Origin: a bacterium
GTDB taxonomy: Bacteria > Zixibacteria > MSB-5A5 > WJJR01
DNA length: 64,000 nt
Assembly: GCA_021813505.1 (NCBI GenBank)
Contig: JAKAKI010000057.1
Span: 1 to 64,000 of the forward strand
Reading direction: 5' to 3'
The position numbers and the translations under genes were made by a program. This document shows positions 1 to 64,000 of this stretch, piece by piece (the first letter of the stretch is position 1; the number at the start of each line of letters is the position of its first letter). The notes beneath the pieces are model-generated. The model did no database searches. It was not told the origin of the DNA and saw only the letters and a list, made by a program, of their open reading frames with translations.

Positions 1-1
1 C

Positions 2-2416
2 CAGATTGCTGGAGGAGTATCGGGAAGGCATCGAACGGGCGAAGCGCAATCGGCTTCGTCACAACCGCGCGGAGACCGACGTCACACTATCAACTTTTGC
101 GGCAAATTCTGTCTGACACAGGACATTTGGATCGGCGCGAAAGTCAATGGAGCGGCGCGCGTAACTGTCTCGCAATACAGCGACGAGTATGTGCCCGGGC
201 CGATGCTGGGAGGGACATATCAGCCGGACAATCCCACATTCAAGGTGTACAAAATCACCCAAGGTGACACGCGAGCCAGCAATCCTGATTACGCCAACTG
301 GCCATACGACCAGGGTGCGCCGGTGGTCAAGGATCATACGGGAAACGACTCGATCGGCAGTGACGGCTACCGCATCCCGAAGCTCAACGGCAGGCAATCT
401 CTGTGGGCGGTCTTTAACGACGCTGATCCGGTCGTGCACACCAATAATGCCGGCAGCACGCAGCCGTTGGGTGTCGAAGTACAGTTGTATGCCTACGGCA
501 CCGATCTGGACTGCGCGCTTGACCGCTCGGTGATACTCCAGTACCGGATCATCAATAAGGCGTCCAACACGCTGGAGAGTACTTTTGTATCGCTGTGGAT
601 CGATGCTGATGTTGGAACTGCGAACAACGATCGAGTCGGCTGCGACACGGGGATGGCGCTGGGATATTCCTATAGCCTGAGTCCGGATGCAGTGTACGGA
701 GCCGTTCCTCCGGCAGTCGGCATTGATCTGCTTCAGGGGCCGCGGGTCCCGACGGCAGGCGATTCCGCCTGGAGTTCCGGAAGTTGGTCGTGGCTTCATG
801 GATACCGCAACTTGCCGATGGCCGCGTTTGTCGGTTACGCCAACGGAGAAGATCCGATTGGCGCCCAGGAGTCATACAATTATATGCGCGGACTCCTGCG
901 TGACGGGAACGCCATCATTGACCCAACCACGGGAACGGCGACGACACACATGTATTCGGGTGATCCGAGCACAGGGAACGGCTGGATCGACTGGATTCCA
1001 TCCGACCGCCGCCACCACCTCGCGAGCGGGCCGTTCACTCTGGCACCGGGCGACACTCAGGAGATTGTGGCCGCAGTCATCGCGAGTGTCGGCACAGGCG
1101 GGGCATTTGATACAATACCGGCAGTTCACCGCACGGGATCGTCCACAGGCTCCGTAGACGCGTTTGTCATCGACCCTCTCTTAACCACCGGACACGAGTA
1201 TCAAACCACATTCAAGATGGGGGCTGACAGTATGTGGTTTTCCTGGTCCATCGAGGATTTGACTACTCATGCGATTGTCCTGACGGACCAATACAATCAG
1301 TCGGGGGACAACGACTACCCGACGTTCGATGGATTGATGGCCAAGGTGGTTGGTCCCGTGACAGGCGTGACGGGCTGGGATGTACCAAGCGGGACGAGAC
1401 GGTTCACCTGGATCGGCGGAAACGGATTCTACTTCGAGGGATTCGGCGGGGCTATCGGCTGGGCGAGCCCATACAGTGTATTCGTAACATTGCCCCCGGA
1501 TGTGCCGCTGGCGCAAGTGCGAAGCGTTCTTTTGAAGCTCGCTCCCGTCGCGGCCGACGGGACATTCGATCCCAATGATCCGGATGTCTCATACGGCTAC
1601 CGCTACGGGCGGCGATTTGCCGATCCCCCTGCCCGGCCGGAATTCGCCGCGCACATCGTACACCCCTCGACCGGATATGCCTATCAGGATTTCCAGCGAG
1701 GGATTCCCCTCTCGGCATGGGACATCAGCGCTGACCCACCCCGGCGCCTGGCGCTCGGGCATTTGGAAAACAACATGATCAATGGCATGGTCGATGGCAA
1801 GTATTGGCCCCCGAACGGCCATGTGACTGACAATCTCGCGAGCAGCGGCCCGCGTGAATGGCTGTGGATCTTCAATACTGACTACTGCGAAACGCCCAAC
1901 CCGGCATTTCAAGTGGATGCGCTGAGCAGCCGGATGCCCATCGAGTATTTTCTGACCGTGGCGAGGGATGGCGATGTGCCTTTTGCGAGCGGTGATCAGT
2001 TCACGATTCTTCACAGCACAACTTACAACTGCGAGGAAGACACGTTTGTTTTCACCGCCCCGCTACCTTACACGCCGCCCCCGTACGACATTCCCGTGTG
2101 CAGCCCCGGCACGGCGTGGTCCTCGGTTGCCGAACTCAAGCGGCTCGACAGCGTTGTTCAAGCCGCGTACTTCTGCGGTGTCTTCAACTGTCCGCATCCG
2201 GGCGATCCCGATGGAAACGGTCTGATCGATGTGTTCGACGTGATTCGCGTGATCGGAATCGCCTTCAGCGGAGACCACGATCCGCAGGACCCCGGCTGCC
2301 CGCGCACACGAGGCGATGCCAACAGCGACGGTTTCACCGACGTGTTCGATGCGATTTACCTGATCACGACAGCCTTCAGCGGCGGACCGAACCCGGTCAG
2401 TCCCTGTGTGCCGTAA
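2..2416 (+). CDS. Large secreted protein with C-terminal dockerin-type repeats (5' partial)
   Basis: The frame is open from the window edge to TAA at 2414-2416. Convincing coding begins near base 90 (around FCGKFCLTQDIWIGAKVNG) and resembles the long extracellular proteins of FCB bacteria rich in beta-strand and aromatic residues. The last 75 residues hold two dockerin-like Ca-binding segments, GDPDGNGLIDVFDV and GDANSDGFTDVFDA, each followed by an AFSG element. A role as a secreted or surface protein is inferred; no catalytic motif is recognised. Before base 80 this frame looks poor, while the +1 frame (bases 3-113) reads as a charged helical segment, so a 1-base indel near 80-90 is possible. 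The first start codon seen here is GTG at 191, which would drop clearly coding sequence. Confidence 0.75.
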   Translation, partial: QIAGGVSGRHRTGEAQSASSQPRGDRRHTINFCGKFCLTQDIWIGAKVNGAARVTVSQYSDEYVPGPMLGGTYQPDNPTFKVYKITQGDTRASNPDYANWPYDQGAPVVKDHTGNDSIGSDGYRIPKLNGRQSLWAVFNDADPVVHTNNAGSTQPLGVEVQLYAYGTDLDCALDRSVILQYRIINKASNTLESTFVSLWIDADVGTANNDRVGCDTGMALGYSYSLSPDAVYGAVPPAVGIDLLQGPRVPTAGDSAWSSGSWSWLHGYRNLPMAAFVGYANGEDPIGAQESYNYMRGLLRDGNAIIDPTTGTATTHMYSGDPSTGNGWIDWIPSDRRHHLASGPFTLAPGDTQEIVAAVIASVGTGGAFDTIPAVHRTGSSTGSVDAFVIDPLLTTGHEYQTTFKMGADSMWFSWSIEDLTTHAIVLTDQYNQSGDNDYPTFDGLMAKVVGPVTGVTGWDVPSGTRRFTWIGGNGFYFEGFGGAIGWASPYSVFVTLPPDVPLAQVRSVLLKLAPVAADGTFDPNDPDVSYGYRYGRRFADPPARPEFAAHIVHPSTGYAYQDFQRGIPLSAWDISADPPRRLALGHLENNMINGMVDGKYWPPNGHVTDNLASSGPREWLWIFNTDYCETPNPAFQVDALSSRMPIEYFLTVARDGDVPFASGDQFTILHSTTYNCEEDTFVFTAPLPYTPPPYDIPVCSPGTAWSSVAELKRLDSVVQAAYFCGVFNCPHPGDPDGNGLIDVFDVIRVIGIAFSGDHDPQDPGCPRTRGDANSDGFTDVFDAIYLITTAFSGGPNPVSPCVP

Positions 2417-3083
2417 CCCGTTGGACTTGCAAGGTGTGATCCCGCAAGACAATGTGCACTGCCGCGACGAAGGCGGCGAATCGTGGAGTTGTGACACGGC
2501 GTTCGGCCTGCCTAAGGCCGGCGAACATCTCCGCGCGCAAACCTCGGGTGATCTCGAGCTGTACTCCGCGCCGGGAGGCGCCACGGTTGCAGATGTTCGC
2601 GGGATCGGTGCCGCTGTGCCCGGTCGCATCGCGAATCGCCGGAAACCCGGCTTGATTCAATGCGTCGACCAGTGCGACACGCAATTCTCCGTGGCGTCCG
2701 CCGACGTACACGCCCGGTCCTGAGCCGGCGCAACCATGAATGGTCACCGCGACAGGAGTGGCCTCGAGCAGGCAGAGACAGCCGGGATCATCGAATCGCC
2801 GGCTGGACAGATGGAGAACTTGATTGCCGCGTGGTCGCAGACCCTCGAAGCAATAGAGTGAAAGTTCTTCCCCGGCGATCTCGGTGGCAAGTTCGGATGT
2901 CCCACCCTCGATATTGCCACCATGAGGCGCAACGAGGATGACGAAGGATTGGCGATCTTGTACGACTCGCCGCCAGTCCCGGCCTTCCGGGTGATGGCGG
3001 CACAAGTCGGCGAAGGTGCGATAGGTGTTGTGCGTCGGCAGCACTCTATCTCTCGAGGTCAAGTTCCTGCAATTGAAATCCAT
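2397..3083 (-). CDS. Poly-gamma-glutamate hydrolase family protein
   Basis: A 228-residue protein of the phage/Bacillus PGA hydrolase family (Gamma_PGA_hydro), zinc peptidases that cut gamma-linked polyglutamate. Visible hallmarks are APHGGNIE (residues 52-59) with the His and Glu expected to bind zinc, YCFEGL (77-82), HLSSRRFDDP (91-100), TIHGC (115-119), YVGG (126-129), NICNR (163-167) and QLEITRGLR (175-183). The order and spacing match the family over its full length. No signal peptide is visible, so it is probably cytoplasmic or released with a phage or by lysis. The 3' end overlaps the convergent dockerin gene by 20 bp. The ATG at 3083 lies against a degenerate GC-rich palindrome, so upstream regulation is unclear. 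Confidence 0.85.
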   Translation of the reverse strand: MDFNCRNLTSRDRVLPTHNTYRTFADLCRHHPEGRDWRRVVQDRQSFVILVAPHGGNIEGGTSELATEIAGEELSLYCFEGLRPRGNQVLHLSSRRFDDPGCLCLLEATPVAVTIHGCAGSGPGVYVGGRHGELRVALVDALNQAGFPAIRDATGHSGTDPANICNRGASRRGVQLEITRGLRAEMFAGLRQAERRVTTPRFAAFVAAVHIVLRDHTLQVQRVTAHRD

Positions 3084-3084
3084 G

Positions 3085-3164
3085 AGAGGGCGGTCCGCCG
3101 CGACGAACTGCCGAGCCTTGTTGGCGCGCAGGCACGAGGCTCGGCGGGAGCCTCGCCCTCCCTC
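3085..3164. repeat. Palindromic repeat, family A (degenerate copy)
   Basis: The right arm GGCTCGGCGGGAGCCTCGCC (from 3138) matches the family A consensus. The left arm is reduced to a core, GCCGAGCCTTG (3110-3120), pairing with CGAGGCTCGGC. It lies between the PGA hydrolase start and the end of the alpha/beta hydrolase gene. Confidence 0.6.
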
Positions 3165-3225
3165 AGCATGCGTTACTCTCCACCAAGGAAGTCAATCGCT
3201 GATTCAACTGTGAGATTCTCCGATT

Positions 3226-4668
3226 TCATTTGTCTTTGAGGCCGGTCACGTCCAGGATCCAATCGCCGATTGTCTTGAGGGCGACCGGCGACATGGTCTC
3301 CTCGATTTTCGCATACTCCTCCGGCGAACCGGTTGTGGCCGTCTGGAAGAGGTGATTGAGTCCGGGCAGAATCTCGAAGGCCCGGTGCTTATTCCCGCCG
3401 GCCTTCAAAGCGGATTCGATGGCCGGGATGTTGAGATCGGGAGGTACCTGAAGGTCCTTTTCACCACTGATAGCGAGCACGGGGCATTTGACTTTCTTCA
3501 ATGCCGACCGTGGATCGTAGGTGAGGAAATAGCGGAACCAGGGGCTGGTGACCTGTTGGATTTGCATGTCGATCGCTTTGGCGATGGCGCTGCTATCAAC
3601 ACCGGCTGAGCGGGCCGAGTCGGCCATCGCTGCCGTGAGGATGTCGCGCAATTTCGCTTTGGCCCTGAGTGAATCGGTTTCGGTCTTGAGAATTCCGAAC
3701 ATCGCCTCTTGTTGCTTGCGCTCGGCGGCAACCGCGGAGTCACCGGCACCGGAGGCCCGGCTGATCAACTCTGCCTGCCTGTAGAGGATTTCCTCCCCGG
3801 TCACACCTGTGCCGGCCATCATCACAACAAACGCGACATCCTTCGATTGCGCCGCCGCCATCGGCGCGATGATGCCGCCCTCGCTGTGGCCGATCAATCC
3901 GATCCGCTTGGAGTCGATTTCCTTGCGTGTTTTGAGATAGGCGACTCCGGCCAGGACATCGCGGGCAAAGTTCTCCGAAGTCGCGGCGCCACGGCCGGCC
4001 GTCGACTTGCCAAACCCGCGGTCATCAGCGCGCAACACCGCAATACCCAAACGCGTGAGATAATCGGAGAGGATGAGAAACGGCCTATGCCCGAAGACAG
4101 TTTCGTCCCGATCCTGGGTTCCGGATCCGGTGATCAAAACCACCGCCGGGACCTTTCCGTCGCCAGCCGGCAGTGTCAATGTCGCCGCCAAAGTGACGGA
4201 GTCCTTTGAATTCGTGTAAGAGACCTCCTCGGCATTGTACGGAAACGGCGGCTTTGGCTCTTGGGGGCGGGCGAGCGACGGCACGGAGTCGGTCGGGACA
4301 ACAACCAGCGGTAGTGACAATCCACCCTGAGTCCACTTCCCTTCAATCGAGTCAGTGCCTGGCTTCTGGTCGCCTTCGAATGCGCCCCCGATGACTTTCA
4401 GTCCCAGATGCAAGTGACTGTTGACCCAGGTTACTTCATCGACTGGAATGCCGGTGGCACCCTGGTCGGGACTATCCAATGTGGCTTTCAGGGCGCTGTC
4501 GGCGCCGCGAGCGATATGAAACACGATGCGCAATTCGCCGGTGGGCAGCTTCAGTTTTCCCATCCAGTTGCCCTCGATGGCCGCCGTCGCAATCGACGCG
4601 GTGGCAGCCATCACCAGCACGAACAGCATCGCTGCAATCTTCGACCGGTGGTTTTGCCGTGAGTTCAT
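3226..4668 (-). CDS. Secreted alpha/beta hydrolase (esterase/peptidase type)
   Basis: A 480-residue protein starting at ATG with an AAGGAG site 8 bases upstream. Residues 10-30 form a signal peptide. Residues 31-130 resemble the beta-rich N-terminal domain often placed before such hydrolases, and residues 150-475 are an alpha/beta hydrolase. The nucleophile elbow is GHSEGG (Ser262), the oxyanion strand is LITGSGTQDRD (178-188), the acid is likely Asp in SGEKDLQVP, and the His is in LPGLNHLF. This matches the dienelactone hydrolase/acylaminoacyl-peptidase-like family found in envelopes of FCB bacteria. The substrate cannot be read from sequence. It is transcribed alone, divergent from the PstS-like gene. 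Confidence 0.85.
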   Translation of the reverse strand: MNSRQNHRSKIAAMLFVLVMAATASIATAAIEGNWMGKLKLPTGELRIVFHIARGADSALKATLDSPDQGATGIPVDEVTWVNSHLHLGLKVIGGAFEGDQKPGTDSIEGKWTQGGLSLPLVVVPTDSVPSLARPQEPKPPFPYNAEEVSYTNSKDSVTLAATLTLPAGDGKVPAVVLITGSGTQDRDETVFGHRPFLILSDYLTRLGIAVLRADDRGFGKSTAGRGAATSENFARDVLAGVAYLKTRKEIDSKRIGLIGHSEGGIIAPMAAAQSKDVAFVVMMAGTGVTGEEILYRQAELISRASGAGDSAVAAERKQQEAMFGILKTETDSLRAKAKLRDILTAAMADSARSAGVDSSAIAKAIDMQIQQVTSPWFRYFLTYDPRSALKKVKCPVLAISGEKDLQVPPDLNIPAIESALKAGGNKHRAFEILPGLNHLFQTATTGSPEEYAKIEETMSPVALKTIGDWILDVTGLKDK

Positions 4669-4924
4669 CGCTTTCTCCTTTGACCATGGGACACCAAGTT
4701 CAGGCGCGGTGGAATACCATCATTCAAGATGACCATTCAGTCAGTCAAGCCGATTCATCATCGAATTCCACCAATCGGCCATGAAGTCAAGTCCAAGGCA
4801 ATCATGCCGATGAAGTGGATTAAGAGGGGAGCATTGATAGGCATTTCGACTACGATGTCGATAGCGCTCAACAACCACCTCGTAACCGATTGAAATTCCA
4901 GGCTGGCTCCCCCGGGGCAGGATT

Positions 4925-5767
4925 GTGGAAGTACATTCGAGAGTGAGAAGACCCCGGTGTCCGACCTGGCGTTCGCTGGTGCCGGCATGGATACTGATGA
5001 TAATCGCGATTCCCGCGGGGGCGACTGACTCTATTCGCACCGGCGGAACCGGCGCCTCGCTTGGTCTGGCGGGAGCACTGGGGACCGCGTTCATGGCGGC
5101 CAACCCGGACGTGACGGTTGAAGAAGTCCCCAGCCTCGGAAGCTCCGGGGGCATAGATGCCGCGGCGCAAGGTGCAATCGATATCGCGTTTAGTTCACGC
5201 CCACTCAAACCCGAAGAGAAATCTTCGAGCCTGGTGGATGCGAAATGGGTGGTCACGCCATTCGTCCTCGTCAGGAACGACGACTCGGTGGCGCACGACA
5301 TCACGATTCCCGAAATCGAACGTATTTACGCCGGCAGGGTCACCAACTGGCCGAACGGAGAGCGAATTCGCCTGGTGCTGCGCCCCCCGGCCGAATCTGA
5401 TACACGCATTTCCAAGGAGATTTCGCCGGCCATGCGCCGCGCCATCGACAGTTTGCAGGCTCTCGAGGGAATCCTGATCGCGGTGACTGACCAGGATTGC
5501 CTGTCGACGATCGGCAAGGTCCCAGGCGCTCTAGGGTTCTCGACATTGGCGCAGGTGATCACCGAGAAGCGTCCGGTTCAGGTGTTTTCGATTGCGGGTG
5601 TCAAGCCGAGCGTGAAATCGCTGGCGCAGGGTGATTATCACCTGGCAAAACCCCTCTATATGGTCAGCCGATCTCACCCAACACCGGCCGCCCAGCGGTT
5701 CATTGCGTTCATGCGGTCTGACAAAGCCAGGTCGATTCTCAGCGAATTGGGTGCCATTCCTCAGTAA
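4925..5767 (+). CDS. PstS-like periplasmic substrate-binding protein
   Basis: About 280 residues from a GTG start; an in-frame ATG at 4997 lies inside the hydrophobic segment, so the upstream start is preferred. A signal peptide (residues 15-35, ending IPAGATDS) precedes a type 2 periplasmic binding fold: GTGASLG, SSGGIDAAAQGAIDIAFSSR and PEIERIYAGRVTNWPNG are typical of phosphate-binding-like PstS proteins. No permease or ATPase genes follow. Instead a hybrid histidine kinase begins 18 bases downstream, so the pair probably senses an anion or a related ligand rather than importing it. The ligand is not provable from sequence. Confidence 0.8.
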   Translation: MEVHSRVRRPRCPTWRSLVPAWILMIIAIPAGATDSIRTGGTGASLGLAGALGTAFMAANPDVTVEEVPSLGSSGGIDAAAQGAIDIAFSSRPLKPEEKSSSLVDAKWVVTPFVLVRNDDSVAHDITIPEIERIYAGRVTNWPNGERIRLVLRPPAESDTRISKEISPAMRRAIDSLQALEGILIAVTDQDCLSTIGKVPGALGFSTLAQVITEKRPVQVFSIAGVKPSVKSLAQGDYHLAKPLYMVSRSHPTPAAQRFIAFMRSDKARSILSELGAIPQ

Positions 5768-5785
5768 GCCGGCGGCAGATTTCTG

Positions 5786-7876
5786 ATGACCTGGGGTGCT
5801 AAGAACATAACCGTCGTCATCGCCTGGCTCTGCGCCATTGTGCTCGGGCTGGGAGCGATCGCCTTTCCCACTGGGTACTTTCTTCTGAGCTATCAATACA
5901 TGGCGGGCAGTCTGGAGGCCGAAGCGGAATTCAGTTCCCGCGCCATAACCCAACTCATCGGATCCAATCCCACGATGTGGGAATTCGAACAGGTTCGCCT
6001 CAATGAGGCGTTGGCGAGGCCCGGGCACGGACGCGAAACCGAGCAGGACACACGGCGCGTCATTAATAAGAAGGGCCAGACAGTCGCCGAACGGCGGGAG
6101 GAGACTCCAACTCCTGCCATGACACGGTCACGCTTACTCTATGACGCCGGAGTTCCGGTTGGACGTCTCGAAGTTGTCCGGTCGATCAGACCGCTCTTGC
6201 AGCGAACGGGCGGACTGGCCGTCTTCTCCCTCGCGGTCAGTTTGCTCACATACCTCGTGCTATTCAAGCTTCCGATCCGCAGCCTGCGGCGGATCGAGCA
6301 GGCGCTACGCGATTCCGAGGAAACTCACCGCCGGTTCCTGGAAGCGGCCAACGATGCCATCGTGATCGTGGATGGCAAACGGGGGGTGATCGTTCACGCC
6401 AACACCAAAGCCGCGCTGCTCACCGGGATTCCGGTTGGCGAACTGGTCGGCCAGGCAGAAGCGATCCTCTACCCTGCTGATGAACCAATGTACTCCATGG
6501 CCTCGATGCGCACCGACCTGGAGGGCGGCGTGTCGATGAATCATGAAGTCCATGTGCTCGACCGCAGCGGGCACAAAACACCGGTTGAGGTCAGCGCCAG
6601 TCTGATTGACGTACAGGGTCGAACTGTCGTGCTCGGGATATTCCGCGATATCTCAGAGCGGCAGCGCGCGGAAGCCGAAAAGAAGATCTTTGAGGAAAAG
6701 CTGCAGCGAATGGAGAAGATGGAATCGCTGGGACTCCTGGCGGGAGGAGTCGCCCATGATTTGAACAACATGCTGGGACCACTGGTGGCCTACCCCGAGT
6801 TGATCCTGATGAAACTCCCGGAGGACAGCCCGGTCCACAAGCATGTGACCAAGATCGGCGTTGCGGCACAGCAGGCGGCGGATGTCGTGCAGGATCTGCT
6901 CACGCTGGCGCGCCGTGGCCGTTACGAAATGAACCCGTTGATCCTTAATGAAGTGATCAGCACTTATCTCGAGTCACCGGCGTACGATAAGTTGTGTGAA
7001 CGGCACCCACATGTTCGCGTGGAAACGGATCTGGTCGACCCGCTCTATCCGATTCTGGGCTCGGCGATCCACCTGACGAAGGTCGTGGCGAATCTGGTCG
7101 CCAACGCCTTCGACGCGATGCCGCGCGGAGGGGAGCTTACGATTCGCACGAGGAATCTCAATCTCGAGAAACTGGCCGACGGATTCCGGATTGCCCGTCC
7201 GGGACCGCATGTCTCACTGTCGATTCGTGATACGGGAATCGGCATCGACACCAAGGACAAAGCCAAGATATTCGAACCATACTACTCGACGAAGAAGATG
7301 GGAGCCAGCGGCAGCGGCCTTGGGCTCTCGGTGGTCTATGGTGTTGTCAAGGATCATGGCGGGTACAGTGATGTGATCTCGGCAGCCGGTGAGGGTGCCG
7401 AATTCGTGCTGTATTTCCCGGTGACCCTGGCGGATCGCCGTGATGATTTCAGCCCGACAAACGACATCAAGGGGCGAGGGACGGTGCTGGTGGTCGACGA
7501 CTCGCCGGAGCAGCGTGACCTCGCGTGCGATCTGCTCTCAACGCTCGGCTACACGGTCACGGCCGTCTCGACCGGCCATGAGGCGGTCGATTATCTCAGC
7601 AAAACTTCAGCGGACATTGTGGTGATTGACATGATCCTGGAGCCTGGTTTCGATGGGCTCGACACGTACAGCGCCATCCTGGCACTGCGCCCCGATCAGA
7701 AGACGATCATAATCACGGGCTACTCTTCCACCGACCGAGTGAATGAGATGCAGCGGCTTGGGGCAGGAGCGCTGGTGATGAAACCGTATACCGCCGAGAC
7801 CATCGGGCTGGCATTGCGCCATGAGTTGGACCGGCCCCGGCACCAGGGGAATTCCACGGTAGTAGCCCACGCCTAG
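5786..7876 (+). CDS. PAS-containing hybrid sensor histidine kinase
   Basis: 696 residues. TM1 is at about 9-33, a periplasmic loop at 35-140, TM2 at 142-160, a PAS domain at 176-292 (ending FRDISERQRAE), and HisKA with GGVAHDLNN (phosphoacceptor His324). The ATPase domain carries N-box Asn440 (NLVANAFDAMPRGG), DTGIGI and GSGLGLSVVYG. A C-terminal receiver at 567-680 has Asp615 as phosphoacceptor, the acidic pair DD at 571-572, and a late Lys in MKPY. The H-box type (AHDLNN) and fused receiver fit the PAS/hybrid kinases of two-component phosphorelays. It is co-directional with the PstS-like gene; no separate output regulator is adjacent. Confidence 0.9.
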   Translation: MTWGAKNITVVIAWLCAIVLGLGAIAFPTGYFLLSYQYMAGSLEAEAEFSSRAITQLIGSNPTMWEFEQVRLNEALARPGHGRETEQDTRRVINKKGQTVAERREETPTPAMTRSRLLYDAGVPVGRLEVVRSIRPLLQRTGGLAVFSLAVSLLTYLVLFKLPIRSLRRIEQALRDSEETHRRFLEAANDAIVIVDGKRGVIVHANTKAALLTGIPVGELVGQAEAILYPADEPMYSMASMRTDLEGGVSMNHEVHVLDRSGHKTPVEVSASLIDVQGRTVVLGIFRDISERQRAEAEKKIFEEKLQRMEKMESLGLLAGGVAHDLNNMLGPLVAYPELILMKLPEDSPVHKHVTKIGVAAQQAADVVQDLLTLARRGRYEMNPLILNEVISTYLESPAYDKLCERHPHVRVETDLVDPLYPILGSAIHLTKVVANLVANAFDAMPRGGELTIRTRNLNLEKLADGFRIARPGPHVSLSIRDTGIGIDTKDKAKIFEPYYSTKKMGASGSGLGLSVVYGVVKDHGGYSDVISAAGEGAEFVLYFPVTLADRRDDFSPTNDIKGRGTVLVVDDSPEQRDLACDLLSTLGYTVTAVSTGHEAVDYLSKTSADIVVIDMILEPGFDGLDTYSAILALRPDQKTIIITGYSSTDRVNEMQRLGAGALVMKPYTAETIGLALRHELDRPRHQGNSTVVAHA

Positions 7877-7886
7877 GGGGATTATT

Positions 7887-8018
7887 GTTGAAGAACCGGG
7901 CGGACAAGAGTGTCTGCCCCCAAGAGTGACTGCCCCCGCTTGGTCATGGAAGATCTTGTCTTTCAGTGGCGCCCACTCTTGTCCGCGAACTCATCTCGAG
8001 ATGCTGGAGTTCTTCAAC
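7887..8018. repeat. Nested inverted-repeat element (family I) in the 404-bp gap 7877-8280
   Basis: Two nested inverted repeats can be read: GTTGAAGAAC 7887-7896 with GTTCTTCAAC 8009-8018, and GCGGACAAGAGTG 7900-7912 with CACTCTTGTCCGC 7974-7986. Inside is a 16-bp direct repeat, CAAGAGTG(T/A)CTGCCCC, at 7905-7920 and 7921-7936. The rest of the gap up to 8280 shows no credible gene. A MITE- or REP-like origin is inferred; a terminator role for the kinase gene is possible, but there is no T-run. Confidence 0.7.
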
Positions 8019-8280
8019 AGGCCCCTGGTCACTGGCAAAGCCCAAGCCCCAAACTCTATCGCGCGAAATCCCCGTACCGTACCGCACACCGGAAGGGCAA
8101 GTTGTACCATTTGGTGCGCCTGAAATCATGCAGCTCCGGCTCGTGAAAGAACCTGGCGCGAGTGCGGCGCCTAACGTATTGTGAGAAAGGAAGATACGTG
8201 GCCGCATGAACGGCGCTTGTGCGGGCACGGGATTTGATAGTCATTGAGTCAGTGGAGTGAAAGAATTGAGGCTAATCACG

Positions 8281-9360
8281 ATGAACACTCAACTGACTAC
8301 ACTGCGCAAACCGCTCCTACTAGTGCTTCTGGCACTCGTCATCTGCTGGCTTGGGATCGCCGGCTCGGCGTTCGGGCAGTCTTCCCGCGACGAAGTGCGC
8401 GCGAAACTGGAACAGACGGATCGATTGCTCGATCGTGCCCGCGACGTGGTTGCGCAAATGGGTGGGCCAAAGGCCCACGAGATGCTCGGCGTTGGCGAGC
8501 GAATCCAACGCCAGGCTTGGGATTCGTTCAACGCCGGGCATTGGAGAATGGCCGAGAGACTGACAGAGACCGCGCGCAAGAGCCTGATGGACTTGATCGG
8601 GTCGTTCCGCCAGGGCGACGACAATGCCAACGAAGTGGAGCGGCAACTGGAACACACCGACCACGCACTGCAGGATGTGACAGACAAGCTCGGTGCCAAC
8701 GCCGGGCAGGGACGGTTGCGCCGTTTGGAGTCGGCCGCTGATATGCAGCGGCGTGCGTGGGATATGTTCCGGCAGCAGCATCTGCGGCCGGCGTTGAGCA
8801 TGACCTTGCAGGCGCGTGAGATCGCTCTCAATCTCGGAGGCGGCGGGCACGGCCCCGGACCTGGCCACGGCCCTGGGATGGGCGATGAGCCGGGACTGGC
8901 GTTCGAGCCCCGCTTCGACCGTCTGCATGAGGCTGCCGTGCGGGTCGGCGAAAAAGTCGAGGAGAGCAACAACGACGCCGCGCGGGAGATGTTCCAACGG
9001 GCACAGCGAGCCCTAGACGAAGCGCGCGCCGCGCATGACGCTGGTGACGAGCGGCGTGCCGACCAGATGTTGCGGATGGGACGGGATTTCCTCGAGCGCA
9101 GCATGCGGCAGATTCAACGTGAGGTTCGCGGGGATCAGGTCGAACTGCTGATCTCCTCCGCCAAAGAGCGGCTTGATCTGCTCTCCGGCCCCGTTCAGGA
9201 TTCCGGCGAAAAGCGATTGAAGGACTGGCATGACCGAGCCGGACAGAACTTGCAGGATGCGCAAGCAGCGTTGGGCAATGGGCGGATCAAGGAGGCCCTC
9301 GTTCAGACCCGCAAGGCGGTTTCCCTGCTGGACAAAATCGCGGATGAATTGGGGCTGTGA
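8281..9360 (+). CDS. Exported alpha-helical protein of unknown function
   Basis: 359 residues from ATG 8281, with GAGG 9 bases upstream; an earlier in-frame GTG at 8257 is less likely. Residues 8-33 are a signal peptide ending SAFGQ. The mature protein is nearly all charged helix (coiled-coil or TPR-like repeats of the type REMFQRAQRALDEARAAHDAG), broken once by a linker rich in Gly, His and Pro around residue 190 (about 20 residues). I do not recognise a family. Position before an outer-membrane barrel gene and a strong terminator suggest a periplasmic role, but the two genes are probably separate transcription units. Confidence 0.7.
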   Translation: MNTQLTTLRKPLLLVLLALVICWLGIAGSAFGQSSRDEVRAKLEQTDRLLDRARDVVAQMGGPKAHEMLGVGERIQRQAWDSFNAGHWRMAERLTETARKSLMDLIGSFRQGDDNANEVERQLEHTDHALQDVTDKLGANAGQGRLRRLESAADMQRRAWDMFRQQHLRPALSMTLQAREIALNLGGGGHGPGPGHGPGMGDEPGLAFEPRFDRLHEAAVRVGEKVEESNNDAAREMFQRAQRALDEARAAHDAGDERRADQMLRMGRDFLERSMRQIQREVRGDQVELLISSAKERLDLLSGPVQDSGEKRLKDWHDRAGQNLQDAQAALGNGRIKEALVQTRKAVSLLDKIADELGL

Positions 9361-9380
9361 AACATAAATGAAGTGCGGTG

Positions 9381-9412
9381 CCCCCGGACGGCAGTGCCGT
9401 CCGGGGTTTTTT
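9381..9412 (+). terminator. Rho-independent terminator
   Basis: Stem CCCCGGACGGC (9382-9392), loop AGT, perfect partner GCCGTCCGGGG (9396-9406), then TTTTTT at 9407-9412. It starts 21 bases after the stop of the helical-protein gene and ends its transcript. Confidence 0.92.
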
Positions 9413-9508
9413 GTGTGATTTTCGCGGCTGATTGCTGAGTATTACGGAGTGAACTGGAGGAGAGTCATAGGACCCATTGGACCGATACGACCCATAGGAC
9501 GAATCCTG

Positions 9509-10747
9509 ATGCTGGTGAGCCTGTTGGCGTGGGCTGAGGGGAACGCGCAACCACTGCGGCTGGAGATCACGCCGGGGATTGGGCATGACCGGTTCACCGA
9601 GACGTTCTTCCTCGATGACTCGACGTCCGTCAGTCCCGATTCCCTCGAACAGATTAAAAAGACGCAGTCGGACTTGCAGGAATCGTACGCCTCGTTGGGA
9701 CTGGCCGGCTCAACCAAGAACTGGCGGATCGAGAACACCGTTTATGCCACCAACAAAGCGTGGCGCGACATCGCCAACGGCCATGGCCGCTGGGCGGGCG
9801 GAAAGTGGAAGTCCGATTTCGACGGACGGCTGGAGTGGAAAGGCCGGACCAGAGGCGATACGGCCGCCGCGTCCTACACATACGCGCGACTCAGCGCTAC
9901 ACCCCAATTGCGGATAAGCGATGTCTGGTCCCTGGTCAGTGCCGGGGATTGGGAGATGACGGATTATCTTCGCAACACATCGTACACGTACGGATACAAT
10001 CGCCTCCGCGGCCAGATTGGCGCCAGCTATTTTGGCGATCTGATGCAAAGTCTCGACGCACGCATTGGCATATCGCGTCGTGCCGTTCCCGATTCTTCGG
10101 AGCTGGGGTACACGGAGGGCTTCCTGCGTCTGGACGCTTCCGGCTGGCAAATGGGACGATGGCGGCTGGAAGGCGATTTTTCATTTGCGAATCGTGAATA
10201 TCAAGCGGCCGGCGACGAGAGTGACTACCATCGCTGGTCGGCGGGAGCCGGAGTGGATTACGATTGGTCGAAGCGCTGGCGAACCAGCCTCCAGTCCTCA
10301 TGGCAGTATTGGGACTACCGGCTTCCGGATGAAATCAACTTCAGTCTGCATGACGTCAGGTCCGAAGGAAGTGTTCGCTTGTCCCTCAGCGATCAATGGG
10401 AAACCGGCGCTGCAGTCGAGGTCCGGCTCGAGCGGGCCGTGGATGACTCCCTCTCCTCTAACAACTACGTCCAATGGGCGGCAGGCCCCCGGATTGTTTG
10501 GAATTCGGGTCTCACAGTCTGGTCCGAACTGACTCCCAGGCTCGGGCATCGGTCTTATGCCGATGGATCGTCGGTGTACGACGACTACTCGTTTTGGGAC
10601 CTGTTGCTGCAGGCGGACGCCGCCGGGCCGGCCGGATCAACAGCGTCCGCGACAATAACTTACTCGTCTGAGCGGCATGCCGACCGGTCACGGGATGCGG
10701 CCTACCTCTATCTCGCCTTGTCTCTCCGCTTCCCCATAAAAATCTAG
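9509..10747 (+). CDS. Outer-membrane beta-barrel protein, unknown function
   Basis: 412 residues from ATG 9509. The frame extends upstream to GTG 9449, but that segment is an imperfect CCCATTGGACCGAT-like minisatellite (encoding repeats of IGPIGPIRPIG), so the internal ATG with a direct signal sequence (MLVSLLAWAEGNAQ) is preferred. The mature part alternates polar and aromatic residues across about 14-16 predicted strands (WRIENTVYATNKAW, YTYARLSATPQLRI, YLYLALSLRFPI), typical of porin-like barrels. No conserved family motif was recognised. It lies behind a terminator, so it has its own promoter. Confidence 0.65.
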   Translation: MLVSLLAWAEGNAQPLRLEITPGIGHDRFTETFFLDDSTSVSPDSLEQIKKTQSDLQESYASLGLAGSTKNWRIENTVYATNKAWRDIANGHGRWAGGKWKSDFDGRLEWKGRTRGDTAAASYTYARLSATPQLRISDVWSLVSAGDWEMTDYLRNTSYTYGYNRLRGQIGASYFGDLMQSLDARIGISRRAVPDSSELGYTEGFLRLDASGWQMGRWRLEGDFSFANREYQAAGDESDYHRWSAGAGVDYDWSKRWRTSLQSSWQYWDYRLPDEINFSLHDVRSEGSVRLSLSDQWETGAAVEVRLERAVDDSLSSNNYVQWAAGPRIVWNSGLTVWSELTPRLGHRSYADGSSVYDDYSFWDLLLQADAAGPAGSTASATITYSSERHADRSRDAAYLYLALSLRFPIKI

Positions 10748-11034
10748 CGAAACCAGCCGGTATTTCGAAAAAAAAGTGCGCTCGCCGGGAACCAATACAA
10801 AATCCATCTTGTTTCCGTAGCAGGTTGGCGAAACACGGTGCGGCCGCTGCGCGCGTCCATCCGTGGTTCATCGGATGATCTGAAGTGTCAATGGGAGTGA
10901 AGTTCCGCCGTTCAGGCGTGCCGGAAGCAGCCGGTGGCGCCGGCAGTATCTCCCCCCCTGTTTTGATGATCCTGACTGCTCATATGCTGTGAACTACAAT
11001 CGAGGAATCCTTACCAACAAGGCGGGAGGTCAAG

Positions 11035-11505
11035 ATGAGGAGTGCGAGAATCGCGGGCGCCATGCTGATCGTTCTGGTGATCGGAGCAAGTGCGCAAGCG
11101 GCGTTAAGAACCGTAACGGTGGATGAGACCACGCTCCGCTTCAAACCGGACACGCTGGTCATTCACGTCGGCGACATCGTTCAGTGGGTCAACCCGGCGG
11201 GGAATATCATGGGCCACACCTCGACCAGCGGGACAGGGTCGGGAGACCCGAACAGTGGCAAGCATTGGAATCTTGGCCCGTTTGGGCCCGGGACATCGGT
11301 CCAACATCGTTTCACCGGCCCTGGCACCTACCCGTACTACTGCATACCGCATGAACTCAGTGGAATGAAGGCCCAGATCATCGTGCTCAACGCCGTGGAC
11401 GCCACCGGCACGGGGGCGAAGGCGGCGCTGGTGGCGCTGCTATTACTGGTTGGCGGATACGCGATCTGGAAACGGCGTGCGGTCCCCGCGAAATCAGGAA
11501 GCTAA
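11035..11505 (+). CDS. Membrane-anchored cupredoxin (plastocyanin-like)
   Basis: 156 residues, with GGGAGG 5 bases before ATG. There is an N-terminal signal peptide (1-22) and a blue-copper fold with type 1 ligands visible as His61 (GHTS), then Cys103, His106 and Met111 in CIPHELSGM. A C-terminal hydrophobic segment (130-146) followed by KRR anchors it in the inner membrane with the copper domain outside. It is likely an electron carrier or copper-binding protein; no redox partner lies next to it. The 287-bp gap upstream (10748-11034) shows no gene. Confidence 0.88.
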   Translation: MRSARIAGAMLIVLVIGASAQAALRTVTVDETTLRFKPDTLVIHVGDIVQWVNPAGNIMGHTSTSGTGSGDPNSGKHWNLGPFGPGTSVQHRFTGPGTYPYYCIPHELSGMKAQIIVLNAVDATGTGAKAALVALLLLVGGYAIWKRRAVPAKSGS

Positions 11506-11543
11506 CTTCACCATCTCGTTTCATACTCCAGCACACTTCTAGT

Positions 11544-11573
11544 CCTCGCCGTCCGCCGACACGGACGGTGAGG
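11544..11573. terminator. Hairpin between convergent genes
   Basis: Perfect-looking stem CCTCGCCGTCCG / CGGACGGTGAGG (one G/T mispair) between the ends of the cupredoxin and acvB genes. It has no T-run on either strand, so termination is only possible. Confidence 0.45.
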
Positions 11574-11615
11574 ATTGTGCTGATGACGTTGATTGATGGC
11601 TTATTCAACGCACTG

Positions 11616-13013
11616 CTACGGCCGCGATTCCGCGACGATACTTTCTGCGAGGGCCTGGTAATCCCCGCCGAAGTGGTGCCCGCCCTTGCGTGCGATGATG
11701 GTGACCGCTTTCGGATCGAGATCGCGGCAGAGTGATTCCATCTCGTCATCGCCATACAGGCACAGAACTTTCATGCCTTTGAGTTTGGCGACCTCGGGTC
11801 CCACTGCAAGGTCGGTTTTGCGCGACGGATTGCCGAGCCAGTCGGTGAGGTGGAATTGAAAGTCAATGGTTCGTTCTGGACCGATCAGCGCAACGAGACT
11901 GACACTCGAGAGCAAATCTGCAGGGAGGCGATTGGCCATGAACGGGAGGACATCCGCACCACGCGAATATCCGATGAGAATGGCCTTTTCCTTCTTCCAG
12001 ATTGTGAGATAATGGCGCAGAATTCGTTCGAGATCCCTGCCGGCCTCATCCGGCGTACGCCGTTTCCAGAAGTATTTGAGGGAGTTGACCCCAACGACAC
12101 GGATACCACGGCCCGCCAGCGCGCTGCCGATTTGCCGATCAATTGAAGCCCAACCTCCGTCACCGGAGACGATGACGGCCAGGTCGCTGGTTTCTTCCCC
12201 TTTCGTGGGGACTTCCACCAATGGCAGATCGTCGACCGGGCCGCCCGTTGGTATCGCCGACTTGTCCTGCCTGGCTGTAATTTCAAGAAAAGCCTGCTTG
12301 AACTGTGGCAGCCAATTCCTGGGAACGGAGAATCCGTGGCCGACTTTCGGGAGCGACACAAGCCGTCCGTTGCCCACGTGTTGAACGTAGGTCTCGACGA
12401 TCGCCACATCGCACACCTGATCTATCACTCCCTGGAAAGCCACCCAAGGCATTTCAAGCTCCGGAGCCGGGAGGAAGCTGAATCCTTTTCCCTTGGGGCC
12501 CGCCATCCACTCCAAGCCGTTGCCTTTGCAGAACTCCTTGGTCAAAGGGAGATCGGGGCAAAATCCGAGGCTCATTGCCGCTGCGAACGTGTTCGGTGGG
12601 GCCTGGACAAGAATGGCATAAACAAGAGTCGCACCGGACGAATACCCAACCAGGACCGGCGGCGTGTAGGTGGGCATGTCCAGTCTCTTCTGGACATACT
12701 GGCTGAGGGCCTCGAAGTCGGCGGCGGGATAGGAGCACTTATCGTCGGCGGCTTCGAGTTGTTTGAGATAATGCGTGATGTCGATACCAATCACCAGAGC
12801 GTCGAGCCCGGCCAAAGTCCGTGCCATGTCGACGACGCCGAGATTCCACCCTCCGTCACCAGACACAAATACCGCGACGTGAGCAGGATGAGGCGTCTGA
12901 CGGTAGAGCGTGACCTTGCCAAAGCGCCCAAAATTGAGGGTGTCCTCTGTCGCACCCGCCGCGGTTGCGGCCAGCAGCAGGGCGACACACGAAGCGATAC
13001 TCAGTTTCTTCAC
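11616..13013 (-). CDS. acvB: AcvB/VirJ-family protein, predicted lysyl-phosphatidylglycerol hydrolase
   Basis: 465 residues from GTG 13013, which overlaps the mprF stop codon as GTGA; the longer open frame runs inside mprF and is rejected. A signal peptide (KKLSIASCVALLLAATAAG) leads into two VirJ domains, each opening with V(F/I)VSGDGGW and each with a serine elbow, GYSSGA in the first and GYSRGAD in the second. His near the end is in GGHHFGGDY. Established work on Agrobacterium AcvB and Rhizobium tropici AtvA shows this periplasmic family hydrolyses lysyl-PG and is co-transcribed with mprF/lpiA. The same operon arrangement here supports that function. Confidence 0.88.
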   Translation of the reverse strand: MKKLSIASCVALLLAATAAGATEDTLNFGRFGKVTLYRQTPHPAHVAVFVSGDGGWNLGVVDMARTLAGLDALVIGIDITHYLKQLEAADDKCSYPAADFEALSQYVQKRLDMPTYTPPVLVGYSSGATLVYAILVQAPPNTFAAAMSLGFCPDLPLTKEFCKGNGLEWMAGPKGKGFSFLPAPELEMPWVAFQGVIDQVCDVAIVETYVQHVGNGRLVSLPKVGHGFSVPRNWLPQFKQAFLEITARQDKSAIPTGGPVDDLPLVEVPTKGEETSDLAVIVSGDGGWASIDRQIGSALAGRGIRVVGVNSLKYFWKRRTPDEAGRDLERILRHYLTIWKKEKAILIGYSRGADVLPFMANRLPADLLSSVSLVALIGPERTIDFQFHLTDWLGNPSRKTDLAVGPEVAKLKGMKVLCLYGDDEMESLCRDLDPKAVTIIARKGGHHFGGDYQALAESIVAESRP

Positions 13014-15568
13014 TTGGCAACGACCCCCTTCAGTCCCCCGGAGATCAGGGACGCGATGTTGGCGAGAATACGTGGCAATGCCAGCCCGCCCGGCGAAATC
13101 AGATAGACCGGCTCCCACACCGGTTCGAACTTGTCCTTATATTGGCGGAGTCCCTGGAAATTATAGAATCGTTCTCCCTCCTGGAACACCATGGCGCCGA
13201 GCCGGGTCCAGATTGGCGCCAGCACATGGTCATCCAAGCCGGAGAATGGCGCCACACCAAGATTAAACCAGTTGAATCCTTCCTTCTTGCCCCAAAGCAT
13301 GAGTTCGACAAACAGGTAATCCATTGTGCCGTTCGGAGCCTCGGGGATCTGCCGCATCAAGTCTATCGAGAGTTCCTCCTTTTCGGCACCCAGCCAGACA
13401 TTGGCGAAAGCGACAATACGACCCTCCCGGCGCACCAACGCTGTTGGGAAGTGCCGGAGGTACTCGGAATCAAAGTATCCAAGGGAGAATCCCTTTTCGC
13501 GAGAGCTCTTGTCATGCAGCCAGGTGTCGGAGATTGTTTTCAGCTCTGGAATGAGTTCCGTGAAACGATCGGGAGGCACAACTTCAAACGTGCAACCGAC
13601 CTTCTCGACTTTGTGGTGCGAATGCCGCAGCCCCTTGCGATTGTGCCCATCCAGCGCGAAGTCCGGGAGTGCGACGTGTGCCTCCTCGCCAATCTTCTGG
13701 GAGGTCAATCCCAAGTCGAGGTACACATGAAGATGCTCGGGACGGACTTCATAGAAGACTGTCCAGCCACCATGCTGATCGCTGAGTTCGCGAAACGCAA
13801 ACGCGAGTTCGGGCCAGGCCTTTTCCGGACCGACAGGGTCTCCAAGAGCCACCCACGTGCGCCCCTCGACCGCGTACATGATGAAAGCTTCCATCTCGTC
13901 ATGGAACAGGAACTTCTTATCCCCAAGCAGAGCCAGACTGGCCAGAGTGTTCTTGTTCCTTGCGACGATGCTCTTCACTCGTTCGATTTCACCAGGTGGC
14001 GACGTTGAACTTGCGGGCGGAGCCGCGCGCAGAAGCCGAACGATCGCGAATAGAAGCGACATCGCGACAACACCTGCGGATGCCCGGAGAAATCGCGGCG
14101 CGTCCCCTGCCACCATGGTGACCTTCCACCAGAGATCCTGGGAATACTCGACATGTTTGTAGGAAAAGAAGCCCAGCCAGATCGATCCGGCGATCACCAC
14201 TAGGATGGCGACAACCCATTCGGGTGTAAACCGCTCGCCGATTAGCGACGCTTTGCGGTAGAAATGGTGGCGCGCCGGGAGCAGCGCGATCAGCATGACA
14301 GTGAGGACGATGGCTTCCTCGTAGTCCAAACCTTTGAGGAGCGAAACGACGATACCAACCCCCAGGAGGAGTGCGGTCAGGTAGTAAGCCGCATCCAATC
14401 GGCGCTGAATTCCTCGTGCGAGAATCAATAATGCCGCTCCGGCAAGGCTCCCGACAAAATGCGATATCTCCACCAGCGGCAATGGGACAGTGTCCCTCAG
14501 GATGCGGAGCCGTCCGTGCAATGCCGGTGTCGCACCCGAGAAAAGGAGGACCGCCCCGCCGAGAAAGGCGCTCACAGCGAGGACATTGGGGGCGAGTACA
14601 GGAAGCCACCGGCCAACGACTCGTCCAGCCCATTTCACTGCGTGGCGCGTGCCAAGCATCTCGTGAAACGCCAGTAATGAGGCGGCCACTGCCAGCGGGA
14701 GCAGATAGTAAATACCCCGGTAGACCAGGAGCGACCCAAGGACGCTCGATGCCGGCAACGCGGGTGCAAGGAGTACGACGATGATTGATTCGAACACGCC
14801 CACGCCGCCCGGGACCTGGCTAACAACACCTGCGATCTGGCCCAGGAGAAACAGTCCCAGGAATCCAGGATAACTCAGCGGCATTGAGGCCGGCAGCAAC
14901 ATGTATAGCACACCGCCCGCCAGAGCCCAATCAGCGGATGAGACGATCAATTGCGCAATCGAAAGTCCAGGTGCGGGGAGTGAGACCCCCCACTCGCCAA
15001 TTTGGAGCCGCTTCCTCACGAAGATCGTCAACAAGAGATACCCAGCAACTCCAGCAAGCAAGACAACACCGAGTACACGAACCGACCCGAATGGCAGATG
15101 GAGCAATCCCGGGATACTTAATGGTTCGATCAGGAATGAGACTCCCCCAATCGCAAAGAAACCAACCCAAAGGGTCAGGCCGCAGAAGGCTACGATCTTG
15201 GTGATTTCGACAGCAGACAGCCCCCAGACCGAGTACAGTCGGTAACGAACCGATCCTCCTGTCAGCATCGAGAATCCGAGGTTGTGGCTGAAGGCATACC
15301 CAATGAACGACGCCAACGCTACCTTCCTGTACTCGAGTTCTTTTTGGATATACCGAAAAGCCAGCGTCTCGTAACCGGTCAGCGCAAGATAGCTCAGCGC
15401 TGTGAACAGAATGGCCAATAGAATGCTGGAGGTGGGCAATGATTCGACCGCCAGGACGACATCGCGGTAGTGGTATTCCCTCAGCTCTGCGCTAAGCACC
15501 CAAAGTGCCAAGCCAACGAGGGCGATTCCGATTACGGGGATCAGGCGATGGAGGGAGCGCTTGATCAT
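13010..15568 (-). CDS. mprF: Bifunctional aminoacyl-phosphatidylglycerol synthetase/flippase MprF
   Basis: 852 residues, full length for the family. The N-terminal part has about 14 membrane segments forming the flippase (conserved VPGGVGVFE region), and the C-terminal cytosolic GNAT-like domain (from about residue 510) transfers an amino acid from tRNA to phosphatidylglycerol, reducing membrane negative charge and sensitivity to cationic peptides. Visible landmarks are GDPVGPE, DKSSREKGFSLGYFD and NLGVAPFSGL. ATG 15568 starts MIKRSLHRLIPVIG; the longer frame begins in charged non-homologous sequence. Translationally coupled to acvB. Confidence 0.93.
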   Translation of the reverse strand: MIKRSLHRLIPVIGIALVGLALWVLSAELREYHYRDVVLAVESLPTSSILLAILFTALSYLALTGYETLAFRYIQKELEYRKVALASFIGYAFSHNLGFSMLTGGSVRYRLYSVWGLSAVEITKIVAFCGLTLWVGFFAIGGVSFLIEPLSIPGLLHLPFGSVRVLGVVLLAGVAGYLLLTIFVRKRLQIGEWGVSLPAPGLSIAQLIVSSADWALAGGVLYMLLPASMPLSYPGFLGLFLLGQIAGVVSQVPGGVGVFESIIVVLLAPALPASSVLGSLLVYRGIYYLLPLAVAASLLAFHEMLGTRHAVKWAGRVVGRWLPVLAPNVLAVSAFLGGAVLLFSGATPALHGRLRILRDTVPLPLVEISHFVGSLAGAALLILARGIQRRLDAAYYLTALLLGVGIVVSLLKGLDYEEAIVLTVMLIALLPARHHFYRKASLIGERFTPEWVVAILVVIAGSIWLGFFSYKHVEYSQDLWWKVTMVAGDAPRFLRASAGVVAMSLLFAIVRLLRAAPPASSTSPPGEIERVKSIVARNKNTLASLALLGDKKFLFHDEMEAFIMYAVEGRTWVALGDPVGPEKAWPELAFAFRELSDQHGGWTVFYEVRPEHLHVYLDLGLTSQKIGEEAHVALPDFALDGHNRKGLRHSHHKVEKVGCTFEVVPPDRFTELIPELKTISDTWLHDKSSREKGFSLGYFDSEYLRHFPTALVRREGRIVAFANVWLGAEKEELSIDLMRQIPEAPNGTMDYLFVELMLWGKKEGFNWFNLGVAPFSGLDDHVLAPIWTRLGAMVFQEGERFYNFQGLRQYKDKFEPVWEPVYLISPGGLALPRILANIASLISGGLKGVVAK

Positions 15569-16015
15569 TGCGAGTCGGCCATACGATTCAACACGGGCGC
15601 CGAACCTTGCAGTCGCAGGCCAGGCAATGATACACACCAGCCGCATGTCCCGTCGCCTTCTTCGGACAGCGCTCGCGAATCAATGCAGCGATCCTCCGCA
15701 TCATTATTATCGGTCTGCACGGGGATGGACAAGCAAAATCGGCCATCCTGGCTTTGTCGTACTGTCCGGGAAACAGACCATCACCAAACGTCCGGGTGGG
15801 GCGAAACGACCCTTTGAATCTCGTGCGAAGCAATCAGGTAGGGCAGCGGTGCCCCGTCCTCTTCCCACAGTGGCCGAGATCCCGGCGTATCAGTACGCCA
15901 CGAGTCTGCTGCCCGAGAGCGCAGGGCGGCACTCTAAGGATCGATTTGTCAGGTTGCCGGAATCGGGTGATTTGACTATACTGAGAGGCAGACAAGTCCA
16001 TAAAGTGCGGGTAAG
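15569..16015. other. Divergent intergenic region, 447 bp
   Basis: It separates mprF (minus) from the radical SAM gene (plus). Open frames here have no family features and poor composition. A sigma-70-like promoter is seen near its right end; otherwise nothing was recognised. Confidence 0.6.
15954..15982 (+). promoter_or_regulatory. Candidate sigma-70-type promoter of the radical SAM gene
   Basis: TTGCCG (15954-15959), a 17-base spacer, then TATACT (15977-15982), 33 bases before ATG 16016. Consensus-like hexamers and optimal spacing are the only evidence. Confidence 0.45.
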
Positions 16016-16789
16016 ATGCTTCTGCCCCTACAAAAAGGTATCCTGTATGGGCCGGTTCATTCGCGCCGGTATGGCCGGTCGCTGGGAATCAATCTGATGC
16101 CCGGACGGTTCAAACTATGCTCGTTCAACTGCATCTACTGCCACTACGGTTGGACCAAGACCTGCACCATGGATGTGACCGGCCACACGGACGAGATGCC
16201 GGCAATCGGCGAGGTGTTGGCAGCGGTCGAACCGGCGGTCAGATCAAATGTCGAATTCGACCTGATCACATTCTCCGGCAACGGGGAGCCGACGTTGTAT
16301 CCAGGGTTCGCCGAGCTGGTCGCCGAGGTCGTCCGGTTGCGTGACCTGTACCGGCCATTCGTGAGTATTGCGCTGTTATCCAACGCCACCGGACTCCAGA
16401 ATCAGGCGGTGCGCGACTGCGTCGGCAGACTGGACTTGCCGGTATTCAAACTCGATGCGGGCACGGTGGAGACATTCCACCGGATGAACCGTCCCGCCGA
16501 CGACATAGAATTCGATGAGCTCGTTGAGCTTCTCGCGTCGATTCCCAAGATCAATCTTCAGACTGTCATGGTCGATGGTGAGCAGGCGAACACAACGCAC
16601 GCTGAAATTCAGGCCTATTCAGAGAAGGTCGGGCGCATCCGTCCCAAAGAAGTCCACATGTATTCGATTGACCGGCCCACGCCGGATACGGGCATTACAC
16701 TCGTTCCGCCTCAACGGCTGCTGGAGATTGCCGCACAGGTCGAGGATTCAACCGGTGTCCCGGTGCGAACATTTGGAGCGAGAGGGTGA
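16016..16789 (+). CDS. Radical SAM protein (COG0731-like)
   Basis: 257 residues. The N-terminus (GILYGPVHSRRYGRSLGINL) and the cluster motif CSFNCIYC (CxxxCxxC, residues 35-42) place it in the COG0731 group of radical SAM enzymes, followed by FSGNGEPTL and YSIDRPTPD. Members have been annotated as Fe-S oxidoreductases of unknown substrate, related to wybutosine-type TYW1 radical SAM cores. No partner gene is adjacent. The ribosome site is weak, so the exact start is uncertain. Confidence 0.85.
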   Translation: MLLPLQKGILYGPVHSRRYGRSLGINLMPGRFKLCSFNCIYCHYGWTKTCTMDVTGHTDEMPAIGEVLAAVEPAVRSNVEFDLITFSGNGEPTLYPGFAELVAEVVRLRDLYRPFVSIALLSNATGLQNQAVRDCVGRLDLPVFKLDAGTVETFHRMNRPADDIEFDELVELLASIPKINLQTVMVDGEQANTTHAEIQAYSEKVGRIRPKEVHMYSIDRPTPDTGITLVPPQRLLEIAAQVEDSTGVPVRTFGARG

Positions 16790-16871
16790 GGGCAGAAGAA
16801 CCTGGGTAAGAACCCCGGGAACAGGAGACTAGGGGCACAAGCTAGGAATTGGCCATTGCCCGGCAGTCAAT

Positions 16872-17417
16872 CTAAACGTCGATTAGAATGACCTTGACCG
16901 GGACAGCAGGGAAGTGTCGCTTTAGCCGCTCAATATCATAGACCAACTGCTCGCCGTACGATACGCCCGTCGACATTTGTTTGTGCATAGCATGACACGG
17001 AACGATTTCAACACCAACATCTGCTTTGTTCTCACTAAAGAAGTACTGGAACTTGGCCATGTCATAAAACATGAACGCGTACTTCCCGAATTGCACTTCA
17101 AGTAGTACCCGCTCCTTTACGAAGTCAATCTGTTTGAAGGCCCCTGAAATTGTTGTCTTGTAGCCGGGGAGTGAAATTGTATACGTGTCGCGAAGCTCTG
17201 CGAATCCAAGGGCGTTGAATTGGGTCTTGAACGAGTTGTTGATTTCCTTGGGGGAATAGAGAAGTTCGCCGGGCATGGTCCTCTCTTTGCTGACCTTTGT
17301 CTTCCCGGGAGCAGGTAACATCCTTATGACACCGTTAATCTCGCGCTCAATCCTGGGATAGCGAACACGAAGAATTTCGCTCCCGCCAAGATGAGAGTAC
17401 TCATACACTCGGCGCAA
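16872..17417 (-). CDS. Type II restriction endonuclease, BstYI/BglII family
   Basis: 181 residues from TTG 17417, starting RRVYEYSHLGG, which parallels the start of BstYI as I remember it. The family core is visible: KVSKERTMPGELLYSP (41-56), QIDFVKERVLLEVQFGKYAF (96-115) and VGVEIVP. Catalytic residues by comparison with BglII are Asp98, Glu107 and Gln109 (the EVQ signature). The likely site is RGATCY or AGATCT, which is inference. It follows the methyltransferase gene by 2 bases, so they are co-transcribed with the methylase first. Base composition is lower in GC than the neighbours, as expected for a transferred R-M unit. Confidence 0.88.
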   Translation of the reverse strand: MRRVYEYSHLGGSEILRVRYPRIEREINGVIRMLPAPGKTKVSKERTMPGELLYSPKEINNSFKTQFNALGFAELRDTYTISLPGYKTTISGAFKQIDFVKERVLLEVQFGKYAFMFYDMAKFQYFFSENKADVGVEIVPCHAMHKQMSTGVSYGEQLVYDIERLKRHFPAVPVKVILIDV

Positions 17418-17419
17418 CC

Positions 17420-18355
17420 TTACACTCTCCCTTGCTGAAAAATCGGCAACTCGCCAACTGGGAACACAATTACTTTTTGCAGTTTCTGTCCACCGTTGGG
17501 CAGAGTCGGATCATAGATCGGTCGTGTCATAGGTCTCGTTCGTATTTCTCCCAACCAGGCCTTTCTGATTCGGTCCCGCGCTGTTGAGACGTAATCCTCT
17601 ACGATTTCAGCACTGGCGGAACGACGATTGTGCAGGATCGAGGCAACAGCGGTCGTGCCGACTCCTGCAAACGGGTCAAGCACTAGATCGTCCTCAGCTG
17701 TAAGGGATAGAATGAGCCGCTCTACCAATTCCACGGGAAATTGACAGGGATGGAGGGTCTTTTCAACGTGGTTGCTCTTGACGTTGGGAATCTGCCATAC
17801 GTCCCCGGGATTCTTCCCCCGCGGATCGCAGGAGTATTGTCCCGCCTTAGGCCCCTTGAAGTGCTTCTTCTTCGGATATTTCTGAGGAACGCGCACCTCG
17901 TCAAGATTAAAGAAGTAGTCATCCGATCTTGTGAACCAACTAATTGTCTCATATCTTCCCGAGAATCGCTTGCTGCAATGAAGTCCGTGCTCAAAGTGCC
18001 AGATTATTCGGTTGCGAAGTGTGAGCCCAAGGCTGCGGAAGACGGGAAAGAGCGCTGTATCGAGAGGGGTAATTGCCCCATTGTTGACATAATTCCCTGT
18101 CTGCCAGCAAATGCTACCCGCAGAATCCAGCACTCGAACACATTCCCCGATGATTTCGGCCTGTTGCTCAAGGTAGCTGTCGAGGTCCAAGCGCTTCTCG
18201 TACGCCTTGCCGATGTTGTATGGCGGTGATGTGACCACCAGTTGAACTGCTCCATCTGGAATACCGCGAAGCAACTCCCGGCAGTCACCTTGATGGAATA
18301 CCACCCGAGCCGTCGCCTCGAACCGATCACGAACTGATAACCTGCGATTCCTCAT
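17420..18355 (-). CDS. Type II DNA methyltransferase, beta class
   Basis: 311 residues from ATG 18355 (a TTG sits directly before it). The catalytic motif TSPPYN (42-47) precedes the SAM motif DPFAGVGTT (227-235), giving the beta-class order. TSPPY is most common in N4-cytosine enzymes, fitting the m4C methylase of the BglII system, though N6-adenine methylation cannot be ruled out. It protects the host site against the adjacent BstYI-like nuclease. No controller (C) protein gene is seen. The AT-rich 120 bases upstream (18356-18478) probably hold its promoter. Confidence 0.9.
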   Translation of the reverse strand: MRNRRLSVRDRFEATARVVFHQGDCRELLRGIPDGAVQLVVTSPPYNIGKAYEKRLDLDSYLEQQAEIIGECVRVLDSAGSICWQTGNYVNNGAITPLDTALFPVFRSLGLTLRNRIIWHFEHGLHCSKRFSGRYETISWFTRSDDYFFNLDEVRVPQKYPKKKHFKGPKAGQYSCDPRGKNPGDVWQIPNVKSNHVEKTLHPCQFPVELVERLILSLTAEDDLVLDPFAGVGTTAVASILHNRRSASAEIVEDYVSTARDRIRKAWLGEIRTRPMTRPIYDPTLPNGGQKLQKVIVFPVGELPIFQQGRV

Positions 18356-18478
18356 CAAGAGAACCTACGCGCGTCGACTCTTTGCCGTCCATCATTTTCT
18401 TTCATAATGTTGTTCAATTCCTGCTAAATAGGTATTCTCATCCTGGCGGAGGCATTGAAACAGCATTGGACTCTTGCC

Positions 18479-20161
18479 CTACTTCACACCCCTCGGATTG
18501 AACATGTCGGTGAGTTCCACGTTGTCCTCGGCGGAAAAGATGCGGTAACGCTGAGGGGCAAGGAGTTGGTCCGACTCCAGGTAGATGTCGCGCTTGATCA
18601 TCTTACGGATGCGTTTCAGGCGCTCATCCTTGTTGTGCGACAAGTGCTCGGCAATATTGGGGTGAACGATCAGGCGGAACTTGCGCACGTCGGAGGCCAG
18701 ACGCGCGCGGATGAACCAGCGCTCGATCTTGGCCGCCACGGTCTCCGATGACAGAACGCGTCCGGTGCCTTCACATGTGGGGCAGGGATCCGAGAGTTTG
18801 AGCAAGAGTGCCGGACGAATGCGCTGCCGGGTCATTTCGATCAAGCCGTACTCGGAGATCGGGGCGATGGAATTCTTGGCACGGTCGCGCGCGAACGCCA
18901 TCTGGAATTCCTCGTAGACACGGCGGCGATTCGAGTGATGCATCATGTCGATGAAATCGATCACAATCAGGCCGCCGATATCGCGCAGCCGCACCTGGCG
19001 GGCCACCTCTTGTGCCGCCTCGAGATTGGCGCGCAGGATCGTGTCTTCCTGCGAGGTCTTGCCGACAAACCGTCCGGTGTTCACGTCAATGGTAACCATC
19101 GCTTCGGTCTGATCGATCACGAGGAAGCAGCCGCGTTTGAACCAGACTTTGCGCTCCAGCATCTTCTCGATTTCGGCTTCAATGCCGAACAGGTCGAAGA
19201 TCGGCACTTCGCCCTTGTAGAATTCGACGCGGTCTTTCAGTTCCGGCGCGACGTCCTTGCAGAATGATACGATTTCCTTGTAGAGCTTTTTGTCATCGAC
19301 CGTCAGGCGCTGGACTTCTTCGGTGAAGATGTCGCGCAGCATGGAGCCGGTCATGTCCAGTTCCCGGTGAAGGCAATACGGCGCGTCTTTCTTTTCGGCG
19401 TCCTTCTTGATCTGCTTCCATTTCTTGACCAGATCTTTGATATCATTCTTGAAATCGGATGCTTCGCACCCTTCGGCCTCGGTGCGCGCAATCAATCCGC
19501 AACCTTCGGGCAGAAGCGGCTGCAGCACCTCGCGCAGACGCCGTTTCTCGGGCCAACTGGTGATGCGTTTGGAGACACGCACGCGGTTTTCGTCGGGAAC
19601 CAGAACCACCAGACGTCCGGGGATCGAGACCTTGGTCGTCAGGCGCGCGCCCTTGGTGCCCAGGGGTTCCTTGATGACCTGGACCAAGACAATCTGATCC
19701 TTCTTGATCACATCCTGGATATTGGCGCGGTACTCCTTGCGCACCAGTTCGGGCTTGGATTCGGTCTCCTCGACTTCTTCGCTCTCGTCTTCGTCCTCAT
19801 CGGCGCGGCCGATGTCGGAGACATGCAGGAATGCGGTCCGGGCTTCGCCGATTTCGACAAAGGCCGCCTGCATTCCGGGGAAGACCGAGCTGATGACGCC
19901 CTTGTAGATGTTGCCCGCCAGCTTGATTTCTTCGGGCCGCTCGTACCACATCTCGACCAGCTTGTCCTCTTCCATGATCGCAATGCGCGTTTCTTCTTCG
20001 CCGGCGTTGATGACGATGTCTTTCTTGATCGGCGGCAACGGCCCCGGCGGCGGCTCCCAATGCGGCCGGCGCGGTTTGTGCGGACGGCCTTTGTCACCGG
20101 CGCGTTCGCGGCCGGCTGATGAACGTTTGTGTGATGGCTTGACCATGGTTGATGGTTCCAT
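18479..20161 (-). CDS. rng: Ribonuclease G/E family protein
   Basis: 560 residues. After a basic, proline-rich N-terminal extension (1-48) the order is the S1 domain (KLVEMWYERPEE, GNIYKGVISSVFPGMQAAFV), with an acidic insertion around 125-140, the RNase H-like/DNase I-like catalytic region with IDVNTG and IDFIDM (the two Mg-binding aspartates), and the Zn-link CPTCEGTGRV. The length matches RNase G rather than E, as there is no long C-terminal scaffold. It acts in rRNA maturation and mRNA decay. ATG 20161 and ATG 20146 are both possible starts. Confidence 0.92.
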   Translation of the reverse strand: MEPSTMVKPSHKRSSAGRERAGDKGRPHKPRRPHWEPPPGPLPPIKKDIVINAGEEETRIAIMEEDKLVEMWYERPEEIKLAGNIYKGVISSVFPGMQAAFVEIGEARTAFLHVSDIGRADEDEDESEEVEETESKPELVRKEYRANIQDVIKKDQIVLVQVIKEPLGTKGARLTTKVSIPGRLVVLVPDENRVRVSKRITSWPEKRRLREVLQPLLPEGCGLIARTEAEGCEASDFKNDIKDLVKKWKQIKKDAEKKDAPYCLHRELDMTGSMLRDIFTEEVQRLTVDDKKLYKEIVSFCKDVAPELKDRVEFYKGEVPIFDLFGIEAEIEKMLERKVWFKRGCFLVIDQTEAMVTIDVNTGRFVGKTSQEDTILRANLEAAQEVARQVRLRDIGGLIVIDFIDMMHHSNRRRVYEEFQMAFARDRAKNSIAPISEYGLIEMTRQRIRPALLLKLSDPCPTCEGTGRVLSSETVAAKIERWFIRARLASDVRKFRLIVHPNIAEHLSHNKDERLKRIRKMIKRDIYLESDQLLAPQRYRIFSAEDNVELTDMFNPRGVK

Positions 20162-20218
20162 TCTAGGTTGCGAAAAACTCTGCTTCGATGCTGTTCGTGG
20201 TGACGAGGCGTGTCTCTC

Positions 20219-20426
20219 CGCGCGGCTACGCCCTCACCCCAACCCTCTCCCAGAGGGAGAGGGAGTCTGCCTCCCGTGAAATCCTAACTCTCATCTCTTA
20301 TCCAACTTCTTTTCTCCCCTCTCCCTCTGGGAGAGGGAGTCTGCCTCCCGTGAAATCCTAACTCTCATCTCCTATCCAACTTCTCTTCTCCCCTCTCCCT
20401 CTGGGAGAGGGGTCGGGGGTGAGGGC
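20219..20426. repeat. Left copy of direct repeat flanking DUF559 (family H), with 74-bp internal duplication
   Basis: CGCGCGGCTAC then an element bounded by inverted ends GCCCTCACCCC (20230-20240) and GGGGTGAGGGC (20416-20426). Inside, a 74-bp unit is tandemly repeated (20257-20330, 20331-20404) with two mismatches. The right copy at 20839-20972 has one unit, so this copy is exactly 74 bp longer. It fills the gap between rng and the DUF559 gene. Confidence 0.9.
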
Positions 20427-20462
20427 GATCCCGCGCGACCGTCACCCCCCCGTACCCAACGA

Positions 20463-20825
20463 TCAGATTCCTACCGTCCCAGTGACTCTTACAATCTCCT
20501 CGAGCACTCCTTCCAGCTTGTTCACGACGTCGGAGTTGCAGAAACGCAGTACGCGAATTCCCTGCGCCTCAAGCCATTCGGTACGTTCGCGGTCCTCACG
20601 CTCACGGGTGTCGTGCACCGCGCCATCGATTTCCACCGCAAGCCGGCATTCATGGCAGTAGAAATCCAGTATATATCGCCCCAAGGGTTCCTGCCTGCGG
20701 AACTTCAAGCCAGCCAGACGGCGGTCACGAAGATGTTTCCAGAGCGATTCCTCGGCAGGTGTGAGTTGCTTGCGAAGTTCTCTGGCGCGAACTCTGATGG
20801 CGCCTGAAGTGCGAGTATTCGGCAT
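20463..20825 (-). CDS. DUF559 (Vsr-like) endonuclease-fold protein
   Basis: 120 residues from ATG 20825 (MPNTRTSGAIRV; an in-frame TTG lies two codons earlier). Typical DUF559 sequence: LTPAEESLWKHLRDRRL, KFRRQEPLG, ILDFYCHE, LAVEIDGAVHD and GIRVLRFCNSDV. The Asp of LDFYC and the Glu of VEIDG are the likely metal-binding residues of the PD-(D/E)xK/Vsr nuclease fold. The biochemical role of the family is not established; mismatch or homing-type endonuclease activity is a hypothesis. The gene sits between two direct copies of a palindromic element. Confidence 0.9.
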   Translation of the reverse strand: MPNTRTSGAIRVRARELRKQLTPAEESLWKHLRDRRLAGLKFRRQEPLGRYILDFYCHECRLAVEIDGAVHDTREREDRERTEWLEAQGIRVLRFCNSDVVNKLEGVLEEIVRVTGTVGI

Positions 20826-20838
20826 AGACAACTCTTCC

Positions 20839-20972
20839 CGCGCGGCTACGCCCTCACCCCTGCCCTCTCCCTGAGGGAGAGGGAGTCTGCCTCCAGTGAC
20901 ATCCTAACTCTCATCTCTTATCCAACTTCTTTTCTCCCCTCTCCCTCTGGGAGAGGGGTCGGGGGTGAGGGC
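20839..20972. repeat. Right copy of direct repeat flanking DUF559 (family H)
   Basis: CGCGCGGCTAC (20839-20849), then GCCCTCACCCC (20850-20860) to GGGGTGAGGGC (20962-20972). Same orientation and near-identical to the left copy, but with a single 74-bp unit. It ends 4 bases before the fmt stop codon. Confidence 0.9.
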
Positions 20973-20975
20973 TTT

Positions 20976-21938
20976 TCACCCGCGCAAAAGCTCCATATTC
21001 ACGGTCTCGAATCTCTCCCCCTTCGTCACTCGGTACCCTCTGACAAACTCCGCCCCAGTTTGCGGTGCCTTCCCCTCGGGCTGGATCAGTTTCACTTCGA
21101 GGCCACAGTCACCGCCGGCTATAACGAGTCGTGATTTCGGATTGGCTTCGATCACTTCCCCGGCGGCGGTGGGCTCTGTCAACGATCCCGCGTTGGACAC
21201 AGCGAGAATCTTGACCAACTTCTGCCGAAACAGCGCCACGGCTCCGGGAGCGGGCGCGAGTCCTCGAACACGATTGACCGACGTGGCTCCTGGTTCCTCG
21301 AAGTGGAGAATCCGGTCTGCCGGTGTGATCTTCGGAGCGGTCGAGGCACGGGAGTTGTCTTGTGTCTGCGGACGAACGTCACCCAGGGATAGGCGCCGCA
21401 GAGTTTCCATGACAACATCTGCACCGAGGACCGATAATCGTTCGGCCAGTGCGCCGGCGTTCTCGTCGGGGCCGATTGACGTCTGCTCTTGCATCAGAAT
21501 ACCGCCAGTATCGACCGTCTTCTGGAGAAGGAAGGTCGTCACGCCAGTTGAGGTCTCGCCCGCCATGATCGCGCGTTGGATCGGCGCCGCGCCCCGATAG
21601 GCCGGCAGAAGCGAAGCGTGCAGATTGAACGCGTAGTCCACCAATGTAAACACCGTCTCCGGCAAAATCCGGTACGCCACGACAACAAACACGTCGGCCG
21701 CCATGTCGCGCAATTGCGCGGCAAAGGCTGGATCGCTCAACCTGGCCGGCTTCCAAACCGGTTGAAAACTCTGTGCCGCCGCCCATTCGGCAATGGGAGT
21801 CGGCGCAATCTTTCGTCCCCGTCCCTGCGGTTTGTCTGGCCCTGTAACGATACCGCAGAGTTCAAACTGCGGGTGCGCCTGGATCGCCTTCAGTGCGGGC
21901 AGTCCGAATGCACCCGTTCCAAAAAAGACCAGCTTCAC
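20976..21938 (-). CDS. fmt: Methionyl-tRNA formyltransferase
   Basis: 320 residues from GTG 21938 (KLVFFGTGAFGLPALKAI), the usual Rossmann start of Fmt. FNLHASLLPAYRGAAPIQRAI carries the catalytic His and folate-binding region, and TGGILMQEQ follows; the C-terminal OB domain ends the protein. It formylates initiator Met-tRNA using 10-formyl-THF. The start overlaps the def stop by 4 bases (GTGA), so the two are translationally coupled, as in many bacteria where deformylase and formyltransferase are paired. Confidence 0.95.
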   Translation of the reverse strand: MKLVFFGTGAFGLPALKAIQAHPQFELCGIVTGPDKPQGRGRKIAPTPIAEWAAAQSFQPVWKPARLSDPAFAAQLRDMAADVFVVVAYRILPETVFTLVDYAFNLHASLLPAYRGAAPIQRAIMAGETSTGVTTFLLQKTVDTGGILMQEQTSIGPDENAGALAERLSVLGADVVMETLRRLSLGDVRPQTQDNSRASTAPKITPADRILHFEEPGATSVNRVRGLAPAPGAVALFRQKLVKILAVSNAGSLTEPTAAGEVIEANPKSRLVIAGGDCGLEVKLIQPEGKAPQTGAEFVRGYRVTKGERFETVNMELLRG

Positions 21939-22489
21939 GGCGGCCCGTCATGGCCGGGCGCCATGGGAAACACGCCTTGCTCCGGCCCGCGTTTCGCCGC
22001 GACCGATTGCATCTTGCCCACAACTTTGGCGCGCGCATCGGGATCCATCCGGTCGATGAACAACCGTCCCTGGAGATGCTCGATCTCGTGCAGATAGGCG
22101 CGGGCGATAAAACCGTCGGCCTCCCGTTCCACCGGCTTGCCGCTTAGGTCATAGGCACGGATTGCCACGCGGTTCGGGCGGGTAATCCGGACGAAAATCC
22201 CCGGAAACGACAAGCATCCCTCTTCATCGGCAACCTCGCCGTCTTGCTCGGCGATTTCAGGATTCACGAGAACCTCGCGCCGGCCGCGCCGTTGCACCTG
22301 GGAACCATCGATCGAGAACACATTCCAATTCGAGCCGATCTGAACCGCGGCCAACCCGACAGCGCCCGCCTTTTCCTGCGTGGCAATCAGATCATCGGCC
22401 AACTGCTTGAGCGCGCCATCAAATGCCGTTACACGCACTGTCGGTTTGCGCAACACCGGATCACCGTATAGGCGGATGGGGTGGATCAT
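21935..22489 (-). CDS. def: Peptide deformylase
   Basis: 184 residues. Motif I is GLAAVQIG, motif II is EEGCLSFPG with the metal-binding Cys, and motif III is HEIEHLQGRLFIDR with the two metal His and the catalytic Glu. It removes the formyl group from nascent proteins with Fe(II) or a similar metal. First gene of the def-fmt pair; the 134-bp region upstream carries a family A palindrome. Confidence 0.96.
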   Translation of the reverse strand: MIHPIRLYGDPVLRKPTVRVTAFDGALKQLADDLIATQEKAGAVGLAAVQIGSNWNVFSIDGSQVQRRGRREVLVNPEIAEQDGEVADEEGCLSFPGIFVRITRPNRVAIRAYDLSGKPVEREADGFIARAYLHEIEHLQGRLFIDRMDPDARAKVVGKMQSVAAKRGPEQGVFPMAPGHDGPP

Positions 22490-22536
22490 ACTTGTGGCAG
22501 GAGCTTCCTGCTGTCACTTACTGGACTGCAATTTGC

Positions 22537-22610
22537 GAGGGAGGGTATGGCTCCTGCCGAGCCTCTCCCCGCGCGGCAAGAAGGCTCGGCAGGAGCCTCG
22601 CCCTCCCTCG
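22537..22610. repeat. Palindromic repeat, family A
   Basis: Left arm GGGTATGGCTCCTGCCGAGC and right arm GGCTCGGCAGGAGCCTCGCC, separated by a loop of about 20 bases containing CCCGCGCGGC. It lies in the gap between yajC and def. Confidence 0.9.
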
Positions 22611-22623
22611 GACTTCTGTTCGC

Positions 22624-22956
22624 CTATTCCTTCTCCATCTTCCCCGCGATCGCCGACTTCAGCATCTCGATTTTCGTCTCGCTTTTGGGGTCATCACCGA
22701 CACGGAGAACCACACGTGATTCGGTGATCCCAACAATCGTCCCCAGAATCCCGGAACTGGTGACGACCTTGTCCCCCTTGTTGAGCTGGCTGAGCATTGT
22801 CTGCAGTTCCTTCTGACGCTTTCTCTGGGGGCGGATCAAGAGAAACCAGACCACCACGATCATCAGGACGAACGGCAGAAAAGTCAGGATGGGATTGGCA
22901 CTGCCGCCTCCAGCACCTCCCGGGGGCGGGGCCATTGCCGGCCACAAATTCAACAC
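22624..22956 (-). CDS. yajC: Preprotein translocase subunit YajC
   Basis: 110 residues. A short Gly/Pro-rich N-terminus, one membrane helix (residues 23-41, ILTFLPFVLMIVVVWFLLI) then RPQRKRQKE and NKGDKVVTSSGILGTIVGI, the invariant YajC core. An AAGGAGG site lies just before GTG 22956; TTG 22953 is equally possible. It works with SecDF in membrane insertion. Directly downstream of tgt, the conserved tgt-yajC order. Confidence 0.95.
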   Translation of the reverse strand: MLNLWPAMAPPPGGAGGGSANPILTFLPFVLMIVVVWFLLIRPQRKRQKELQTMLSQLNKGDKVVTSSGILGTIVGITESRVVLRVGDDPKSETKIEMLKSAIAGKMEKE

Positions 22957-22965
22957 ACTTCCTCC

Positions 22966-24156
<1,191 letters not shown>

Positions 24157-24244
24157 CTAGTCAGAAACCATCGGGCAATCAATCCAATGGAGTTCGGCTG
24201 GAGAGATTGCCAACCAAGCGCCCCGGTTCCTTCGCCCCTGCTGC

Positions 24245-24997
24245 TCAGAATTCGATTCCGACCATGGCGCGTGCTTTGACATCCGCCGACGCGCTATTGA
24301 GCCCAATACCGGCGCCGATGTCGAAAAACCAGCGATCCATCGAGATCGAGACGGTCGGTCCAAGATAATGTGCCTTTGCGTCCTCGCCGGCCAGATCGCC
24401 AAACGCTTCAGCCGCCAGACTGATGATCGGGTGAAGCTGAACCGATACACCCGCAGAGTAAGCAGTCTCGAATTCGACACCCGGCGCAAACACAACTTCC
24501 TCGGTGAGATTCAAGGCCGCATTGACTCGCTTGAAGCCTCGCTCCAGAACGAGCTTCGCTTCGAACTCGTGAGGCTCGGTAAACCGGCTGGACCGGCGGT
24601 ATTCGAGGTAGATGAGGGGATCGACGGGCCACCGGCCGGCCTCGCCGAATCGGATTCTGGATCGTATCTGAAACGCGTCGTAATGGAAGCTTCCATCCGC
24701 CGGCTGGCTGAAGATCTGGTAGTACGCGAAATCCCAGTGACGGGTCAGACCAACCTCCAATTCGATTCGTTGTTCCCAGGATGTCGTTCCCGGGTCCTGC
24801 GCGTCGAGTGTGGTCGACGTCAGAGTATGCTCCATCTCCATTTCACTGGGGAAAGTGGTTCCGTAACCGTACGACCATACATACAGCCGGCGGTCCGCCG
24901 AGGCGATCTGCGGACGGAGGCAGGCAAGGGCGATCGTGGCTAAACACAAAACGAGTGTGGCATAACGCCGGTTGCGGGGGTGATGCAGACAATTCAC
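24245..24997 (-). CDS. Outer-membrane beta-barrel protein under a DtxR-type operator
   Basis: 250 residues from GTG 24997, with AGAGGAG 5 bases upstream; the open frame continues to a TTG at 25051. A signal peptide (residues 10-33, ending QIASA) precedes a barrel-like mature part with repeated W/Y-rich strands (WDFAYYQIFSQPADGSF, PLIYLEYRRSSRF, VEFETAYSAGVSVQLHP) and a terminal Phe (VGIEF), the usual outer-membrane end. The family is not recognised. A 16-bp dyad at 25075-25090, matching the one before the neighbouring dtxR-like gene, suggests metal-responsive expression. Confidence 0.7.
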   Translation of the reverse strand: MNCLHHPRNRRYATLVLCLATIALACLRPQIASADRRLYVWSYGYGTTFPSEMEMEHTLTSTTLDAQDPGTTSWEQRIELEVGLTRHWDFAYYQIFSQPADGSFHYDAFQIRSRIRFGEAGRWPVDPLIYLEYRRSSRFTEPHEFEAKLVLERGFKRVNAALNLTEEVVFAPGVEFETAYSAGVSVQLHPIISLAAEAFGDLAGEDAKAHYLGPTVSISMDRWFFDIGAGIGLNSASADVKARAMVGIEF

Positions 24998-25074
24998 ACG
25001 GACTCCTCTCAGCCACCCCAAAAGTGGCTTGTTGTCCCGGCGCTGACACAAACGCCGTGGCGATGCAATTGTTT

Positions 25075-25090
25075 GTTAGGTCTCCCTAAC
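25075..25090. promoter_or_regulatory. Candidate DtxR-family operator upstream of the barrel gene
   Basis: GTTAGGTCTCCCTAAC, a near-perfect dyad with the TTAGG / CCTAA half-sites typical of DtxR/IdeR/MntR operators. It lies 78 bases before the chosen start of the barrel gene and just after the end of the regulator gene. Confidence 0.65.
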
Positions 25091-25108
25091 TTCTCTCCCA
25101 AAAAAACA

Positions 25109-25567
25109 CTACCGGACGCGCGGACGCACTCCGATGCTGCCGCGGCGTTTCTGGATTCCGACCGGCTTCTGCTCCGGGACGGCCCGCCCACGGGTGGCAC
25201 ATTCCACATAGGCGGTCAGCCGCTTCAAGGTCACCGGGCCGACAACGTGTTCGATTTCGCAGGCATCATGCTCCGCCGTCCGTTGGTCCACATGCAGGAC
25301 ATCCACGAAAAACTGGCGGAGGACTTCAAAACGGTGCAGAATCTCCGCGGCCTTGCGTCTTCCCCGCGCCGACAACCGCACTTCACCATAGGCGGGATGG
25401 ACGACCAGCCCCTCGGTCCGCAGCCAGCGCAGAGCCTCCGATACACTCGGCCTGGTGACATGCAGCGATTTGGCGATTTCGCTCACCCGCACCCCGCCAT
25501 CACCGGCCGGCTCCAGACTCAGAATCGTCTTGAGGTACATCTCCATGTTCGGCGACAGGTGTTTCAA
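25109..25567 (-). CDS. DtxR-family metal-dependent repressor
   Basis: 152 residues from TTG 25567, with GGGAG 6 bases upstream; the frame extends to 25609, but that part contains the putative operator. The N-terminal winged helix is EMYLKTILSLE, RVSEIAKSLHVTRPSVSEAL and EGLVVHPAYGEVRLSARGR. In the dimerisation domain EHDACEIEHVV keeps Cys, Glu and His at the positions of DtxR ligands Cys102, Glu105 and His106, and Met of EMYL aligns with Met10. This set favours iron over manganese. There is no SH3-like third domain, and the last 20 residues are basic. Confidence 0.85.
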   Translation of the reverse strand: MKHLSPNMEMYLKTILSLEPAGDGGVRVSEIAKSLHVTRPSVSEALRWLRTEGLVVHPAYGEVRLSARGRRKAAEILHRFEVLRQFFVDVLHVDQRTAEHDACEIEHVVGPVTLKRLTAYVECATRGRAVPEQKPVGIQKRRGSIGVRPRVR

Positions 25568-25591
25568 TCCATACTCCCACGGCACCACAAA

Positions 25592-25607
25592 GTTAGGTGC
25601 GCCGAAC
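25592..25607. promoter_or_regulatory. Candidate autoregulatory DtxR-family operator
   Basis: GTTAGGTGCGCCGAAC, the same 16-bp dyad geometry as 25075-25090 (one degenerate half), 25 bases before the chosen TTG start of the regulator. Confidence 0.5.
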
Positions 25608-25672
25608 AATTACACCATCAAGGGACTGATGTCAAGCAAGAAGAATTGGAAATGCCCGCAGGGGCGTGACGC

Positions 25673-25693
25673 CAAGGGGCTGAAAGCCCCTTG
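25673..25693. repeat. Palindromic repeat, family B (single copy)
   Basis: CAAGGGGCTGAAAGCCCCTTG followed by TCCGCAA. The same module recurs three times in tandem at 51392-51792. Confidence 0.85.
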
Positions 25694-25834
25694 TCCGCAA
25701 TGGGAGCGGTTCGGGACGGCACAGCTTGATTCGCTGGAGGCATAGGAGAGTCAAAGGAGCCGCTCGAGCGCCGAAAACGCAGTGGAAGCGAGCCATCCGT
25801 GGTGGACACTGAGAAAACACGGAACCGGCGAGGC

Positions 25835-25926
25835 ATGGGAGGGCGAGGCTCCTGCCGAGCCAGGTTTCCGCGCACGAGGCCGCTGTCGCGCGGAACCAAG
25901 GCTCGGCAGGAGCCTCGCCCTCCCAT
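25835..25926. repeat. Palindromic repeat, family A (full copy)
   Basis: Arms ATGGGAGGGCGAGGCTCCTG and CAGGAGCCTCGCCCTCCCAT pair perfectly; the inner loop is CCAGGTTTCCGCGCACG with GCGCGGAACCAAGG. Sits in the 390-bp gap between the DtxR-like and the 26000-26515 genes, with other repeats and no gene. Confidence 0.92.
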
Positions 25927-25964
25927 CTCGCAGTAACAAGCAGCCCTAAATTCCGAGCACAACG

Positions 25965-25987
25965 CACGGGCAGGATGCCCGTGCTAC
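25965..25987. repeat. Palindromic repeat, family D
   Basis: GCACGGGCAGGATGCCCGTGCTAC. The inverted version GTAGCATGGGCATCCTGCCC occurs at 26681. Confidence 0.8.
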
Positions 25988-25999
25988 CAACTCGGCGTC

Positions 26000-26515
26000 T
26001 TACCGGCGGCGGCTGCGCCGTTGGATGACCAGGACGAGATACCAGCCGATGAGCATCAGAAGCGGGAGATCGGGTAGGTGCAATTGCGCACTTTCGCAGA
26101 CTTCGATCTCGCCTTTGGACTTGAGAAAGAAGCCGGAAAGCCGGAAGCGCGCTACTGGGAAACCGCTGCTATTGGTAAACGTCCACGTCGGGAGCCAGAA
26201 TCCACTGCGCCTCCAAAAGTAGTGATCACCCCGTTGGGTATCGAGCCGGGCTCTTCCGAACCAGCCGAAGTGGAAGGTCGCCGGGTCGCCCGCTTCCCCT
26301 TCCCGGCTGATGCTGCCCTGGCGCCAAAAGAGGCCGAATCGCTTGATCAGCCATCGCCCTTCGGAAGTCTGCACCGACACGAGCGATCCAAACGCGGTTT
26401 CCCACTGAATCCGGGCGACAGTCTCTTCGGCCGCCTGCAATTCAAACTCGCGCCGAAACGCCTTGGGCTGAACCCAAGTCAGCGGCACTGATCCCAAGTG
26501 ATTCAAGCTTTTCAT
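26000..26515 (-). CDS. Conserved hypothetical protein with C-terminal membrane helix
   Basis: 171 residues. Mostly beta-strand with many Trp and Phe (FGLFWRQGSI, FHFGWFGRARL, FWLPTWTFTNSSG), then a hydrophobic tail (LPLLMLIGWYLVLVI, 149-163) ended by basic QRRSRRR, giving a tail-anchored topology. The strand pattern recalls tubby-like/LURP-one barrels, but I see no defining motif, so no function is offered. No clear Shine-Dalgarno sequence precedes ATG 26515. Confidence 0.6.
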   Translation of the reverse strand: MKSLNHLGSVPLTWVQPKAFRREFELQAAEETVARIQWETAFGSLVSVQTSEGRWLIKRFGLFWRQGSISREGEAGDPATFHFGWFGRARLDTQRGDHYFWRRSGFWLPTWTFTNSSGFPVARFRLSGFFLKSKGEIEVCESAQLHLPDLPLLMLIGWYLVLVIQRRSRRR

Positions 26516-26583
26516 GGACGGAAATCAATGGTAGGATTGGAAGGAATTCAAGAAGCGTCAGAACCCGAGGAATCGGAGTTGGA

Positions 26584-26653
26584 GGGAGGGCGAGGCTCCT
26601 GCCGAGCCTCTTGTCCGCGCGGAAACATGGCTCGGCAGGAGCCTCGCCCTCCC
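26584..26653. repeat. Palindromic repeat, family A
   Basis: AGGGAGGGCGAGGCTCCTGC ... GCAGGAGCCTCGCCCTCCCG, with the loop containing TTGTCCGCGCGGAAACA. Confidence 0.92.
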
Positions 26654-26680
26654 GCTCGCGGCCAGCTTGCAAGAAACGGG

Positions 26681-26724
26681 GTAGCATGGGCATCCTGCCC
26701 ATGCGTGTGGGCGGAGCCCACCCT
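26681..26724. repeat. Palindromic repeats, families D and C
   Basis: GTAGCATGGGCATCCTGCCC (family D) is followed by GTGGGCGGAGCCCACCCTA (family C half-element, 26707-26725), which touches the stop codon of the T9SS-domain gene. Confidence 0.8.
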
Positions 26725-27334
26725 ACTTTAGCAGAATCATCTTGCGCGACTGAACGTGTTCTCCGGCCTGCAGGCGATAGAAGTAGACTCCAGAGGCAGC
26801 GGGCTGTCCGGAATCGTTCTGGCCATCCCAAGTCAGTGTGTGGATTCCATTCGATATCCGATCATTGACGAGCGTCGCGACCTTGCGTCCCAGGATGTCG
26901 AACACGTCCAATTTGACTTGAGCGGGACGAGGCAGATAGAATTGGATATTCGTGCGTGGGTTGAATGGATTCGGATAGTTCTGTTCCAATTCGAACGTCG
27001 AAGGCAGACGCTCAAGCCCATCATCTATCACCACTGTCGGTGTGGGCTTCATCAATGGGGACGTGGCAGCGCCATTGGCGGTGGTCACTCCGCTCGTTCC
27101 CCGAATCGAGGCAGCGATGGCGTTGTCCCAGGAGACATCGGCGTCATTATCGGCCATGGTGCCGTCCGCAGCGAGATGCTGGCCAAGTCCCGGCGGCAAA
27201 GTGTCCTTTGGCCGCAGCTGGCGACTGGAGATCTCGGCGGCGGTCACGAGACAGGAATGCTCCACCACACCGCTCCACATCAGAAGACCAATCAGCACAC
27301 CACGAAGAGGCCAAGTCAGTTTCCGGTGCGGCAC
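26723..27334 (-). CDS. Short exported protein with T9SS-type/FlgD-like C-terminal domain
   Basis: 203 residues from GTG 27334, with GAGGGA 7 bases upstream. A signal peptide (RGVLIGLLMWSGVVEHSCLVTAA) is followed by about 80 low-complexity residues and then the sorting domain: LEQNYPNPFNPRTNIQFYLP, VKLDVFDILGRKVATLV, HTLTWDGQNDSGQPAASG and YFYRLQAG, ending KMILLK. Such domains are either removed during type IX export or mediate anchoring. With almost no passenger it may be a remnant or a small surface factor. Confidence 0.85.
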   Translation of the reverse strand: MPHRKLTWPLRGVLIGLLMWSGVVEHSCLVTAAEISSRQLRPKDTLPPGLGQHLAADGTMADNDADVSWDNAIAASIRGTSGVTTANGAATSPLMKPTPTVVIDDGLERLPSTFELEQNYPNPFNPRTNIQFYLPRPAQVKLDVFDILGRKVATLVNDRISNGIHTLTWDGQNDSGQPAASGVYFYRLQAGEHVQSRKMILLK

Positions 27335-27408
27335 TTCGATTCCCTCTAGCAGCAATGGTTCGATTACGGTGCGGTAAACTTATACGGAACATCACCACGG
27401 CCCCTTGC

Positions 27409-27435
27409 AGGATGGCGCGGTGTACGCGCCATCCT
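27409..27435. repeat. Palindrome
   Basis: AGGATGGCGCGGTGTACGCGCCATCCT, a hairpin with a 10-bp stem between two small envelope genes. Confidence 0.7.
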
Positions 27436-27475
27436 ACGGTTCAAGCGTTCAATTGTCAAGGTCGGGCCGGCAGGA

Positions 27476-27994
27476 TTACGGGAAGAACGTCCAGCCAATG
27501 GTGAGTTTCAAGTCCGGAGCACCGGAGAAGCCGAGTTTCGCTTCCGCGAAGAATCGGTCACCGTTTCGGAGACCGCGCTCCACACCACCCAGAATGTTGA
27601 GTCCCATGTCGGTAAACGAGTCATCATGCCCCTTGGAGTTTCCGGGCCAGTGCGCCGAGTGCCAGCGGCCAAAGTTGAGCCCGGGACCGCCACCCAGGTA
27701 TGGGGTCCAGACGTCCCAGCGTGACTGGAAGCGATAGGCCGCTTCGAAGTTGAGGGCAATCAGGGTAACATTGTCGCCGAATCCCACTTCGACATTCGGC
27801 TGGAAACGGATGTGGCGGGCAAAATTGCCGAAGTCCACGTGGGCGCCGAAATGAATCTGGTCGGGATCAAGCGAGAGGCCGACGCGCGGACCCCAGCCGC
27901 GAAACCGGACATAGCTCTCCGGCTCGGCCAGCGCCAACGCCGGCAGTGAGAGTAGTCCCAGAGTTATCGCAACAACCGCTCGCCGTAACGTCAT
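27476..27994 (-). CDS. Small outer-membrane beta-barrel protein
   Basis: 172 residues from ATG 27994, with GGAGGAA 6 bases upstream; the frame has further codons above. Signal peptide TLRRAVVAITLGLLSLPALALA. The mature part has eight or so strands with Gly/aromatic alternation (YVRFRGWGPRVGLSL, GNFARHIRFQPNVEVGFG, TPYLGGGPGLNFG, FFAEAKLGF), ending IGWTFFP. This resembles small OmpA/OmpX-type barrels; no specific role can be stated. Confidence 0.7.
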   Translation of the reverse strand: MTLRRAVVAITLGLLSLPALALAEPESYVRFRGWGPRVGLSLDPDQIHFGAHVDFGNFARHIRFQPNVEVGFGDNVTLIALNFEAAYRFQSRWDVWTPYLGGGPGLNFGRWHSAHWPGNSKGHDDSFTDMGLNILGGVERGLRNGDRFFAEAKLGFSGAPDLKLTIGWTFFP

Positions 27995-28047
27995 TCGCCG
28001 TTCCTCCACGTACTGTTATAAGATCCCCGCGTACTGAGCCGCTTCCG

Positions 28048-28593
28048 TCACTGCAGATACAAGAGGACAGCGGCCCCCAGCGAGAATGCGTCCGCTTTCC
28101 GCTTCCCGACTTCGCCGGGGATATCTTCGAATTTGTAGTCCAGAAAGATATAGCGAAATTCGCCCGCGACTTTCACGCGGGGAACCACCGGCAATTCGAT
28201 CCCGGCTCCCAGATGATAGCCCAGTCGTGTGCTCGTTTTCTTGGCGGTACCCGGCGATGTCGGGTACTCCATCGTTGCGTTGTACCAGCCCAACCCGGCC
28301 AATCCGTAGATCGACTGAAACGGATAGACCAGCAGGCTGGCGGTCACCGGCCATGTCTTTACGTTCGCGCCACCGCCAAGATCATCCTTGCGGTAATCGA
28401 TGGCGCCTTCGACGCCGACCATTCCGCCGCTGAGGCGCGCCAGCACACCCAGCATGTTACTCGACTTGTGTGTGTCAGTTCCCTTCACCCACGTGTAGCG
28501 GGCCCCGAATCCGAGACCATCGGCCGATGCGGCACTGCTGAGCATCAGCAGTGCAACGCCCGTGAGCAATCCCATCCTGAAATGTGTCTTCAT
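28048..28593 (-). CDS. Outer-membrane beta-barrel protein (OmpW/OmpX-like size)
   Basis: 181 residues. Signal peptide (1-24, SSAASA) and about eight amphipathic strands: GLGFGARYTWVKG, IDYRKDDLGGGANVKTWPV, ASLLVYPFQSIYGLAGLGWY, TRLGYHLGAGIELPV and FRYIFLDYKF, ending GAAVLLYLQ. It is a small barrel lying next to another with the same orientation (27476-27994), and they may be co-transcribed. A substrate cannot be assigned. Confidence 0.75.
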   Translation of the reverse strand: MKTHFRMGLLTGVALLMLSSAASADGLGFGARYTWVKGTDTHKSSNMLGVLARLSGGMVGVEGAIDYRKDDLGGGANVKTWPVTASLLVYPFQSIYGLAGLGWYNATMEYPTSPGTAKKTSTRLGYHLGAGIELPVVPRVKVAGEFRYIFLDYKFEDIPGEVGKRKADAFSLGAAVLLYLQ

Positions 28594-28692
28594 GCTGTCC
28601 CTGCCTTTCGGTTGAACGTCCAGACCGTTATACCGGCGAGCATACAGAGCGGCTCCGACGACAGCAACAGATTATTCTTGTGGATGCGGAAC

Positions 28693-28720
28693 AAAAAGGG
28701 GCAGGCCACTCGCCTGCCCC
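28693..28720 (-). terminator. Rho-independent terminator of the AhpD-like gene
   Basis: On the minus strand GGGGCAGGC, loop GAGTG, GCCTGCCCC, then TTTTT (28697-28693). It lies 28 bases past the stop of the carboxymuconolactone-decarboxylase-like gene. Confidence 0.88.
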
Positions 28721-28748
28721 TCCGGAATACCCCTGTGCGATTTCGGAG

Positions 28749-29144
28749 TTACTTCGTACCGGCTTGAACGGCACGCACATGATCGCAGACCTGGAGCACT
28801 TCGGATCGGAACTGTCCCAGATCGAACTGCAGGCCGTTGAGCCACGCGCTCCAACCGGCGCTGGACTTGGCGTACCGAACGGCGTCCTCGATTTCTTCCT
28901 TGGTCGCGCCGTTGAGCTTGGCGGCTTCGGTGTGGAAGAAGGCGCAATACTGGCATTTGGTGACGGTCGAGATGGCCACGCCGATCAGCTCACGGTACTT
29001 ATTGGGGATCGGTCCTTCCTCGAATTGTACGCGTTTGATCAGCTGCCATTCCATTTCGAGCGACGAGTCAGGCACGGCCTTGATGAACGACGGCACCAGT
29101 CCGAACATGCCTTCGACTTCCTTGTAGACCTCATTGCGTGTCAT
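28749..29144 (-). CDS. Carboxymuconolactone decarboxylase/AhpD-family protein
   Basis: 131 residues, all helical. The AhpD-type redox motif KCQYCAFFH (CxxC followed by His) is at residues 62-70, with GATKEEIEDAVRYA after it. Such proteins act as alkylhydroperoxidase-like thiol peroxidases; whether this one is a peroxidase or a decarboxylase homologue of other function is open. GGGAG lies 6 bases before the ATG. A single-gene unit with a strong terminator. Confidence 0.85.
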   Translation of the reverse strand: MTRNEVYKEVEGMFGLVPSFIKAVPDSSLEMEWQLIKRVQFEEGPIPNKYRELIGVAISTVTKCQYCAFFHTEAAKLNGATKEEIEDAVRYAKSSAGWSAWLNGLQFDLGQFRSEVLQVCDHVRAVQAGTK

Positions 29145-29399
29145 GACAGACTCCCGGAGCAGGGTTTATTGGATCGTGGAGGTTTCCCTCCGGTTTGAGT
29201 TGCCCGATTCCAATCGGCAGTACTCGTCCACACAGGGCATGGACATCACATGGGGAGGAGGCTCCTCCCGGCCGGCAATGCAATAAGGATAAAATCAGTC
29301 GTGATTAATTGCAAGAGGAAAGATCGAATTCTGCCGAGTTGCCTAGACCGTCCTTGGACGCCACCCGGCAAAGAAAAGCACTTACACTCGAAGGACTCC

Positions 29400-30587
29400 C
29401 TACACAACGCGGCAGATGAGGCACTTCAGATAGTTGGTCTCCGGGCAGGAGGCGGAAACGGGGTGGTCGGGGGCCTGGCCGCGCTGTTCGAGAATCTGGA
29501 TCGAGCGGTGCGAGTGCTCGGCCGCCAGGTTCAGGACGCCGGCAAAATCCTCCCGAGACACCTGGCCCGAACAGCTGCAGGTCACCAGAATCCCATCGCG
29601 TTCAAGCAGTTTCAGCGCCGCCTCGTTGAGGCGCTGGTACCCGCCCATCGCCTGTTCCAAAGAGCGGCGCGAGCGGGCGAAGCGCGGCGGGTCGAGCACG
29701 ATGATCCCGAACCGATCACCGGCGGCTGCCAGCCGGTCCATGAAGGCAAATGCGTCGGCGGTCTCAACCTTGACGTTGCCGATTCCGTTGCGTTGGGCAT
29801 TCGCCTCGACCAGGGCCGTGGCTGTGGCAGAGACATCGACGGCGACGACTTCGGTGGCGCCACCCCGCGCGAGATTCAGCGAGAATCCCCCTGTATAGCA
29901 GCAGACGTCGAGGGCGCGGCGCCCTAAAGCCAACGCGCGTACCGCGCGCCGGTTGTCGCGCTGGTCAAGGTAGAATCCTGTCTTTTGCCCGGTCCGCAAA
30001 TCGATCTGAAACGTCAATTCATTCTCGACAATCTCAGCCGGGCCCTCGGGCGTTTCCCCCCAGATCGGCCCGTCTCGTAGCACCAGGCCCTCTGCCTCGC
30101 CGACACCGCGTTCTGTGCGGAGATAGACACCCCGTGGATGCAGCGATTCGGCCAAATGATCGACGATCACCTGCTGGCGATGTGACAGTGCCAGACTGGT
30201 GAGCTGCATGATGAGCCAATCGGCATACCGGTCCACGACCAAGCCGGAAAGCCCGTCGGCTTCGCTGAAGATCAGCCGGCAGGCCGTATGGGGATCGTCG
30301 AGCTTCAGGACCTCATGCCGCAGACGAATGGCATCATCGATGCGCCCTTTCCAGAAGCCCGGTTCCAGATGCTGAGCCTGATCCCACGAGTAGAGACGCA
30401 CCCGAATCTGGCTGTTTGAGTTGAACAATCCCCAGGCGATGAACTGCCCATCATGCGCGTGGACCGCAACTTCATCGCCATTGACTGGTGCACCATCGAT
30501 CCGGTCGATCGCACCGGCAAAAAGCCACGGATGGCGCGCATAGAACGGCCGCGCCCGGCGTGGTTTCAGGATGATGCGAGTCGGCAT
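29400..30587 (-). CDS. rlmI: 23S rRNA (cytosine1962-C5)-methyltransferase RlmI-type
   Basis: 395 residues. An N-terminal PUA domain (ILKPRRARPFYARHPWLFAGAI) is followed by the class I SAM domain: LRTGQKTGFYLDQRDNRR, LDVCCYTGGFSLNLA, VVAVDVSATA and IIVLDPPRFARSR, with the catalytic Cys region VTCSCSGQV near the end. It matches the RlmI/YccW family length and order and methylates a cytosine in 23S rRNA. The 255-bp region before the next gene (29145-29399) shows only a weak palindrome. Confidence 0.93.
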   Translation of the reverse strand: MPTRIILKPRRARPFYARHPWLFAGAIDRIDGAPVNGDEVAVHAHDGQFIAWGLFNSNSQIRVRLYSWDQAQHLEPGFWKGRIDDAIRLRHEVLKLDDPHTACRLIFSEADGLSGLVVDRYADWLIMQLTSLALSHRQQVIVDHLAESLHPRGVYLRTERGVGEAEGLVLRDGPIWGETPEGPAEIVENELTFQIDLRTGQKTGFYLDQRDNRRAVRALALGRRALDVCCYTGGFSLNLARGGATEVVAVDVSATATALVEANAQRNGIGNVKVETADAFAFMDRLAAAGDRFGIIVLDPPRFARSRRSLEQAMGGYQRLNEAALKLLERDGILVTCSCSGQVSREDFAGVLNLAAEHSHRSIQILEQRGQAPDHPVSASCPETNYLKCLICRVV

Positions 30588-30609
30588 GGGGTGGAAAGCT
30601 TCGAAGGGC

Positions 30610-30670
30610 CGGGAGGGCGTGGCTTCCGTTTAGGCCGCCTGGTTTTGCGGCGTGAAGACTCGCCCTCCCG
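30610..30670. repeat. Palindromic repeat, family A (diverged)
   Basis: Outer arms CGGGAGGGCG (30610-30619) and CGCCCTCCCG (30661-30670) retain the consensus; the inner arms have diverged. Confidence 0.6.
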
Positions 30671-30688
30671 TGTTGAACTTCTGAAAGA

Positions 30689-31153
30689 TCAGACCGCGAT
30701 TGTGGCGAGATCAGCCAGCACCAATTTGCGGTTTTCCTCTTCCTGGATGGCTTTGCTCGCTTCCCGGGACTGCGCCAGGTAGCGGTCACACTCATCTTTG
30801 TGGCCGGCGGTTGCGGCCGCGCGCGCCATCGCCTCGTAGGCGTAGGCCAGGTCAAAGTCCCCGATGTTGTTTTCCTGGCAGATGGCGAGGCAGCGCTGGC
30901 CATGGTACATCGCGGGTTCCGGTGAACTCAATTCAGAATAGACGCGCGATATCTGCCACTCACCGCGTGCCAGGTTGACCGGCGCACCGACCTTGCCCCA
31001 GTGGAATCGCGATGCATGCGCAGCGTGGACCATCTCGTCGTCCTCTTCGGTCGTGCGATCGGCCTTCTCGAGAAGACTCCACACGTAGTTGAAGCAGTCG
31101 ACGGCGAATTTCTTGTGAGATTCAAGTTCAGTGTATTTCGTGTCGTCCGGCAT
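30689..31153 (-). CDS. Conserved hypothetical helical protein (TPR-like)
   Basis: 154 residues, all helix, with two or three degenerate TPR-like pairs (HHAAHASRFHWG-type, AYEAMARAAATAGHKDECDRYL, SREASKAIQEEENRKL). The sequence HASRFHWGKVG and the row of conserved Glu/Asp suggest a small cytosolic protein. I do not recognise a characterised family. It lies 81 bases downstream of the ferritin-like gene on the same strand, which may mean a joint role, but this is not shown. Confidence 0.6.
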   Translation of the reverse strand: MPDDTKYTELESHKKFAVDCFNYVWSLLEKADRTTEEDDEMVHAAHASRFHWGKVGAPVNLARGEWQISRVYSELSSPEPAMYHGQRCLAICQENNIGDFDLAYAYEAMARAAATAGHKDECDRYLAQSREASKAIQEEENRKLVLADLATIAV

Positions 31154-31234
31154 TACGACCTCCCAATAGACATTTCGCGCGCCTGGCGATTTGGCCGCCG
31201 GAACTTCCGGCGCCGGGGATGGCGCATCGTAAGA

Positions 31235-31666
31235 CTACCTCCCCAGCAGGGCCTTGGCCTCCTCGACGGCATTGATCTCCGCCATGTATATGTGCATCAG
31301 CGTGTGAGTAAACGACGGGTGCTCTTTGCAGAGCGGCAGCAGCTTCTGATAGGAACGCGCGGCAGTTTCCTCGGTCTTGAGCGACTCGGTCAGCATCACA
31401 TGGTAATCTTCGGTGTGCACGATGGGGGACTCGTCACGGACGGTGACCGCCTCGACCTCCAGCAGCGCCAGGAGTTCACGCACCTTGCCGGCATGGCCGA
31501 TCGACTCGCTGGCCTCTTCCTCGAAATGCGACTTGAGCGTCAGACTCTCAAGTCCCTTGATGTACGCGGCGTAGTGCGCGTACATGGCATACGCCCGCAG
31601 TTCCCATGCCAGCGCCTTATTCAGCCCGGCCGCCAGCTTCTTCTTGTCCTTAATCTGAATCATCAT
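31235..31666 (-). CDS. Ferritin-like (Dps/bacterioferritin-type) protein
   Basis: 143 residues forming a four-helix bundle. Ligand-type residues lie in helix A (WELRAYAMYAHY, Glu22), helix B (FEEEASESIGHAG, Glu51/Glu54/His58), helix C (TEETAARSY, Glu99/Glu100) and helix D (HIYMAEINAVEEA, Glu130/Glu135). This is the di-iron pattern of the ferritin superfamily; storage or peroxide detoxification is likely. GGAGG stands 9-10 bases before ATGATG. It opens the pair with the hypothetical gene downstream. Confidence 0.82.
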   Translation of the reverse strand: MMIQIKDKKKLAAGLNKALAWELRAYAMYAHYAAYIKGLESLTLKSHFEEEASESIGHAGKVRELLALLEVEAVTVRDESPIVHTEDYHVMLTESLKTEETAARSYQKLLPLCKEHPSFTHTLMHIYMAEINAVEEAKALLGR

Positions 31667-31701
31667 TGGGTCAACCCTCCAGTTATCCTCACTCTATCAA
31701 A

Positions 31702-33189
31702 CTACTTTTGCCTCAGGAAGTCGATGATCAATCGGGCGCCAAATCCGGTGGCCCCTTTCGGACAATAAGGGCGCCCCTTCGGGGCCAGATCCATCCCGGC
31801 GATATCGATGTGTACCCAAGGGTAATCTCCCGTGAACTTTCTCAGCAGCCGGGCGGCAATACTGGCGCCGCCGTACCGGCCACCCGAATTCTTCATATCG
31901 GCCACTTCGGAAGCCAGGCCTTCATCGTAATCGTCATCCAGGGGCATGCGCCAGAGCCGTTCTCCCGAGCTGGCCGCCGCCTTGTCCAAACGGCGTGCGA
32001 GGTCATCCTTCTCAGTGAAAATTCCGCAACGTACCTCACCCAGCGCGATACAAATGGCCCCGGTCAGTGTGGCGACGTCGAGAATGGCTTTCGGCTGGAA
32101 GCGTTGGGCGTAGCTGAGCGCATCGGCGAGAATCAACCGGCCTTCGGCGTCGGTGGAGATGATCTCAATGGTCTGACCGGATAGCGTCCGGATAATGTCG
32201 CCGGGCCGGTATGCGGTCCCGGAAGGCATGTTTTCGACGAGCGGGGCCAGCGCCACCAGATTCAGCGGCAACTTGAGCTTTGCGGCGGCACAAATGGTCG
32301 ACATCACAACCGCCGATCCCATCATGTCGCCACGCATCTCCCACATGTTCTCCGAAGGCTTAATCGAAATGCCACCGGAATCGAACGTCACACCTTTGCC
32401 GACCAGCGCAAAATCAGTTTCCTTGGCGCGTCCCTTCCGCCCTGTATAGGTGGCGATCAGGAATCGGGGTTCATTGGTCGAGCCTCCACCGACCGCGAGG
32501 ACCGCCCCCATACCGGCGCGCTTGATTTCATCAGGGCCCAGGACCTGCAATTTGATCTTGGTTTCGTCGCACCATTTGGCGGCGATCAGTGCGTACTTGT
32601 GCGGATTGAGTTCGTTGGAGGGAGTGTTCACCAGATCGCGGACCCGGCAGGTCGCCTCGGCGAGGATCATGCCTGTAGCGATGCCCGCCGCAGCTTTCCG
32701 CCGCTTGTTGGCATCTGGTTCCCACAAAGTGACCGATTCCACCGGCACCGGCAGCTTGGAACGGTCGGTGCGGAAATCAGTGAACTGGTAATTCCCAAGG
32801 ATGCTGCCCACAGTCGCGGCCTCGGCGCTCTCGAGTGCATCGTGTCCACCGACGAGGGGCGAAGCCACATGCGGGATCTTCGCTTTGGCGGCCGACAGGA
32901 TGAGTGAGCCATAGATCTTCCGGGCGCCCTCTGCGGAAATCGCCCGCTCGGACCCGGTCCCGACCAGAATGGCGCTGGAATCCGGGCAGCGCACGATGAC
33001 GGTCTCCCCTGTCTTGCCCTCAAAGCCTTCGGTCCGAAACGCCGCATTGATCGAACCGCGCAAATCTTCGGGTAAGGTGCTCACCCAGGCGGGAAGTTTG
33101 GACGGCTTCTTCCCGGCAGGGACGGCAACCGGCATCTGTTTGCACAGAACCGCCGGTGTTTGATTGGAACAGGTTAGCTTAAGTGACAT
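31702..33189 (-). CDS. pepA: Leucyl aminopeptidase (M17)
   Basis: 495 residues. An N-terminal macro-like domain (to about residue 175) precedes the catalytic domain with VGKGVTFDSGG (metal-binding Lys and Asp), EMRGDMMGSAVV, STDAEGRLILADAL (the M17 signature with metal-binding Asp and Glu and catalytic Arg) and VDIATLTGA-like DVATLTGA. It removes N-terminal residues in the cytosol as a hexamer. A GAGGAG site lies 7 bases before ATG. The N-terminal SLKLTCSNQTPAV start fits the normal family start. Confidence 0.95.
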   Translation of the reverse strand: MSLKLTCSNQTPAVLCKQMPVAVPAGKKPSKLPAWVSTLPEDLRGSINAAFRTEGFEGKTGETVIVRCPDSSAILVGTGSERAISAEGARKIYGSLILSAAKAKIPHVASPLVGGHDALESAEAATVGSILGNYQFTDFRTDRSKLPVPVESVTLWEPDANKRRKAAAGIATGMILAEATCRVRDLVNTPSNELNPHKYALIAAKWCDETKIKLQVLGPDEIKRAGMGAVLAVGGGSTNEPRFLIATYTGRKGRAKETDFALVGKGVTFDSGGISIKPSENMWEMRGDMMGSAVVMSTICAAAKLKLPLNLVALAPLVENMPSGTAYRPGDIIRTLSGQTIEIISTDAEGRLILADALSYAQRFQPKAILDVATLTGAICIALGEVRCGIFTEKDDLARRLDKAAASSGERLWRMPLDDDYDEGLASEVADMKNSGGRYGGASIAARLLRKFTGDYPWVHIDIAGMDLAPKGRPYCPKGATGFGARLIIDFLRQK

Positions 33190-33245
33190 TGTGATAGCTC
33201 CTCAATTGCTTACGTTCCATCGTAAGCTACCAAAGACCGTAGACC

Positions 33246-34298
33246 TCAATTGTGCTCCAGCGGGCGGACTTCCAATGGTGAAGGAATCTCTCTGAGAAGA
33301 GCCTGCCAGCTTCCGAGCCCATACACTGCATGATGCACAAAAAACAGTACGGGGAGAACAGGAATTGTCCAAGCCTGGCCCGGATTCGCTTCCATTAGGG
33401 CAACACCCAGCGCCAGAAGCAAATACAGCCCGGCCAAAACGATCAAGACGTTTAGGGCCATGGAGGACCAAATGGACAGAATTAGAAGAGCAATCGCCAG
33501 GCCAACCGCCGCCATCGGCATCAGGTGCCACCATGACACCCCGCCTTTGCCCAATCGCAGAGCCCAAATGTTCCAAGCCCCGTTGCCCCAGGCGCGCCGC
33601 CAGATGCCCCTCAGTTGTGAGGGTGCAAGGTATGTGGCTGTCGCATTGATACGCCGAATCGGGGTCCCGATCTTACGGAGTCGCGCAAAGATCTCACTGT
33701 CTTGGTTTCGAATCAACTGCTCGTCCACTCCTCCCACCGACTGCAGTAGCGCACGCTCGAACAGCGCGTATGTCACTGAAACGGCGGGGCCGGGGTCGGT
33801 GTGAAACCGGAACGGTGCGGCTCCGGTCCCAAATCGGGATCGCAGGACGAGAGAATAAAGAGTACTCGCCACCCCATGCCCCACAACTTCGAGTCGGCCC
33901 CCTACCACCGCACCGGGATATTTCTCATATTCTGCAACAGCGGCACTCAGGTACTGCGGCGATAAGAGGCAGTGCCCCGAAATCCAGAGGATCGTTTTCG
34001 CATCCGTCTCCCGAAGGGCGAGATTAACCGCAGCGGCCGCGGTTCGCCCAGGATTCGGCAGGCAGCGCAATGCCAGATCGGTCGATTGGAATTGGCGAGC
34101 GATGGTTTGCCAGTCGTCGGTTGATCCGCCATCGACGATTAAGATCTCAACGAGATGCCGTGGATAGTCCTGCTTCGTCAATGCATCCAGAGTCCGTCCC
34201 AGCGACCTGGCCTCATTGAGAATCGGTATAACCACCGCCACGGTCGTTGACCACTGCGCTGTCACTCTCCTAGGCTCGTCAGAACGGTTGTTCATCAT
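33246..34298 (-). CDS. Family 2 glycosyltransferase with C-terminal membrane segments (ExoA-like)
   Basis: 350 residues. GT2 core: VVIPILNEARSLGRTLDAL, EILIVDGGSTDDWQTIA (DxD-like Asp), WISGHCLLSPQYL and EQLIRNQDSEIFARLRKIG. At residues 240-330 are three or four hydrophobic segments (MPMAAVGLAIALLILSIW and others). This layout matches ExoA-type succinoglycan glucosyltransferases, which build surface polysaccharide on a lipid carrier; the donor is not known. It runs from a double ATG, downstream of the tRNA-Arg gene. Confidence 0.85.
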   Translation of the reverse strand: MMNNRSDEPRRVTAQWSTTVAVVIPILNEARSLGRTLDALTKQDYPRHLVEILIVDGGSTDDWQTIARQFQSTDLALRCLPNPGRTAAAAVNLALRETDAKTILWISGHCLLSPQYLSAAVAEYEKYPGAVVGGRLEVVGHGVASTLYSLVLRSRFGTGAAPFRFHTDPGPAVSVTYALFERALLQSVGGVDEQLIRNQDSEIFARLRKIGTPIRRINATATYLAPSQLRGIWRRAWGNGAWNIWALRLGKGGVSWWHLMPMAAVGLAIALLILSIWSSMALNVLIVLAGLYLLLALGVALMEANPGQAWTIPVLPVLFFVHHAVYGLGSWQALLREIPSPLEVRPLEHN

Positions 34299-34435
34299 CG
34301 GATGTCATCGAGAACGCTGGGGCAATGCTATCCTGAAGGTGGAGCCGGGAGTCAGCTCAATCAGTGTGAGAACCGCGGAAGGGGTTGACGGGAGTTCGCT
34401 TGTGGATCACGTAGCACGACTCGCTGAGACTCAAC

Positions 34436-34507
34436 TACCCCCGCCTGGAATTGAACCAGGATTCCCAGCTCCGGAGGCTGGTGCGTTATCCTTTACACCA
34501 CGGGGGC
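34436..34507 (-). tRNA. tRNA-Arg (anticodon CCG)
   Basis: 72 bases. Acceptor stem GCCCCCG / CGGGGGT, D-loop AAAGGATAA, anticodon arm CCAGC CTCCGGA GCTGG, T-arm CCTGG TTCAATT CCAGG, discriminator A. CCA is not encoded. The canonical cloverleaf supports a functional gene. Confidence 0.95.
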
Positions 34508-34620
34508 TTGTCCACCGTGCCTTCTGGGCCCGGTGCAACGAGGATATACGGCTTTGCACCTTGCCGGTTCAACCACTTTTTCACGACCGGATAGAGGGTG
34601 GCACGACAACGCGGTGAGAA

Positions 34621-35580
34621 TCAGGGAAGTGGCAGTGCCGCGGCGCCGATGAACCCGGCATCATTGCCCAGCGCGGCCTTACCAACCGGGATCATCTTGC
34701 CCGCCTCAGAGAACGCATGCCGGTGGATGTTGTCGCGGATGGAACTCAGCCAGATACCCTGCGTGTCGGCGTCGGCGACGCCACCGCCAATGATGATCAC
34801 CTCGGTGTCCAGTAGGTTGATCGCGCTGAGTATCCCAATAGCGAATTGCCTGGCCGCCTCTTCCAGTATTCCGCGAGCGAGATGGTCGCCGGCGTGGGCC
34901 GCGGCGAAGAGCCCTGCAATCGATACCGATCCACCGGCCTGGTCGTGCTGACGTTTCAACTCGCCGGTGGCTTCCACGGCGACCGTGTTGGCCCGCGCGA
35001 GGAGAGCCGTCGCCGATGTATAGTTTTCCAAGCATCCCCGATTACCGCATGGACAGAGCGGCCCCTGCCAGTCGATCGAGACATGCCCCAACTCGGCTCC
35101 CGAACCGGATGATCCGCTGAAGATCCGGCCCTCGATAATGAAACCGCTTCCGATTCCCGAACCAACCGTCAAACAGACCAGATTGTCGATCCCTCGTCCG
35201 GCGCCGAATTGGTGTTCCGCCCACGCCGCGCAATTGGCGTCATTGTCGATGACCGATGGCAGCCCCGTCGCGCTCTGAACCACACCGGCGATGTCGACGC
35301 CGATGATCGTTTTGAGGTTGGGCGTCGGCGGCTGAACGCGGCGAGTCTGCGGATGGATCGTCCCTGGGGACCCTATCCCAACGGATACCGGCTGGTGACC
35401 GGCGTTGGCACACCATTCGATCAGACGACTCGCACAGCCCACGATTCCATCGAGCGTCGCCTTCTGCCCCTCGCTGCCCCGTGTTGGCGCGCGGTCCGCG
35501 AAGTGAATGTGGCCCTCTTCGTCGATGACCCCGTACTTGACGAACGTCGCGCCGATATCAATGCCGAGACGGACAATCAC
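34621..35580 (-). CDS. ROK-family sugar kinase (glucokinase-like)
   Basis: 319 residues from GTG 35580. The ATP site is GIDIGATFVKYGVID, substrate elements are GIGSPGTIHP and VIDNDANCAAWAEHQFG, the phosphate region is LTVGSGIGSGFI, and the ROK zinc signature is CPCGNRGCLENY (His in ELGHVSIDWQGPLCPCG just before). It phosphorylates a hexose (glucose or a close relative) in the cytosol. A DNA-binding domain is absent, so it is a kinase and not a NagC-type regulator. Confidence 0.9.
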   Translation of the reverse strand: MIVRLGIDIGATFVKYGVIDEEGHIHFADRAPTRGSEGQKATLDGIVGCASRLIEWCANAGHQPVSVGIGSPGTIHPQTRRVQPPTPNLKTIIGVDIAGVVQSATGLPSVIDNDANCAAWAEHQFGAGRGIDNLVCLTVGSGIGSGFIIEGRIFSGSSGSGAELGHVSIDWQGPLCPCGNRGCLENYTSATALLARANTVAVEATGELKRQHDQAGGSVSIAGLFAAAHAGDHLARGILEEAARQFAIGILSAINLLDTEVIIIGGGVADADTQGIWLSSIRDNIHRHAFSEAGKMIPVGKAALGNDAGFIGAAALPLP

Positions 35581-35646
35581 GGGCAGAAATCAATCGGATC
35601 AACCCGCGGATGTCCAGAATTGCTTCAAATAGCAGCGATCACTGGT

Positions 35647-35720
35647 GTGGGAGGGCGAGGCTCCTGCCGAGCCTCGTGTCCGCGTGGAAACAAGGCTCGG
35701 CAGGAGCCTCGCCCTCCCAC
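35647..35720. repeat. Palindromic repeat, family A
   Basis: GTGGGAGGGCGAGGCTCCTG ... CAGGAGCCTCGCCCTCCCAC with perfect 20-base-plus arms; the loop contains GTGTCCGCGTGGAAACA. Between the ROK kinase and the FAD oxidoreductase. Confidence 0.93.
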
Positions 35721-35766
35721 ATGCCACATTACAGAATTGCCACGACCGCCGATGCTAACCAGGATT

Positions 35767-38700
35767 CTAGGCGGTTCTGGGAAGCGGTTGCTTCGCCAAC
35801 AGGTGATTCAACCACTTGTTGGAAACATGCTCTAAGGCAGAGTTTGTCTTCAGGCGCTCATTGAGATTCAGGAAGTCGACCTGATCGAGCGGCTGATCCT
35901 GATTGAAACAGGAAAAGACGGGACCGGTGGGATCACCGGTTACCGGATCGACATGCATTTGGAGACACTGGGCGCAGATTTCTTTCATCATACATTGCAT
36001 GGTCGAGTTGATCGAACCGATGGCAACATGGGCCTGGGGGAGCAGGTCGGCCAGCACTCCGTGACGCGCCTCGCGCACGGCATTCATCATCCTGTCGGAA
36101 CCAATTGCGATAATGCGGTTGATGTCCGCGAACGGGATTGACGGAACGCCGAGTTGGCCACGTCCGTAGGCGTTCATCGCTTGGACGATATTGCCCACGA
36201 ACATACGATCCTGCGGGCGGCGCGGCGCAATCCCCGGCTCAATATCGGTAGCCCAGACGACGACATCCGTTCCCCGTTCCACATCATCCTGCTTGAACAG
36301 GTCGATTCCCTTTTTGTACCCCGCGAAATAGATCACTCGGTTGCCATTGGCCTTCAGCGCCTGGGCAATCGAGAACAAGACGGCGTTGCCCAGACCGCCA
36401 CCGGCAAGCAGGACAGTTTCGCCCTTCGGTATCGAGGTCGGCGTGCCGGTCGGACCCATCACGACAATCGGCTCGCCCGGTCTCAGGTAGGCACACAGGC
36501 GCGAGGAAACTCCCATTTCCAAAACGATCAATGACAGCAATCCCTTTTCCTGATCCACCCACGCGCCGGTCAGTGCGATGCCCTCCATGCTGAGACGCGT
36601 GTCTTCAATCTTGGGGGCAAGCGTCTCGAAATTCTGAAGCCGGAAGAACTGTCCGGGCTGGAACCGGGAGGCAGCTTTGGGGGCACGGACGACAACATCA
36701 ACAATCGTCGGTGTCAGCCGCTCAACCCGTTCGACCGTCGGTAGAAGACTCTCATTTAATCCGTCGATCAACTTGCTCCACAGTTGATCCCGCTCCGGTT
36801 GTAGCTCTGGGGCGAGGCCATTCAATTCATCCGCGAAAAGGGAGACGACATGGGAGTACCCGTCCTTCGCGGAGGCCATGGCCTTGACGACGTTCCCGGC
36901 GTACTTGGGATGGTTGTCGCCGTAGAAGCTGATGTGCCGTCCATTACGGTGATATGACGTGAAGAATCCTGGATTCTCGCTTGTGCCTTTTTCGAATCGC
37001 GGCTCTCCCCCGCCGTTGGCAACTTCCCGGTACGATTGGAAGAACTGGCCCTGCGCGTCGAGTTCAAATGTGCCGGGATACTCCCGCTCGTAGATCACAT
37101 TCGGACTCGTCCCAGCCGCAATCAAGAGCGACCGCGCGGGCAGTCGGACGGTCTGGCCCGTGGTTTTCCAACGGCTGCCATCCTTCGTGTATTCTTCGAA
37201 GACGACCCCATCAAGGCTGCCGTTTTCGCCACGCACCGCTTCGATCGGGCTCATCCGCTCAACGAAGGAGATTCCCTCCTCGAAGGCTTTGATGACTTCC
37301 TCGTGGTTCAGGCGGTACGCCGGAGCATCGGCGAGGTCCTTGCGATAGACAATCCGGACGCCACCCCATTTCTGCACCAGTCCGGCGAGATCGGGAAGTT
37401 CACCGGCTCGTGCGGCACGTGTCCGCTCCTCGCGGATGGCTCTGGCATGCTGGAAGAACTCGGTCAGGACTATTCGGTCTTCCGGACCGATGCCCGCCCA
37501 GAAAGCGTCTTCACCCGCGTCGGCCACGAGCGCCTCGTAGCGGGTAAGCACCTTTTCCACCTGACGTGGGTAATAGGCAAGCAACTCCGTGGCAGTGTCG
37601 ATCGCGGTCAAGCCACCGCCGATGACCAGCGCCGGAAGGCGAATCTGCAGATTGGCCATGGCATCGTTCTTGAACGCCCCCGTCAGTTGCAGCGCCATGA
37701 GGAAATCCGACGCCATGCGGATGCCCTTGATCAGGTTATTTTTCATCTTCACCACGGTCGGTTTCCCCGCCCCGGTGGCAATCGCGATATGATCAAACCC
37801 GTAGCGATCGAAGGCATCCTCGATTGTAACCGTGCCGCCGAATCGGATGCCGCCGTAGATGCGCAGATTCCGGCGCCGTTCCAGCATGAGACGGATGACC
37901 GTGAGGAAGTTCTTGTCCCAACGAACTGTGATGCCGTACTCCGACACGCCACCGAATCCCGCCAGCAGACGCTCATCCAGATTCGCACGAACCGAGTCGA
38001 TGTCACGAATCGGTTCGGGAACGGAGCCATCCGAGCCGGTTAGACGCGATGGGAGCGGTTCGATCTTGAGACCATCCACACCAACGACGCCGAATCCCTC
38101 ATTGATGAGGTGGTGGGCCAGCGTATATCCTGCGGGTCCCATACCGACCACCAGGACGTTTTTCCCGTTGTACGGCAGGGCATGCGGCCGCTTCACGTTC
38201 AAGGGATTCCAACGCGCCAGGAGCGAGTAGATCTCGAAGCCCCATGGCAGTTCCAGAACATCCGTGAGAATTCGCGTTTCGATTTGCGGGATGTTGACTG
38301 GTTCCTGCTTTTGGTAGATGCAAGACTTCATGCAGTCGTTGCAAATCCGATGGCCCGTCCCGGGACACATCGGATTGTCGATCATGACCATGGACAAGGC
38401 GGCCACCGAGTCGCCCCGCGACTTGAGCAGATGCGCTTCGGAAATCTTCTCACCCAGAGGACATCCCTCAAGTTTGATGCCCAACGGATTCGACTTGACC
38501 GGGCCATCCTTCTCGAACAGACCCTTCGAGCATGAGTCCTTGTCGCGTTCATGGCAGAAGATGCAATAGTCGACTTCGTTTAATACCGGCAATGGCGCCA
38601 TGCGCGGATCGGTCAGCGCAAAACCATCCCGGCGCCGGCGCCGCCACTCCGGACCTGCCCATTCGTGCTCGATCCCGCCCGGCGGGGAGTGTCGCTCGAC

Positions 38701-39522
38701 GAGTCCGGCTTCATAGTCCATCTTTTCGGGCAGACGCCAGAGAACCCAGCCGTCGCGATGATGACCGGCCTGGGCATCATAGAAAGCTCTGGCACTCCAT
38801 CGTTCCCAGAGATCGGTCAATAACTGCAGCGCCGCGTTGTCGGCATCACCAATCGGCATTCCCTTGGTAACACCGCAGGCCGATAGCTCGGTCCAATCCG
38901 GCAGCGCTGATTTCAGCGCGGCAACCAACAACCGGAACGTGTTCAGAGCGTTTGTCGAATCGCGCGCCGTGGCGGTGGACTGTACAAGATCAAGCAGCAG
39001 ACACCCCAAACGGGCAACGGCCAGTTCGCCTTCACAGGCGGGATCCGCAAGGCGCTCGAATTCTTCACGCAGTCGGGCAGCACGATGGGCCGTGATGGGA
39101 TCGAGGGACGCACGATCAGAACTGGTGTATCTTTTCAGCACCCGTCGCTGAAGAAACTCCTTCTTGAACCGAAAGACCGGAGCCTGCGCGGCGGTCCATT
39201 CAGCGGCTTCGCCGCGGGCGTCGCTGATGCTAAAGAGCTTTCCGACGAATTCACCCAGGTGACCGGCGACCTCCACGAGCAGATTCGATGAGGTGACCGC
39301 ATCGACCTTCTCACCTTTCACCGCACGGTAGTCGTCGAACCGGCGCCAGAGATTTTCGTCTTTGGCGGCGAGAAATCGATGAAAAGCCTCGGTCAGGCCG
39401 GCGAGGCGTATGGGATCGTACAGATCAGCGTACGTGAAACCTTCGATACCCAAAGATAAGATTGGACGCGCCGCAGCAGGTGTGACGGGCTTGGCAGGTT
39501 GCGATGGTGTCGGGATGTTCAA
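35767..39522 (-). CDS. Fused FAD/Fe-S/NAD(P) oxidoreductase (glutamate-synthase-small-subunit-like plus ferredoxin-reductase-like)
   Basis: 1,251 residues from TTG 39522, with GAGGA 6 bases upstream. Residues 1-310 are a helical domain I do not recognise. Next comes a Cys-rich segment (CIFCHERDKDSC, CPLG, CPGTGHRICNDCMKSC) fit for Fe-S clusters, then a pyridine-nucleotide-disulfide type flavoprotein (VVGMGPAGYTLAHH and VIGGGLTAIDTATELL). The C-terminal third is a dihydroorotate-dehydrogenase electron-transfer-like FAD/NAD module (FQPGQFFRLQ, GPTGTPTSIPKGETVLLAGGG), with CMMKEICAQC plus a later Cys for a [2Fe-2S] cluster. The order matches fused Nfn/sulfide-dehydrogenase-like proteins; electron bifurcation is possible but unproven. 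Confidence 0.85.
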   Translation of the reverse strand: MNIPTPSQPAKPVTPAAARPILSLGIEGFTYADLYDPIRLAGLTEAFHRFLAAKDENLWRRFDDYRAVKGEKVDAVTSSNLLVEVAGHLGEFVGKLFSISDARGEAAEWTAAQAPVFRFKKEFLQRRVLKRYTSSDRASLDPITAHRAARLREEFERLADPACEGELAVARLGCLLLDLVQSTATARDSTNALNTFRLLVAALKSALPDWTELSACGVTKGMPIGDADNAALQLLTDLWERWSARAFYDAQAGHHRDGWVLWRLPEKMDYEAGLVERHSPPGGIEHEWAGPEWRRRRRDGFALTDPRMAPLPVLNEVDYCIFCHERDKDSCSKGLFEKDGPVKSNPLGIKLEGCPLGEKISEAHLLKSRGDSVAALSMVMIDNPMCPGTGHRICNDCMKSCIYQKQEPVNIPQIETRILTDVLELPWGFEIYSLLARWNPLNVKRPHALPYNGKNVLVVGMGPAGYTLAHHLINEGFGVVGVDGLKIEPLPSRLTGSDGSVPEPIRDIDSVRANLDERLLAGFGGVSEYGITVRWDKNFLTVIRLMLERRRNLRIYGGIRFGGTVTIEDAFDRYGFDHIAIATGAGKPTVVKMKNNLIKGIRMASDFLMALQLTGAFKNDAMANLQIRLPALVIGGGLTAIDTATELLAYYPRQVEKVLTRYEALVADAGEDAFWAGIGPEDRIVLTEFFQHARAIREERTRAARAGELPDLAGLVQKWGGVRIVYRKDLADAPAYRLNHEEVIKAFEEGISFVERMSPIEAVRGENGSLDGVVFEEYTKDGSRWKTTGQTVRLPARSLLIAAGTSPNVIYEREYPGTFELDAQGQFFQSYREVANGGGEPRFEKGTSENPGFFTSYHRNGRHISFYGDNHPKYAGNVVKAMASAKDGYSHVVSLFADELNGLAPELQPERDQLWSKLIDGLNESLLPTVERVERLTPTIVDVVVRAPKAASRFQPGQFFRLQNFETLAPKIEDTRLSMEGIALTGAWVDQEKGLLSLIVLEMGVSSRLCAYLRPGEPIVVMGPTGTPTSIPKGETVLLAGGGLGNAVLFSIAQALKANGNRVIYFAGYKKGIDLFKQDDVERGTDVVVWATDIEPGIAPRRPQDRMFVGNIVQAMNAYGRGQLGVPSIPFADINRIIAIGSDRMMNAVREARHGVLADLLPQAHVAIGSINSTMQCMMKEICAQCLQMHVDPVTGDPTGPVFSCFNQDQPLDQVDFLNLNERLKTNSALEHVSNKWLNHLLAKQPLPRTA

Positions 39523-39949
39523 TGTCGTTCCTCTGGTCGATTATCCAAGATGCTGTGTCGCAGGAATGAATGTTCTTGCGGGTAATGTCAACTGGTCCGC
39601 GCCCATAAAGGCAGGCGTCCGTGTGGCCACCCGCGCAAGGGACAAGATAAAAAAGAAAACCATTTTCATATTGAAAAGTCAATAGTCAGAATCGTGCAAT
39701 TGGCGGACATCGCGCTCACCCCCACCGTCGGATCTTCACACAAACGCCTTGACTCATATGCAGTTATGAATATTCTTGGCGTCCAGCATCCACCCGCCGG
39801 AGTTTGCCTGCGCTTCTTATGACTGACTTTCGAATGAGATTTGATTGCCGGCATAGCCCCAATCTCCCACCAATAGGATTCAAAGCTGAGCGAAGACATG
39901 GTATGGGTTCAGTTCGGTTTTTTAGGACTGGGCTCTCAGAGGAGAATTC
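39523..39949. other. Divergent intergenic region, 427 bp
   Basis: It separates the FAD oxidoreductase (minus) from the spermidine-synthase-like gene (plus). AT-rich around 39640-39690, as for a promoter area. Short open frames here lack family features; no other structure was seen. Confidence 0.6.
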
Positions 39950-42900
39950 ATGAATCAACGTACCTGGAGAGTTTCCCTGTTGTTGTTCGGGTCCGGAACC
40001 TGCGCGCTGATCTACCAGGTGGCCTGGCTGCGGGAATTCCGGCTGGTCTTCGGTGCATCAACCGCCGCATCGGCAGCCGTACTCGCCATCTTCATGGCTG
40101 GACTCGGAGTGGGTGGAATCCTGCTGGGCCAGCGTGCCGATCGTCATCCGTCGCCGCTAAGCTTCTACGGACAATTGGAGATGCTGATCGCGGCATCGGC
40201 GGCTCTGACACCATTGCTGATCTGGCTGTCGAGCGCCTTGTACGTCGGTCTGGGCGGCTCAGTCAGCCTGGGCCTGATCGGCGCGACGATTCTGCGGCTC
40301 ATCCTCTCCGCCATCGTGTTGAGTATCCCCACTGTTCTGATGGGAGGGACACTGCCGGCGGCGGCGCGTTCAATCGAATCCGATGAAGACCTGGGACGCC
40401 GGCGTCTGGCAGTGCTCTACGGCGCCAATACCATAGGGGCGGTGACGGGGGCGTTGCTCTCGACGTTCATTCTGCTCGAAGTGCTTGGGACTCACAAGAC
40501 CTTGTGGGCAGCCTGCATTATCAATCTTGCTATCGGCGGTCTGGCCTGGAAGTTGGCACAGGGCAAGACCCCAACCAGGCGTGAAGCGCATACTCCGAAG
40601 GCGCCAGCCTCCCCCCAACCAGAGAAAGCAGCCTCCGCCGCGCCACGGCCTCGCGCGCAGGGAATGCCCGCGCGCTTCATCCTGATTCTTGCCGGAGTGG
40701 TTGGCTTTGCGTTCTTCCTGATGGAGATCGTTTGGTACCGCATGCTGGCGCCGATTCTCGGGGGAACAACCTACACATTCGGATTGATCCTGGCGATCGC
40801 ACTGCTGGGAATCGGCGTGGGAGGCGCGATCTACTCGATGTTTGGCCGGAACCGTGTGGCCACGCTCAGCGGATTGGCCACAACCTGCGCGCTGGAGGGA
40901 TTGTTCATCGCCATCCCGTTCGCGTTGGGGGATCGGATGGCGATCCTGGCGGCACTGCTGCGCAACCTTGGATCAATCGGGTTCGGTGGAAACGTCCTGG
41001 GGTGGTCGCTCGTCACAACCATTGTCGTTTTCCCGGTCGCGCTGGTTGCGGGCATTCAGTTTCCCATGCTCATCGCACTTTTGGGCCGCGGGGTTCGCGA
41101 CGTCGGGAGCCATATCGGAGCGGCATACGCGTGGAATACCGGCGGGGCGATCATCGGATCACTGGCGGGCGGCTTCGGACTGCTGCCGCTTCTGGGTGCG
41201 CTAGGAACCTGGTCGGCCGCGGCCATTCTTCTGGCGGCGTTTGCCGTTGCGACGGGTTTGGCCTCGATACGAGTCGAAAAACGAATGCTGTCCTTGCTGC
41301 CATCGGCGATCGCCATCGTGTGTTGCCTGGGATTCCTGGCATTCTCAAATGGCCCTACCGGTGCCTGGCGGTATAGCTCCATCGGCGCCGGACGCGCCCA
41401 AATCGGAAAGACCCGCAACGAGATTCGCGATTGGCGCCAGTCGCGTAATCGGCTGGTGAAATGGACGGCAGAAGGCGTCGAGAGCAATATCTGCCTCACC
41501 AACGCCACCGGGCTGGCCCTGCTCAACAACGGGAAGTCGGATGGGCATTCGCTGATGGATGCCCCGACGGTCATCATGCTCGGCATGACCAGCGGACTTC
41601 TGCACCCGAATCCCCAAACCGCGCTCGTGGTCGGCCTCGGCACTGGCACAACCGCAGGCTGGCTGGCGGCGATTCCCAGCATTGAGCGTGTGGATGTCGT
41701 CGAGTTGGAGCCGGCGGTTCGAGAAGTCGCGCGCCGCTGCGCTCCGGTGAATCACGATATGCTCAACGACCCAAAAGTCCATCTCATCATCGGTGACGGT
41801 CGCGAAGTTTTGCTGACATCATCACGAAGATACGACTTGATCGTCTCCCAGCCATCCAATCCGTTCCGCGCCGGTGTGTCGAGTCTGTTTAGCAAGGAAT
41901 TCTACGAGGCGGTCAACTCCCGGCTCAATGACGGCGGGATATTCACCCAATGGGCGCAAGCATATGAGATCGATCTGTTAACCATGCGCTCCGTTTACGC
42001 GACCCTGACCTCGGTCTTTCCAAACGTCGAAACCTGGCAGACCATGTCCAATGACGTCTTGCTCGCCTGTTCGCGGAGTTCGATCACTTATGATGTTCCA
42101 CGGCTGCGCCATCGGCTGCAAGCCGAGCCATTCAAGTCGGCCGTGCTGAATTCTTGGCGCGCGACTGACCTTGAGGGAGTCTTGTCGCGCTATGTCGGCA
42201 GGAATTCATTCGCGGTCAGTTTCGGCAAAGGCAAGGGCGGCATTGTGAATACCGACGACCTCAACACCCTGGATTATTCATTCGCACGGACGGTCGGCAG
42301 GGAGTTTGGCTGGACGCTGAACGATTTGAAGGCTGTGGCCCGACAGAACCGGGCCGATCAGCCTGATCTCACCGGAGGGCCTGTTGACTGGGAGCGCGTC
42401 GAGGACGCACGCATCTGCCTGGATGCGATGCAGATGCAAACACCGGCGATGACGGATCACCTCACAGTCGAGCAACGGCATCGCGCCGATGCGCATGTTG
42501 CGTTCATGAATCAGAACTTCCCCGGAATCTGGGACGCCTGGAAACAGCAACCTGAGCCGCCGAGGACGCCGACCGAGCTGGCCGTCGTCGCTTATTCGAT
42601 GGCCGATCAAGGCATGGATGAATGCCGCCCTTATATTGATCAATTACGCGTAACTGAACCTATCGAGGCCGACGTGCTTTGGGCGCACCTGATGATCCGC
42701 AAAGGGGATTTCAAGCATGCCACCGAACTGTTCGTGTCGGTATTCGAACGTTACCGGACCGACCCGTGGCCGTGGACAAGTATCATGACCATCGCACTCC
42801 TCGATGCCGACGCTCTGGCCACACAGGTCGATGGCACTGCGGCCCCACTGTGGGAGGCGTTGAAGCAGCCCTTCGTGGTGGATGCGCTCAATGAAAAACG

Positions 42901-43144
42901 GATATTCAACGCTTTGACCGTGGCCTCCAAGGTCGGCCGGGACACGGCCATCGAAGCCATGAAGGCCTATGAGCCGAATGTCCCATGGATCGGGCAATTC
43001 CTTGCCCGCCGGCTCGAGTTGTACACGATTGCCAACTACCCCCTCGCCGCGGTCGCGCGAAAGGACCTGGCCGAGTACCTCGAGGATGAGCCGTCACAAT
43101 TGACGGAGCTGGGCACGACCGGAGCGAGCGCCACTGCGAAGTAA
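39950..43144 (+). CDS. Membrane-fused spermidine-synthase-like protein
   Basis: 1,064 residues, with AGAGGAG 6 bases before ATG. Residues 1-480 hold about 12-14 membrane segments (LLLFGSGTCALIYQVAWLRE, FMAGLGVGGILLGQRADRH, MGGTLPAAAR), the MFS-like half. Residues 540-710 are an aminopropyltransferase fold with VVGLGTGTTAGWLA, VDVVELEPAV, IGDGREVLL and SQPSNPFRAGVSSLFSKEFY. The usual catalytic Asp is in that GDGRE region, but the substrate sites differ from true spermidine synthase, so the product is uncertain. The remaining 350 residues are soluble and helical. Proteins of this fused architecture are common in FCB and acidobacterial genomes. Confidence 0.85.
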   Translation: MNQRTWRVSLLLFGSGTCALIYQVAWLREFRLVFGASTAASAAVLAIFMAGLGVGGILLGQRADRHPSPLSFYGQLEMLIAASAALTPLLIWLSSALYVGLGGSVSLGLIGATILRLILSAIVLSIPTVLMGGTLPAAARSIESDEDLGRRRLAVLYGANTIGAVTGALLSTFILLEVLGTHKTLWAACIINLAIGGLAWKLAQGKTPTRREAHTPKAPASPQPEKAASAAPRPRAQGMPARFILILAGVVGFAFFLMEIVWYRMLAPILGGTTYTFGLILAIALLGIGVGGAIYSMFGRNRVATLSGLATTCALEGLFIAIPFALGDRMAILAALLRNLGSIGFGGNVLGWSLVTTIVVFPVALVAGIQFPMLIALLGRGVRDVGSHIGAAYAWNTGGAIIGSLAGGFGLLPLLGALGTWSAAAILLAAFAVATGLASIRVEKRMLSLLPSAIAIVCCLGFLAFSNGPTGAWRYSSIGAGRAQIGKTRNEIRDWRQSRNRLVKWTAEGVESNICLTNATGLALLNNGKSDGHSLMDAPTVIMLGMTSGLLHPNPQTALVVGLGTGTTAGWLAAIPSIERVDVVELEPAVREVARRCAPVNHDMLNDPKVHLIIGDGREVLLTSSRRYDLIVSQPSNPFRAGVSSLFSKEFYEAVNSRLNDGGIFTQWAQAYEIDLLTMRSVYATLTSVFPNVETWQTMSNDVLLACSRSSITYDVPRLRHRLQAEPFKSAVLNSWRATDLEGVLSRYVGRNSFAVSFGKGKGGIVNTDDLNTLDYSFARTVGREFGWTLNDLKAVARQNRADQPDLTGGPVDWERVEDARICLDAMQMQTPAMTDHLTVEQRHRADAHVAFMNQNFPGIWDAWKQQPEPPRTPTELAVVAYSMADQGMDECRPYIDQLRVTEPIEADVLWAHLMIRKGDFKHATELFVSVFERYRTDPWPWTSIMTIALLDADALATQVDGTAAPLWEALKQPFVVDALNEKRIFNALTVASKVGRDTAIEAMKAYEPNVPWIGQFLARRLELYTIANYPLAAVARKDLAEYLEDEPSQLTELGTTGASATAK

Positions 43145-43158
43145 AGTGCTCTCCAGCG

Positions 43159-43214
43159 GGGTGCCACGGACAAGCCTTCTCCGGCCCTTTGGAGAAGTCT
43201 TGTCCGTGGCACCC
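43159..43214. repeat. Palindromic repeat, family E
   Basis: GGGTGCCACGGACAAG (43159-43174) with CTTGTCCGTGGCACCC (43199-43214), plus inner stem CTTCTCC / GGAGAAG. It begins 15 bases after the spermidine-synthase-like stop. Confidence 0.88.
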
Positions 43215-43263
43215 AATGATCAGGCTGCCGACTTGATCGATTAATTCACACTGCATCCGGAAA

Positions 43264-43359
43264 ATGTGGCGCGGGCGCCCTCGCCCGCGTTCACCGCGGA
43301 GCGGTGAATCGAAAAGTCCGCGCTTCGCGCGGACGCGGGCGAGGGCGCCCGCGCCACAT
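43264..43359. repeat. T-shaped palindrome, family F
   Basis: Perfect 26-bp outer arms (43264-43289 with 43334-43359, core GGCGCGGGCGCCCTCGCC). Inside are two separate hairpins, TTCACCGC-GGA-GCGGTGAA (43290-43308) and GTCCGCGC-TTC-GCGCGGAC (43316-43334). A single strand would fold into a three-stem T shape. Confidence 0.92.
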
Positions 43360-43362
43360 CAG

Positions 43363-43434
43363 AGCTTGCCGCGGAGCTTACTGCAAAGCCTACTGCAAAG
43401 CTCACTGCAGAGTTTGCTGCAGAGCCTACTACGC
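43363..43434. repeat. 12-bp tandem repeat, six units
   Basis: Six degenerate units of about AGCYTACTGCAR directly after the T-shaped palindrome and before the GWxTD stop. On the plus strand they would encode an SLLQ repeat, but no gene is evident. Confidence 0.75.
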
Positions 43435-43442
43435 GGCCAAAC

Positions 43443-44897
43443 TCAGCCGGATTTCTTGAAGAGGGCGATGGTCGAACGGTCGTGGTGGCCGACCCGGTCG
43501 CTGACCTTGATGGTCAGCAGATAGTCCCCGGGGGGGATCTTTTCCAGATCCAGCGAGCCGAATTGCTTTACGTCGCGCGCCGTGCTGGTGAACTCGCCCG
43601 GCTCCTTGAAATCGAATCGTGCCTTCCCGCGCGTGTCTTTGATCTCGTATGAGATCGTGTAATGGGTGGAACGGTCGTCCCCGAGAAGCAGATTGTAGAT
43701 CTCATAATAGAAGGCGAGTTCCTGGCCGCTGAGATAGGTGCGTGACGGCAGCGGCATGACCATCCGGTCGCCTTTGATGAACGATGCGCCTGGCTCGTAG
43801 ATCGACCAGACAAACGACGCCATCTCGATATCAGAAATCTCGTGGACCTCGGACACGATGAATTTCGGCAGGATAAAGGACTTCGTGTACGTCCCCGACT
43901 TGCCCGTAAACAGATCGTCAATAGTCACGGCGAGGTTGTATTTGCCGGACGGCAGTTCGCAGATTTTCTGCTCGACCATGAGGCGGTTGGACGTTTGCGT
44001 ACTGTCGATGCGACGCCGCAGCAGCCCAATGTCGCTGTAGACTTCTTTCTGATCGTCATCGCGGATTACAACTGTCCGTCGCAGCGAAATCGTGGATGAG
44101 TCCTCTCCCCGTCCGATCACCGACAATGGATACCCCAGATTGACATCCACGCGCCAAAGATTGTCTCCCACGTGGAAACGAACCACGTCCAACGCGTAGT
44201 CGATCAGGTTCTTGCCGTATTCGTGGAAATAGATCGCCGGTTGCAGGTCGATGGCATTCAAGCGAGAGGAGTAGAACTCGTTGAGATCTTCGGGCGGCAG
44301 CGTGGGATCCGTCACCGGGACCATCTCGTAGAAGCCATACCCCCGTTTGTCCCGGAACTGGAACGTCTTGTCCCAACGATAATACGTCCACACTTCGCTG
44401 GCGGCATTGCTGGCACCCAGAGGATCGTCGTTGGCAGCAGCGCCGTAAACATCGGACGCGGCCGGATGGGCTGAGTGCGCCGCTGAGCGATCACCGGCGC
44501 CTTCATCGAGGATTCGCCGCTCATTGGGATCGCCGTAGCGGATGTACACCTCTCCCCGCTCGTCCCAGGGCGGACCGCCTCGTGAGGAACTGCCGAAGCA
44601 GAAAATGGCATGATAGATCCGACGCTGATGCTCCTCTTCGAATTCATTCTTGGCGGTTGTTGGGGTGGGGTCGTGTTCCAGCCAGAATTTGCGCAGCCAT
44701 GAGTTTGCCTCGGCCGTGTCGGCGAGAAGCACGAATTGGGCGTATTTCTCCTTGCCCAACAGCGCTTTCATCGCGGCATCGCTTTGGCGGCTGGTCAATT
44801 TCGGAAGTTGGCCCGGGTGGGGGGCATGGCCGGCGCAACTGCCGAAGATTGCGACAGCCGTAAGAGAGGTTAGGGCGAGGCGGCAGGTTCTAAGCAT
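43443..44897 (-). CDS. GWxTD-domain lipoprotein
   Basis: 484 residues from ATG 44897; codons further upstream lack a signal. Lipobox IFGSC (Cys at about residue 21) makes it a lipoprotein. The GWxTD-like domain shows SWLRKFWLEHDPTPTTAKNE, PPWDERGEVYIRYGDPNER (here P-W-D-E-R replaces the usual GWxTD) and VWTYYR. The C-terminal half is beta-rich with IPPGDYLLTIKVSD. GWxTD proteins are widespread in Acidobacteria, Zixibacteria and relatives and have no proven function; an envelope role is likely. Confidence 0.85.
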   Translation of the reverse strand: MLRTCRLALTSLTAVAIFGSCAGHAPHPGQLPKLTSRQSDAAMKALLGKEKYAQFVLLADTAEANSWLRKFWLEHDPTPTTAKNEFEEEHQRRIYHAIFCFGSSSRGGPPWDERGEVYIRYGDPNERRILDEGAGDRSAAHSAHPAASDVYGAAANDDPLGASNAASEVWTYYRWDKTFQFRDKRGYGFYEMVPVTDPTLPPEDLNEFYSSRLNAIDLQPAIYFHEYGKNLIDYALDVVRFHVGDNLWRVDVNLGYPLSVIGRGEDSSTISLRRTVVIRDDDQKEVYSDIGLLRRRIDSTQTSNRLMVEQKICELPSGKYNLAVTIDDLFTGKSGTYTKSFILPKFIVSEVHEISDIEMASFVWSIYEPGASFIKGDRMVMPLPSRTYLSGQELAFYYEIYNLLLGDDRSTHYTISYEIKDTRGKARFDFKEPGEFTSTARDVKQFGSLDLEKIPPGDYLLTIKVSDRVGHHDRSTIALFKKSG

Positions 44898-45096
44898 GCA
44901 ATCGCACCTATGGGGGACCCCCACTTATAACTTAAGATCGGAAGGGCCTCCCATGTCAAATACGCCTGAGTCGAAAGAATAGTTCATGCAGAGTGAGGTC
45001 TTGCGCCGTTCTATATGTAGAGAATATGGATTAGCGAAACTCAAGACCATGGGTTAGTTTCAGCGGGTAGCGAATCTCAATGACGAGGAGTGGGTT

Positions 45097-45798
45097 ATGA
45101 CCTCAATCGAAGCACTCGTCAACCGCCAGCTCATGCGGCTGGCCGTGAAACAGCAAAGCGTAATTCCTCCCAGACAGCAGGCAGAAGGGCCGCCCCGGCA
45201 ACTTCGGGTGATCACGATTTCCCGCCAGACCGGTTCCGGTGGACGCGCCATCGCACGGAGTCTGGCCGAAACTCTCGGGCTGGAATTCGTCGACCGGCAG
45301 ATTCTGGACTACATCGCCCAGAACACCGGCCCCAGGGACAAACTTCTCGACTCCCTGGACGAACGTACCCGATCCGGAATCGATCTTTGGGTCGAGGGGA
45401 TTCTACGAGGACGGTATATCGACCGGTCCGAATATGCCCATCTGCTGGTGCAGTCGATGACGGCGATGGCCGAGCATGGTGACGCTGTGATATTGGGCCG
45501 CGCCGGCAATGTGATCCTGGGGCCGCGTGGCGGCCTGCACGTACGGATCGTGGCGCCCCGTGAGGTGCGCGTCGCCAATCTGGTTGAATACAAGGGAATG
45601 ACCCCCGAGCAAGCAGATCATGCCGTGCGGGTCTCAGACGACGAACGAAGCACGTTTTACCGAAAGCATTTCGGCGCCAACATTGACGATTCGGCGGACT
45701 ACCATATGGTGATCAATACCGGGAGAGTCACGCTCGACAGGGCCCACGAGATCATCAATGCCGCCTGGGAATTTCTGATCGGGTGGCCGGAACCCTGA
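45097..45798 (+). CDS. Cytidylate-kinase-like P-loop protein
   Basis: 233 residues, with GAGGAG 7 bases before ATG. VITISRQTGSGGRAIARSLAETLGLEFVDRQIL is the modified P-loop (RQTGSGG) of the cytidylate-kinase-like family, followed by AVILGRAGNVIL, RIVAPREVRVANL and YHMVINTGRVTLD. The family is related to CMP kinase but lacks proof of nucleotide specificity. It stands alone between the divergent GWxTD gene and the convergent GT-C gene. Confidence 0.87.
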   Translation: MTSIEALVNRQLMRLAVKQQSVIPPRQQAEGPPRQLRVITISRQTGSGGRAIARSLAETLGLEFVDRQILDYIAQNTGPRDKLLDSLDERTRSGIDLWVEGILRGRYIDRSEYAHLLVQSMTAMAEHGDAVILGRAGNVILGPRGGLHVRIVAPREVRVANLVEYKGMTPEQADHAVRVSDDERSTFYRKHFGANIDDSADYHMVINTGRVTLDRAHEIINAAWEFLIGWPEP

Positions 45799-45858
45799 CT
45801 CAATTATGGTGGCCCAGCACCGAATTGATCATCGAGTGAGCGGGGAAGCAGTCTGGTT

Positions 45859-47718
45859 CTACTGGGGCCCTGTCCCCTGCTTTTCCTGTACCCAGTGCGC
45901 CCGGTAGATCGACATTGTGTGGTATCCCCAGAGGATGTAGTTGTCGGCGTGGATCGAGTGGATTCTTTCGAGAATCTCGGAGTGTCCAACCACCTCGGGG
46001 AACCAGGGATCAAAGATCGCCAGATAGTCCGGCCGTTTGAGCTTCAAGTATTCCCAAATCCCCGCCTGCCCCTGTTTCCGGTATGGTAAAATCTCCGGTT
46101 CGACCAATCCCATCAGGTCAATGATGTGGTGGCGCCCGGCGAAACACCCAATCGCGCCGATGTCGTTGACGGCAATGGTGGCATCGGGTGGGAGATTCGC
46201 GTCGAGCCATTGCCCCGTCGCGACATTGAGATCGTTGATATTCTTGACGGCCAGCGAACAGGTTGGCGCCCAGGTCAGCAGGTTGCAGCACGCAACCAGT
46301 CCCCAGATGCACCAGGCAGCAACACAAAGACGTCTGCTCCATTGCCGGCGCAACGTAACCAGCAGCACCGCGCTCAACCCTGCGAGGATCGGCCCTGTGA
46401 AGAAGATGATGGACTGGCCAGCCAGGTACTGGCCCTCTGAAAAGGACGCCCTCATGGATTCGGGCATCCAATTCAAGAATGGATAGAGCTCCAACCAGAA
46501 CAACTTGAGCGGCGTCAGTGCGGCAATCGCCAGCCCGATCGGCACAGCGGCGCCAAGGAACAAAACCCCCGAGGCGATCAGGAACATGCGCGAGTATGAT
46601 TGATGCGACGTCCACCAATGCCAGCTTGCAAAGACCGCGATCACCGCAAAAATCGGATACATGATCATGAGGTAACGCCCGAAGGCACCCTGGATGCTGC
46701 TGGTGAATACTGCCTGAATCAGCAGATAGTACATTGGGATGGCGACCAGAAGCCGTAACCGGCGGCGGATCAGCACCGGCATCTTTCTCAATTGCCACAG
46801 GAGATACCAAAGGCCAATCATCCCCGGCACCTCGGTCAGCAAAAACCGCGCGTACGTTTGATAGAGATACTCCCTGCCGGAATCGAAAACGGCGGCCAAC
46901 GCCTGTCCGAATTGCCCTGCCCCCAGCGCCGCCCAGACTCCGGTCGCCGCCACCTTGGCATAGAAGGTCAAAGGAAACAGTCTGCCGATTGACCAAAGGT
47001 TGAAAGCAAAATACGGCGCGAGAACAAGTGCCCCTGCGCCGAGGGAGACGAAGACTTCACGCCGCCGCGAACGGGCGGTCTGATCCAGACTCCGTTCTGT
47101 CCACCAACGATCGACCCAGAAAAGCGGGAGCAGCGAAAACAACTCAGGACGGGTCACGCCTGCGAGAAACAGAAGGATGGTCACTGGATAGTAGGGCCGA
47201 CCGTGGTCACTGGCCGCACGGAAGTGCAAGATGAGGCTCCAGACGATCAGCGACCCGTAAAGCATGACTTCCAGTCCGGAAAGTGCCCCCCAAATCACGA
47301 GCGGATGCAGCAGCGTCAGAAGCGCACCGCCCCAGGCTGCGATCCTGGAACTGGTGAGTTCCCTAAGCAGGGCGAAGACTCCCCAAATCAGAACGACCCA
47401 GCAGATGAACCCGGCGATCTTCCCGGCCCACACCGGATTCCCCAGGATTCCCAGGAATCCCGCGCAGACCAGCGTCCACAATGGCGCGGTTGACCCGGCA
47501 ACCGGCTGGCCAACGTTGTAGGAAAAACCGTGACCGGAAATCAGATTTTGGGCAAACCGGAAGTGAATCCAGGCGTCGTCGGAGGAAAACCCCAGGCCTC
47601 CGGCGGCCGTTCGTTCATGGACGAGATATCCGGAGAAGATCACAGCCGCGGCCAGCAGGATCAGCCCGCGTGCCGCCCAACTACTTCCGCGCCAGTTTGC
47701 CACCAAACGGGATGTCAT
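45859..47718 (-). CDS. Membrane GT-C glycosyltransferase
   Basis: 619 residues from ATG 47718. The open frame continues over the tRNA-Leu gene to 47916, so that extension is excluded. About 11-13 membrane helices, with the GT-C first-loop acidic pair in GLGFSSDDAWIHFRFAQNLI and GQPVAGSTAPLW right after. The soluble C-terminus contains VNDIGAIGCFAGRHHIIDLMG. GT-C enzymes transfer sugars from polyprenyl-phosphate donors on the outer face of the inner membrane; the acceptor is unknown. Confidence 0.82.
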   Translation of the reverse strand: MTSRLVANWRGSSWAARGLILLAAAVIFSGYLVHERTAAGGLGFSSDDAWIHFRFAQNLISGHGFSYNVGQPVAGSTAPLWTLVCAGFLGILGNPVWAGKIAGFICWVVLIWGVFALLRELTSSRIAAWGGALLTLLHPLVIWGALSGLEVMLYGSLIVWSLILHFRAASDHGRPYYPVTILLFLAGVTRPELFSLLPLFWVDRWWTERSLDQTARSRRREVFVSLGAGALVLAPYFAFNLWSIGRLFPLTFYAKVAATGVWAALGAGQFGQALAAVFDSGREYLYQTYARFLLTEVPGMIGLWYLLWQLRKMPVLIRRRLRLLVAIPMYYLLIQAVFTSSIQGAFGRYLMIMYPIFAVIAVFASWHWWTSHQSYSRMFLIASGVLFLGAAVPIGLAIAALTPLKLFWLELYPFLNWMPESMRASFSEGQYLAGQSIIFFTGPILAGLSAVLLVTLRRQWSRRLCVAAWCIWGLVACCNLLTWAPTCSLAVKNINDLNVATGQWLDANLPPDATIAVNDIGAIGCFAGRHHIIDLMGLVEPEILPYRKQGQAGIWEYLKLKRPDYLAIFDPWFPEVVGHSEILERIHSIHADNYILWGYHTMSIYRAHWVQEKQGTGPQ

Positions 47719-47765
47719 AACGAAGTCACCCCGACGCGACTTGAGCGCGGCGGGGTGATAAACTT

Positions 47766-47852
47766 TGGTGCCGAAGGCGGGATTTGAACCCGCACACCCG
47801 TACGGGCACTGCGCCCTGAACACAGCGTGTCTGCCAGTTCCACCACTTCGGC
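47766..47852 (-). tRNA. tRNA-Leu (anticodon CAG)
   Basis: Class II tRNA of 87 bases including an encoded CCA (TGG at 47766-47768 on plus). Acceptor GCCGAAG / CTTCGGC, anticodon arm CTGTG TTCAGGG CGCAG, a long variable arm and T-arm GCGGG TTCAAAT CCCGC. Confidence 0.96.
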
Positions 47853-47973
47853 GCCGCCCGAGTATGCCACTTCGCGAGCGCCGTTGCAAGTGCATTTTGC
47901 ATCCGATGCACGGCAAGGCTTCGTGTAATTCACCATTGGTTCATGGGGCGCCAACCGGTTTATTCCCATCGGC

Positions 47974-48444
47974 ATGGATCCCGCAGCGAAAACCGATATC
48001 AAGGTGATCAGCACCAACCGTCAGGCACGGTTTCGCTTTGAGATTTTGGATACGGTGGAAGCCGGCTTGAGCCTGGTGGGGACCGAAGTGAAATCACTGC
48101 GCGAAGGGAAGTGTAATCTGAAGGAGGGGTACGCCCGTATTGACGGCGAGGAGGCTTGGCTGATCGGGGTCCATATTCCGGAATATGTCGCGGGCAATCG
48201 GTACAATCATGAGCCGACCCGCACCCGTAAGCTGTTGCTGTCGAAACGGCAAATCCGCCGTCTGGCCGGCCAGACCCAGCAAATGGGGCTGACGCTGGTG
48301 CCGCTTCGAATCTACTTCAAGGGGAAGGTTGCCAAGATCGAGCTGGGCCTGGGCCGCGGCAAGAAACTGCATGACAAGCGGGACTCGATCGCCGAACGGG
48401 AGACCCAACGCCGGCTTCAGCGAGAACGTTTCGACCGTGAATAG
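47974..48444 (+). CDS. smpB: SsrA-binding protein SmpB
   Basis: 156 residues. VISTNRQARFRFEILDTVEAGLSL, GTEVKSLREGKCNLKEGYA, PYxxG-like VHIPEYVAGNRYNHEP, TRKLLLSKRQI and the basic tail KKLHDKRDSIAERETQRRL are all SmpB hallmarks. It escorts tmRNA to stalled ribosomes. First gene of a plus-strand run with the AMIN-like lipoprotein and murI. Confidence 0.97.
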   Translation: MDPAAKTDIKVISTNRQARFRFEILDTVEAGLSLVGTEVKSLREGKCNLKEGYARIDGEEAWLIGVHIPEYVAGNRYNHEPTRTRKLLLSKRQIRRLAGQTQQMGLTLVPLRIYFKGKVAKIELGLGRGKKLHDKRDSIAERETQRRLQRERFDRE

Positions 48445-48456
48445 GTTTAACAGGAT

Positions 48457-49080
48457 ATGACGGACAAAAGACAACGGTCGATACGCTCTCGGCTGCTAGC
48501 CGGCGCATCAATCCTGCTGGTTGCGCTGGTCCTCGCGCAATGCAGCCATCCACCGCCGGTGACGCTGCCGGAGGAGGAGGCGGCTCCACCCGAAGCGCCT
48601 CCGGCCAAGGTCGAAGAGGTGGGGCCATACAACATCCTGAGCTACAGCGTCGATGTACGCCGCAACGGAATTCTCATCGAGGTTCTGCTGCGTGAACCGT
48701 TGCACTACGAATGGTTCCTGACCGATGGCGAGTGGATCAATCTGACCTTCGATGGTGGCCGTCTCGACCCGAACAGGATGCATTCGATGAAGCCGCACGC
48801 CGAAGTGCTGGAGGTTGTGGCGCACCAATTCGAGAACTCGGCACAGTTGTCATTCAGGATGTCCAGCCCCGTCGAGAAATACCGTGTATCCACCGATCCG
48901 TATTCGCCGAAACGGATCCTGGTCATGATCACCGGATCGACGCGCGGGATGATTGAGGACTTGGATATCCGGGGCGGCATCAGCGATTACAGGCGGGGCG
49001 AGAGCGTCGTGTATCAAGAAGAGGTGGGCAAAGCCCACCCTGACCGGGTAGGGTGGGCTCCGCCCACCTTTTCGCGGTGA
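48457..49080 (+). CDS. Lipoprotein with AMIN-like domain; 3' end derived from a repeat
   Basis: 207 residues. Signal sequence with lipobox VLAQC (Cys29), a Pro/Glu-rich linker, then a beta-sandwich-like domain (NILSYSVDVRRNGILIEVLL, WINLTFDGGRLDP, QLSFRMSSPVEKYRVS, RILVMITG) resembling AMIN domains, which bind peptidoglycan or target proteins to the cell wall. The last 18 or so residues (GKAHPDRVGWAPPTFSR) are encoded by a family C palindrome, so the original C-terminus was probably shorter. Confidence 0.75.
   Translation: MTDKRQRSIRSRLLAGASILLVALVLAQCSHPPPVTLPEEEAAPPEAPPAKVEEVGPYNILSYSVDVRRNGILIEVLLREPLHYEWFLTDGEWINLTFDGGRLDPNRMHSMKPHAEVLEVVAHQFENSAQLSFRMSSPVEKYRVSTDPYSPKRILVMITGSTRGMIEDLDIRGGISDYRRGESVVYQEEVGKAHPDRVGWAPPTFSR
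49022..49069. repeat. Palindromic repeat, family C, inside the lipoprotein reading frame
   Basis: AGGTGGGCAAAGCCCACCCT (49022-49041) pairs with AGGGTGGGCTCCGCCCACCT (49050-49069); two central mismatches. Confidence 0.9.
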
Positions 49081-49128
49081 GCTGTTCGACGGCTGTAATT
49101 CGGCCGATTGACTGACATCTTTCAACCT

Positions 49129-49968
49129 ATGAAAAGCAGACCTATTGGCATATTCGATTCCGGTGTCGGAGGCCTGACTGTCTTCGATGCGCTCGCGCGC
49201 GCCTGTCCCTCCGAGTCGCTGATTTACTTCGGCGACACGGGGCGGTACCCCTACGGTGTCCGGTCCAAACGTGTGATTATCGAATACAGCCGTCAAATCG
49301 CGGGATTTCTCCAGAATCAGGGCTGCAAGTTTCTCGTCGTCGCCTGCAACTCGGCCTCGTCTCTGGCGCTCGAAGAAGTGCGGGCCTCAGCCGCAGTCGA
49401 TGTGATCGGCGTGATTGAGCCGGGCGCGGCCGCCGCGGTACGCGCCACCAGGAGCGGACATGTCGGGGTCATCGGGACCGAGGCCACGATTCGCTCCGAG
49501 TCGTACACGCGCGCCATCCATGCCATCCAGCCCGACATCCGGATCAGCGCGGTGGCGTGTCCATTATTCGTTGCACTCGCCGAAGAGGGATTCTCCGGAA
49601 AGCCGGCGACACAACTGGTGGCGGAGGAGTATCTGGCGCCATTAATCGAGGCCGGCGTCGACACGCTGGTGCTCGGCTGCACCCACTATCCCCTGCTGAA
49701 ATCCGATCTCGCTACGGTCATGGGACCGGGCGTTGAGCTGATCGATTCGGCCACCGAAGTGGCACGAGTGGTCCGCGACCGGCTGGTGACGCGCAATCAT
49801 CACAGCGAGAGCAAAGCTGTCGCGGAGCATGTGTTCTATGTCTCCGACACACCGGAACGTTTCGCCCGTGTCGGCAGGCGATTCCTGGGATATCAGGTGG
49901 CGCCGGTGAATTTGGTGGACATGGAAGTGCTGCACAGTGCCGTGGAGTCCACAGAGCCACGGCGCTAG
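49129..49968 (+). CDS. murI: Glutamate racemase
   Basis: 279 residues from ATG 49129 (KSRPIGIFDSGVGGLTVFDA); a TTG at 49108 is less likely. The two catalytic Cys are in VVACNSASSLALEE and LVLGCTHYPLLKS; IYFGDTGRYPYG is the family element after the first. It makes D-glutamate for peptidoglycan. In the same run as smpB and followed by rdgB. Confidence 0.96.
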   Translation: MKSRPIGIFDSGVGGLTVFDALARACPSESLIYFGDTGRYPYGVRSKRVIIEYSRQIAGFLQNQGCKFLVVACNSASSLALEEVRASAAVDVIGVIEPGAAAAVRATRSGHVGVIGTEATIRSESYTRAIHAIQPDIRISAVACPLFVALAEEGFSGKPATQLVAEEYLAPLIEAGVDTLVLGCTHYPLLKSDLATVMGPGVELIDSATEVARVVRDRLVTRNHHSESKAVAEHVFYVSDTPERFARVGRRFLGYQVAPVNLVDMEVLHSAVESTEPRR

Positions 49969-50016
49969 ATTCGTCAGACTGTCGACTCGCACCTCAAACT
50001 TGCCATCGGAGGCCAA

Positions 50017-50619
50017 TTGCGCCGTCTCGTTCTGGCCACTCACAACCCGCACAAGGTTCGGGAGATTCATGCCATCCTTGGCAATCTCCCCTACGAAATT
50101 CTCCCCGCCACGGATTTTCCCACAGTGCCGGAGCCCGAGGAAACCGGGGCAACGCTAGAGGAGAATGCGATTATCAAGGCCAAAGCGCTTCACGATGGCA
50201 CCGGTTTGTGGGCGATGGCCGATGACTCGGGATTAGAGATCGACTATCTCGACGGTGCCCCCGGTGTTGTCTCGGCCCGCTTCGCCGGTCCGGGTTGCAC
50301 ATTCGCCGACAACAACACCAAAGTTCTGATGCTCCTCAATGGCGTCCCGAGTAGTCAGCGAACCGCGAGGTTCCGTTGTGTCGCAGCGTTGGCAGTGGAT
50401 GATGGAGCGGTGGAAGTGTTCCACGGTGTCACCGAGGGGATCATCACCACAGTTGCAGGCGGCGAGGCGGGTTTCGGATACGACCCGATCTTCTACTCAC
50501 CAGAACTGGGCCGCACCTTTGCGGAAGCCTCGGCCGATGCCAAGAACCGCGTCTCCCATCGGGGCCGCGCATTCCGGCAGGTGGCGGAGCGGCTGCGGGA
50601 ACTCGCTCCGGAGAGATAG
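50017..50619 (+). CDS. rdgB: XTP/dITP diphosphatase (RdgB/HAM1)
   Basis: 200 residues from TTG 50017 (RRLVLATHNPHKVREI, the usual N-terminus). GATLEENAIIKA, ADDSGLEIDYLDGAPGVVSARFAG, GGEAGFGYDPIF and NRVSHRGRAFRQ are the family signature blocks. It hydrolyses deaminated purine triphosphates. The murI-rdgB order is common; spacing is 48 bases. Confidence 0.96.
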   Translation: MRRLVLATHNPHKVREIHAILGNLPYEILPATDFPTVPEPEETGATLEENAIIKAKALHDGTGLWAMADDSGLEIDYLDGAPGVVSARFAGPGCTFADNNTKVLMLLNGVPSSQRTARFRCVAALAVDDGAVEVFHGVTEGIITTVAGGEAGFGYDPIFYSPELGRTFAEASADAKNRVSHRGRAFRQVAERLRELAPER

Positions 50620-50691
50620 CCCGGCGCCTCGCCGTCGTGCAAAAACACTACCCACGCATGCCCTCGGATTCGTATTCTTAGCCGATGGTTT

Positions 50692-50765
50692 CGGGGTGTG
50701 GCGCAGTCTGGTAGCGCACTTGGTTTGGGACCAAGACGTCGGAGGTTCAAATCCTCTCACCCCGA
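50692..50765 (+). tRNA. tRNA-Pro (anticodon TGG)
   Basis: 74 bases. Acceptor CGGGGTG / CACCCCG, anticodon arm CTTGG TTTGGGA CCAAG, T-arm GGAGG TTCAAAT CCTCT, discriminator A. CCA is not encoded. Confidence 0.96.
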
Positions 50766-50854
50766 TTGTAACCCGTTGCGGAACAAGGGCAAACCCGCAC
50801 CACCACAGCCGATCTCAACGACATGGTCTGGATACTTCCAAAGGGAGGAATTGG

Positions 50855-51259
50855 ATGAAGCGATTCTACGGACGTTCTGCGATCTGTGTTGTCCTATGCC
50901 TGGCGCTGGTGGCATTTACCAGTTGCACCGGGAAACAGGGGCCGATGGGCCCCAAAGGTGTCAAGGGTGATCCCGGCGTTCAGGGTCCCCCGGGAAGTGT
51001 GACCCGCACAATCTACGCCGGCACCGTTCCCGCACAGTCCGACAGCTTTTTCGTGGCGATACCGAACATGAATCTGGCCGACCCCTCGCTGATCAGCACC
51101 TTTGTGCAGGTCAGTCCCGGCGAATACGACGAGTTGCCGTTCCTGTTCCAATTCTCGGGCGATACCAACTTCACGCTGATGTTTGCCTCGATTCGCGAGG
51201 GCGGCGTGACGCTCTGGTACTGTCACGGTCTCAGCTACATCATCGTGGTGATGCGCTAA
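50855..51259 (+). CDS. Lipoprotein with short collagen-like Gly-X-Y stretch
   Basis: 134 residues from ATG 50855, with GGGAGGAA 6 bases upstream; the longer open frame runs through tRNA-Pro and is not credible. Lipobox FTSC (Cys at about 24), then GKQGPMGPKGVKGDPGVQGP, a short Gly-X-Y collagen-like repeat of about 9 triplets, then a beta-rich C-terminal domain (FFVAIPNMNLADP, FQFSGDTNFTLMFASI, LWYCHGLSYIIVV). Collagen-like lipoproteins are usually surface proteins; function unknown. Confidence 0.8.
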   Translation: MKRFYGRSAICVVLCLALVAFTSCTGKQGPMGPKGVKGDPGVQGPPGSVTRTIYAGTVPAQSDSFFVAIPNMNLADPSLISTFVQVSPGEYDELPFLFQFSGDTNFTLMFASIREGGVTLWYCHGLSYIIVVMR

Positions 51260-51281
51260 TGATCTGATGAAGTCCTCATCT

Positions 51282-51354
51282 GCCCCCGTAGCTCACGTGG
51301 AAGAGCAGCAGCCTTCTAAGCTGCTGGTAGCAGGTTCGAGTCCTGCCGGGGGTA
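51282..51354 (+). tRNA. tRNA-Arg (anticodon TCT)
   Basis: 73 bases. Acceptor GCCCCCG / CGGGGGT (terminal G-U), anticodon arm GCAGC CTTCTAA GCTGC, T-arm GCAGG TTCGAGT CCTGC, discriminator A. The acceptor stem is identical to tRNA-Arg(CCG) at 34436-34507. Confidence 0.95.
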
Positions 51355-51391
51355 TTTCGAAATCGAATACTCCTCGCGGCAACATAACATT

Positions 51392-51792
51392 GCGGGCAAG
51401 AGGCTTTCAGCCCCTTGGCGAATTACGCAGAAACCAAGGGGCTGGAAGCCCCTTGTCCGCAAGTGTGGAGTTGCGCGGAGATCAATGCGCCAAAAGCACA
51501 TCGGTCGCAAAGTGCGAAGAGAACCGGGAATCGCGATGCGGTCCCTGTGCGGGCAAGGGGCTTTTAGCCCCTTGGCGAATTACGGAGAAACCAAGGGGCT
51601 GGAAGCCCCTTGTCCGCAAGTGTGGAGTTGCGCGGAGATCAATGCGCCAAAAGCACATCGGTCGCAAAGTGCGAAGAGAACCGGGAACCGCGATGCGGTC
51701 GCTGTGCGGGCAAGGGGCTTTAGCCCCTTGGCGAATTACGGAGAAACCAAGGGGCTGGAAGCCCCTTGTCCGCAAGGCATGGAGTTGCGCGG
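51392..51792. repeat. Tandem array of 157-bp units carrying family B palindromes
   Basis: Units start at 51392, 51549 and 51706 (GCGGGCAAG), a constant period of 157, with the third truncated near 51792. Each unit holds the palindromic modules AGGGGCTTTTAGCCCCTTGG and CCAAGGGGCTGGAAGCCCC. 157 is not a multiple of 3, so it is not coding. It fills the gap between tRNA-Arg and the HEAT-like gene (51355-51855). Confidence 0.93.
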
Positions 51793-51855
51793 TGGCCAGG
51801 GGGATGGTCCTCGTCGCACCGCGCACAACTGCGTCCAACTGATCGAGGAATCACC

Positions 51856-52401
51856 ATGCCGAAATCGTCAAGAGCTCGGACAACTCCCAGTCTCTTCGAA
51901 TTGCTTCGCGTCGGGGACCGCCGTGCGCTCGGGAAATCAACCTATGTCGCCGGGCTTGTGCGGCGGGAGCCGTCGCTGGCCCCAGAACTCGTTGACGTCC
52001 TGCTCAGCGAGGACAAGACCGCCGTCGCCCATGCGGCGCATACCCTGATGGAAGTGGCGACGTCGAATCCGGAGATCATCCGTCCACTGCGCCGGAAGCT
52101 GCTGCTGGAACTCTCGCATATCGCTCAATGGGAGGTGCGCGAACAGCTCTGCAAGGTCCTCCCCCGTCTCCGGCTGAGCCCAAAGGAAAGAAACATCGCG
52201 GCTGCAATCTTCGTACGATATCTGGCCGACCAAAGCAGCATTGTGCGGGCATGTGCGCTGCAGGGTCTGGCCGACCTGGCGATGATTGATCCCAAACGCA
52301 GACCACCCACACGCAAGCTGATCGAGGCCGCAGCGCGATCGGGAACCGCGGCGGTCCGGGCGCGCGCGCGGCGCTTGCTCGCTGGCTTTGCCCGGGAGTA
52401 G
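51856..52401 (+). CDS. HEAT-repeat-like helical protein
   Basis: 181 residues from ATG 51856, with GAGGAA 7 bases upstream; codons before it fall within the tandem repeat. Three to four helical pairs of HEAT type (LAPELVDVLLSEDKTAVAHA, LRRKLLLELSHIAQWEVREQ, RYLADQSSIVRACALQGL, AAVRARARRLLAGFA). A cytosolic scaffold or protein-binding role is plausible but nothing more specific can be said. Confidence 0.75.
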   Translation: MPKSSRARTTPSLFELLRVGDRRALGKSTYVAGLVRREPSLAPELVDVLLSEDKTAVAHAAHTLMEVATSNPEIIRPLRRKLLLELSHIAQWEVREQLCKVLPRLRLSPKERNIAAAIFVRYLADQSSIVRACALQGLADLAMIDPKRRPPTRKLIEAAARSGTAAVRARARRLLAGFARE

Positions 52402-52498
52402 GGGCGAATTGCATACGCCCCATGCGGCGCGGTGAGGGACGCCGTTTACAGTGGACATCAGGCAAGAAAACCGCTAAAATGGGCGCCGGCTATGCGAT

Positions 52499-52576
52499 GG
52501 TGGGTGTAGCTCAGTTGGTTAGAGCACCAGGTTGTGGCCCTGGGGGCCAAGGGTTCAAATCCCTTCACCCACCCCA
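52499..52576 (+). tRNA. tRNA-His (anticodon GTG)
   Basis: Includes the extra G-1 (52499) facing discriminator C73 (52573) and an encoded CCA (52574-52576). Acceptor GTGGGTG / CACCCAC, anticodon arm CCAGG TTGTGGC CCTGG, T-arm AAGGG TTCAAAT CCCTT. Confidence 0.96.
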
Positions 52577-52598
52577 AGATTGACGCAGAGGAACCGTT

Positions 52599-52631
52599 CC
52601 CCTCTCCGCCTGTCGCGGAGCGGGGATTTTC
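52599..52631 (+). terminator. Terminator after tRNA-His
   Basis: CCCCTCTCCGC (52599-52609) with GCGGAGCGGGG (52615-52625), one mismatch, then ATTTTC. Stands between tRNA-His and lemA. Confidence 0.6.
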
Positions 52632-52646
52632 ACAGGGAGGAGATTC

Positions 52647-53222
52647 ATGCCAGCATTACTGCTCTTGGGACTCTTCGTCCTGGTGATCGTCATCATCGTT
52701 TCGATGATCATCGGGATCTACAATGCACTGGTCAAACTGCGGGTGCAGGCCGATGGCGCCTGGTCGGACATCGATGTGCAGCTCAAGCGGCGCTACGACC
52801 TCATCCCCAACGTGGTGGAGACGGTCAAAGGCTACGCGGGACATGAGAAATCGACGCTCGAAGCGGTCATCTCCGCACGGAATATGGCGATGGCCGCGCA
52901 GGGCCCGGCGGCCAAAGCCGAAGCCGAAGGGATGCTGACGCAAACCTTGAAGTCACTCTTCGCGGTCGCAGAGGCATATCCACAGTTGCGCGCTGTCGAG
53001 AGCTTCAACCAGCTTCAGGCAACACTCAATCAGATCGAAGACACGATCCAGAACGCCCGCCGTTACTACAACGCCGTGGTGCGGGACTTCAACACCAAGG
53101 TCGCCCAATTCCCGTCGAATATCATCGCGGGCATGTTCGGATTCAAAGCGCGTGAATTCTTCGAACTGTCCACGCCGGGTGAACGCGAGACGCCGAAGGT
53201 GAGCTTCGGGGCGGGGAAGTAG
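52647..53222 (+). CDS. LemA-family membrane protein
   Basis: 191 residues, with GGGAGGAG 5 bases before ATG. N-terminal helix (LLLGLFVLVIVIIVSMIIGIYN), then NALVKLRVQADGAWSDIDVQL, YDLIPNVVETVKGYAGHEK, SARNMAM and YYNAVVRDFNTKVAQFPSN, the LemA core. The function is not settled; in other bacteria LemA genes stand next to DUF2207 and TPM/YgcG genes, and a DUF2207 gene follows here after 339 bases of repeats. Confidence 0.92.
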   Translation: MPALLLLGLFVLVIVIIVSMIIGIYNALVKLRVQADGAWSDIDVQLKRRYDLIPNVVETVKGYAGHEKSTLEAVISARNMAMAAQGPAAKAEAEGMLTQTLKSLFAVAEAYPQLRAVESFNQLQATLNQIEDTIQNARRYYNAVVRDFNTKVAQFPSNIIAGMFGFKAREFFELSTPGERETPKVSFGAGK

Positions 53223-53252
53223 GGACGGGGTTTTTCGGATGGGTAGGACAGC

Positions 53253-53318
53253 GTGCCACTGACCTTGGTCAGTGGATGCGCCGTCTCCGGAGGAGCCACT
53301 GACTAAAGTCAGTGGCAC
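53253..53318. repeat. Palindromic repeat, family G
   Basis: Two hairpins, CCACTGACCTTGGTCAGTGG (53256-53275) and GCCACTGACTAAAGTCAGTG (53295-53314), within outer arms GTGCCACTGAC / GTCAGTGGCAC. Confidence 0.85.
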
Positions 53319-53365
53319 ACTTGGCGTCGAGGCAGGGAAGTGAATATTTGAAAGTTGTGTCCGCG

Positions 53366-53437
53366 GGGAGGGCGAGGCTCCTGCCGAGCCTCTTTGTGCC
53401 CTGCCGCGCGAAGGCTCGGCGGGAGCCTCGCCCTCCC
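53366..53437. repeat. Palindromic repeat, family A
   Basis: GGGAGGGCGAGGCTCCTGCC ... GGCGGGAGCCTCGCCCTCCC, with a loop of about 25 bases. In the gap between lemA and the DUF2207 gene. Confidence 0.9.
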
Positions 53438-53561
53438 TCGGAGTGTTCGGCAATAGGGAGAAGACGCGTTTCGTAGGGCATATTGCATACGCCCCCGAAC
53501 GGCGAGAGAAATCACTTCATGGCTGAGCGATTCCAGTATCGCGTAGGAGGGGGCTAGACCG

Positions 53562-55295
53562 ATGAGACGCGGATTGACATGCTTCTTTATCCTTGGTGCT
53601 CTTGCCGTCTTTCTTGCACTGGCGCCGCCGGCCCTCGCCCGCTCCCTCGTCATCGCGAGCTTCGACGTGGTCGCAAAGGTCGGCATTGATGGTGCGATAG
53701 ATGTTACTGAGACAATTCAACCGCGTTTCACCGGCTCGTGGAATGGCATGTACCGCACAATTCCGGTCGAGTACCGGACCTCGCAGGGATTCAATTACTC
53801 GCTTTACATCGAAGACGTGACCGTCACCGATGAACGCGGAAACGCGCTGCGGTTCAAAGACTCACGCGAGCGGCATTACCGCAAATTCAAAATCTGGATC
53901 CCCGGGGCCACCGATGTCACCCGCACCGTCGTGATTCACTACCGCGTGGAAAACGCGCTCAAATTCTTCGAGGATCACGACGAGCTCTACTGGAACGTCA
54001 CCGGCGACGAGTGGGATGTTCCCATCGAGCAGGCCACCGCCCGGATCGTGCTGCCGGTCGGAGCGAACGGGCTCCGCGCGCTCGCCTTCACCGGCGCGTA
54101 TGGTTCACGCGAGGGAGACGCCAAAGTTGAGATGCAGGGAAACGAAATCCGCCTGCGGATGAACCGTTCACTCGATTTTCACGAGGGGCTGACCGCGGTG
54201 ATCGGATGGAACAAGGGCCTGATCGAGGAACCAGGGAAGATGGCCCTCGTCGGGCTGTTTCTGCGGAGTAACTGGCCGTTGTTCATTCCCGTTTTCGTCC
54301 TCGTGTTCATGATCTGGCTCTGGTTCACGCGCGGACGCGATCCACGGTTGCGGCCGATCAGCGTGCAGTACGATCCGCCGGAGGGACTCACCCCGGCCGA
54401 GGTTGGGACATTAATCGACAACTCGCCGGACATGCGTGACATCACCGCCTCCCTGGTCGATCTGGCGGTGCGCGGATACATCCTGATCGAGGAGAAAAAG
54501 GAGACGCAACTTCTAGGACTGACGTCGAGCAAAGATTACGTGTTCCACTTGCGCAAACCCCAATCGGAGTGGGGTGAACTGCAGACACACGAGCGTGCCT
54601 TGCTGGACGGCATGTTTCTGGAAGCCGAGTCGGGCAAAATCGAATTATCCGACCTGCAAAACCGGTTCTACAAGAGCCTGCCGGGAATCCGCGAGCACAT
54701 CTTCGAGCGGCTCATGGAGCGGAAGTATTTCGGGGCACGTCCCGACCGGGTGGTGGCGGGGTATATCGCCACCGGATTCGTGCTGGGAATTATCATCGTC
54801 GCCGGCGGCCTTTTCATAGGCAAGAACACGGGAATGGCGCCGCTCCCGGCAATCGTAGCGGGAATTCTCACCGGTGCTATCATCGCCGGTTTCGGACTGG
54901 TCATGCCGGCGCGCACGGTCGCCGGCACCCGCGCGTTCGAAGGGATACTGGGATTCGAAGAATTCATCAAGCGCGTCGAGACCGGCCGCATCGAAAAGCT
55001 GATCAAGACTCCGGCGATGTTCGAGAAGTATCTCCCCTATGCCATGGCGCTCGGACTTGAGAAAAACTGGGCGGGAGCATTCGCCGACATCTACCGCGAG
55101 CCGCCGCAGTGGTATCGCGGCAGCTACTCCGGCGCATTCTATCCATGGCTCCTGGTCAGCTCCCTCAGTCACATGTCGGCCCGTGCGGGAACGGTCATGG
55201 CCTCGGCCCCACGCAGTGTCGGCAAATCCGGATTCAGCGGCGGCGGCGGCTTCTCAGGCGGCGGTTTTGGCGGCGGAGGCGGCGGGGGGTTTTAG
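53562..55295 (+). CDS. DUF2207 membrane protein
   Basis: 577 residues, with GGAGGGGG 7 bases before ATG. Signal peptide (FFILGALAVFLALAPPALA), then the DUF2207 extracellular beta domain (FDVVAKVGIDGAIDVTETI, WNGMYRTIPVEY, ELYWNVTGDEWDVPI), a membrane helix (RSNWPLFIPVFVLVFMIWLW), a cytosolic wing-like segment (PPEGLTPAEVGTLID), two more helices and a C-terminal tail of GGGGFSGGGFGGGG. The Gly-rich tail is typical of this family. Function unknown; associated with LemA in many genomes, as here. Confidence 0.92.
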   Translation: MRRGLTCFFILGALAVFLALAPPALARSLVIASFDVVAKVGIDGAIDVTETIQPRFTGSWNGMYRTIPVEYRTSQGFNYSLYIEDVTVTDERGNALRFKDSRERHYRKFKIWIPGATDVTRTVVIHYRVENALKFFEDHDELYWNVTGDEWDVPIEQATARIVLPVGANGLRALAFTGAYGSREGDAKVEMQGNEIRLRMNRSLDFHEGLTAVIGWNKGLIEEPGKMALVGLFLRSNWPLFIPVFVLVFMIWLWFTRGRDPRLRPISVQYDPPEGLTPAEVGTLIDNSPDMRDITASLVDLAVRGYILIEEKKETQLLGLTSSKDYVFHLRKPQSEWGELQTHERALLDGMFLEAESGKIELSDLQNRFYKSLPGIREHIFERLMERKYFGARPDRVVAGYIATGFVLGIIIVAGGLFIGKNTGMAPLPAIVAGILTGAIIAGFGLVMPARTVAGTRAFEGILGFEEFIKRVETGRIEKLIKTPAMFEKYLPYAMALGLEKNWAGAFADIYREPPQWYRGSYSGAFYPWLLVSSLSHMSARAGTVMASAPRSVGKSGFSGGGGFSGGGFGGGGGGGF

Positions 55296-55429
55296 GTTCC
55301 CTGCTAAGTGGTGTCCGACGCTACAATCCGGTTGTCAGGTCCTCGCCAGGGAACGCCTAGTCAGCATAGTGTCTTAATAACTACCTGATTCATCCTGTGT
55401 TGCGATCATGAATAGGGGCATACCGCTGG

Positions 55430-56623
55430 TCAATAAGCCGAAGTACTTGCCCCTGGCTCTTCCTGATCATCACCTAACAGTGCCAGATACGCTTCATACG
55501 CAAATCGCCGGTGGCGTTTCTGCCCGGTGGTTTCCTTCAACAGACCCATTCCGACGAATTGCTTTACGAGCACATTGGCATTGGCATACGACAGTTTTGC
55601 GTCTTCTGCAACGGAACTCACTGTGACGATCGGCCGGAAGAAGAGAGATTCCAGAAACGGCAGAGCTTTCGCAGTTCTCTGTCCTTGATCTGCAGCGACG
55701 AGCTTTCTGTGCTCTTCGCGCAGGGTCACGATGTTGCGCGCAGTTGCCGCCGCCTCGTCGGCCACAGTGGCGACACCCCGAAGAAAGAACTTCAGCCACC
55801 CCTCCCAGTCGCCCCGTTCGCGAGTCGCCTGCAGTCGGTCATAGTACTCAGTGCGGTTGCGTTTGAAGTAATGGGACAGGTACAGAAGCGGCCGTTTGAG
55901 AACCGCGTTCTGACAGAGTAAGAACGTGATCAACAATCGTCCAACACGGCCGTTTCCATCAAGGAATGGATGGATCGTCTCGAACTGGGCGTGCGCCATG
56001 CCGACCTTGATGAGAACCGGCATCGGCGTCTCATCGTGAAGAAACTTCTCGAGCTCACCGAGCGCGCGCTCCATCTCTTGCGGCGGTGGTGGTACATAGG
56101 TCGCGGTGACCAGTGTCGAACCCTGCGGTCCGACCCAGTTCTGCGACTTGCGGAATTCACCGGGCGATCTCTGGCCACCGCGCGCACCAGTCATCAGCTT
56201 CTCGTGAATCTCGCGAATCAGCCGCAGGGACACGGGCAACTTTTTGAGCCGCTCCAGTCCATGGTTCATGGCCGCGACGTAATTCACGACCTCCGCCACA
56301 TCTTGCGGCCGCCCCGGTTCCAAAGTCTGCGCTTCGAACTCAAGGACGTCCAGGAGTGAGGCTTGAGTACCCTCAATCTGGCTGGAGAGGACCGCCTCCT
56401 TGCGGACATACATGAAGACAAAGAGATCTGGATTCGGCAGGCTTTCCGTGGATCCATCGAGGCGTCCCAACGCCAAATCGGCCCTGGACAGCCCAGCCCA
56501 CATCTCCTCATCCATCACTACTGGCGGACTTGGCGGTAACCTTTTGGGGATAAAAGCGTTGTACCCTGATGGTTGCCGTTCATAGCCGCCGACACGGTCG
56601 GTTGTGGTCATCAGCTTATTCAT
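55430..56623 (-). CDS. Fic-domain protein (AMP transferase type) with winged-helix C-terminus
   Basis: 397 residues. Fic_N region with inhibitory helix SSQIEG (80-85, S/TxxxE(G/N) type), the catalytic motif HPFLDGNGRVGR (218-229) complete with the active His and the ATP-binding GNGR, and a C-terminal winged helix at about 318-385 (SVAEDAKLSYANANVLVKQF, LKETTGQKRHRRFAY). Intramolecular inhibition of class II type. The wHTH together with strong palindromes upstream makes self-regulation likely. Targets unknown. ATG 56611 is an alternative start. Confidence 0.92.
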   Translation of the reverse strand: MNKLMTTTDRVGGYERQPSGYNAFIPKRLPPSPPVVMDEEMWAGLSRADLALGRLDGSTESLPNPDLFVFMYVRKEAVLSSQIEGTQASLLDVLEFEAQTLEPGRPQDVAEVVNYVAAMNHGLERLKKLPVSLRLIREIHEKLMTGARGGQRSPGEFRKSQNWVGPQGSTLVTATYVPPPPQEMERALGELEKFLHDETPMPVLIKVGMAHAQFETIHPFLDGNGRVGRLLITFLLCQNAVLKRPLLYLSHYFKRNRTEYYDRLQATRERGDWEGWLKFFLRGVATVADEAAATARNIVTLREEHRKLVAADQGQRTAKALPFLESLFFRPIVTVSSVAEDAKLSYANANVLVKQFVGMGLLKETTGQKRHRRFAYEAYLALLGDDQEEPGASTSAY

Positions 56624-56628
56624 TCCTC

Positions 56629-56734
56629 GCGATAATATACGGCAATTCCTGCATTCTTATTATCGGAAAACGCCGTTTTCCGATAATAAGAATTCTCTTG
56701 TTATCGCAAACTGCCACTTTGCGATAATAAGAAT
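56629..56734. promoter_or_regulatory. Palindromic operator array upstream of the Fic gene
   Basis: A perfect 41-bp palindrome at 56653-56693 (arms ATTCTTATTATCGGAAAACG) and a second dyad TTATCGCAAA (56701-56710) / TTTGCGATAA (56718-56727), plus a half-site GCGATAATA at 56629-56637 next to the start codon. All share (C/G)CGATAATAAGAAT. The AT-rich character contrasts with the flanks. Confidence 0.7.
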
Positions 56735-56772
56735 CCCGAAGTCTGGTTTGCCGATCACATGGAAATGCGGAC

Positions 56773-57849
56773 TTACCGCGCATACCCCTGCTTCGTCCGC
56801 CCGGCCAGTTGCCCGCAGGCGGCGTCGATGTCGAGGCCGAGGGACTTGCGGATGGTGACGGCGGGGCAGCGCGGGTAGAGATAGTCGCGGAACGCGTTCA
56901 CGCGTTCCTCGGAGGGGCGGCGGTATTCCGAGCCGGGATGCGGGTGGAAGCGGATCAGATTGATCTTGCAGGGAATGCGGTCGATGAAGTGCACGAGTTT
57001 TTTCGCGTGGGCGATCGTGTCGTTGACGTTCTCCATCAGGATGTACTCGAACGTGACGCGGCGTCCGGTCGCCTCGGTCAGCGCGATGGCGGCCTTCTTC
57101 AGCTCGGCGAGCGGGAAACGCTGGTTGATCGGCATGAGTTGCGAGCGCAGTTCATCATCGGCGGCCACCAACGAAATCGCGAGTCCCGCCTTGATCCCAT
57201 CTTCGATCCAGCGATAGATCGCCGGCACCAGGCCTACGGTCGACACAGTCGTGCGCCGGTGGGAAATATCGAGTCCCCAGTCGGCACCGACAATCTCGAG
57301 GACGTTCTTGACCACGTCATAGTTCTGGAGCGGCTCCCCCATCCCCATAAAAACCAGATTGGTGATTCGCTCACCCTTGGGTAGCAGTTCGCCGGCGCGG
57401 AGAATCTGTCCGACAATTTCGCCCGATGTAAGATTGCGTTTGAATCCCAATGTCGCAGTGGCGCAGAACCGGCAACCCAAACCGCAGCCTGATTGCGTGG
57501 AGACGCAAACGGTGCGGCGTTCGCCATCACGCATCAGGACTGCTTCCCACAGATCGTCGCCATTGCGAAAGAGCAGCTTCCGCGTGCCATCGGGCGAAGT
57601 CTGGCGGCTCTGCGGCTCGTCGATGAATACTTCGGCGCAGTCGCAGAGCTTTTCGCGGAACTCAGCCTTGAGGTTCGACATCTTGTGGAAGTCATGCACA
57701 CCGTGGCGATAGATCCAGTTCGACACCTGGCGCGCCCGGAATGCCGGTTCACCCAGAGTGCTCATGTACACCGCAATCTGAGTGGGTGTCAGCCCCATCA
57801 GATTGACGCGCCCGTTCTCTGAGGGTCGTGATGGCTTGGGATCGGTCAT
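56773..57849 (-). CDS. rlmN: 23S rRNA (adenine2503-C2)-methyltransferase RlmN
   Basis: 358 residues. The radical SAM motif is CGLGCRFCATA; VFMGMGEPLQNYDVV, ISHRRTTVSTVGLVP and the C-terminal catalytic Cys region (RKSLGLDIDAACGQLAG) complete the RlmN signature. Two Cys act in methyl transfer (one in CGQLAG). Modifies A2503 of 23S rRNA and A37 of some tRNAs. Confidence 0.96.
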   Translation of the reverse strand: MTDPKPSRPSENGRVNLMGLTPTQIAVYMSTLGEPAFRARQVSNWIYRHGVHDFHKMSNLKAEFREKLCDCAEVFIDEPQSRQTSPDGTRKLLFRNGDDLWEAVLMRDGERRTVCVSTQSGCGLGCRFCATATLGFKRNLTSGEIVGQILRAGELLPKGERITNLVFMGMGEPLQNYDVVKNVLEIVGADWGLDISHRRTTVSTVGLVPAIYRWIEDGIKAGLAISLVAADDELRSQLMPINQRFPLAELKKAAIALTEATGRRVTFEYILMENVNDTIAHAKKLVHFIDRIPCKINLIRFHPHPGSEYRRPSEERVNAFRDYLYPRCPAVTIRKSLGLDIDAACGQLAGRTKQGYAR

Positions 57850-58177
57850 TGCCTTTTGATACGCAGGCGTTCGGGATTCAAATGGCGCGAGGCCTGTCCA
57901 TGGAAAGAAGCAGAAACACCATTGTCTGCGCCACTCGGACCCGGAGCCAGGAGGACGAAATCGCGGATCATCTCCTGGCGAGCGGACGGGCCTCCCATTT
58001 GGACATCTTGACCTGTCCTCTCCCCTGTGCCCGGTGTGTCCCGTCCGGTCCGGCGAACGGCAGAAACCTGCGCGGCCAATAGGCTCTTAATCAATGAGTT
58101 AGGATGCCGGCCTCAGCCGTCAATGGGTGGTCAAGTTTGACGGTCTTTGTCCGACACATAGTGGTAGGGGGGAGAAG
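57850..58177. other. Divergent intergenic region, 328 bp
   Basis: Between rlmN (minus) and the response regulator (plus). The open frames here have no recognisable features and no repeat was noticed. Confidence 0.55.
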
Positions 58178-58579
58178 ATGGCTAGGTCGCGTATGTTCAA
58201 TGAGAGCGCCAAAATCCTGGTCGTTGATGATGAGCCGGAAATCACGGAGATCGTCGACGCCTTTTTAACGACGGCGGGGTACGAAGTCGCCGTCGAGAAC
58301 TCCTCGGCCGGCGGCATCAAGCGCGCCAAGGAGTTCAAGCCCGACCTCATCCTGCTCGATATCATGATGCCGGTGATGGACGGGTACGAAGTCTGCAACG
58401 TGCTGAAGAAGGACGCCAACACCGCGACGATTCCCGTGGTGTTTCTGACCGGCAAGGATGCCCGCGATGACCAGGGACGCAGCTTCAAATCGGGATGCGA
58501 CCTGTTCGTCAAGAAGCCCTTCTCCTGTGAACGTCTGCTCGACATCGTCAAGATCGTCTTATTGTCCGTCAACAAGTAG
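58178..58579 (+). CDS. Single-domain response regulator (CheY-like)
   Basis: 133 residues from ATG 58178, with GGGGGGAG 4 bases upstream; GTG 58127 would only add unlike residues. The receiver domain alone: KILVVDDEPE, phosphoacceptor Asp61 in LLDIMMPVMDGY, VVFLTGKDA and the conserved Lys in FVKKPF. With no output domain it acts by protein contact or in a phosphorelay; the kinase is not adjacent. Confidence 0.93.
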   Translation: MARSRMFNESAKILVVDDEPEITEIVDAFLTTAGYEVAVENSSAGGIKRAKEFKPDLILLDIMMPVMDGYEVCNVLKKDANTATIPVVFLTGKDARDDQGRSFKSGCDLFVKKPFSCERLLDIVKIVLLSVNK

Positions 58580-58606
58580 CAACCCGCGCAATTCATGAGT
58601 TTTCGC

Positions 58607-58634
58607 ATCGGGCGGCTCATCTGGGCCGCCCGAT
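58607..58634 (+). terminator. Terminator hairpin after the response regulator
   Basis: ATCGGGCGGC (58607-58616) with GCCGCCCGAT (58625-58634), an 8-base loop, then TTGCATTT. The T-run is imperfect. Confidence 0.6.
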
Positions 58635-58768
58635 TTGCATTTGAACCTGCCCATAGGGAGTGTTAATTCCGGGATGCGGTGACCCGGCGCCGGGAAACAT
58701 CCCGGTAACCGGCGCGTAGAACCAGCAGGATGTTCGGACGCAAACCGCATTACCTGAAAGGGGGCTAC

Positions 58769-59386
58769 ATGAAATCGAAACAAATGGTCCGAGTCGGGAT
58801 ACTGGCGGCATTACTCGCTGCCATGACAGTTTTACCATCCGACGCATCAGCGCAGTTCCTGGGCCAGGTGTCCACTGCCCGCAGCGTGGACAAGGGCGCC
58901 AACGACGTAGGGGGATTTCTCGGACTGTACGATCAGGCCATGGCGATCTTCGGCCAGTACCGCCGAGGCTTCTCACGGACGGCGGATTTCGGCGCCTTCG
59001 CGGGATTCATCGATCCAGAGGGCGGCAGTGCGCGTCTGACGTTCGGCGGTGACGTCAAGTTTCAGATCCTCGATGATCAGAAGTCCGATCCCATCGATCT
59101 GGCGCTCGATTCGCGCGTGGCCTTCGCGGACTATCCGGGAAGTTTTCTGTTCTCCTTCGGCGAATCAGTGGTCTTTTCACACGACTTCAATATCTCATCC
59201 GGCTCCGCCCTGACACCCTATGGCGCAGTCAATCTCCGGATCGACCACTTCTCCTCGGATAATAATCTGGAAATCGCGGCGGTTGGCGGCGCGAAATGGG
59301 AAGTGTCGGACCTGCTGGATGCGTACGGCGAGCTGGTCTTTGATGAGGACTTGGGGCTGGTCATGGGATTGAACTTCAAGCTCTGA
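58769..59386 (+). CDS. Outer-membrane barrel-like exported protein
   Basis: 205 residues from ATG 58769, with AAAGGGGG 6 bases upstream. Signal peptide (KSKQMVRVGILAALLAAMTV, cleavage near ASAQF). The mature part is strand-rich with alternating polar/aromatic residues (FGQYRRGFSRTADFGAFAG, ARLTFGGDVKFQIL, SFLFSFGESVVFSHDFNI, LTPYGAVNLRIDHF) and ends VMGLNFKL. A barrel is likely; no known family identified. Confidence 0.7.
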   Translation: MKSKQMVRVGILAALLAAMTVLPSDASAQFLGQVSTARSVDKGANDVGGFLGLYDQAMAIFGQYRRGFSRTADFGAFAGFIDPEGGSARLTFGGDVKFQILDDQKSDPIDLALDSRVAFADYPGSFLFSFGESVVFSHDFNISSGSALTPYGAVNLRIDHFSSDNNLEIAAVGGAKWEVSDLLDAYGELVFDEDLGLVMGLNFKL

Positions 59387-59403
59387 CCGACGCCCTGTTG
59401 AGC

Positions 59404-60207
59404 ATGAACTTCATCGATGCGGTGACTCTCGGAATTGTGCAAGGGCTGACCGAATTCCTGCCGGTCTCGAGCTCGGGACATCTCGTCATCACAGAACGGC
59501 TGCTGGGAGTGCGGGCCGCCGATCTGACGTTTCCGGTCGCGGTTCACGTGGGTACACTGATCGCAGTGATTGTCTACTTCCGTAGCCGGATTTGGACAAT
59601 CATGCGATCGTGCGCCCAAGATCCGAAAGGAAGTGCTCTCGCCAACGGTCACGACAGCACCGCCACCGGCTCGCGGATCCTCCTGTTGATCACCCTTGCC
59701 TCGGTTCCGGCCGGAATCGCCGGCATCCTGTTCAAAGACCAGATTGAACTGGCGTTTGCCTCCCCCAGAATGACGGCTGTCTGCCTGATGGTGACCGGCG
59801 TATGGCTTCTCCTCACTCTTGCCGTCAAAGCTCGGGCGCAAGCACTCGGTTGGTCGCGCGCGTGGTGGATCGGCGTGGCGCAGGCGGTCGCGATTATCCC
59901 GGGCATTTCGCGTTCGGGATCGACCATCGCCTCCGGGATGATGCTGGGTGTTCGGCCCGCCGAAGCCGCAGAATTCTCGTTTCTGCTCTCCATCCCGGCG
60001 GTCCTCGGAGCAACGCTGCTTGCAATTCCCAAAGCTCTCGCCGCAGGACAAATCGGCATGATCCACATCGTGGGGCTGGTAGTGTCGGCAGTTACAGGCT
60101 ACCTTTCGTTGCGGCTGGTGTTCACTGTGGTGCGGCACGGCCGCTTTGCGTGGTTTGGCTTGTACTGTCTGGCAGCGGGTGGCGCTGCCGCAATCTGGTT
60201 GATCTGA
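59404..60207 (+). CDS. uppP: Undecaprenyl-diphosphatase
   Basis: 267 residues from ATG 59404 (TTG 59398 possible). Multi-pass membrane enzyme with EFLPVSSSGHLVITE (catalytic Glu/Ser region), PGISRSGSTIASGM (Arg/Ser of motif II) and FLLSIPAVLGATLL. It recycles undecaprenyl-PP to the lipid carrier for peptidoglycan and LPS sugars. Followed directly by the heptosyltransferase-like gene with no gap. Confidence 0.95.
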   Translation: MNFIDAVTLGIVQGLTEFLPVSSSGHLVITERLLGVRAADLTFPVAVHVGTLIAVIVYFRSRIWTIMRSCAQDPKGSALANGHDSTATGSRILLLITLASVPAGIAGILFKDQIELAFASPRMTAVCLMVTGVWLLLTLAVKARAQALGWSRAWWIGVAQAVAIIPGISRSGSTIASGMMLGVRPAEAAEFSFLLSIPAVLGATLLAIPKALAAGQIGMIHIVGLVVSAVTGYLSLRLVFTVVRHGRFAWFGLYCLAAGGAAAIWLI

Positions 60208-61272
60208 GTGACACTTCCATCGACCCATCGAAACCCGGAGATTCTCGTGATCCGGTTCTCCTCGCTGGGAGATGTGGTTTTGGCGTCGGCGGTCCTTCGG
60301 GCGATGGCGCAGGCTTTTCCCGGCGCCCGGCTCACATTCGCGACCAAGAGCGTCTACCAGCCGCTGTTTGAGAATTTCGGAACCCCGGTCACGGTGATTC
60401 CATACGATCCCGACGAGGGATTTCTGAGTTTTCGCAGCCAGCTTTCGTCTGTCCGCTATGACCACATCATCGATCTGCACGGTTCCATCCGATCGGTCTT
60501 GCTCAGCCAAACCTTGCGCGCACGCAACCGTACACGTGTCCGTAAGCGTGTGGCGGAGCGCCGCGCCATGGTTCGCAGCAAGCAGGGCCTGGACACACCG
60601 TTGTCGGCACTGGGCGCGTACATAGAAACAGTGAACTCGCTCGGCGTGAATGTCGCCATACCCTGCCCAATGTTTACGCTTTCGCCAGACGAGATGGATC
60701 GTGTGCGGAAGTATAGGCAGGAGAGCCCGTCTTGCATTGGGATCGGCTGGGGGGCCCACTGGCCAACCAAACAAGTTCCATCGGCGATTTGGGATGGCCT
60801 TCTTCTTCGGCTCAATAACAGCGGCTTGCAGCATGTACGGCTGTTTGGCATGGACACGGATCGCGGCACGATGGAGGCGTTTGTCGAAGCCGCTCGGAGC
60901 AACCAGACAGAGATCAGATTCCAAATTGAATGCGGGCATTCACTGCGGGAAGTGATGGTCAAGCTCGCCACCTGCACGGTCTTCGTCGGTTCTGATTCGG
61001 GCCTGATGCACCTGGCCGCGGCCATGGGTGTACCGTCGATCGGCCTGTTTGGCCCAACCCACCCTTCACTGGGATTTGCGCCGGTGGGACCGGCGGCCAG
61101 AGCGTTTCACGCGGGCACGTATTGCTCACCGTGTCATCGCCATGGCGCAACGCCCTGCTTCCGTGACCGACGGTACTGCTTCGACGAACTGAATCTCGAT
61201 GAGATCGCCGGTGCCATCGGCACAATCCTCTCATCAAGATCTTCGCCAGTGAGCCGGGGACCTCGTGGCTGA
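60208..61272 (+). CDS. Family 9 glycosyltransferase (heptosyltransferase-like)
   Basis: 354 residues from GTG 60208, immediately after the uppP stop. ILVIRFSSLGDVVLASAVLR is the GT9 N-terminal signature; SDSGLMHLAAAMGVPSIGLFGPTHP is the ADP-heptose-binding region. It probably adds heptose to the LPS inner core. The gmhB gene overlaps its 3' end by 8 bases, linking sugar supply to its use. Confidence 0.9.
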   Translation: MTLPSTHRNPEILVIRFSSLGDVVLASAVLRAMAQAFPGARLTFATKSVYQPLFENFGTPVTVIPYDPDEGFLSFRSQLSSVRYDHIIDLHGSIRSVLLSQTLRARNRTRVRKRVAERRAMVRSKQGLDTPLSALGAYIETVNSLGVNVAIPCPMFTLSPDEMDRVRKYRQESPSCIGIGWGAHWPTKQVPSAIWDGLLLRLNNSGLQHVRLFGMDTDRGTMEAFVEAARSNQTEIRFQIECGHSLREVMVKLATCTVFVGSDSGLMHLAAAMGVPSIGLFGPTHPSLGFAPVGPAARAFHAGTYCSPCHRHGATPCFRDRRYCFDELNLDEIAGAIGTILSSRSSPVSRGPRG

Positions 61273-61864
61273 GTCGTTCATCCACCGTCCGGCGGCGTTT
61301 CTCGACCGCGATGGCACGTTGATCGTCGAGCGCGATTTTCTCGGCGACCCTGATGGCGTTCAGATTCTGCCGGGGGTGCCCGAAGCGATCCGCCTGTTGA
61401 ACGCGTGGGGATACTGGGTGATCGGCGTATCGAACCAGTCCGGCATCGCCCGCGGGTACTATGGGGCCAAAGAAGTCGAGGCGGTCAATGAACGGGTCAT
61501 CGAGACCCTGGCCAAAGAGAACGCATATCTCAATCGCATCTATTATTGTCCGCATCTGCCCGAGATTTCGATCGCTCACAACGAGCCGGAGTGTGATTGC
61601 CGCAAACCGGCCACAGGCATGATCGAGAACGCAAAGAGGGATTACCCCATCGATCTGGCGGGATCCTTTGTTGCGGGGGACCGAGTAGCTGATGTTGGGC
61701 TCGCGCACAACGCCAGGCTGCCGGGGCTCCTGGTCTTGACCGGTTATGGACTTCGCGAAAGCGAACTGTTCGGCGAACATGATGCGCCCGACGTGATTGC
61801 CGATGATCTGTTGGCCGCGGTACGTTGGTTCGGGCGGAAGATGGGATTCCCCGACATTCCGTAA
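61265..61864 (+). CDS. gmhB: D-glycero-D-manno-heptose 1,7-bisphosphate 7-phosphatase
   Basis: 199 residues from GTG 61265. HAD fold: FLDRDGTLIVERDF (nucleophile Asp), GVSNQSGIARG, the Zn loop CPHLPEI...ECDCRKP (Cys-His-Cys-Cys) and VAGDRVADVGLA. The Zn loop is diagnostic for GmhB versus other HAD phosphatases. A step in ADP-heptose synthesis; translationally coupled to the GT9 gene. Confidence 0.93.
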   Translation: MAESFIHRPAAFLDRDGTLIVERDFLGDPDGVQILPGVPEAIRLLNAWGYWVIGVSNQSGIARGYYGAKEVEAVNERVIETLAKENAYLNRIYYCPHLPEISIAHNEPECDCRKPATGMIENAKRDYPIDLAGSFVAGDRVADVGLAHNARLPGLLVLTGYGLRESELFGEHDAPDVIADDLLAAVRWFGRKMGFPDIP

Positions 61865-61988
61865 ACCGTTGATTGTTCTCCCCTGCAAGAAATTGACTCG
61901 CCGCCCCTCCGGCGGGTTTGACTGGCAACTAGGGAGTTGTTAGACTGTAGATGTTGAGTTTCAATTTCGTGACGGAAGGTGATCATCC

Positions 61989-63221
61989 ATGAGTTTCTCT
62001 ACCCCGCCCAAGACCCGACCTGGTGCCACCCGGAGCCTCAGCCGGCGTGCCATCGGGGTACCGCCCTCCCCGATTCGCAAGCTCGTCGATGACGCGACAG
62101 CGGCCAAGAAGCGTGGCACCAAGGTTTACCACTTGAATATCGGCCAGCCCGATGTGCCGACGCCGCCGCAGTTTTTCGAGGCTTTGCGCAATTTCAAGGA
62201 GCCGGTCCTGGCCTATGGCCACTCCAAAGGCCACACGGATCTTTTGGAAGCCTGGTCGGGGTACTACGCGCGCAAGGGGCTCGATGTTCTGCCCAGTCAG
62301 ATTCAGATTACGGTGGGGGGATCGGAAGCATTGTGGTTTGCGCTGATTCTCATCTGCGATCCCGGCGACAATGTGGTCGTCTCCGAGCCGTTCTATACGA
62401 ATTACTTCTCGCTAGCCATGGCCGTCGGCGTGCAACTGCACCCGGTCGCCGCCGACCCCACGCTGGGGTACCCTCTCCCCTCGCGGCGTCATCTGGAAGC
62501 CGCCATCGACGAGCGGACCAAAGGCATCATGATCTGTTCGCCGAACAATCCCACGGGAACAGTTCTGACCAAAGACGAGATGGCGACCGTCGTGCAACTC
62601 GCCGAAGAGCACGACCTGTTTATTCTCTCCGATGAAGTGTACCGCGAGTTCTGCTACGAGGACACGCACATTTCGATCTGGCAGTATCCGCAAGCGGGCG
62701 ACCGTGCCATTCTGCTCGATTCGGTCTCCAAGCGGTTCTCGGCGTGCGGGGCGCGCATCGGGGCGCTCATTTCGCGCAACACATCCATCATGGACGGCGC
62801 CCTGCGTCTGGGACAAGCGCGGCTCTGCACAGCCACGGTTGAGCAAATCGCGTCAGCCAAATTGATGGACCTGGGCGAAGATTACTATGCGGCGCTCGCC
62901 CTCGAGTACAAAGGCCGGCGGGATTTGATGTGCCGCCGTCTGGCGGAGATTCCCGGTGTTCGTTTCGAGAAGCCGGCCGGAGCGTTCTATTTGATGGCAA
63001 CTCTGCCGATCGACGACTCCGACCGATTCTGCCGTTGGATGCTGACCGACTTCGCCCACGAGGGCCAGACGGTGATGATGGCTCCGGGATCCGGCTTCTA
63101 TGGGACGCCGGGACGGGGGACATCCGAGGTGCGTATCGCCTATGTGCTCGAACAGCCCGAGCTGGATAGGGCGATGACGGTCCTTGGCGCCGGACTGGCA
63201 GCCTATCCGGGGCGCCGGTAA
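61989..63221 (+). CDS. Class I/II pyridoxal-phosphate aminotransferase (aspartate-aminotransferase-like)
   Basis: 410 residues. Family blocks: VYHLNIGQPDVPTPP, GHSKGHTDLLEAW, ICSPNNPTGTVLTK, ILSDEVYREFCYE, the PLP Schiff-base Lys in LLDSVSKRFSACG, and a C-terminal RIAYVLEQ with the substrate Arg. Subgroup Ib-like; the amino donor cannot be fixed from sequence. Confidence 0.92.
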   Translation: MSFSTPPKTRPGATRSLSRRAIGVPPSPIRKLVDDATAAKKRGTKVYHLNIGQPDVPTPPQFFEALRNFKEPVLAYGHSKGHTDLLEAWSGYYARKGLDVLPSQIQITVGGSEALWFALILICDPGDNVVVSEPFYTNYFSLAMAVGVQLHPVAADPTLGYPLPSRRHLEAAIDERTKGIMICSPNNPTGTVLTKDEMATVVQLAEEHDLFILSDEVYREFCYEDTHISIWQYPQAGDRAILLDSVSKRFSACGARIGALISRNTSIMDGALRLGQARLCTATVEQIASAKLMDLGEDYYAALALEYKGRRDLMCRRLAEIPGVRFEKPAGAFYLMATLPIDDSDRFCRWMLTDFAHEGQTVMMAPGSGFYGTPGRGTSEVRIAYVLEQPELDRAMTVLGAGLAAYPGRR

Positions 63222-63336
63222 TCCTCGCTGGGGCAGCCACTTTAATGGTGGCCAAAGAACCCGCAATATCGTAAACAAAGGTCTGGGATGATCGTTTGCG
63301 GGGCAGGACACAGGTACTGCCCTGAGCATCAGAACA

Positions 63337-64000
63337 ATGATTGGCGAGAAGATCAAACAGTATGAAATCACCGCCCGCCTCGGCGCCGGGGGCATGGGGG
63401 AAGTTTACCTCGCCACCGATACCAGGCTGGGCCGCCAGGTGGCCTTAAAGTTCCTGCCCCGGGAATTCGCCACCGACCCTGACCGCCGTAAACGATTGGA
63501 ACTGGAAGCACGGTCGGCCTCCTCGCTCGACCATCCGAACATCCTCACGATCTACGATATCGATGAGTCCGATGGGCGTCCGTTCATCGCCATGGCGTAT
63601 GTGGAGGGATCGACCCTTAAGGAAAAGACCGCCACGGGCCGTCTGCCGCAGGATGAAGCGATCCGGTATGGCATCCAGATCGCATCCGGATTGGCGGCCG
63701 CCCATGCGCGCGGAATCGTCCATCGCGATGTGAAACCCGACAATGTCATGATTGGAACTGACGACCGTGCGCGGCTGGCCGATTTCGGGCTGGCAAGACT
63801 CAAGGAATCATCGGGGTTGACAGAGCGCGGGAGTACGGTGGGTACAGTCGGATACATGTCCCCCGAACAGGTCCAGGGGATGCCGGTGGATGCCCGGTCT
63901 GACGTCTTCTCCCTCGGGATCGTTCTCTATGAGCTCCTGACCGGTCGCAAGCCGTTCGCGGCCGAGCATGCGGCGGCGGCACTTTACTCGATCGTGCACG
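63337..64000 (+). CDS. Ser/Thr protein kinase, N-terminal part (runs off the window)
   Basis: 221 codons from ATG 63337 to the window end. Hanks-type kinase subdomains in order: LGAGGMGEVYLA (P-loop), VALKFLP (ATP Lys), HRDVKPDNV (catalytic loop with Asp), ADFGLARL (DFG), GTVGYMSPEQ (activation segment/APE-like) and SDVFSLGIVLYELLTG. Bacterial PknB-type. C-terminal domains lie beyond the window. Confidence 0.95.
   Translation, partial: MIGEKIKQYEITARLGAGGMGEVYLATDTRLGRQVALKFLPREFATDPDRRKRLELEARSASSLDHPNILTIYDIDESDGRPFIAMAYVEGSTLKEKTATGRLPQDEAIRYGIQIASGLAAAHARGIVHRDVKPDNVMIGTDDRARLADFGLARLKESSGLTERGSTVGTVGYMSPEQVQGMPVDARSDVFSLGIVLYELLTGRKPFAAEHAAAALYSIVH

Follow-up and report, generated by a model that had tools for sequence, protein, structure and literature searches.

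A DUF559 nuclease gene and the triplex-capable hairpin repeats flanking it as probable parts of one mobile, homing-like system

In a genome of the phylum Zixibacteria, a small nuclease gene is situated between two direct copies of a palindrome-ended repeat, raising the question of whether gene and repeats form one mobile unit or are neighbors by chance. The locus lies in the window, i.e., the whole stretch of 64,000 bp that was analyzed (contig JAKAKI010000057.1), between rng and fmt. The original prediction had described both copies as led in by CGCGCGGCTAC, bounded by GCCCTCACCCC and GGGGTGAGGGC, and sharing one orientation, with the left copy being longer by exactly one 74-bp unit (197 vs 123 bp); all of this was confirmed by the coordinates (Table 1). 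A repeat search of the window detected one 125-nt family at positions 20213, 20287, and 20833 with 82-94% identity, the distance between the first two representing the 74-bp step inside the left copy. The head pattern CCCTCACCCC-NN-CCCTCTCCC occurs four times in the window compared with 0.01 expected. Each copy represents a REPIN, i.e., two inverted units of tag and hairpin; consequently, the gene-proximal arms are mutually inverted and their tags point toward the gene.

Table 1. Positions of the nuclease gene, both repeat copies, and their parts within the window.
Feature	Position	Strand	Remark
Segment separating the aligned rng and fmt regions, 819 bp	20181..20999		195 bp in sister species G131, without repeat or DUF559
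Lead-in CGCGCGGCTAC, common to both copies	20219..20229		other at 20839-20849
Left repeat copy, 197 bp	20230..20426		REPIN plus one extra 74-bp unit: tag-hairpin...hairpin...hairpin-tag
Outer tag, left copy, GCCCTCACCCC	20230..20240	+	
Outer hairpin, left copy	20243..20263		
Middle hairpin, left copy	20317..20337		74-bp step, the extra length of the left copy
Inner hairpin, left copy	20391..20411		beside the 3' end of the gene
Inner tag, left copy, GGGGTGAGGGC	20416..20426	-	facing the gene, 36 bp off the stop codon
DUF559 (PF04480) nuclease ORF, 122 aa	20463..20831	-	profile match and AF2 model
Right repeat copy, 123 bp	20850..20972		REPIN, orientation as left: tag-hairpin...hairpin-tag
Inner tag, right copy, GCCCTCACCCC	20850..20860	+	facing the gene, about 20 bp off the start codon
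Inner hairpin, right copy	20863..20883		
Outer hairpin, right copy	20937..20957		
Outer tag, right copy, GGGGTGAGGGC	20962..20972	-	

The assignment of the enclosed gene to DUF559 was likewise borne out by a profile search (PF04480, E=6e-40), the match scoring 135.9 bits against a curated cut-off of 20.6 and spanning positions 4-107 of the 109 in the profile. Translation starts either with TTG at 20831 or with ATG at 20825, and a genome-wide search found the gene in single copy in the 3.89-Mb genome. Its conserved residues are E27, R46, Q47, D56, E67, D69, and H73. The AF2 model (pLDDT 87) adopts an endonuclease-like fold, superposing on PDB 3HRL with a TM score of 0.88; the DUF559 profile matches the same entry at E=1.7e-34. 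This solved structure of the family, NGO0050 from Neisseria gonorrhoeae, is described merely as endonuclease-like, its entry title assigning no function, and in one gonococcal record the DUF559 gene likewise lies between two direct repeats of ~120 bp with CCCTCTCCC hairpins. A distant profile match connects the family to the catalytic domain of I-Bth0305I (PDB 3R3P, E=3.3e-5), which Foldseek also retrieved with the window model (E=2.1e-4). In the fold ranking of the AlphaFold model, 3HRL is followed by I-Bth0305I and then PvuRts1I, with Vsr placed lower. Outside DUF559, this homing endonuclease appears to be the closest relative of solved structure. Close to the unit, the window additionally encodes a restriction endonuclease resembling BglII (PF09195, E=2e-18) with an adjoining N6/N4 DNA methylase (PF01555) at 16872-18358.

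The possibility of the repeat being private to this locus was rejected: it is dispersed over its own genome in 133 BLAST pieces, amounting to dozens of copies and thus not being confined to the nuclease. The tag plus arm pattern CCCTCACCCCN{1,4}CCCTCTCC matches 62 times in this genome, its reversed control not once. An abundant repeat without link to DUF559 would, according to the original prediction, reduce the association to chance. Our comparison across phyla covered the loci of the 80 proteins most closely related to that of the window, from about 20 phyla; as a consequence of this sampling, the following holds for that branch of DUF559 and not for every member of the family. Comparing 300 bp left with 300 bp right of the gene at a threshold of >=30 bits, with no repeat sequence assumed, revealed a repeat common to both flanks at 53 of 73 testable DUF559 loci, compared with 12 of 546 control ORFs, i.e., other ORFs from the same loci (p=5e-48). 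About a quarter of the 73 loci showed no matching flank repeats in this test. Within 150 bp of DUF559, the density of tagged hairpins is 4.51 per kb; it falls to 0.86 per kb at 150-300 bp and to 0.027 per kb at 4-10 kb, a ~160-fold difference between the innermost and outermost range. Tagged hairpins are present on both sides at 37 of 73 DUF559 loci and at none of 930 random places. The pairing of gene and repeat is recurrent, and the repeat, abundant as it is, is specifically linked to the nuclease.

Within the phylum of the window, the arrangement of repeat, DUF559, and repeat is found with other stem sequences as well. The window-type tag plus arm pattern occurs in 13 of 26 phylum genomes with a strong DUF559 match and in 13 of 107 others (p=7e-5, a value obtained from 133 genomes that ignores their relatedness). 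Speaking against a common system, some genomes are rich in the repeat without DUF559 (28 pattern matches in G128 and 12 in G131), although several of them are incomplete MAGs. Most DUF559-bearing genomes of the phylum hold one copy. This, together with the window genome having a single nuclease gene but dozens of repeats, would also suit a domesticated partner, i.e., a mostly vertically inherited, single-copy host DUF559 that acts in trans while repeats land nearby and the gene itself rarely moves, as RAYTs do (PMC3116915, PMC3733652).

In almost all cases, the repeat common to both flanks belongs to a single type, namely a hairpin whose left arm is C/T and which carries a G-rich tag (GGGTGAGGG, GGGTGGGGG, GGGAGAGGG). 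The tag mirrors the purine arm, each A being matched by T or A, and it co-varies with the stem: agreement with the triad rules of a triplex was 0.946, compared with 0.856 when tags were swapped between loci (0/1000). A mirror of the stem outperformed a direct repeat as description of the tag by 36:5, and the latter pairing was rejected, showing no clear co-variation. Its C/T-G/A hairpin and the mirror-symmetric third strand next to it identify the DUF559-flanking repeat as the known, orphan "intrastrand triplex" (PIT/TM) motif. This motif has been known for two decades in many copies from hundreds of genomes, including E. coli K-12 with its 23 TM sites, and is tied to genome instability; triplex formation by the E. 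coli single strand was reported in vitro and not seen in vivo (PMC4666352). Holder 2015 describes the same hairpin with its mirror third strand, the E. coli GGGGAGAGGGTTAGGGTGAGGGG beside ycjD being one example, and did not find a mobility gene near it (PMC4666352), whereas here the DUF559 family is linked to the motif and co-variation between tag and stem is demonstrated. As far as could be found, this co-variation across phyla is new.

The orientation of the arms depends on the context of the gene. Considering loci with both arms orientable, the tags of free-standing DUF559 genes face the gene in 34:0 cases, the window locus sharing this layout, while copies lying in frame within other genes carry their tags outermost in 26:4 cases, the two groups differing with p=5e-14. 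Hairpins merely serving as regulators, terminators, or RNA-stability elements of a Vsr-like repair gene, unrelated to mobility, are hardly credible as an explanation. The gene is indeed compact and intergenic, and many free-standing genes are immediately preceded by GGGTGAGGG, which could act as a ribosome-binding stretch; against this, the repeats are dispersed, a tag mirroring its stem is unexpected for a terminator, and in-frame copies bear the same type of arm as translated sequence. Furthermore, according to work cited in PMC4666352, PIT elements acted neither as promoters nor as terminators in E. coli.

Repeats of this type could also be moved by an unrelated transposase, e.g., a Y1/HUH RAYT or TIRYT, with DUF559 being merely enclosed in repeat-rich neighborhoods tolerant of small nuclease genes. 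Composite capture between repeats is a generally known phenomenon. In addition, the TIRs of some TIRYT genes share the motif GGGGWSAS, which is fitted by GGGGTGAG (PMC3733652). Within the window genome, none of ten Y1_Tnp (RAYT-type) loci carries the tag of the DUF559 repeat within 700 bp, and several of them carry their own, different inverted palindromes, which indicates that repeat-transposase and repeat-DUF559 pairs coexist as separate systems. Control ORFs are almost never situated between two repeats, the pairing is encountered repeatedly, in about 20 phyla and with differing stem sequences, and the arms are inverted with an orientation fixed by context. Taken together, these observations make passive capture very improbable. 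Two further palindromic families were observed in the window. Tandem 157-bp units with AAGGGGCTGAAAGCCCCTTGTCCGCAA-type palindromes occupy 51391-51776; the same family flanks the gene of one Y1_Tnp locus (L063) as a 32-bp inverted pair and is therefore probably a RAYT-type REP. A second dispersed family, GGGAGGGCGAGGCTCCTGCCGAGCC / GGCTCGGCAGGAGCCTCGCCCTCCC, is located at 3093-3168, 22538-22621, 25835-25926, 26570-26658, 35643-35723, and 53366-53442, and was absent beside the Y1_Tnp loci of the window genome.

The original prediction had also suggested a search for empty sites. In the sister species G131, belonging to the same genus and with rng and fmt aligning at about 90%, the spacer between these genes lacks the nuclease gene and both repeats; it holds an unrelated GTGGCGCAGGCGCCCTCGCCTGCG element, like one found beside a Y1_Tnp gene. 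Short rng-fmt spacers lacking the repeat-DUF559 unit are also present in other genomes of the family. A further case of variable presence is provided by E. coli, in which ycjD is a DUF559 gene with the TM motif between ycjD and fabI, carried by about 3,365 of 5,426 genomes. As a clean pair of occupied and empty site this case was rejected: an efflux operon occupies the site in the five ycjD-less strains that were opened, so that presence and absence alone are usable.

In addition to these intergenic units, DUF559 was found in frame within at least seven different genes, with up to several copies per genome. Host genes were named from sequence motifs, MetH and LeuS alone being checked by search. 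The insertions precede GVIWHTQGSGKS in hsdR (L125, L150, L098, L213), LFIDARNLG in hsdM (L103, L116, L141), PPHVLVMTATPIPRT in recG, and FTTRPDTIFGV in the editing region of leuS, which also has a second site; type ISP restriction-modification genes (L041, L072, L115) and a recB/UvrD-like gene are further hosts. In metH of Flavobacterium and Maribacter, the linker before GKILMATVKGDVHDIGKN is interrupted, and a second metH site exists as well. Residues 1-379 and 524-896 of the translated F. cucumis stretch align to human methionine synthase, with the DUF559 insert in between. Insert-free MetH relatives possess the linker YIEASKDGKSSSAGKVLMATVKGD, and carriers read IEASKR-[arm-DUF559-arm]-AGKVLMATVKGD. 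Among 150 Flavobacterium genomes, most species have an uninterrupted metH at this site and about 20 an interrupted one, with no second metH present in the carriers; among the leuS carriers checked, MAG G135 alone has another, intact leuS. The arms are free of stops in the frame used and read as linkers (e.g., PLPLGEGRGEG), which keeps the frame of the host enzyme open. Since inserts of about 130-150 aa are filled by DUF559 and these linkers, there is no room for a Hint domain. The site residues D..E.D..H are conserved in >97% of 188 DUF559 domains, and D56, E67, and D69 are all intact in 184 of them, showing the nuclease site to be kept even within host enzymes.

Several in-frame loci displayed peculiarities of their own. 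Two separate inserts per frame were observed in MetH (L288 in G287 and L289 in G294) and in one LeuRS (L270 in G173). Other long frames with units have hosts guessed from motifs as folK-like, peptidase M14-like, a 1480-aa ORF, and NB-ARC-like (L137, L134, L122, L113, L221), one unit of this group being located just before a cas4-like ORF. Decayed copies with few or no recognizable arms are represented by L217, L219, L283 (leuS), and L284 (recB-like), with L219 and L284 having lost active-site residues too. Arm erosion as a predictor of active-site loss was dropped after examining the Flavobacterium in-frame copies (Fisher p=0.50). Besides the unit, the Desulfuromonadales hsdM of L116 contains the palindrome CGTCATTCCCGCGAAGGCGGGAATCCA in frame, which resembles a REP of the CGTC type. 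Terminal sequences of greater length (GTCCCTAAAGTTTTTGTG) lie beyond the C/T hairpins in the Legionella loci L131 and L147, which may be composites with another element. No target-site duplication of the DUF559 unit was defined. A 21-bp duplication, ACAGTATCTCGTGCCAACGAG, lies on either side of the right repeat arm alone in the hsdM of L103 and could be the target duplication of a single repeat.

Phylogenetic analysis showed the nuclease domains to group by insertion site and not by host, requiring 29 label changes compared with 84.1 for shuffled labels (0/200). The recG nucleases constitute one starred clade and the recB nucleases one clade; those of metH site A fall into one starred clade, apart from a pair placed within the clade of site B, indicating a change of site. 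One starred hsdR/hsdM clade combines Bacteroidota, Kiritimatiellota, Thermodesulfobacteriota, Kryptoniota, Elusimicrobia, and an archaeon. Mapping the insert, present in 15 carriers, onto a tree of the metH flanks requires 13 changes, about as many as with shuffled labels (13.4), at least eight of them being forced by starred branches. Insert and flank distances correlate with r=0.50, so part of the history is vertical, and many independent losses of an old metH insert, instead of copying, may likewise have contributed to its distribution. Site-specific lineages in combination with scattered hosts nevertheless read as the signature of homing-type copying plus loss. For a domesticated host nuclease, the whole unit missing at the orthologous rng-fmt site of close relatives, the insert being scattered over metH alleles, and the described in-frame and multiple copies are all unfavorable, and we consider this explanation unlikely. 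That repeat-DUF559-repeat is a compact unit that apparently spreads, as originally suspected, is well supported by the association across phyla, the lineage-specific presence between rng and fmt, the in-frame insertions, and the site-specific nuclease lineages.

In our preferred interpretation, which we regard as probable, the gene for the DUF559 nuclease and the tagged hairpin repeat, capable of forming a triplex, together make up a single mobile, homing-like nuclease-repeat system. The nuclease would drive copying along a homing route, with the repeat arm as its recognized substrate. It would break or nick DNA at the tagged repeat, at a sequence similar to it, or at an empty target, and repair from a copy holding the unit would then write repeat, nuclease, and repeat into this site, as for a homing endonuclease. 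Repeats alone may multiply in trans, the dispersed gene-free repeats being non-autonomous relatives of the unit, as REPINs are to RAYT transposases. The action of the nuclease at the repeat, already considered in the original prediction, is an inference drawn from the sequences.

Comparison with known systems leads us to rate this one as both REPIN/RAYT-like and homing-like, and as a full member of neither. REP/REPIN-RAYT (TnpAREP) "REPtrons" share the tagged palindrome and the inverted dimers (REPIN) (PMC3116915, PMC3733652), dozens of dispersed copies, and one enzyme gene flanked by inverted copies, with intragenic in-frame copies being known there, too. Their enzyme is an adjacent Y1/HUH transposase and their tag GTAG or CGTC, these being the classes of the REP survey (PMC3733652), whereas the partner here is DUF559 (Vsr/EDxHD-like), the tag is of CCCTCACCC-type and mirrors the stem, and in-frame copies carry the nuclease itself. 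An identity with CGTC REPs was rejected on account of the differing sequence. Rickettsia palindromic elements also occur in frame in protein genes, but are short and contain no enzyme; two of their families are CGTC REPs (PMC3733652). With the EDxHD homing endonuclease I-Bth0305I (3R3P; PMC3943268), the system shares site-specific lineages, patchy presence, and copies in conserved genes. It differs in that no intron or intein is apparent around DUF559, the host frame appears to keep the domain as a translated insertion, tagged repeats occur at both ends, and the 122-aa protein is without a long DNA-binding extension. A literature search by titles and abstracts, with preprints and most subscription journals outside its range, returned no published link between DUF559 and these repeats; the REP survey (PMC3733652) was not among the papers mentioning DUF559.

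Recurring in many phyla and found even within the reading frames of essential enzymes, the pairing resembles a type of mobile element that has been overlooked. We tentatively propose, as a claim standing slightly on the doubtful side of even, a new class of prokaryotic mobile elements, in which DUF559 would recognize triplex-forming ends and home intergenically as well as, unspliced, in frame into essential enzymes, with PIT/TM repeats, those of E. coli included, being its non-autonomous progeny. The system offers a candidate enzyme for a repeat class previously without a mobility gene (PMC4666352) and a possible role for a very common domain of unknown function. Furthermore, nuclease domains reside apparently unspliced in a cell's only LeuRS or methionine synthase gene, so that a homing-like cycle could be tested directly for essential genes in laboratory strains.
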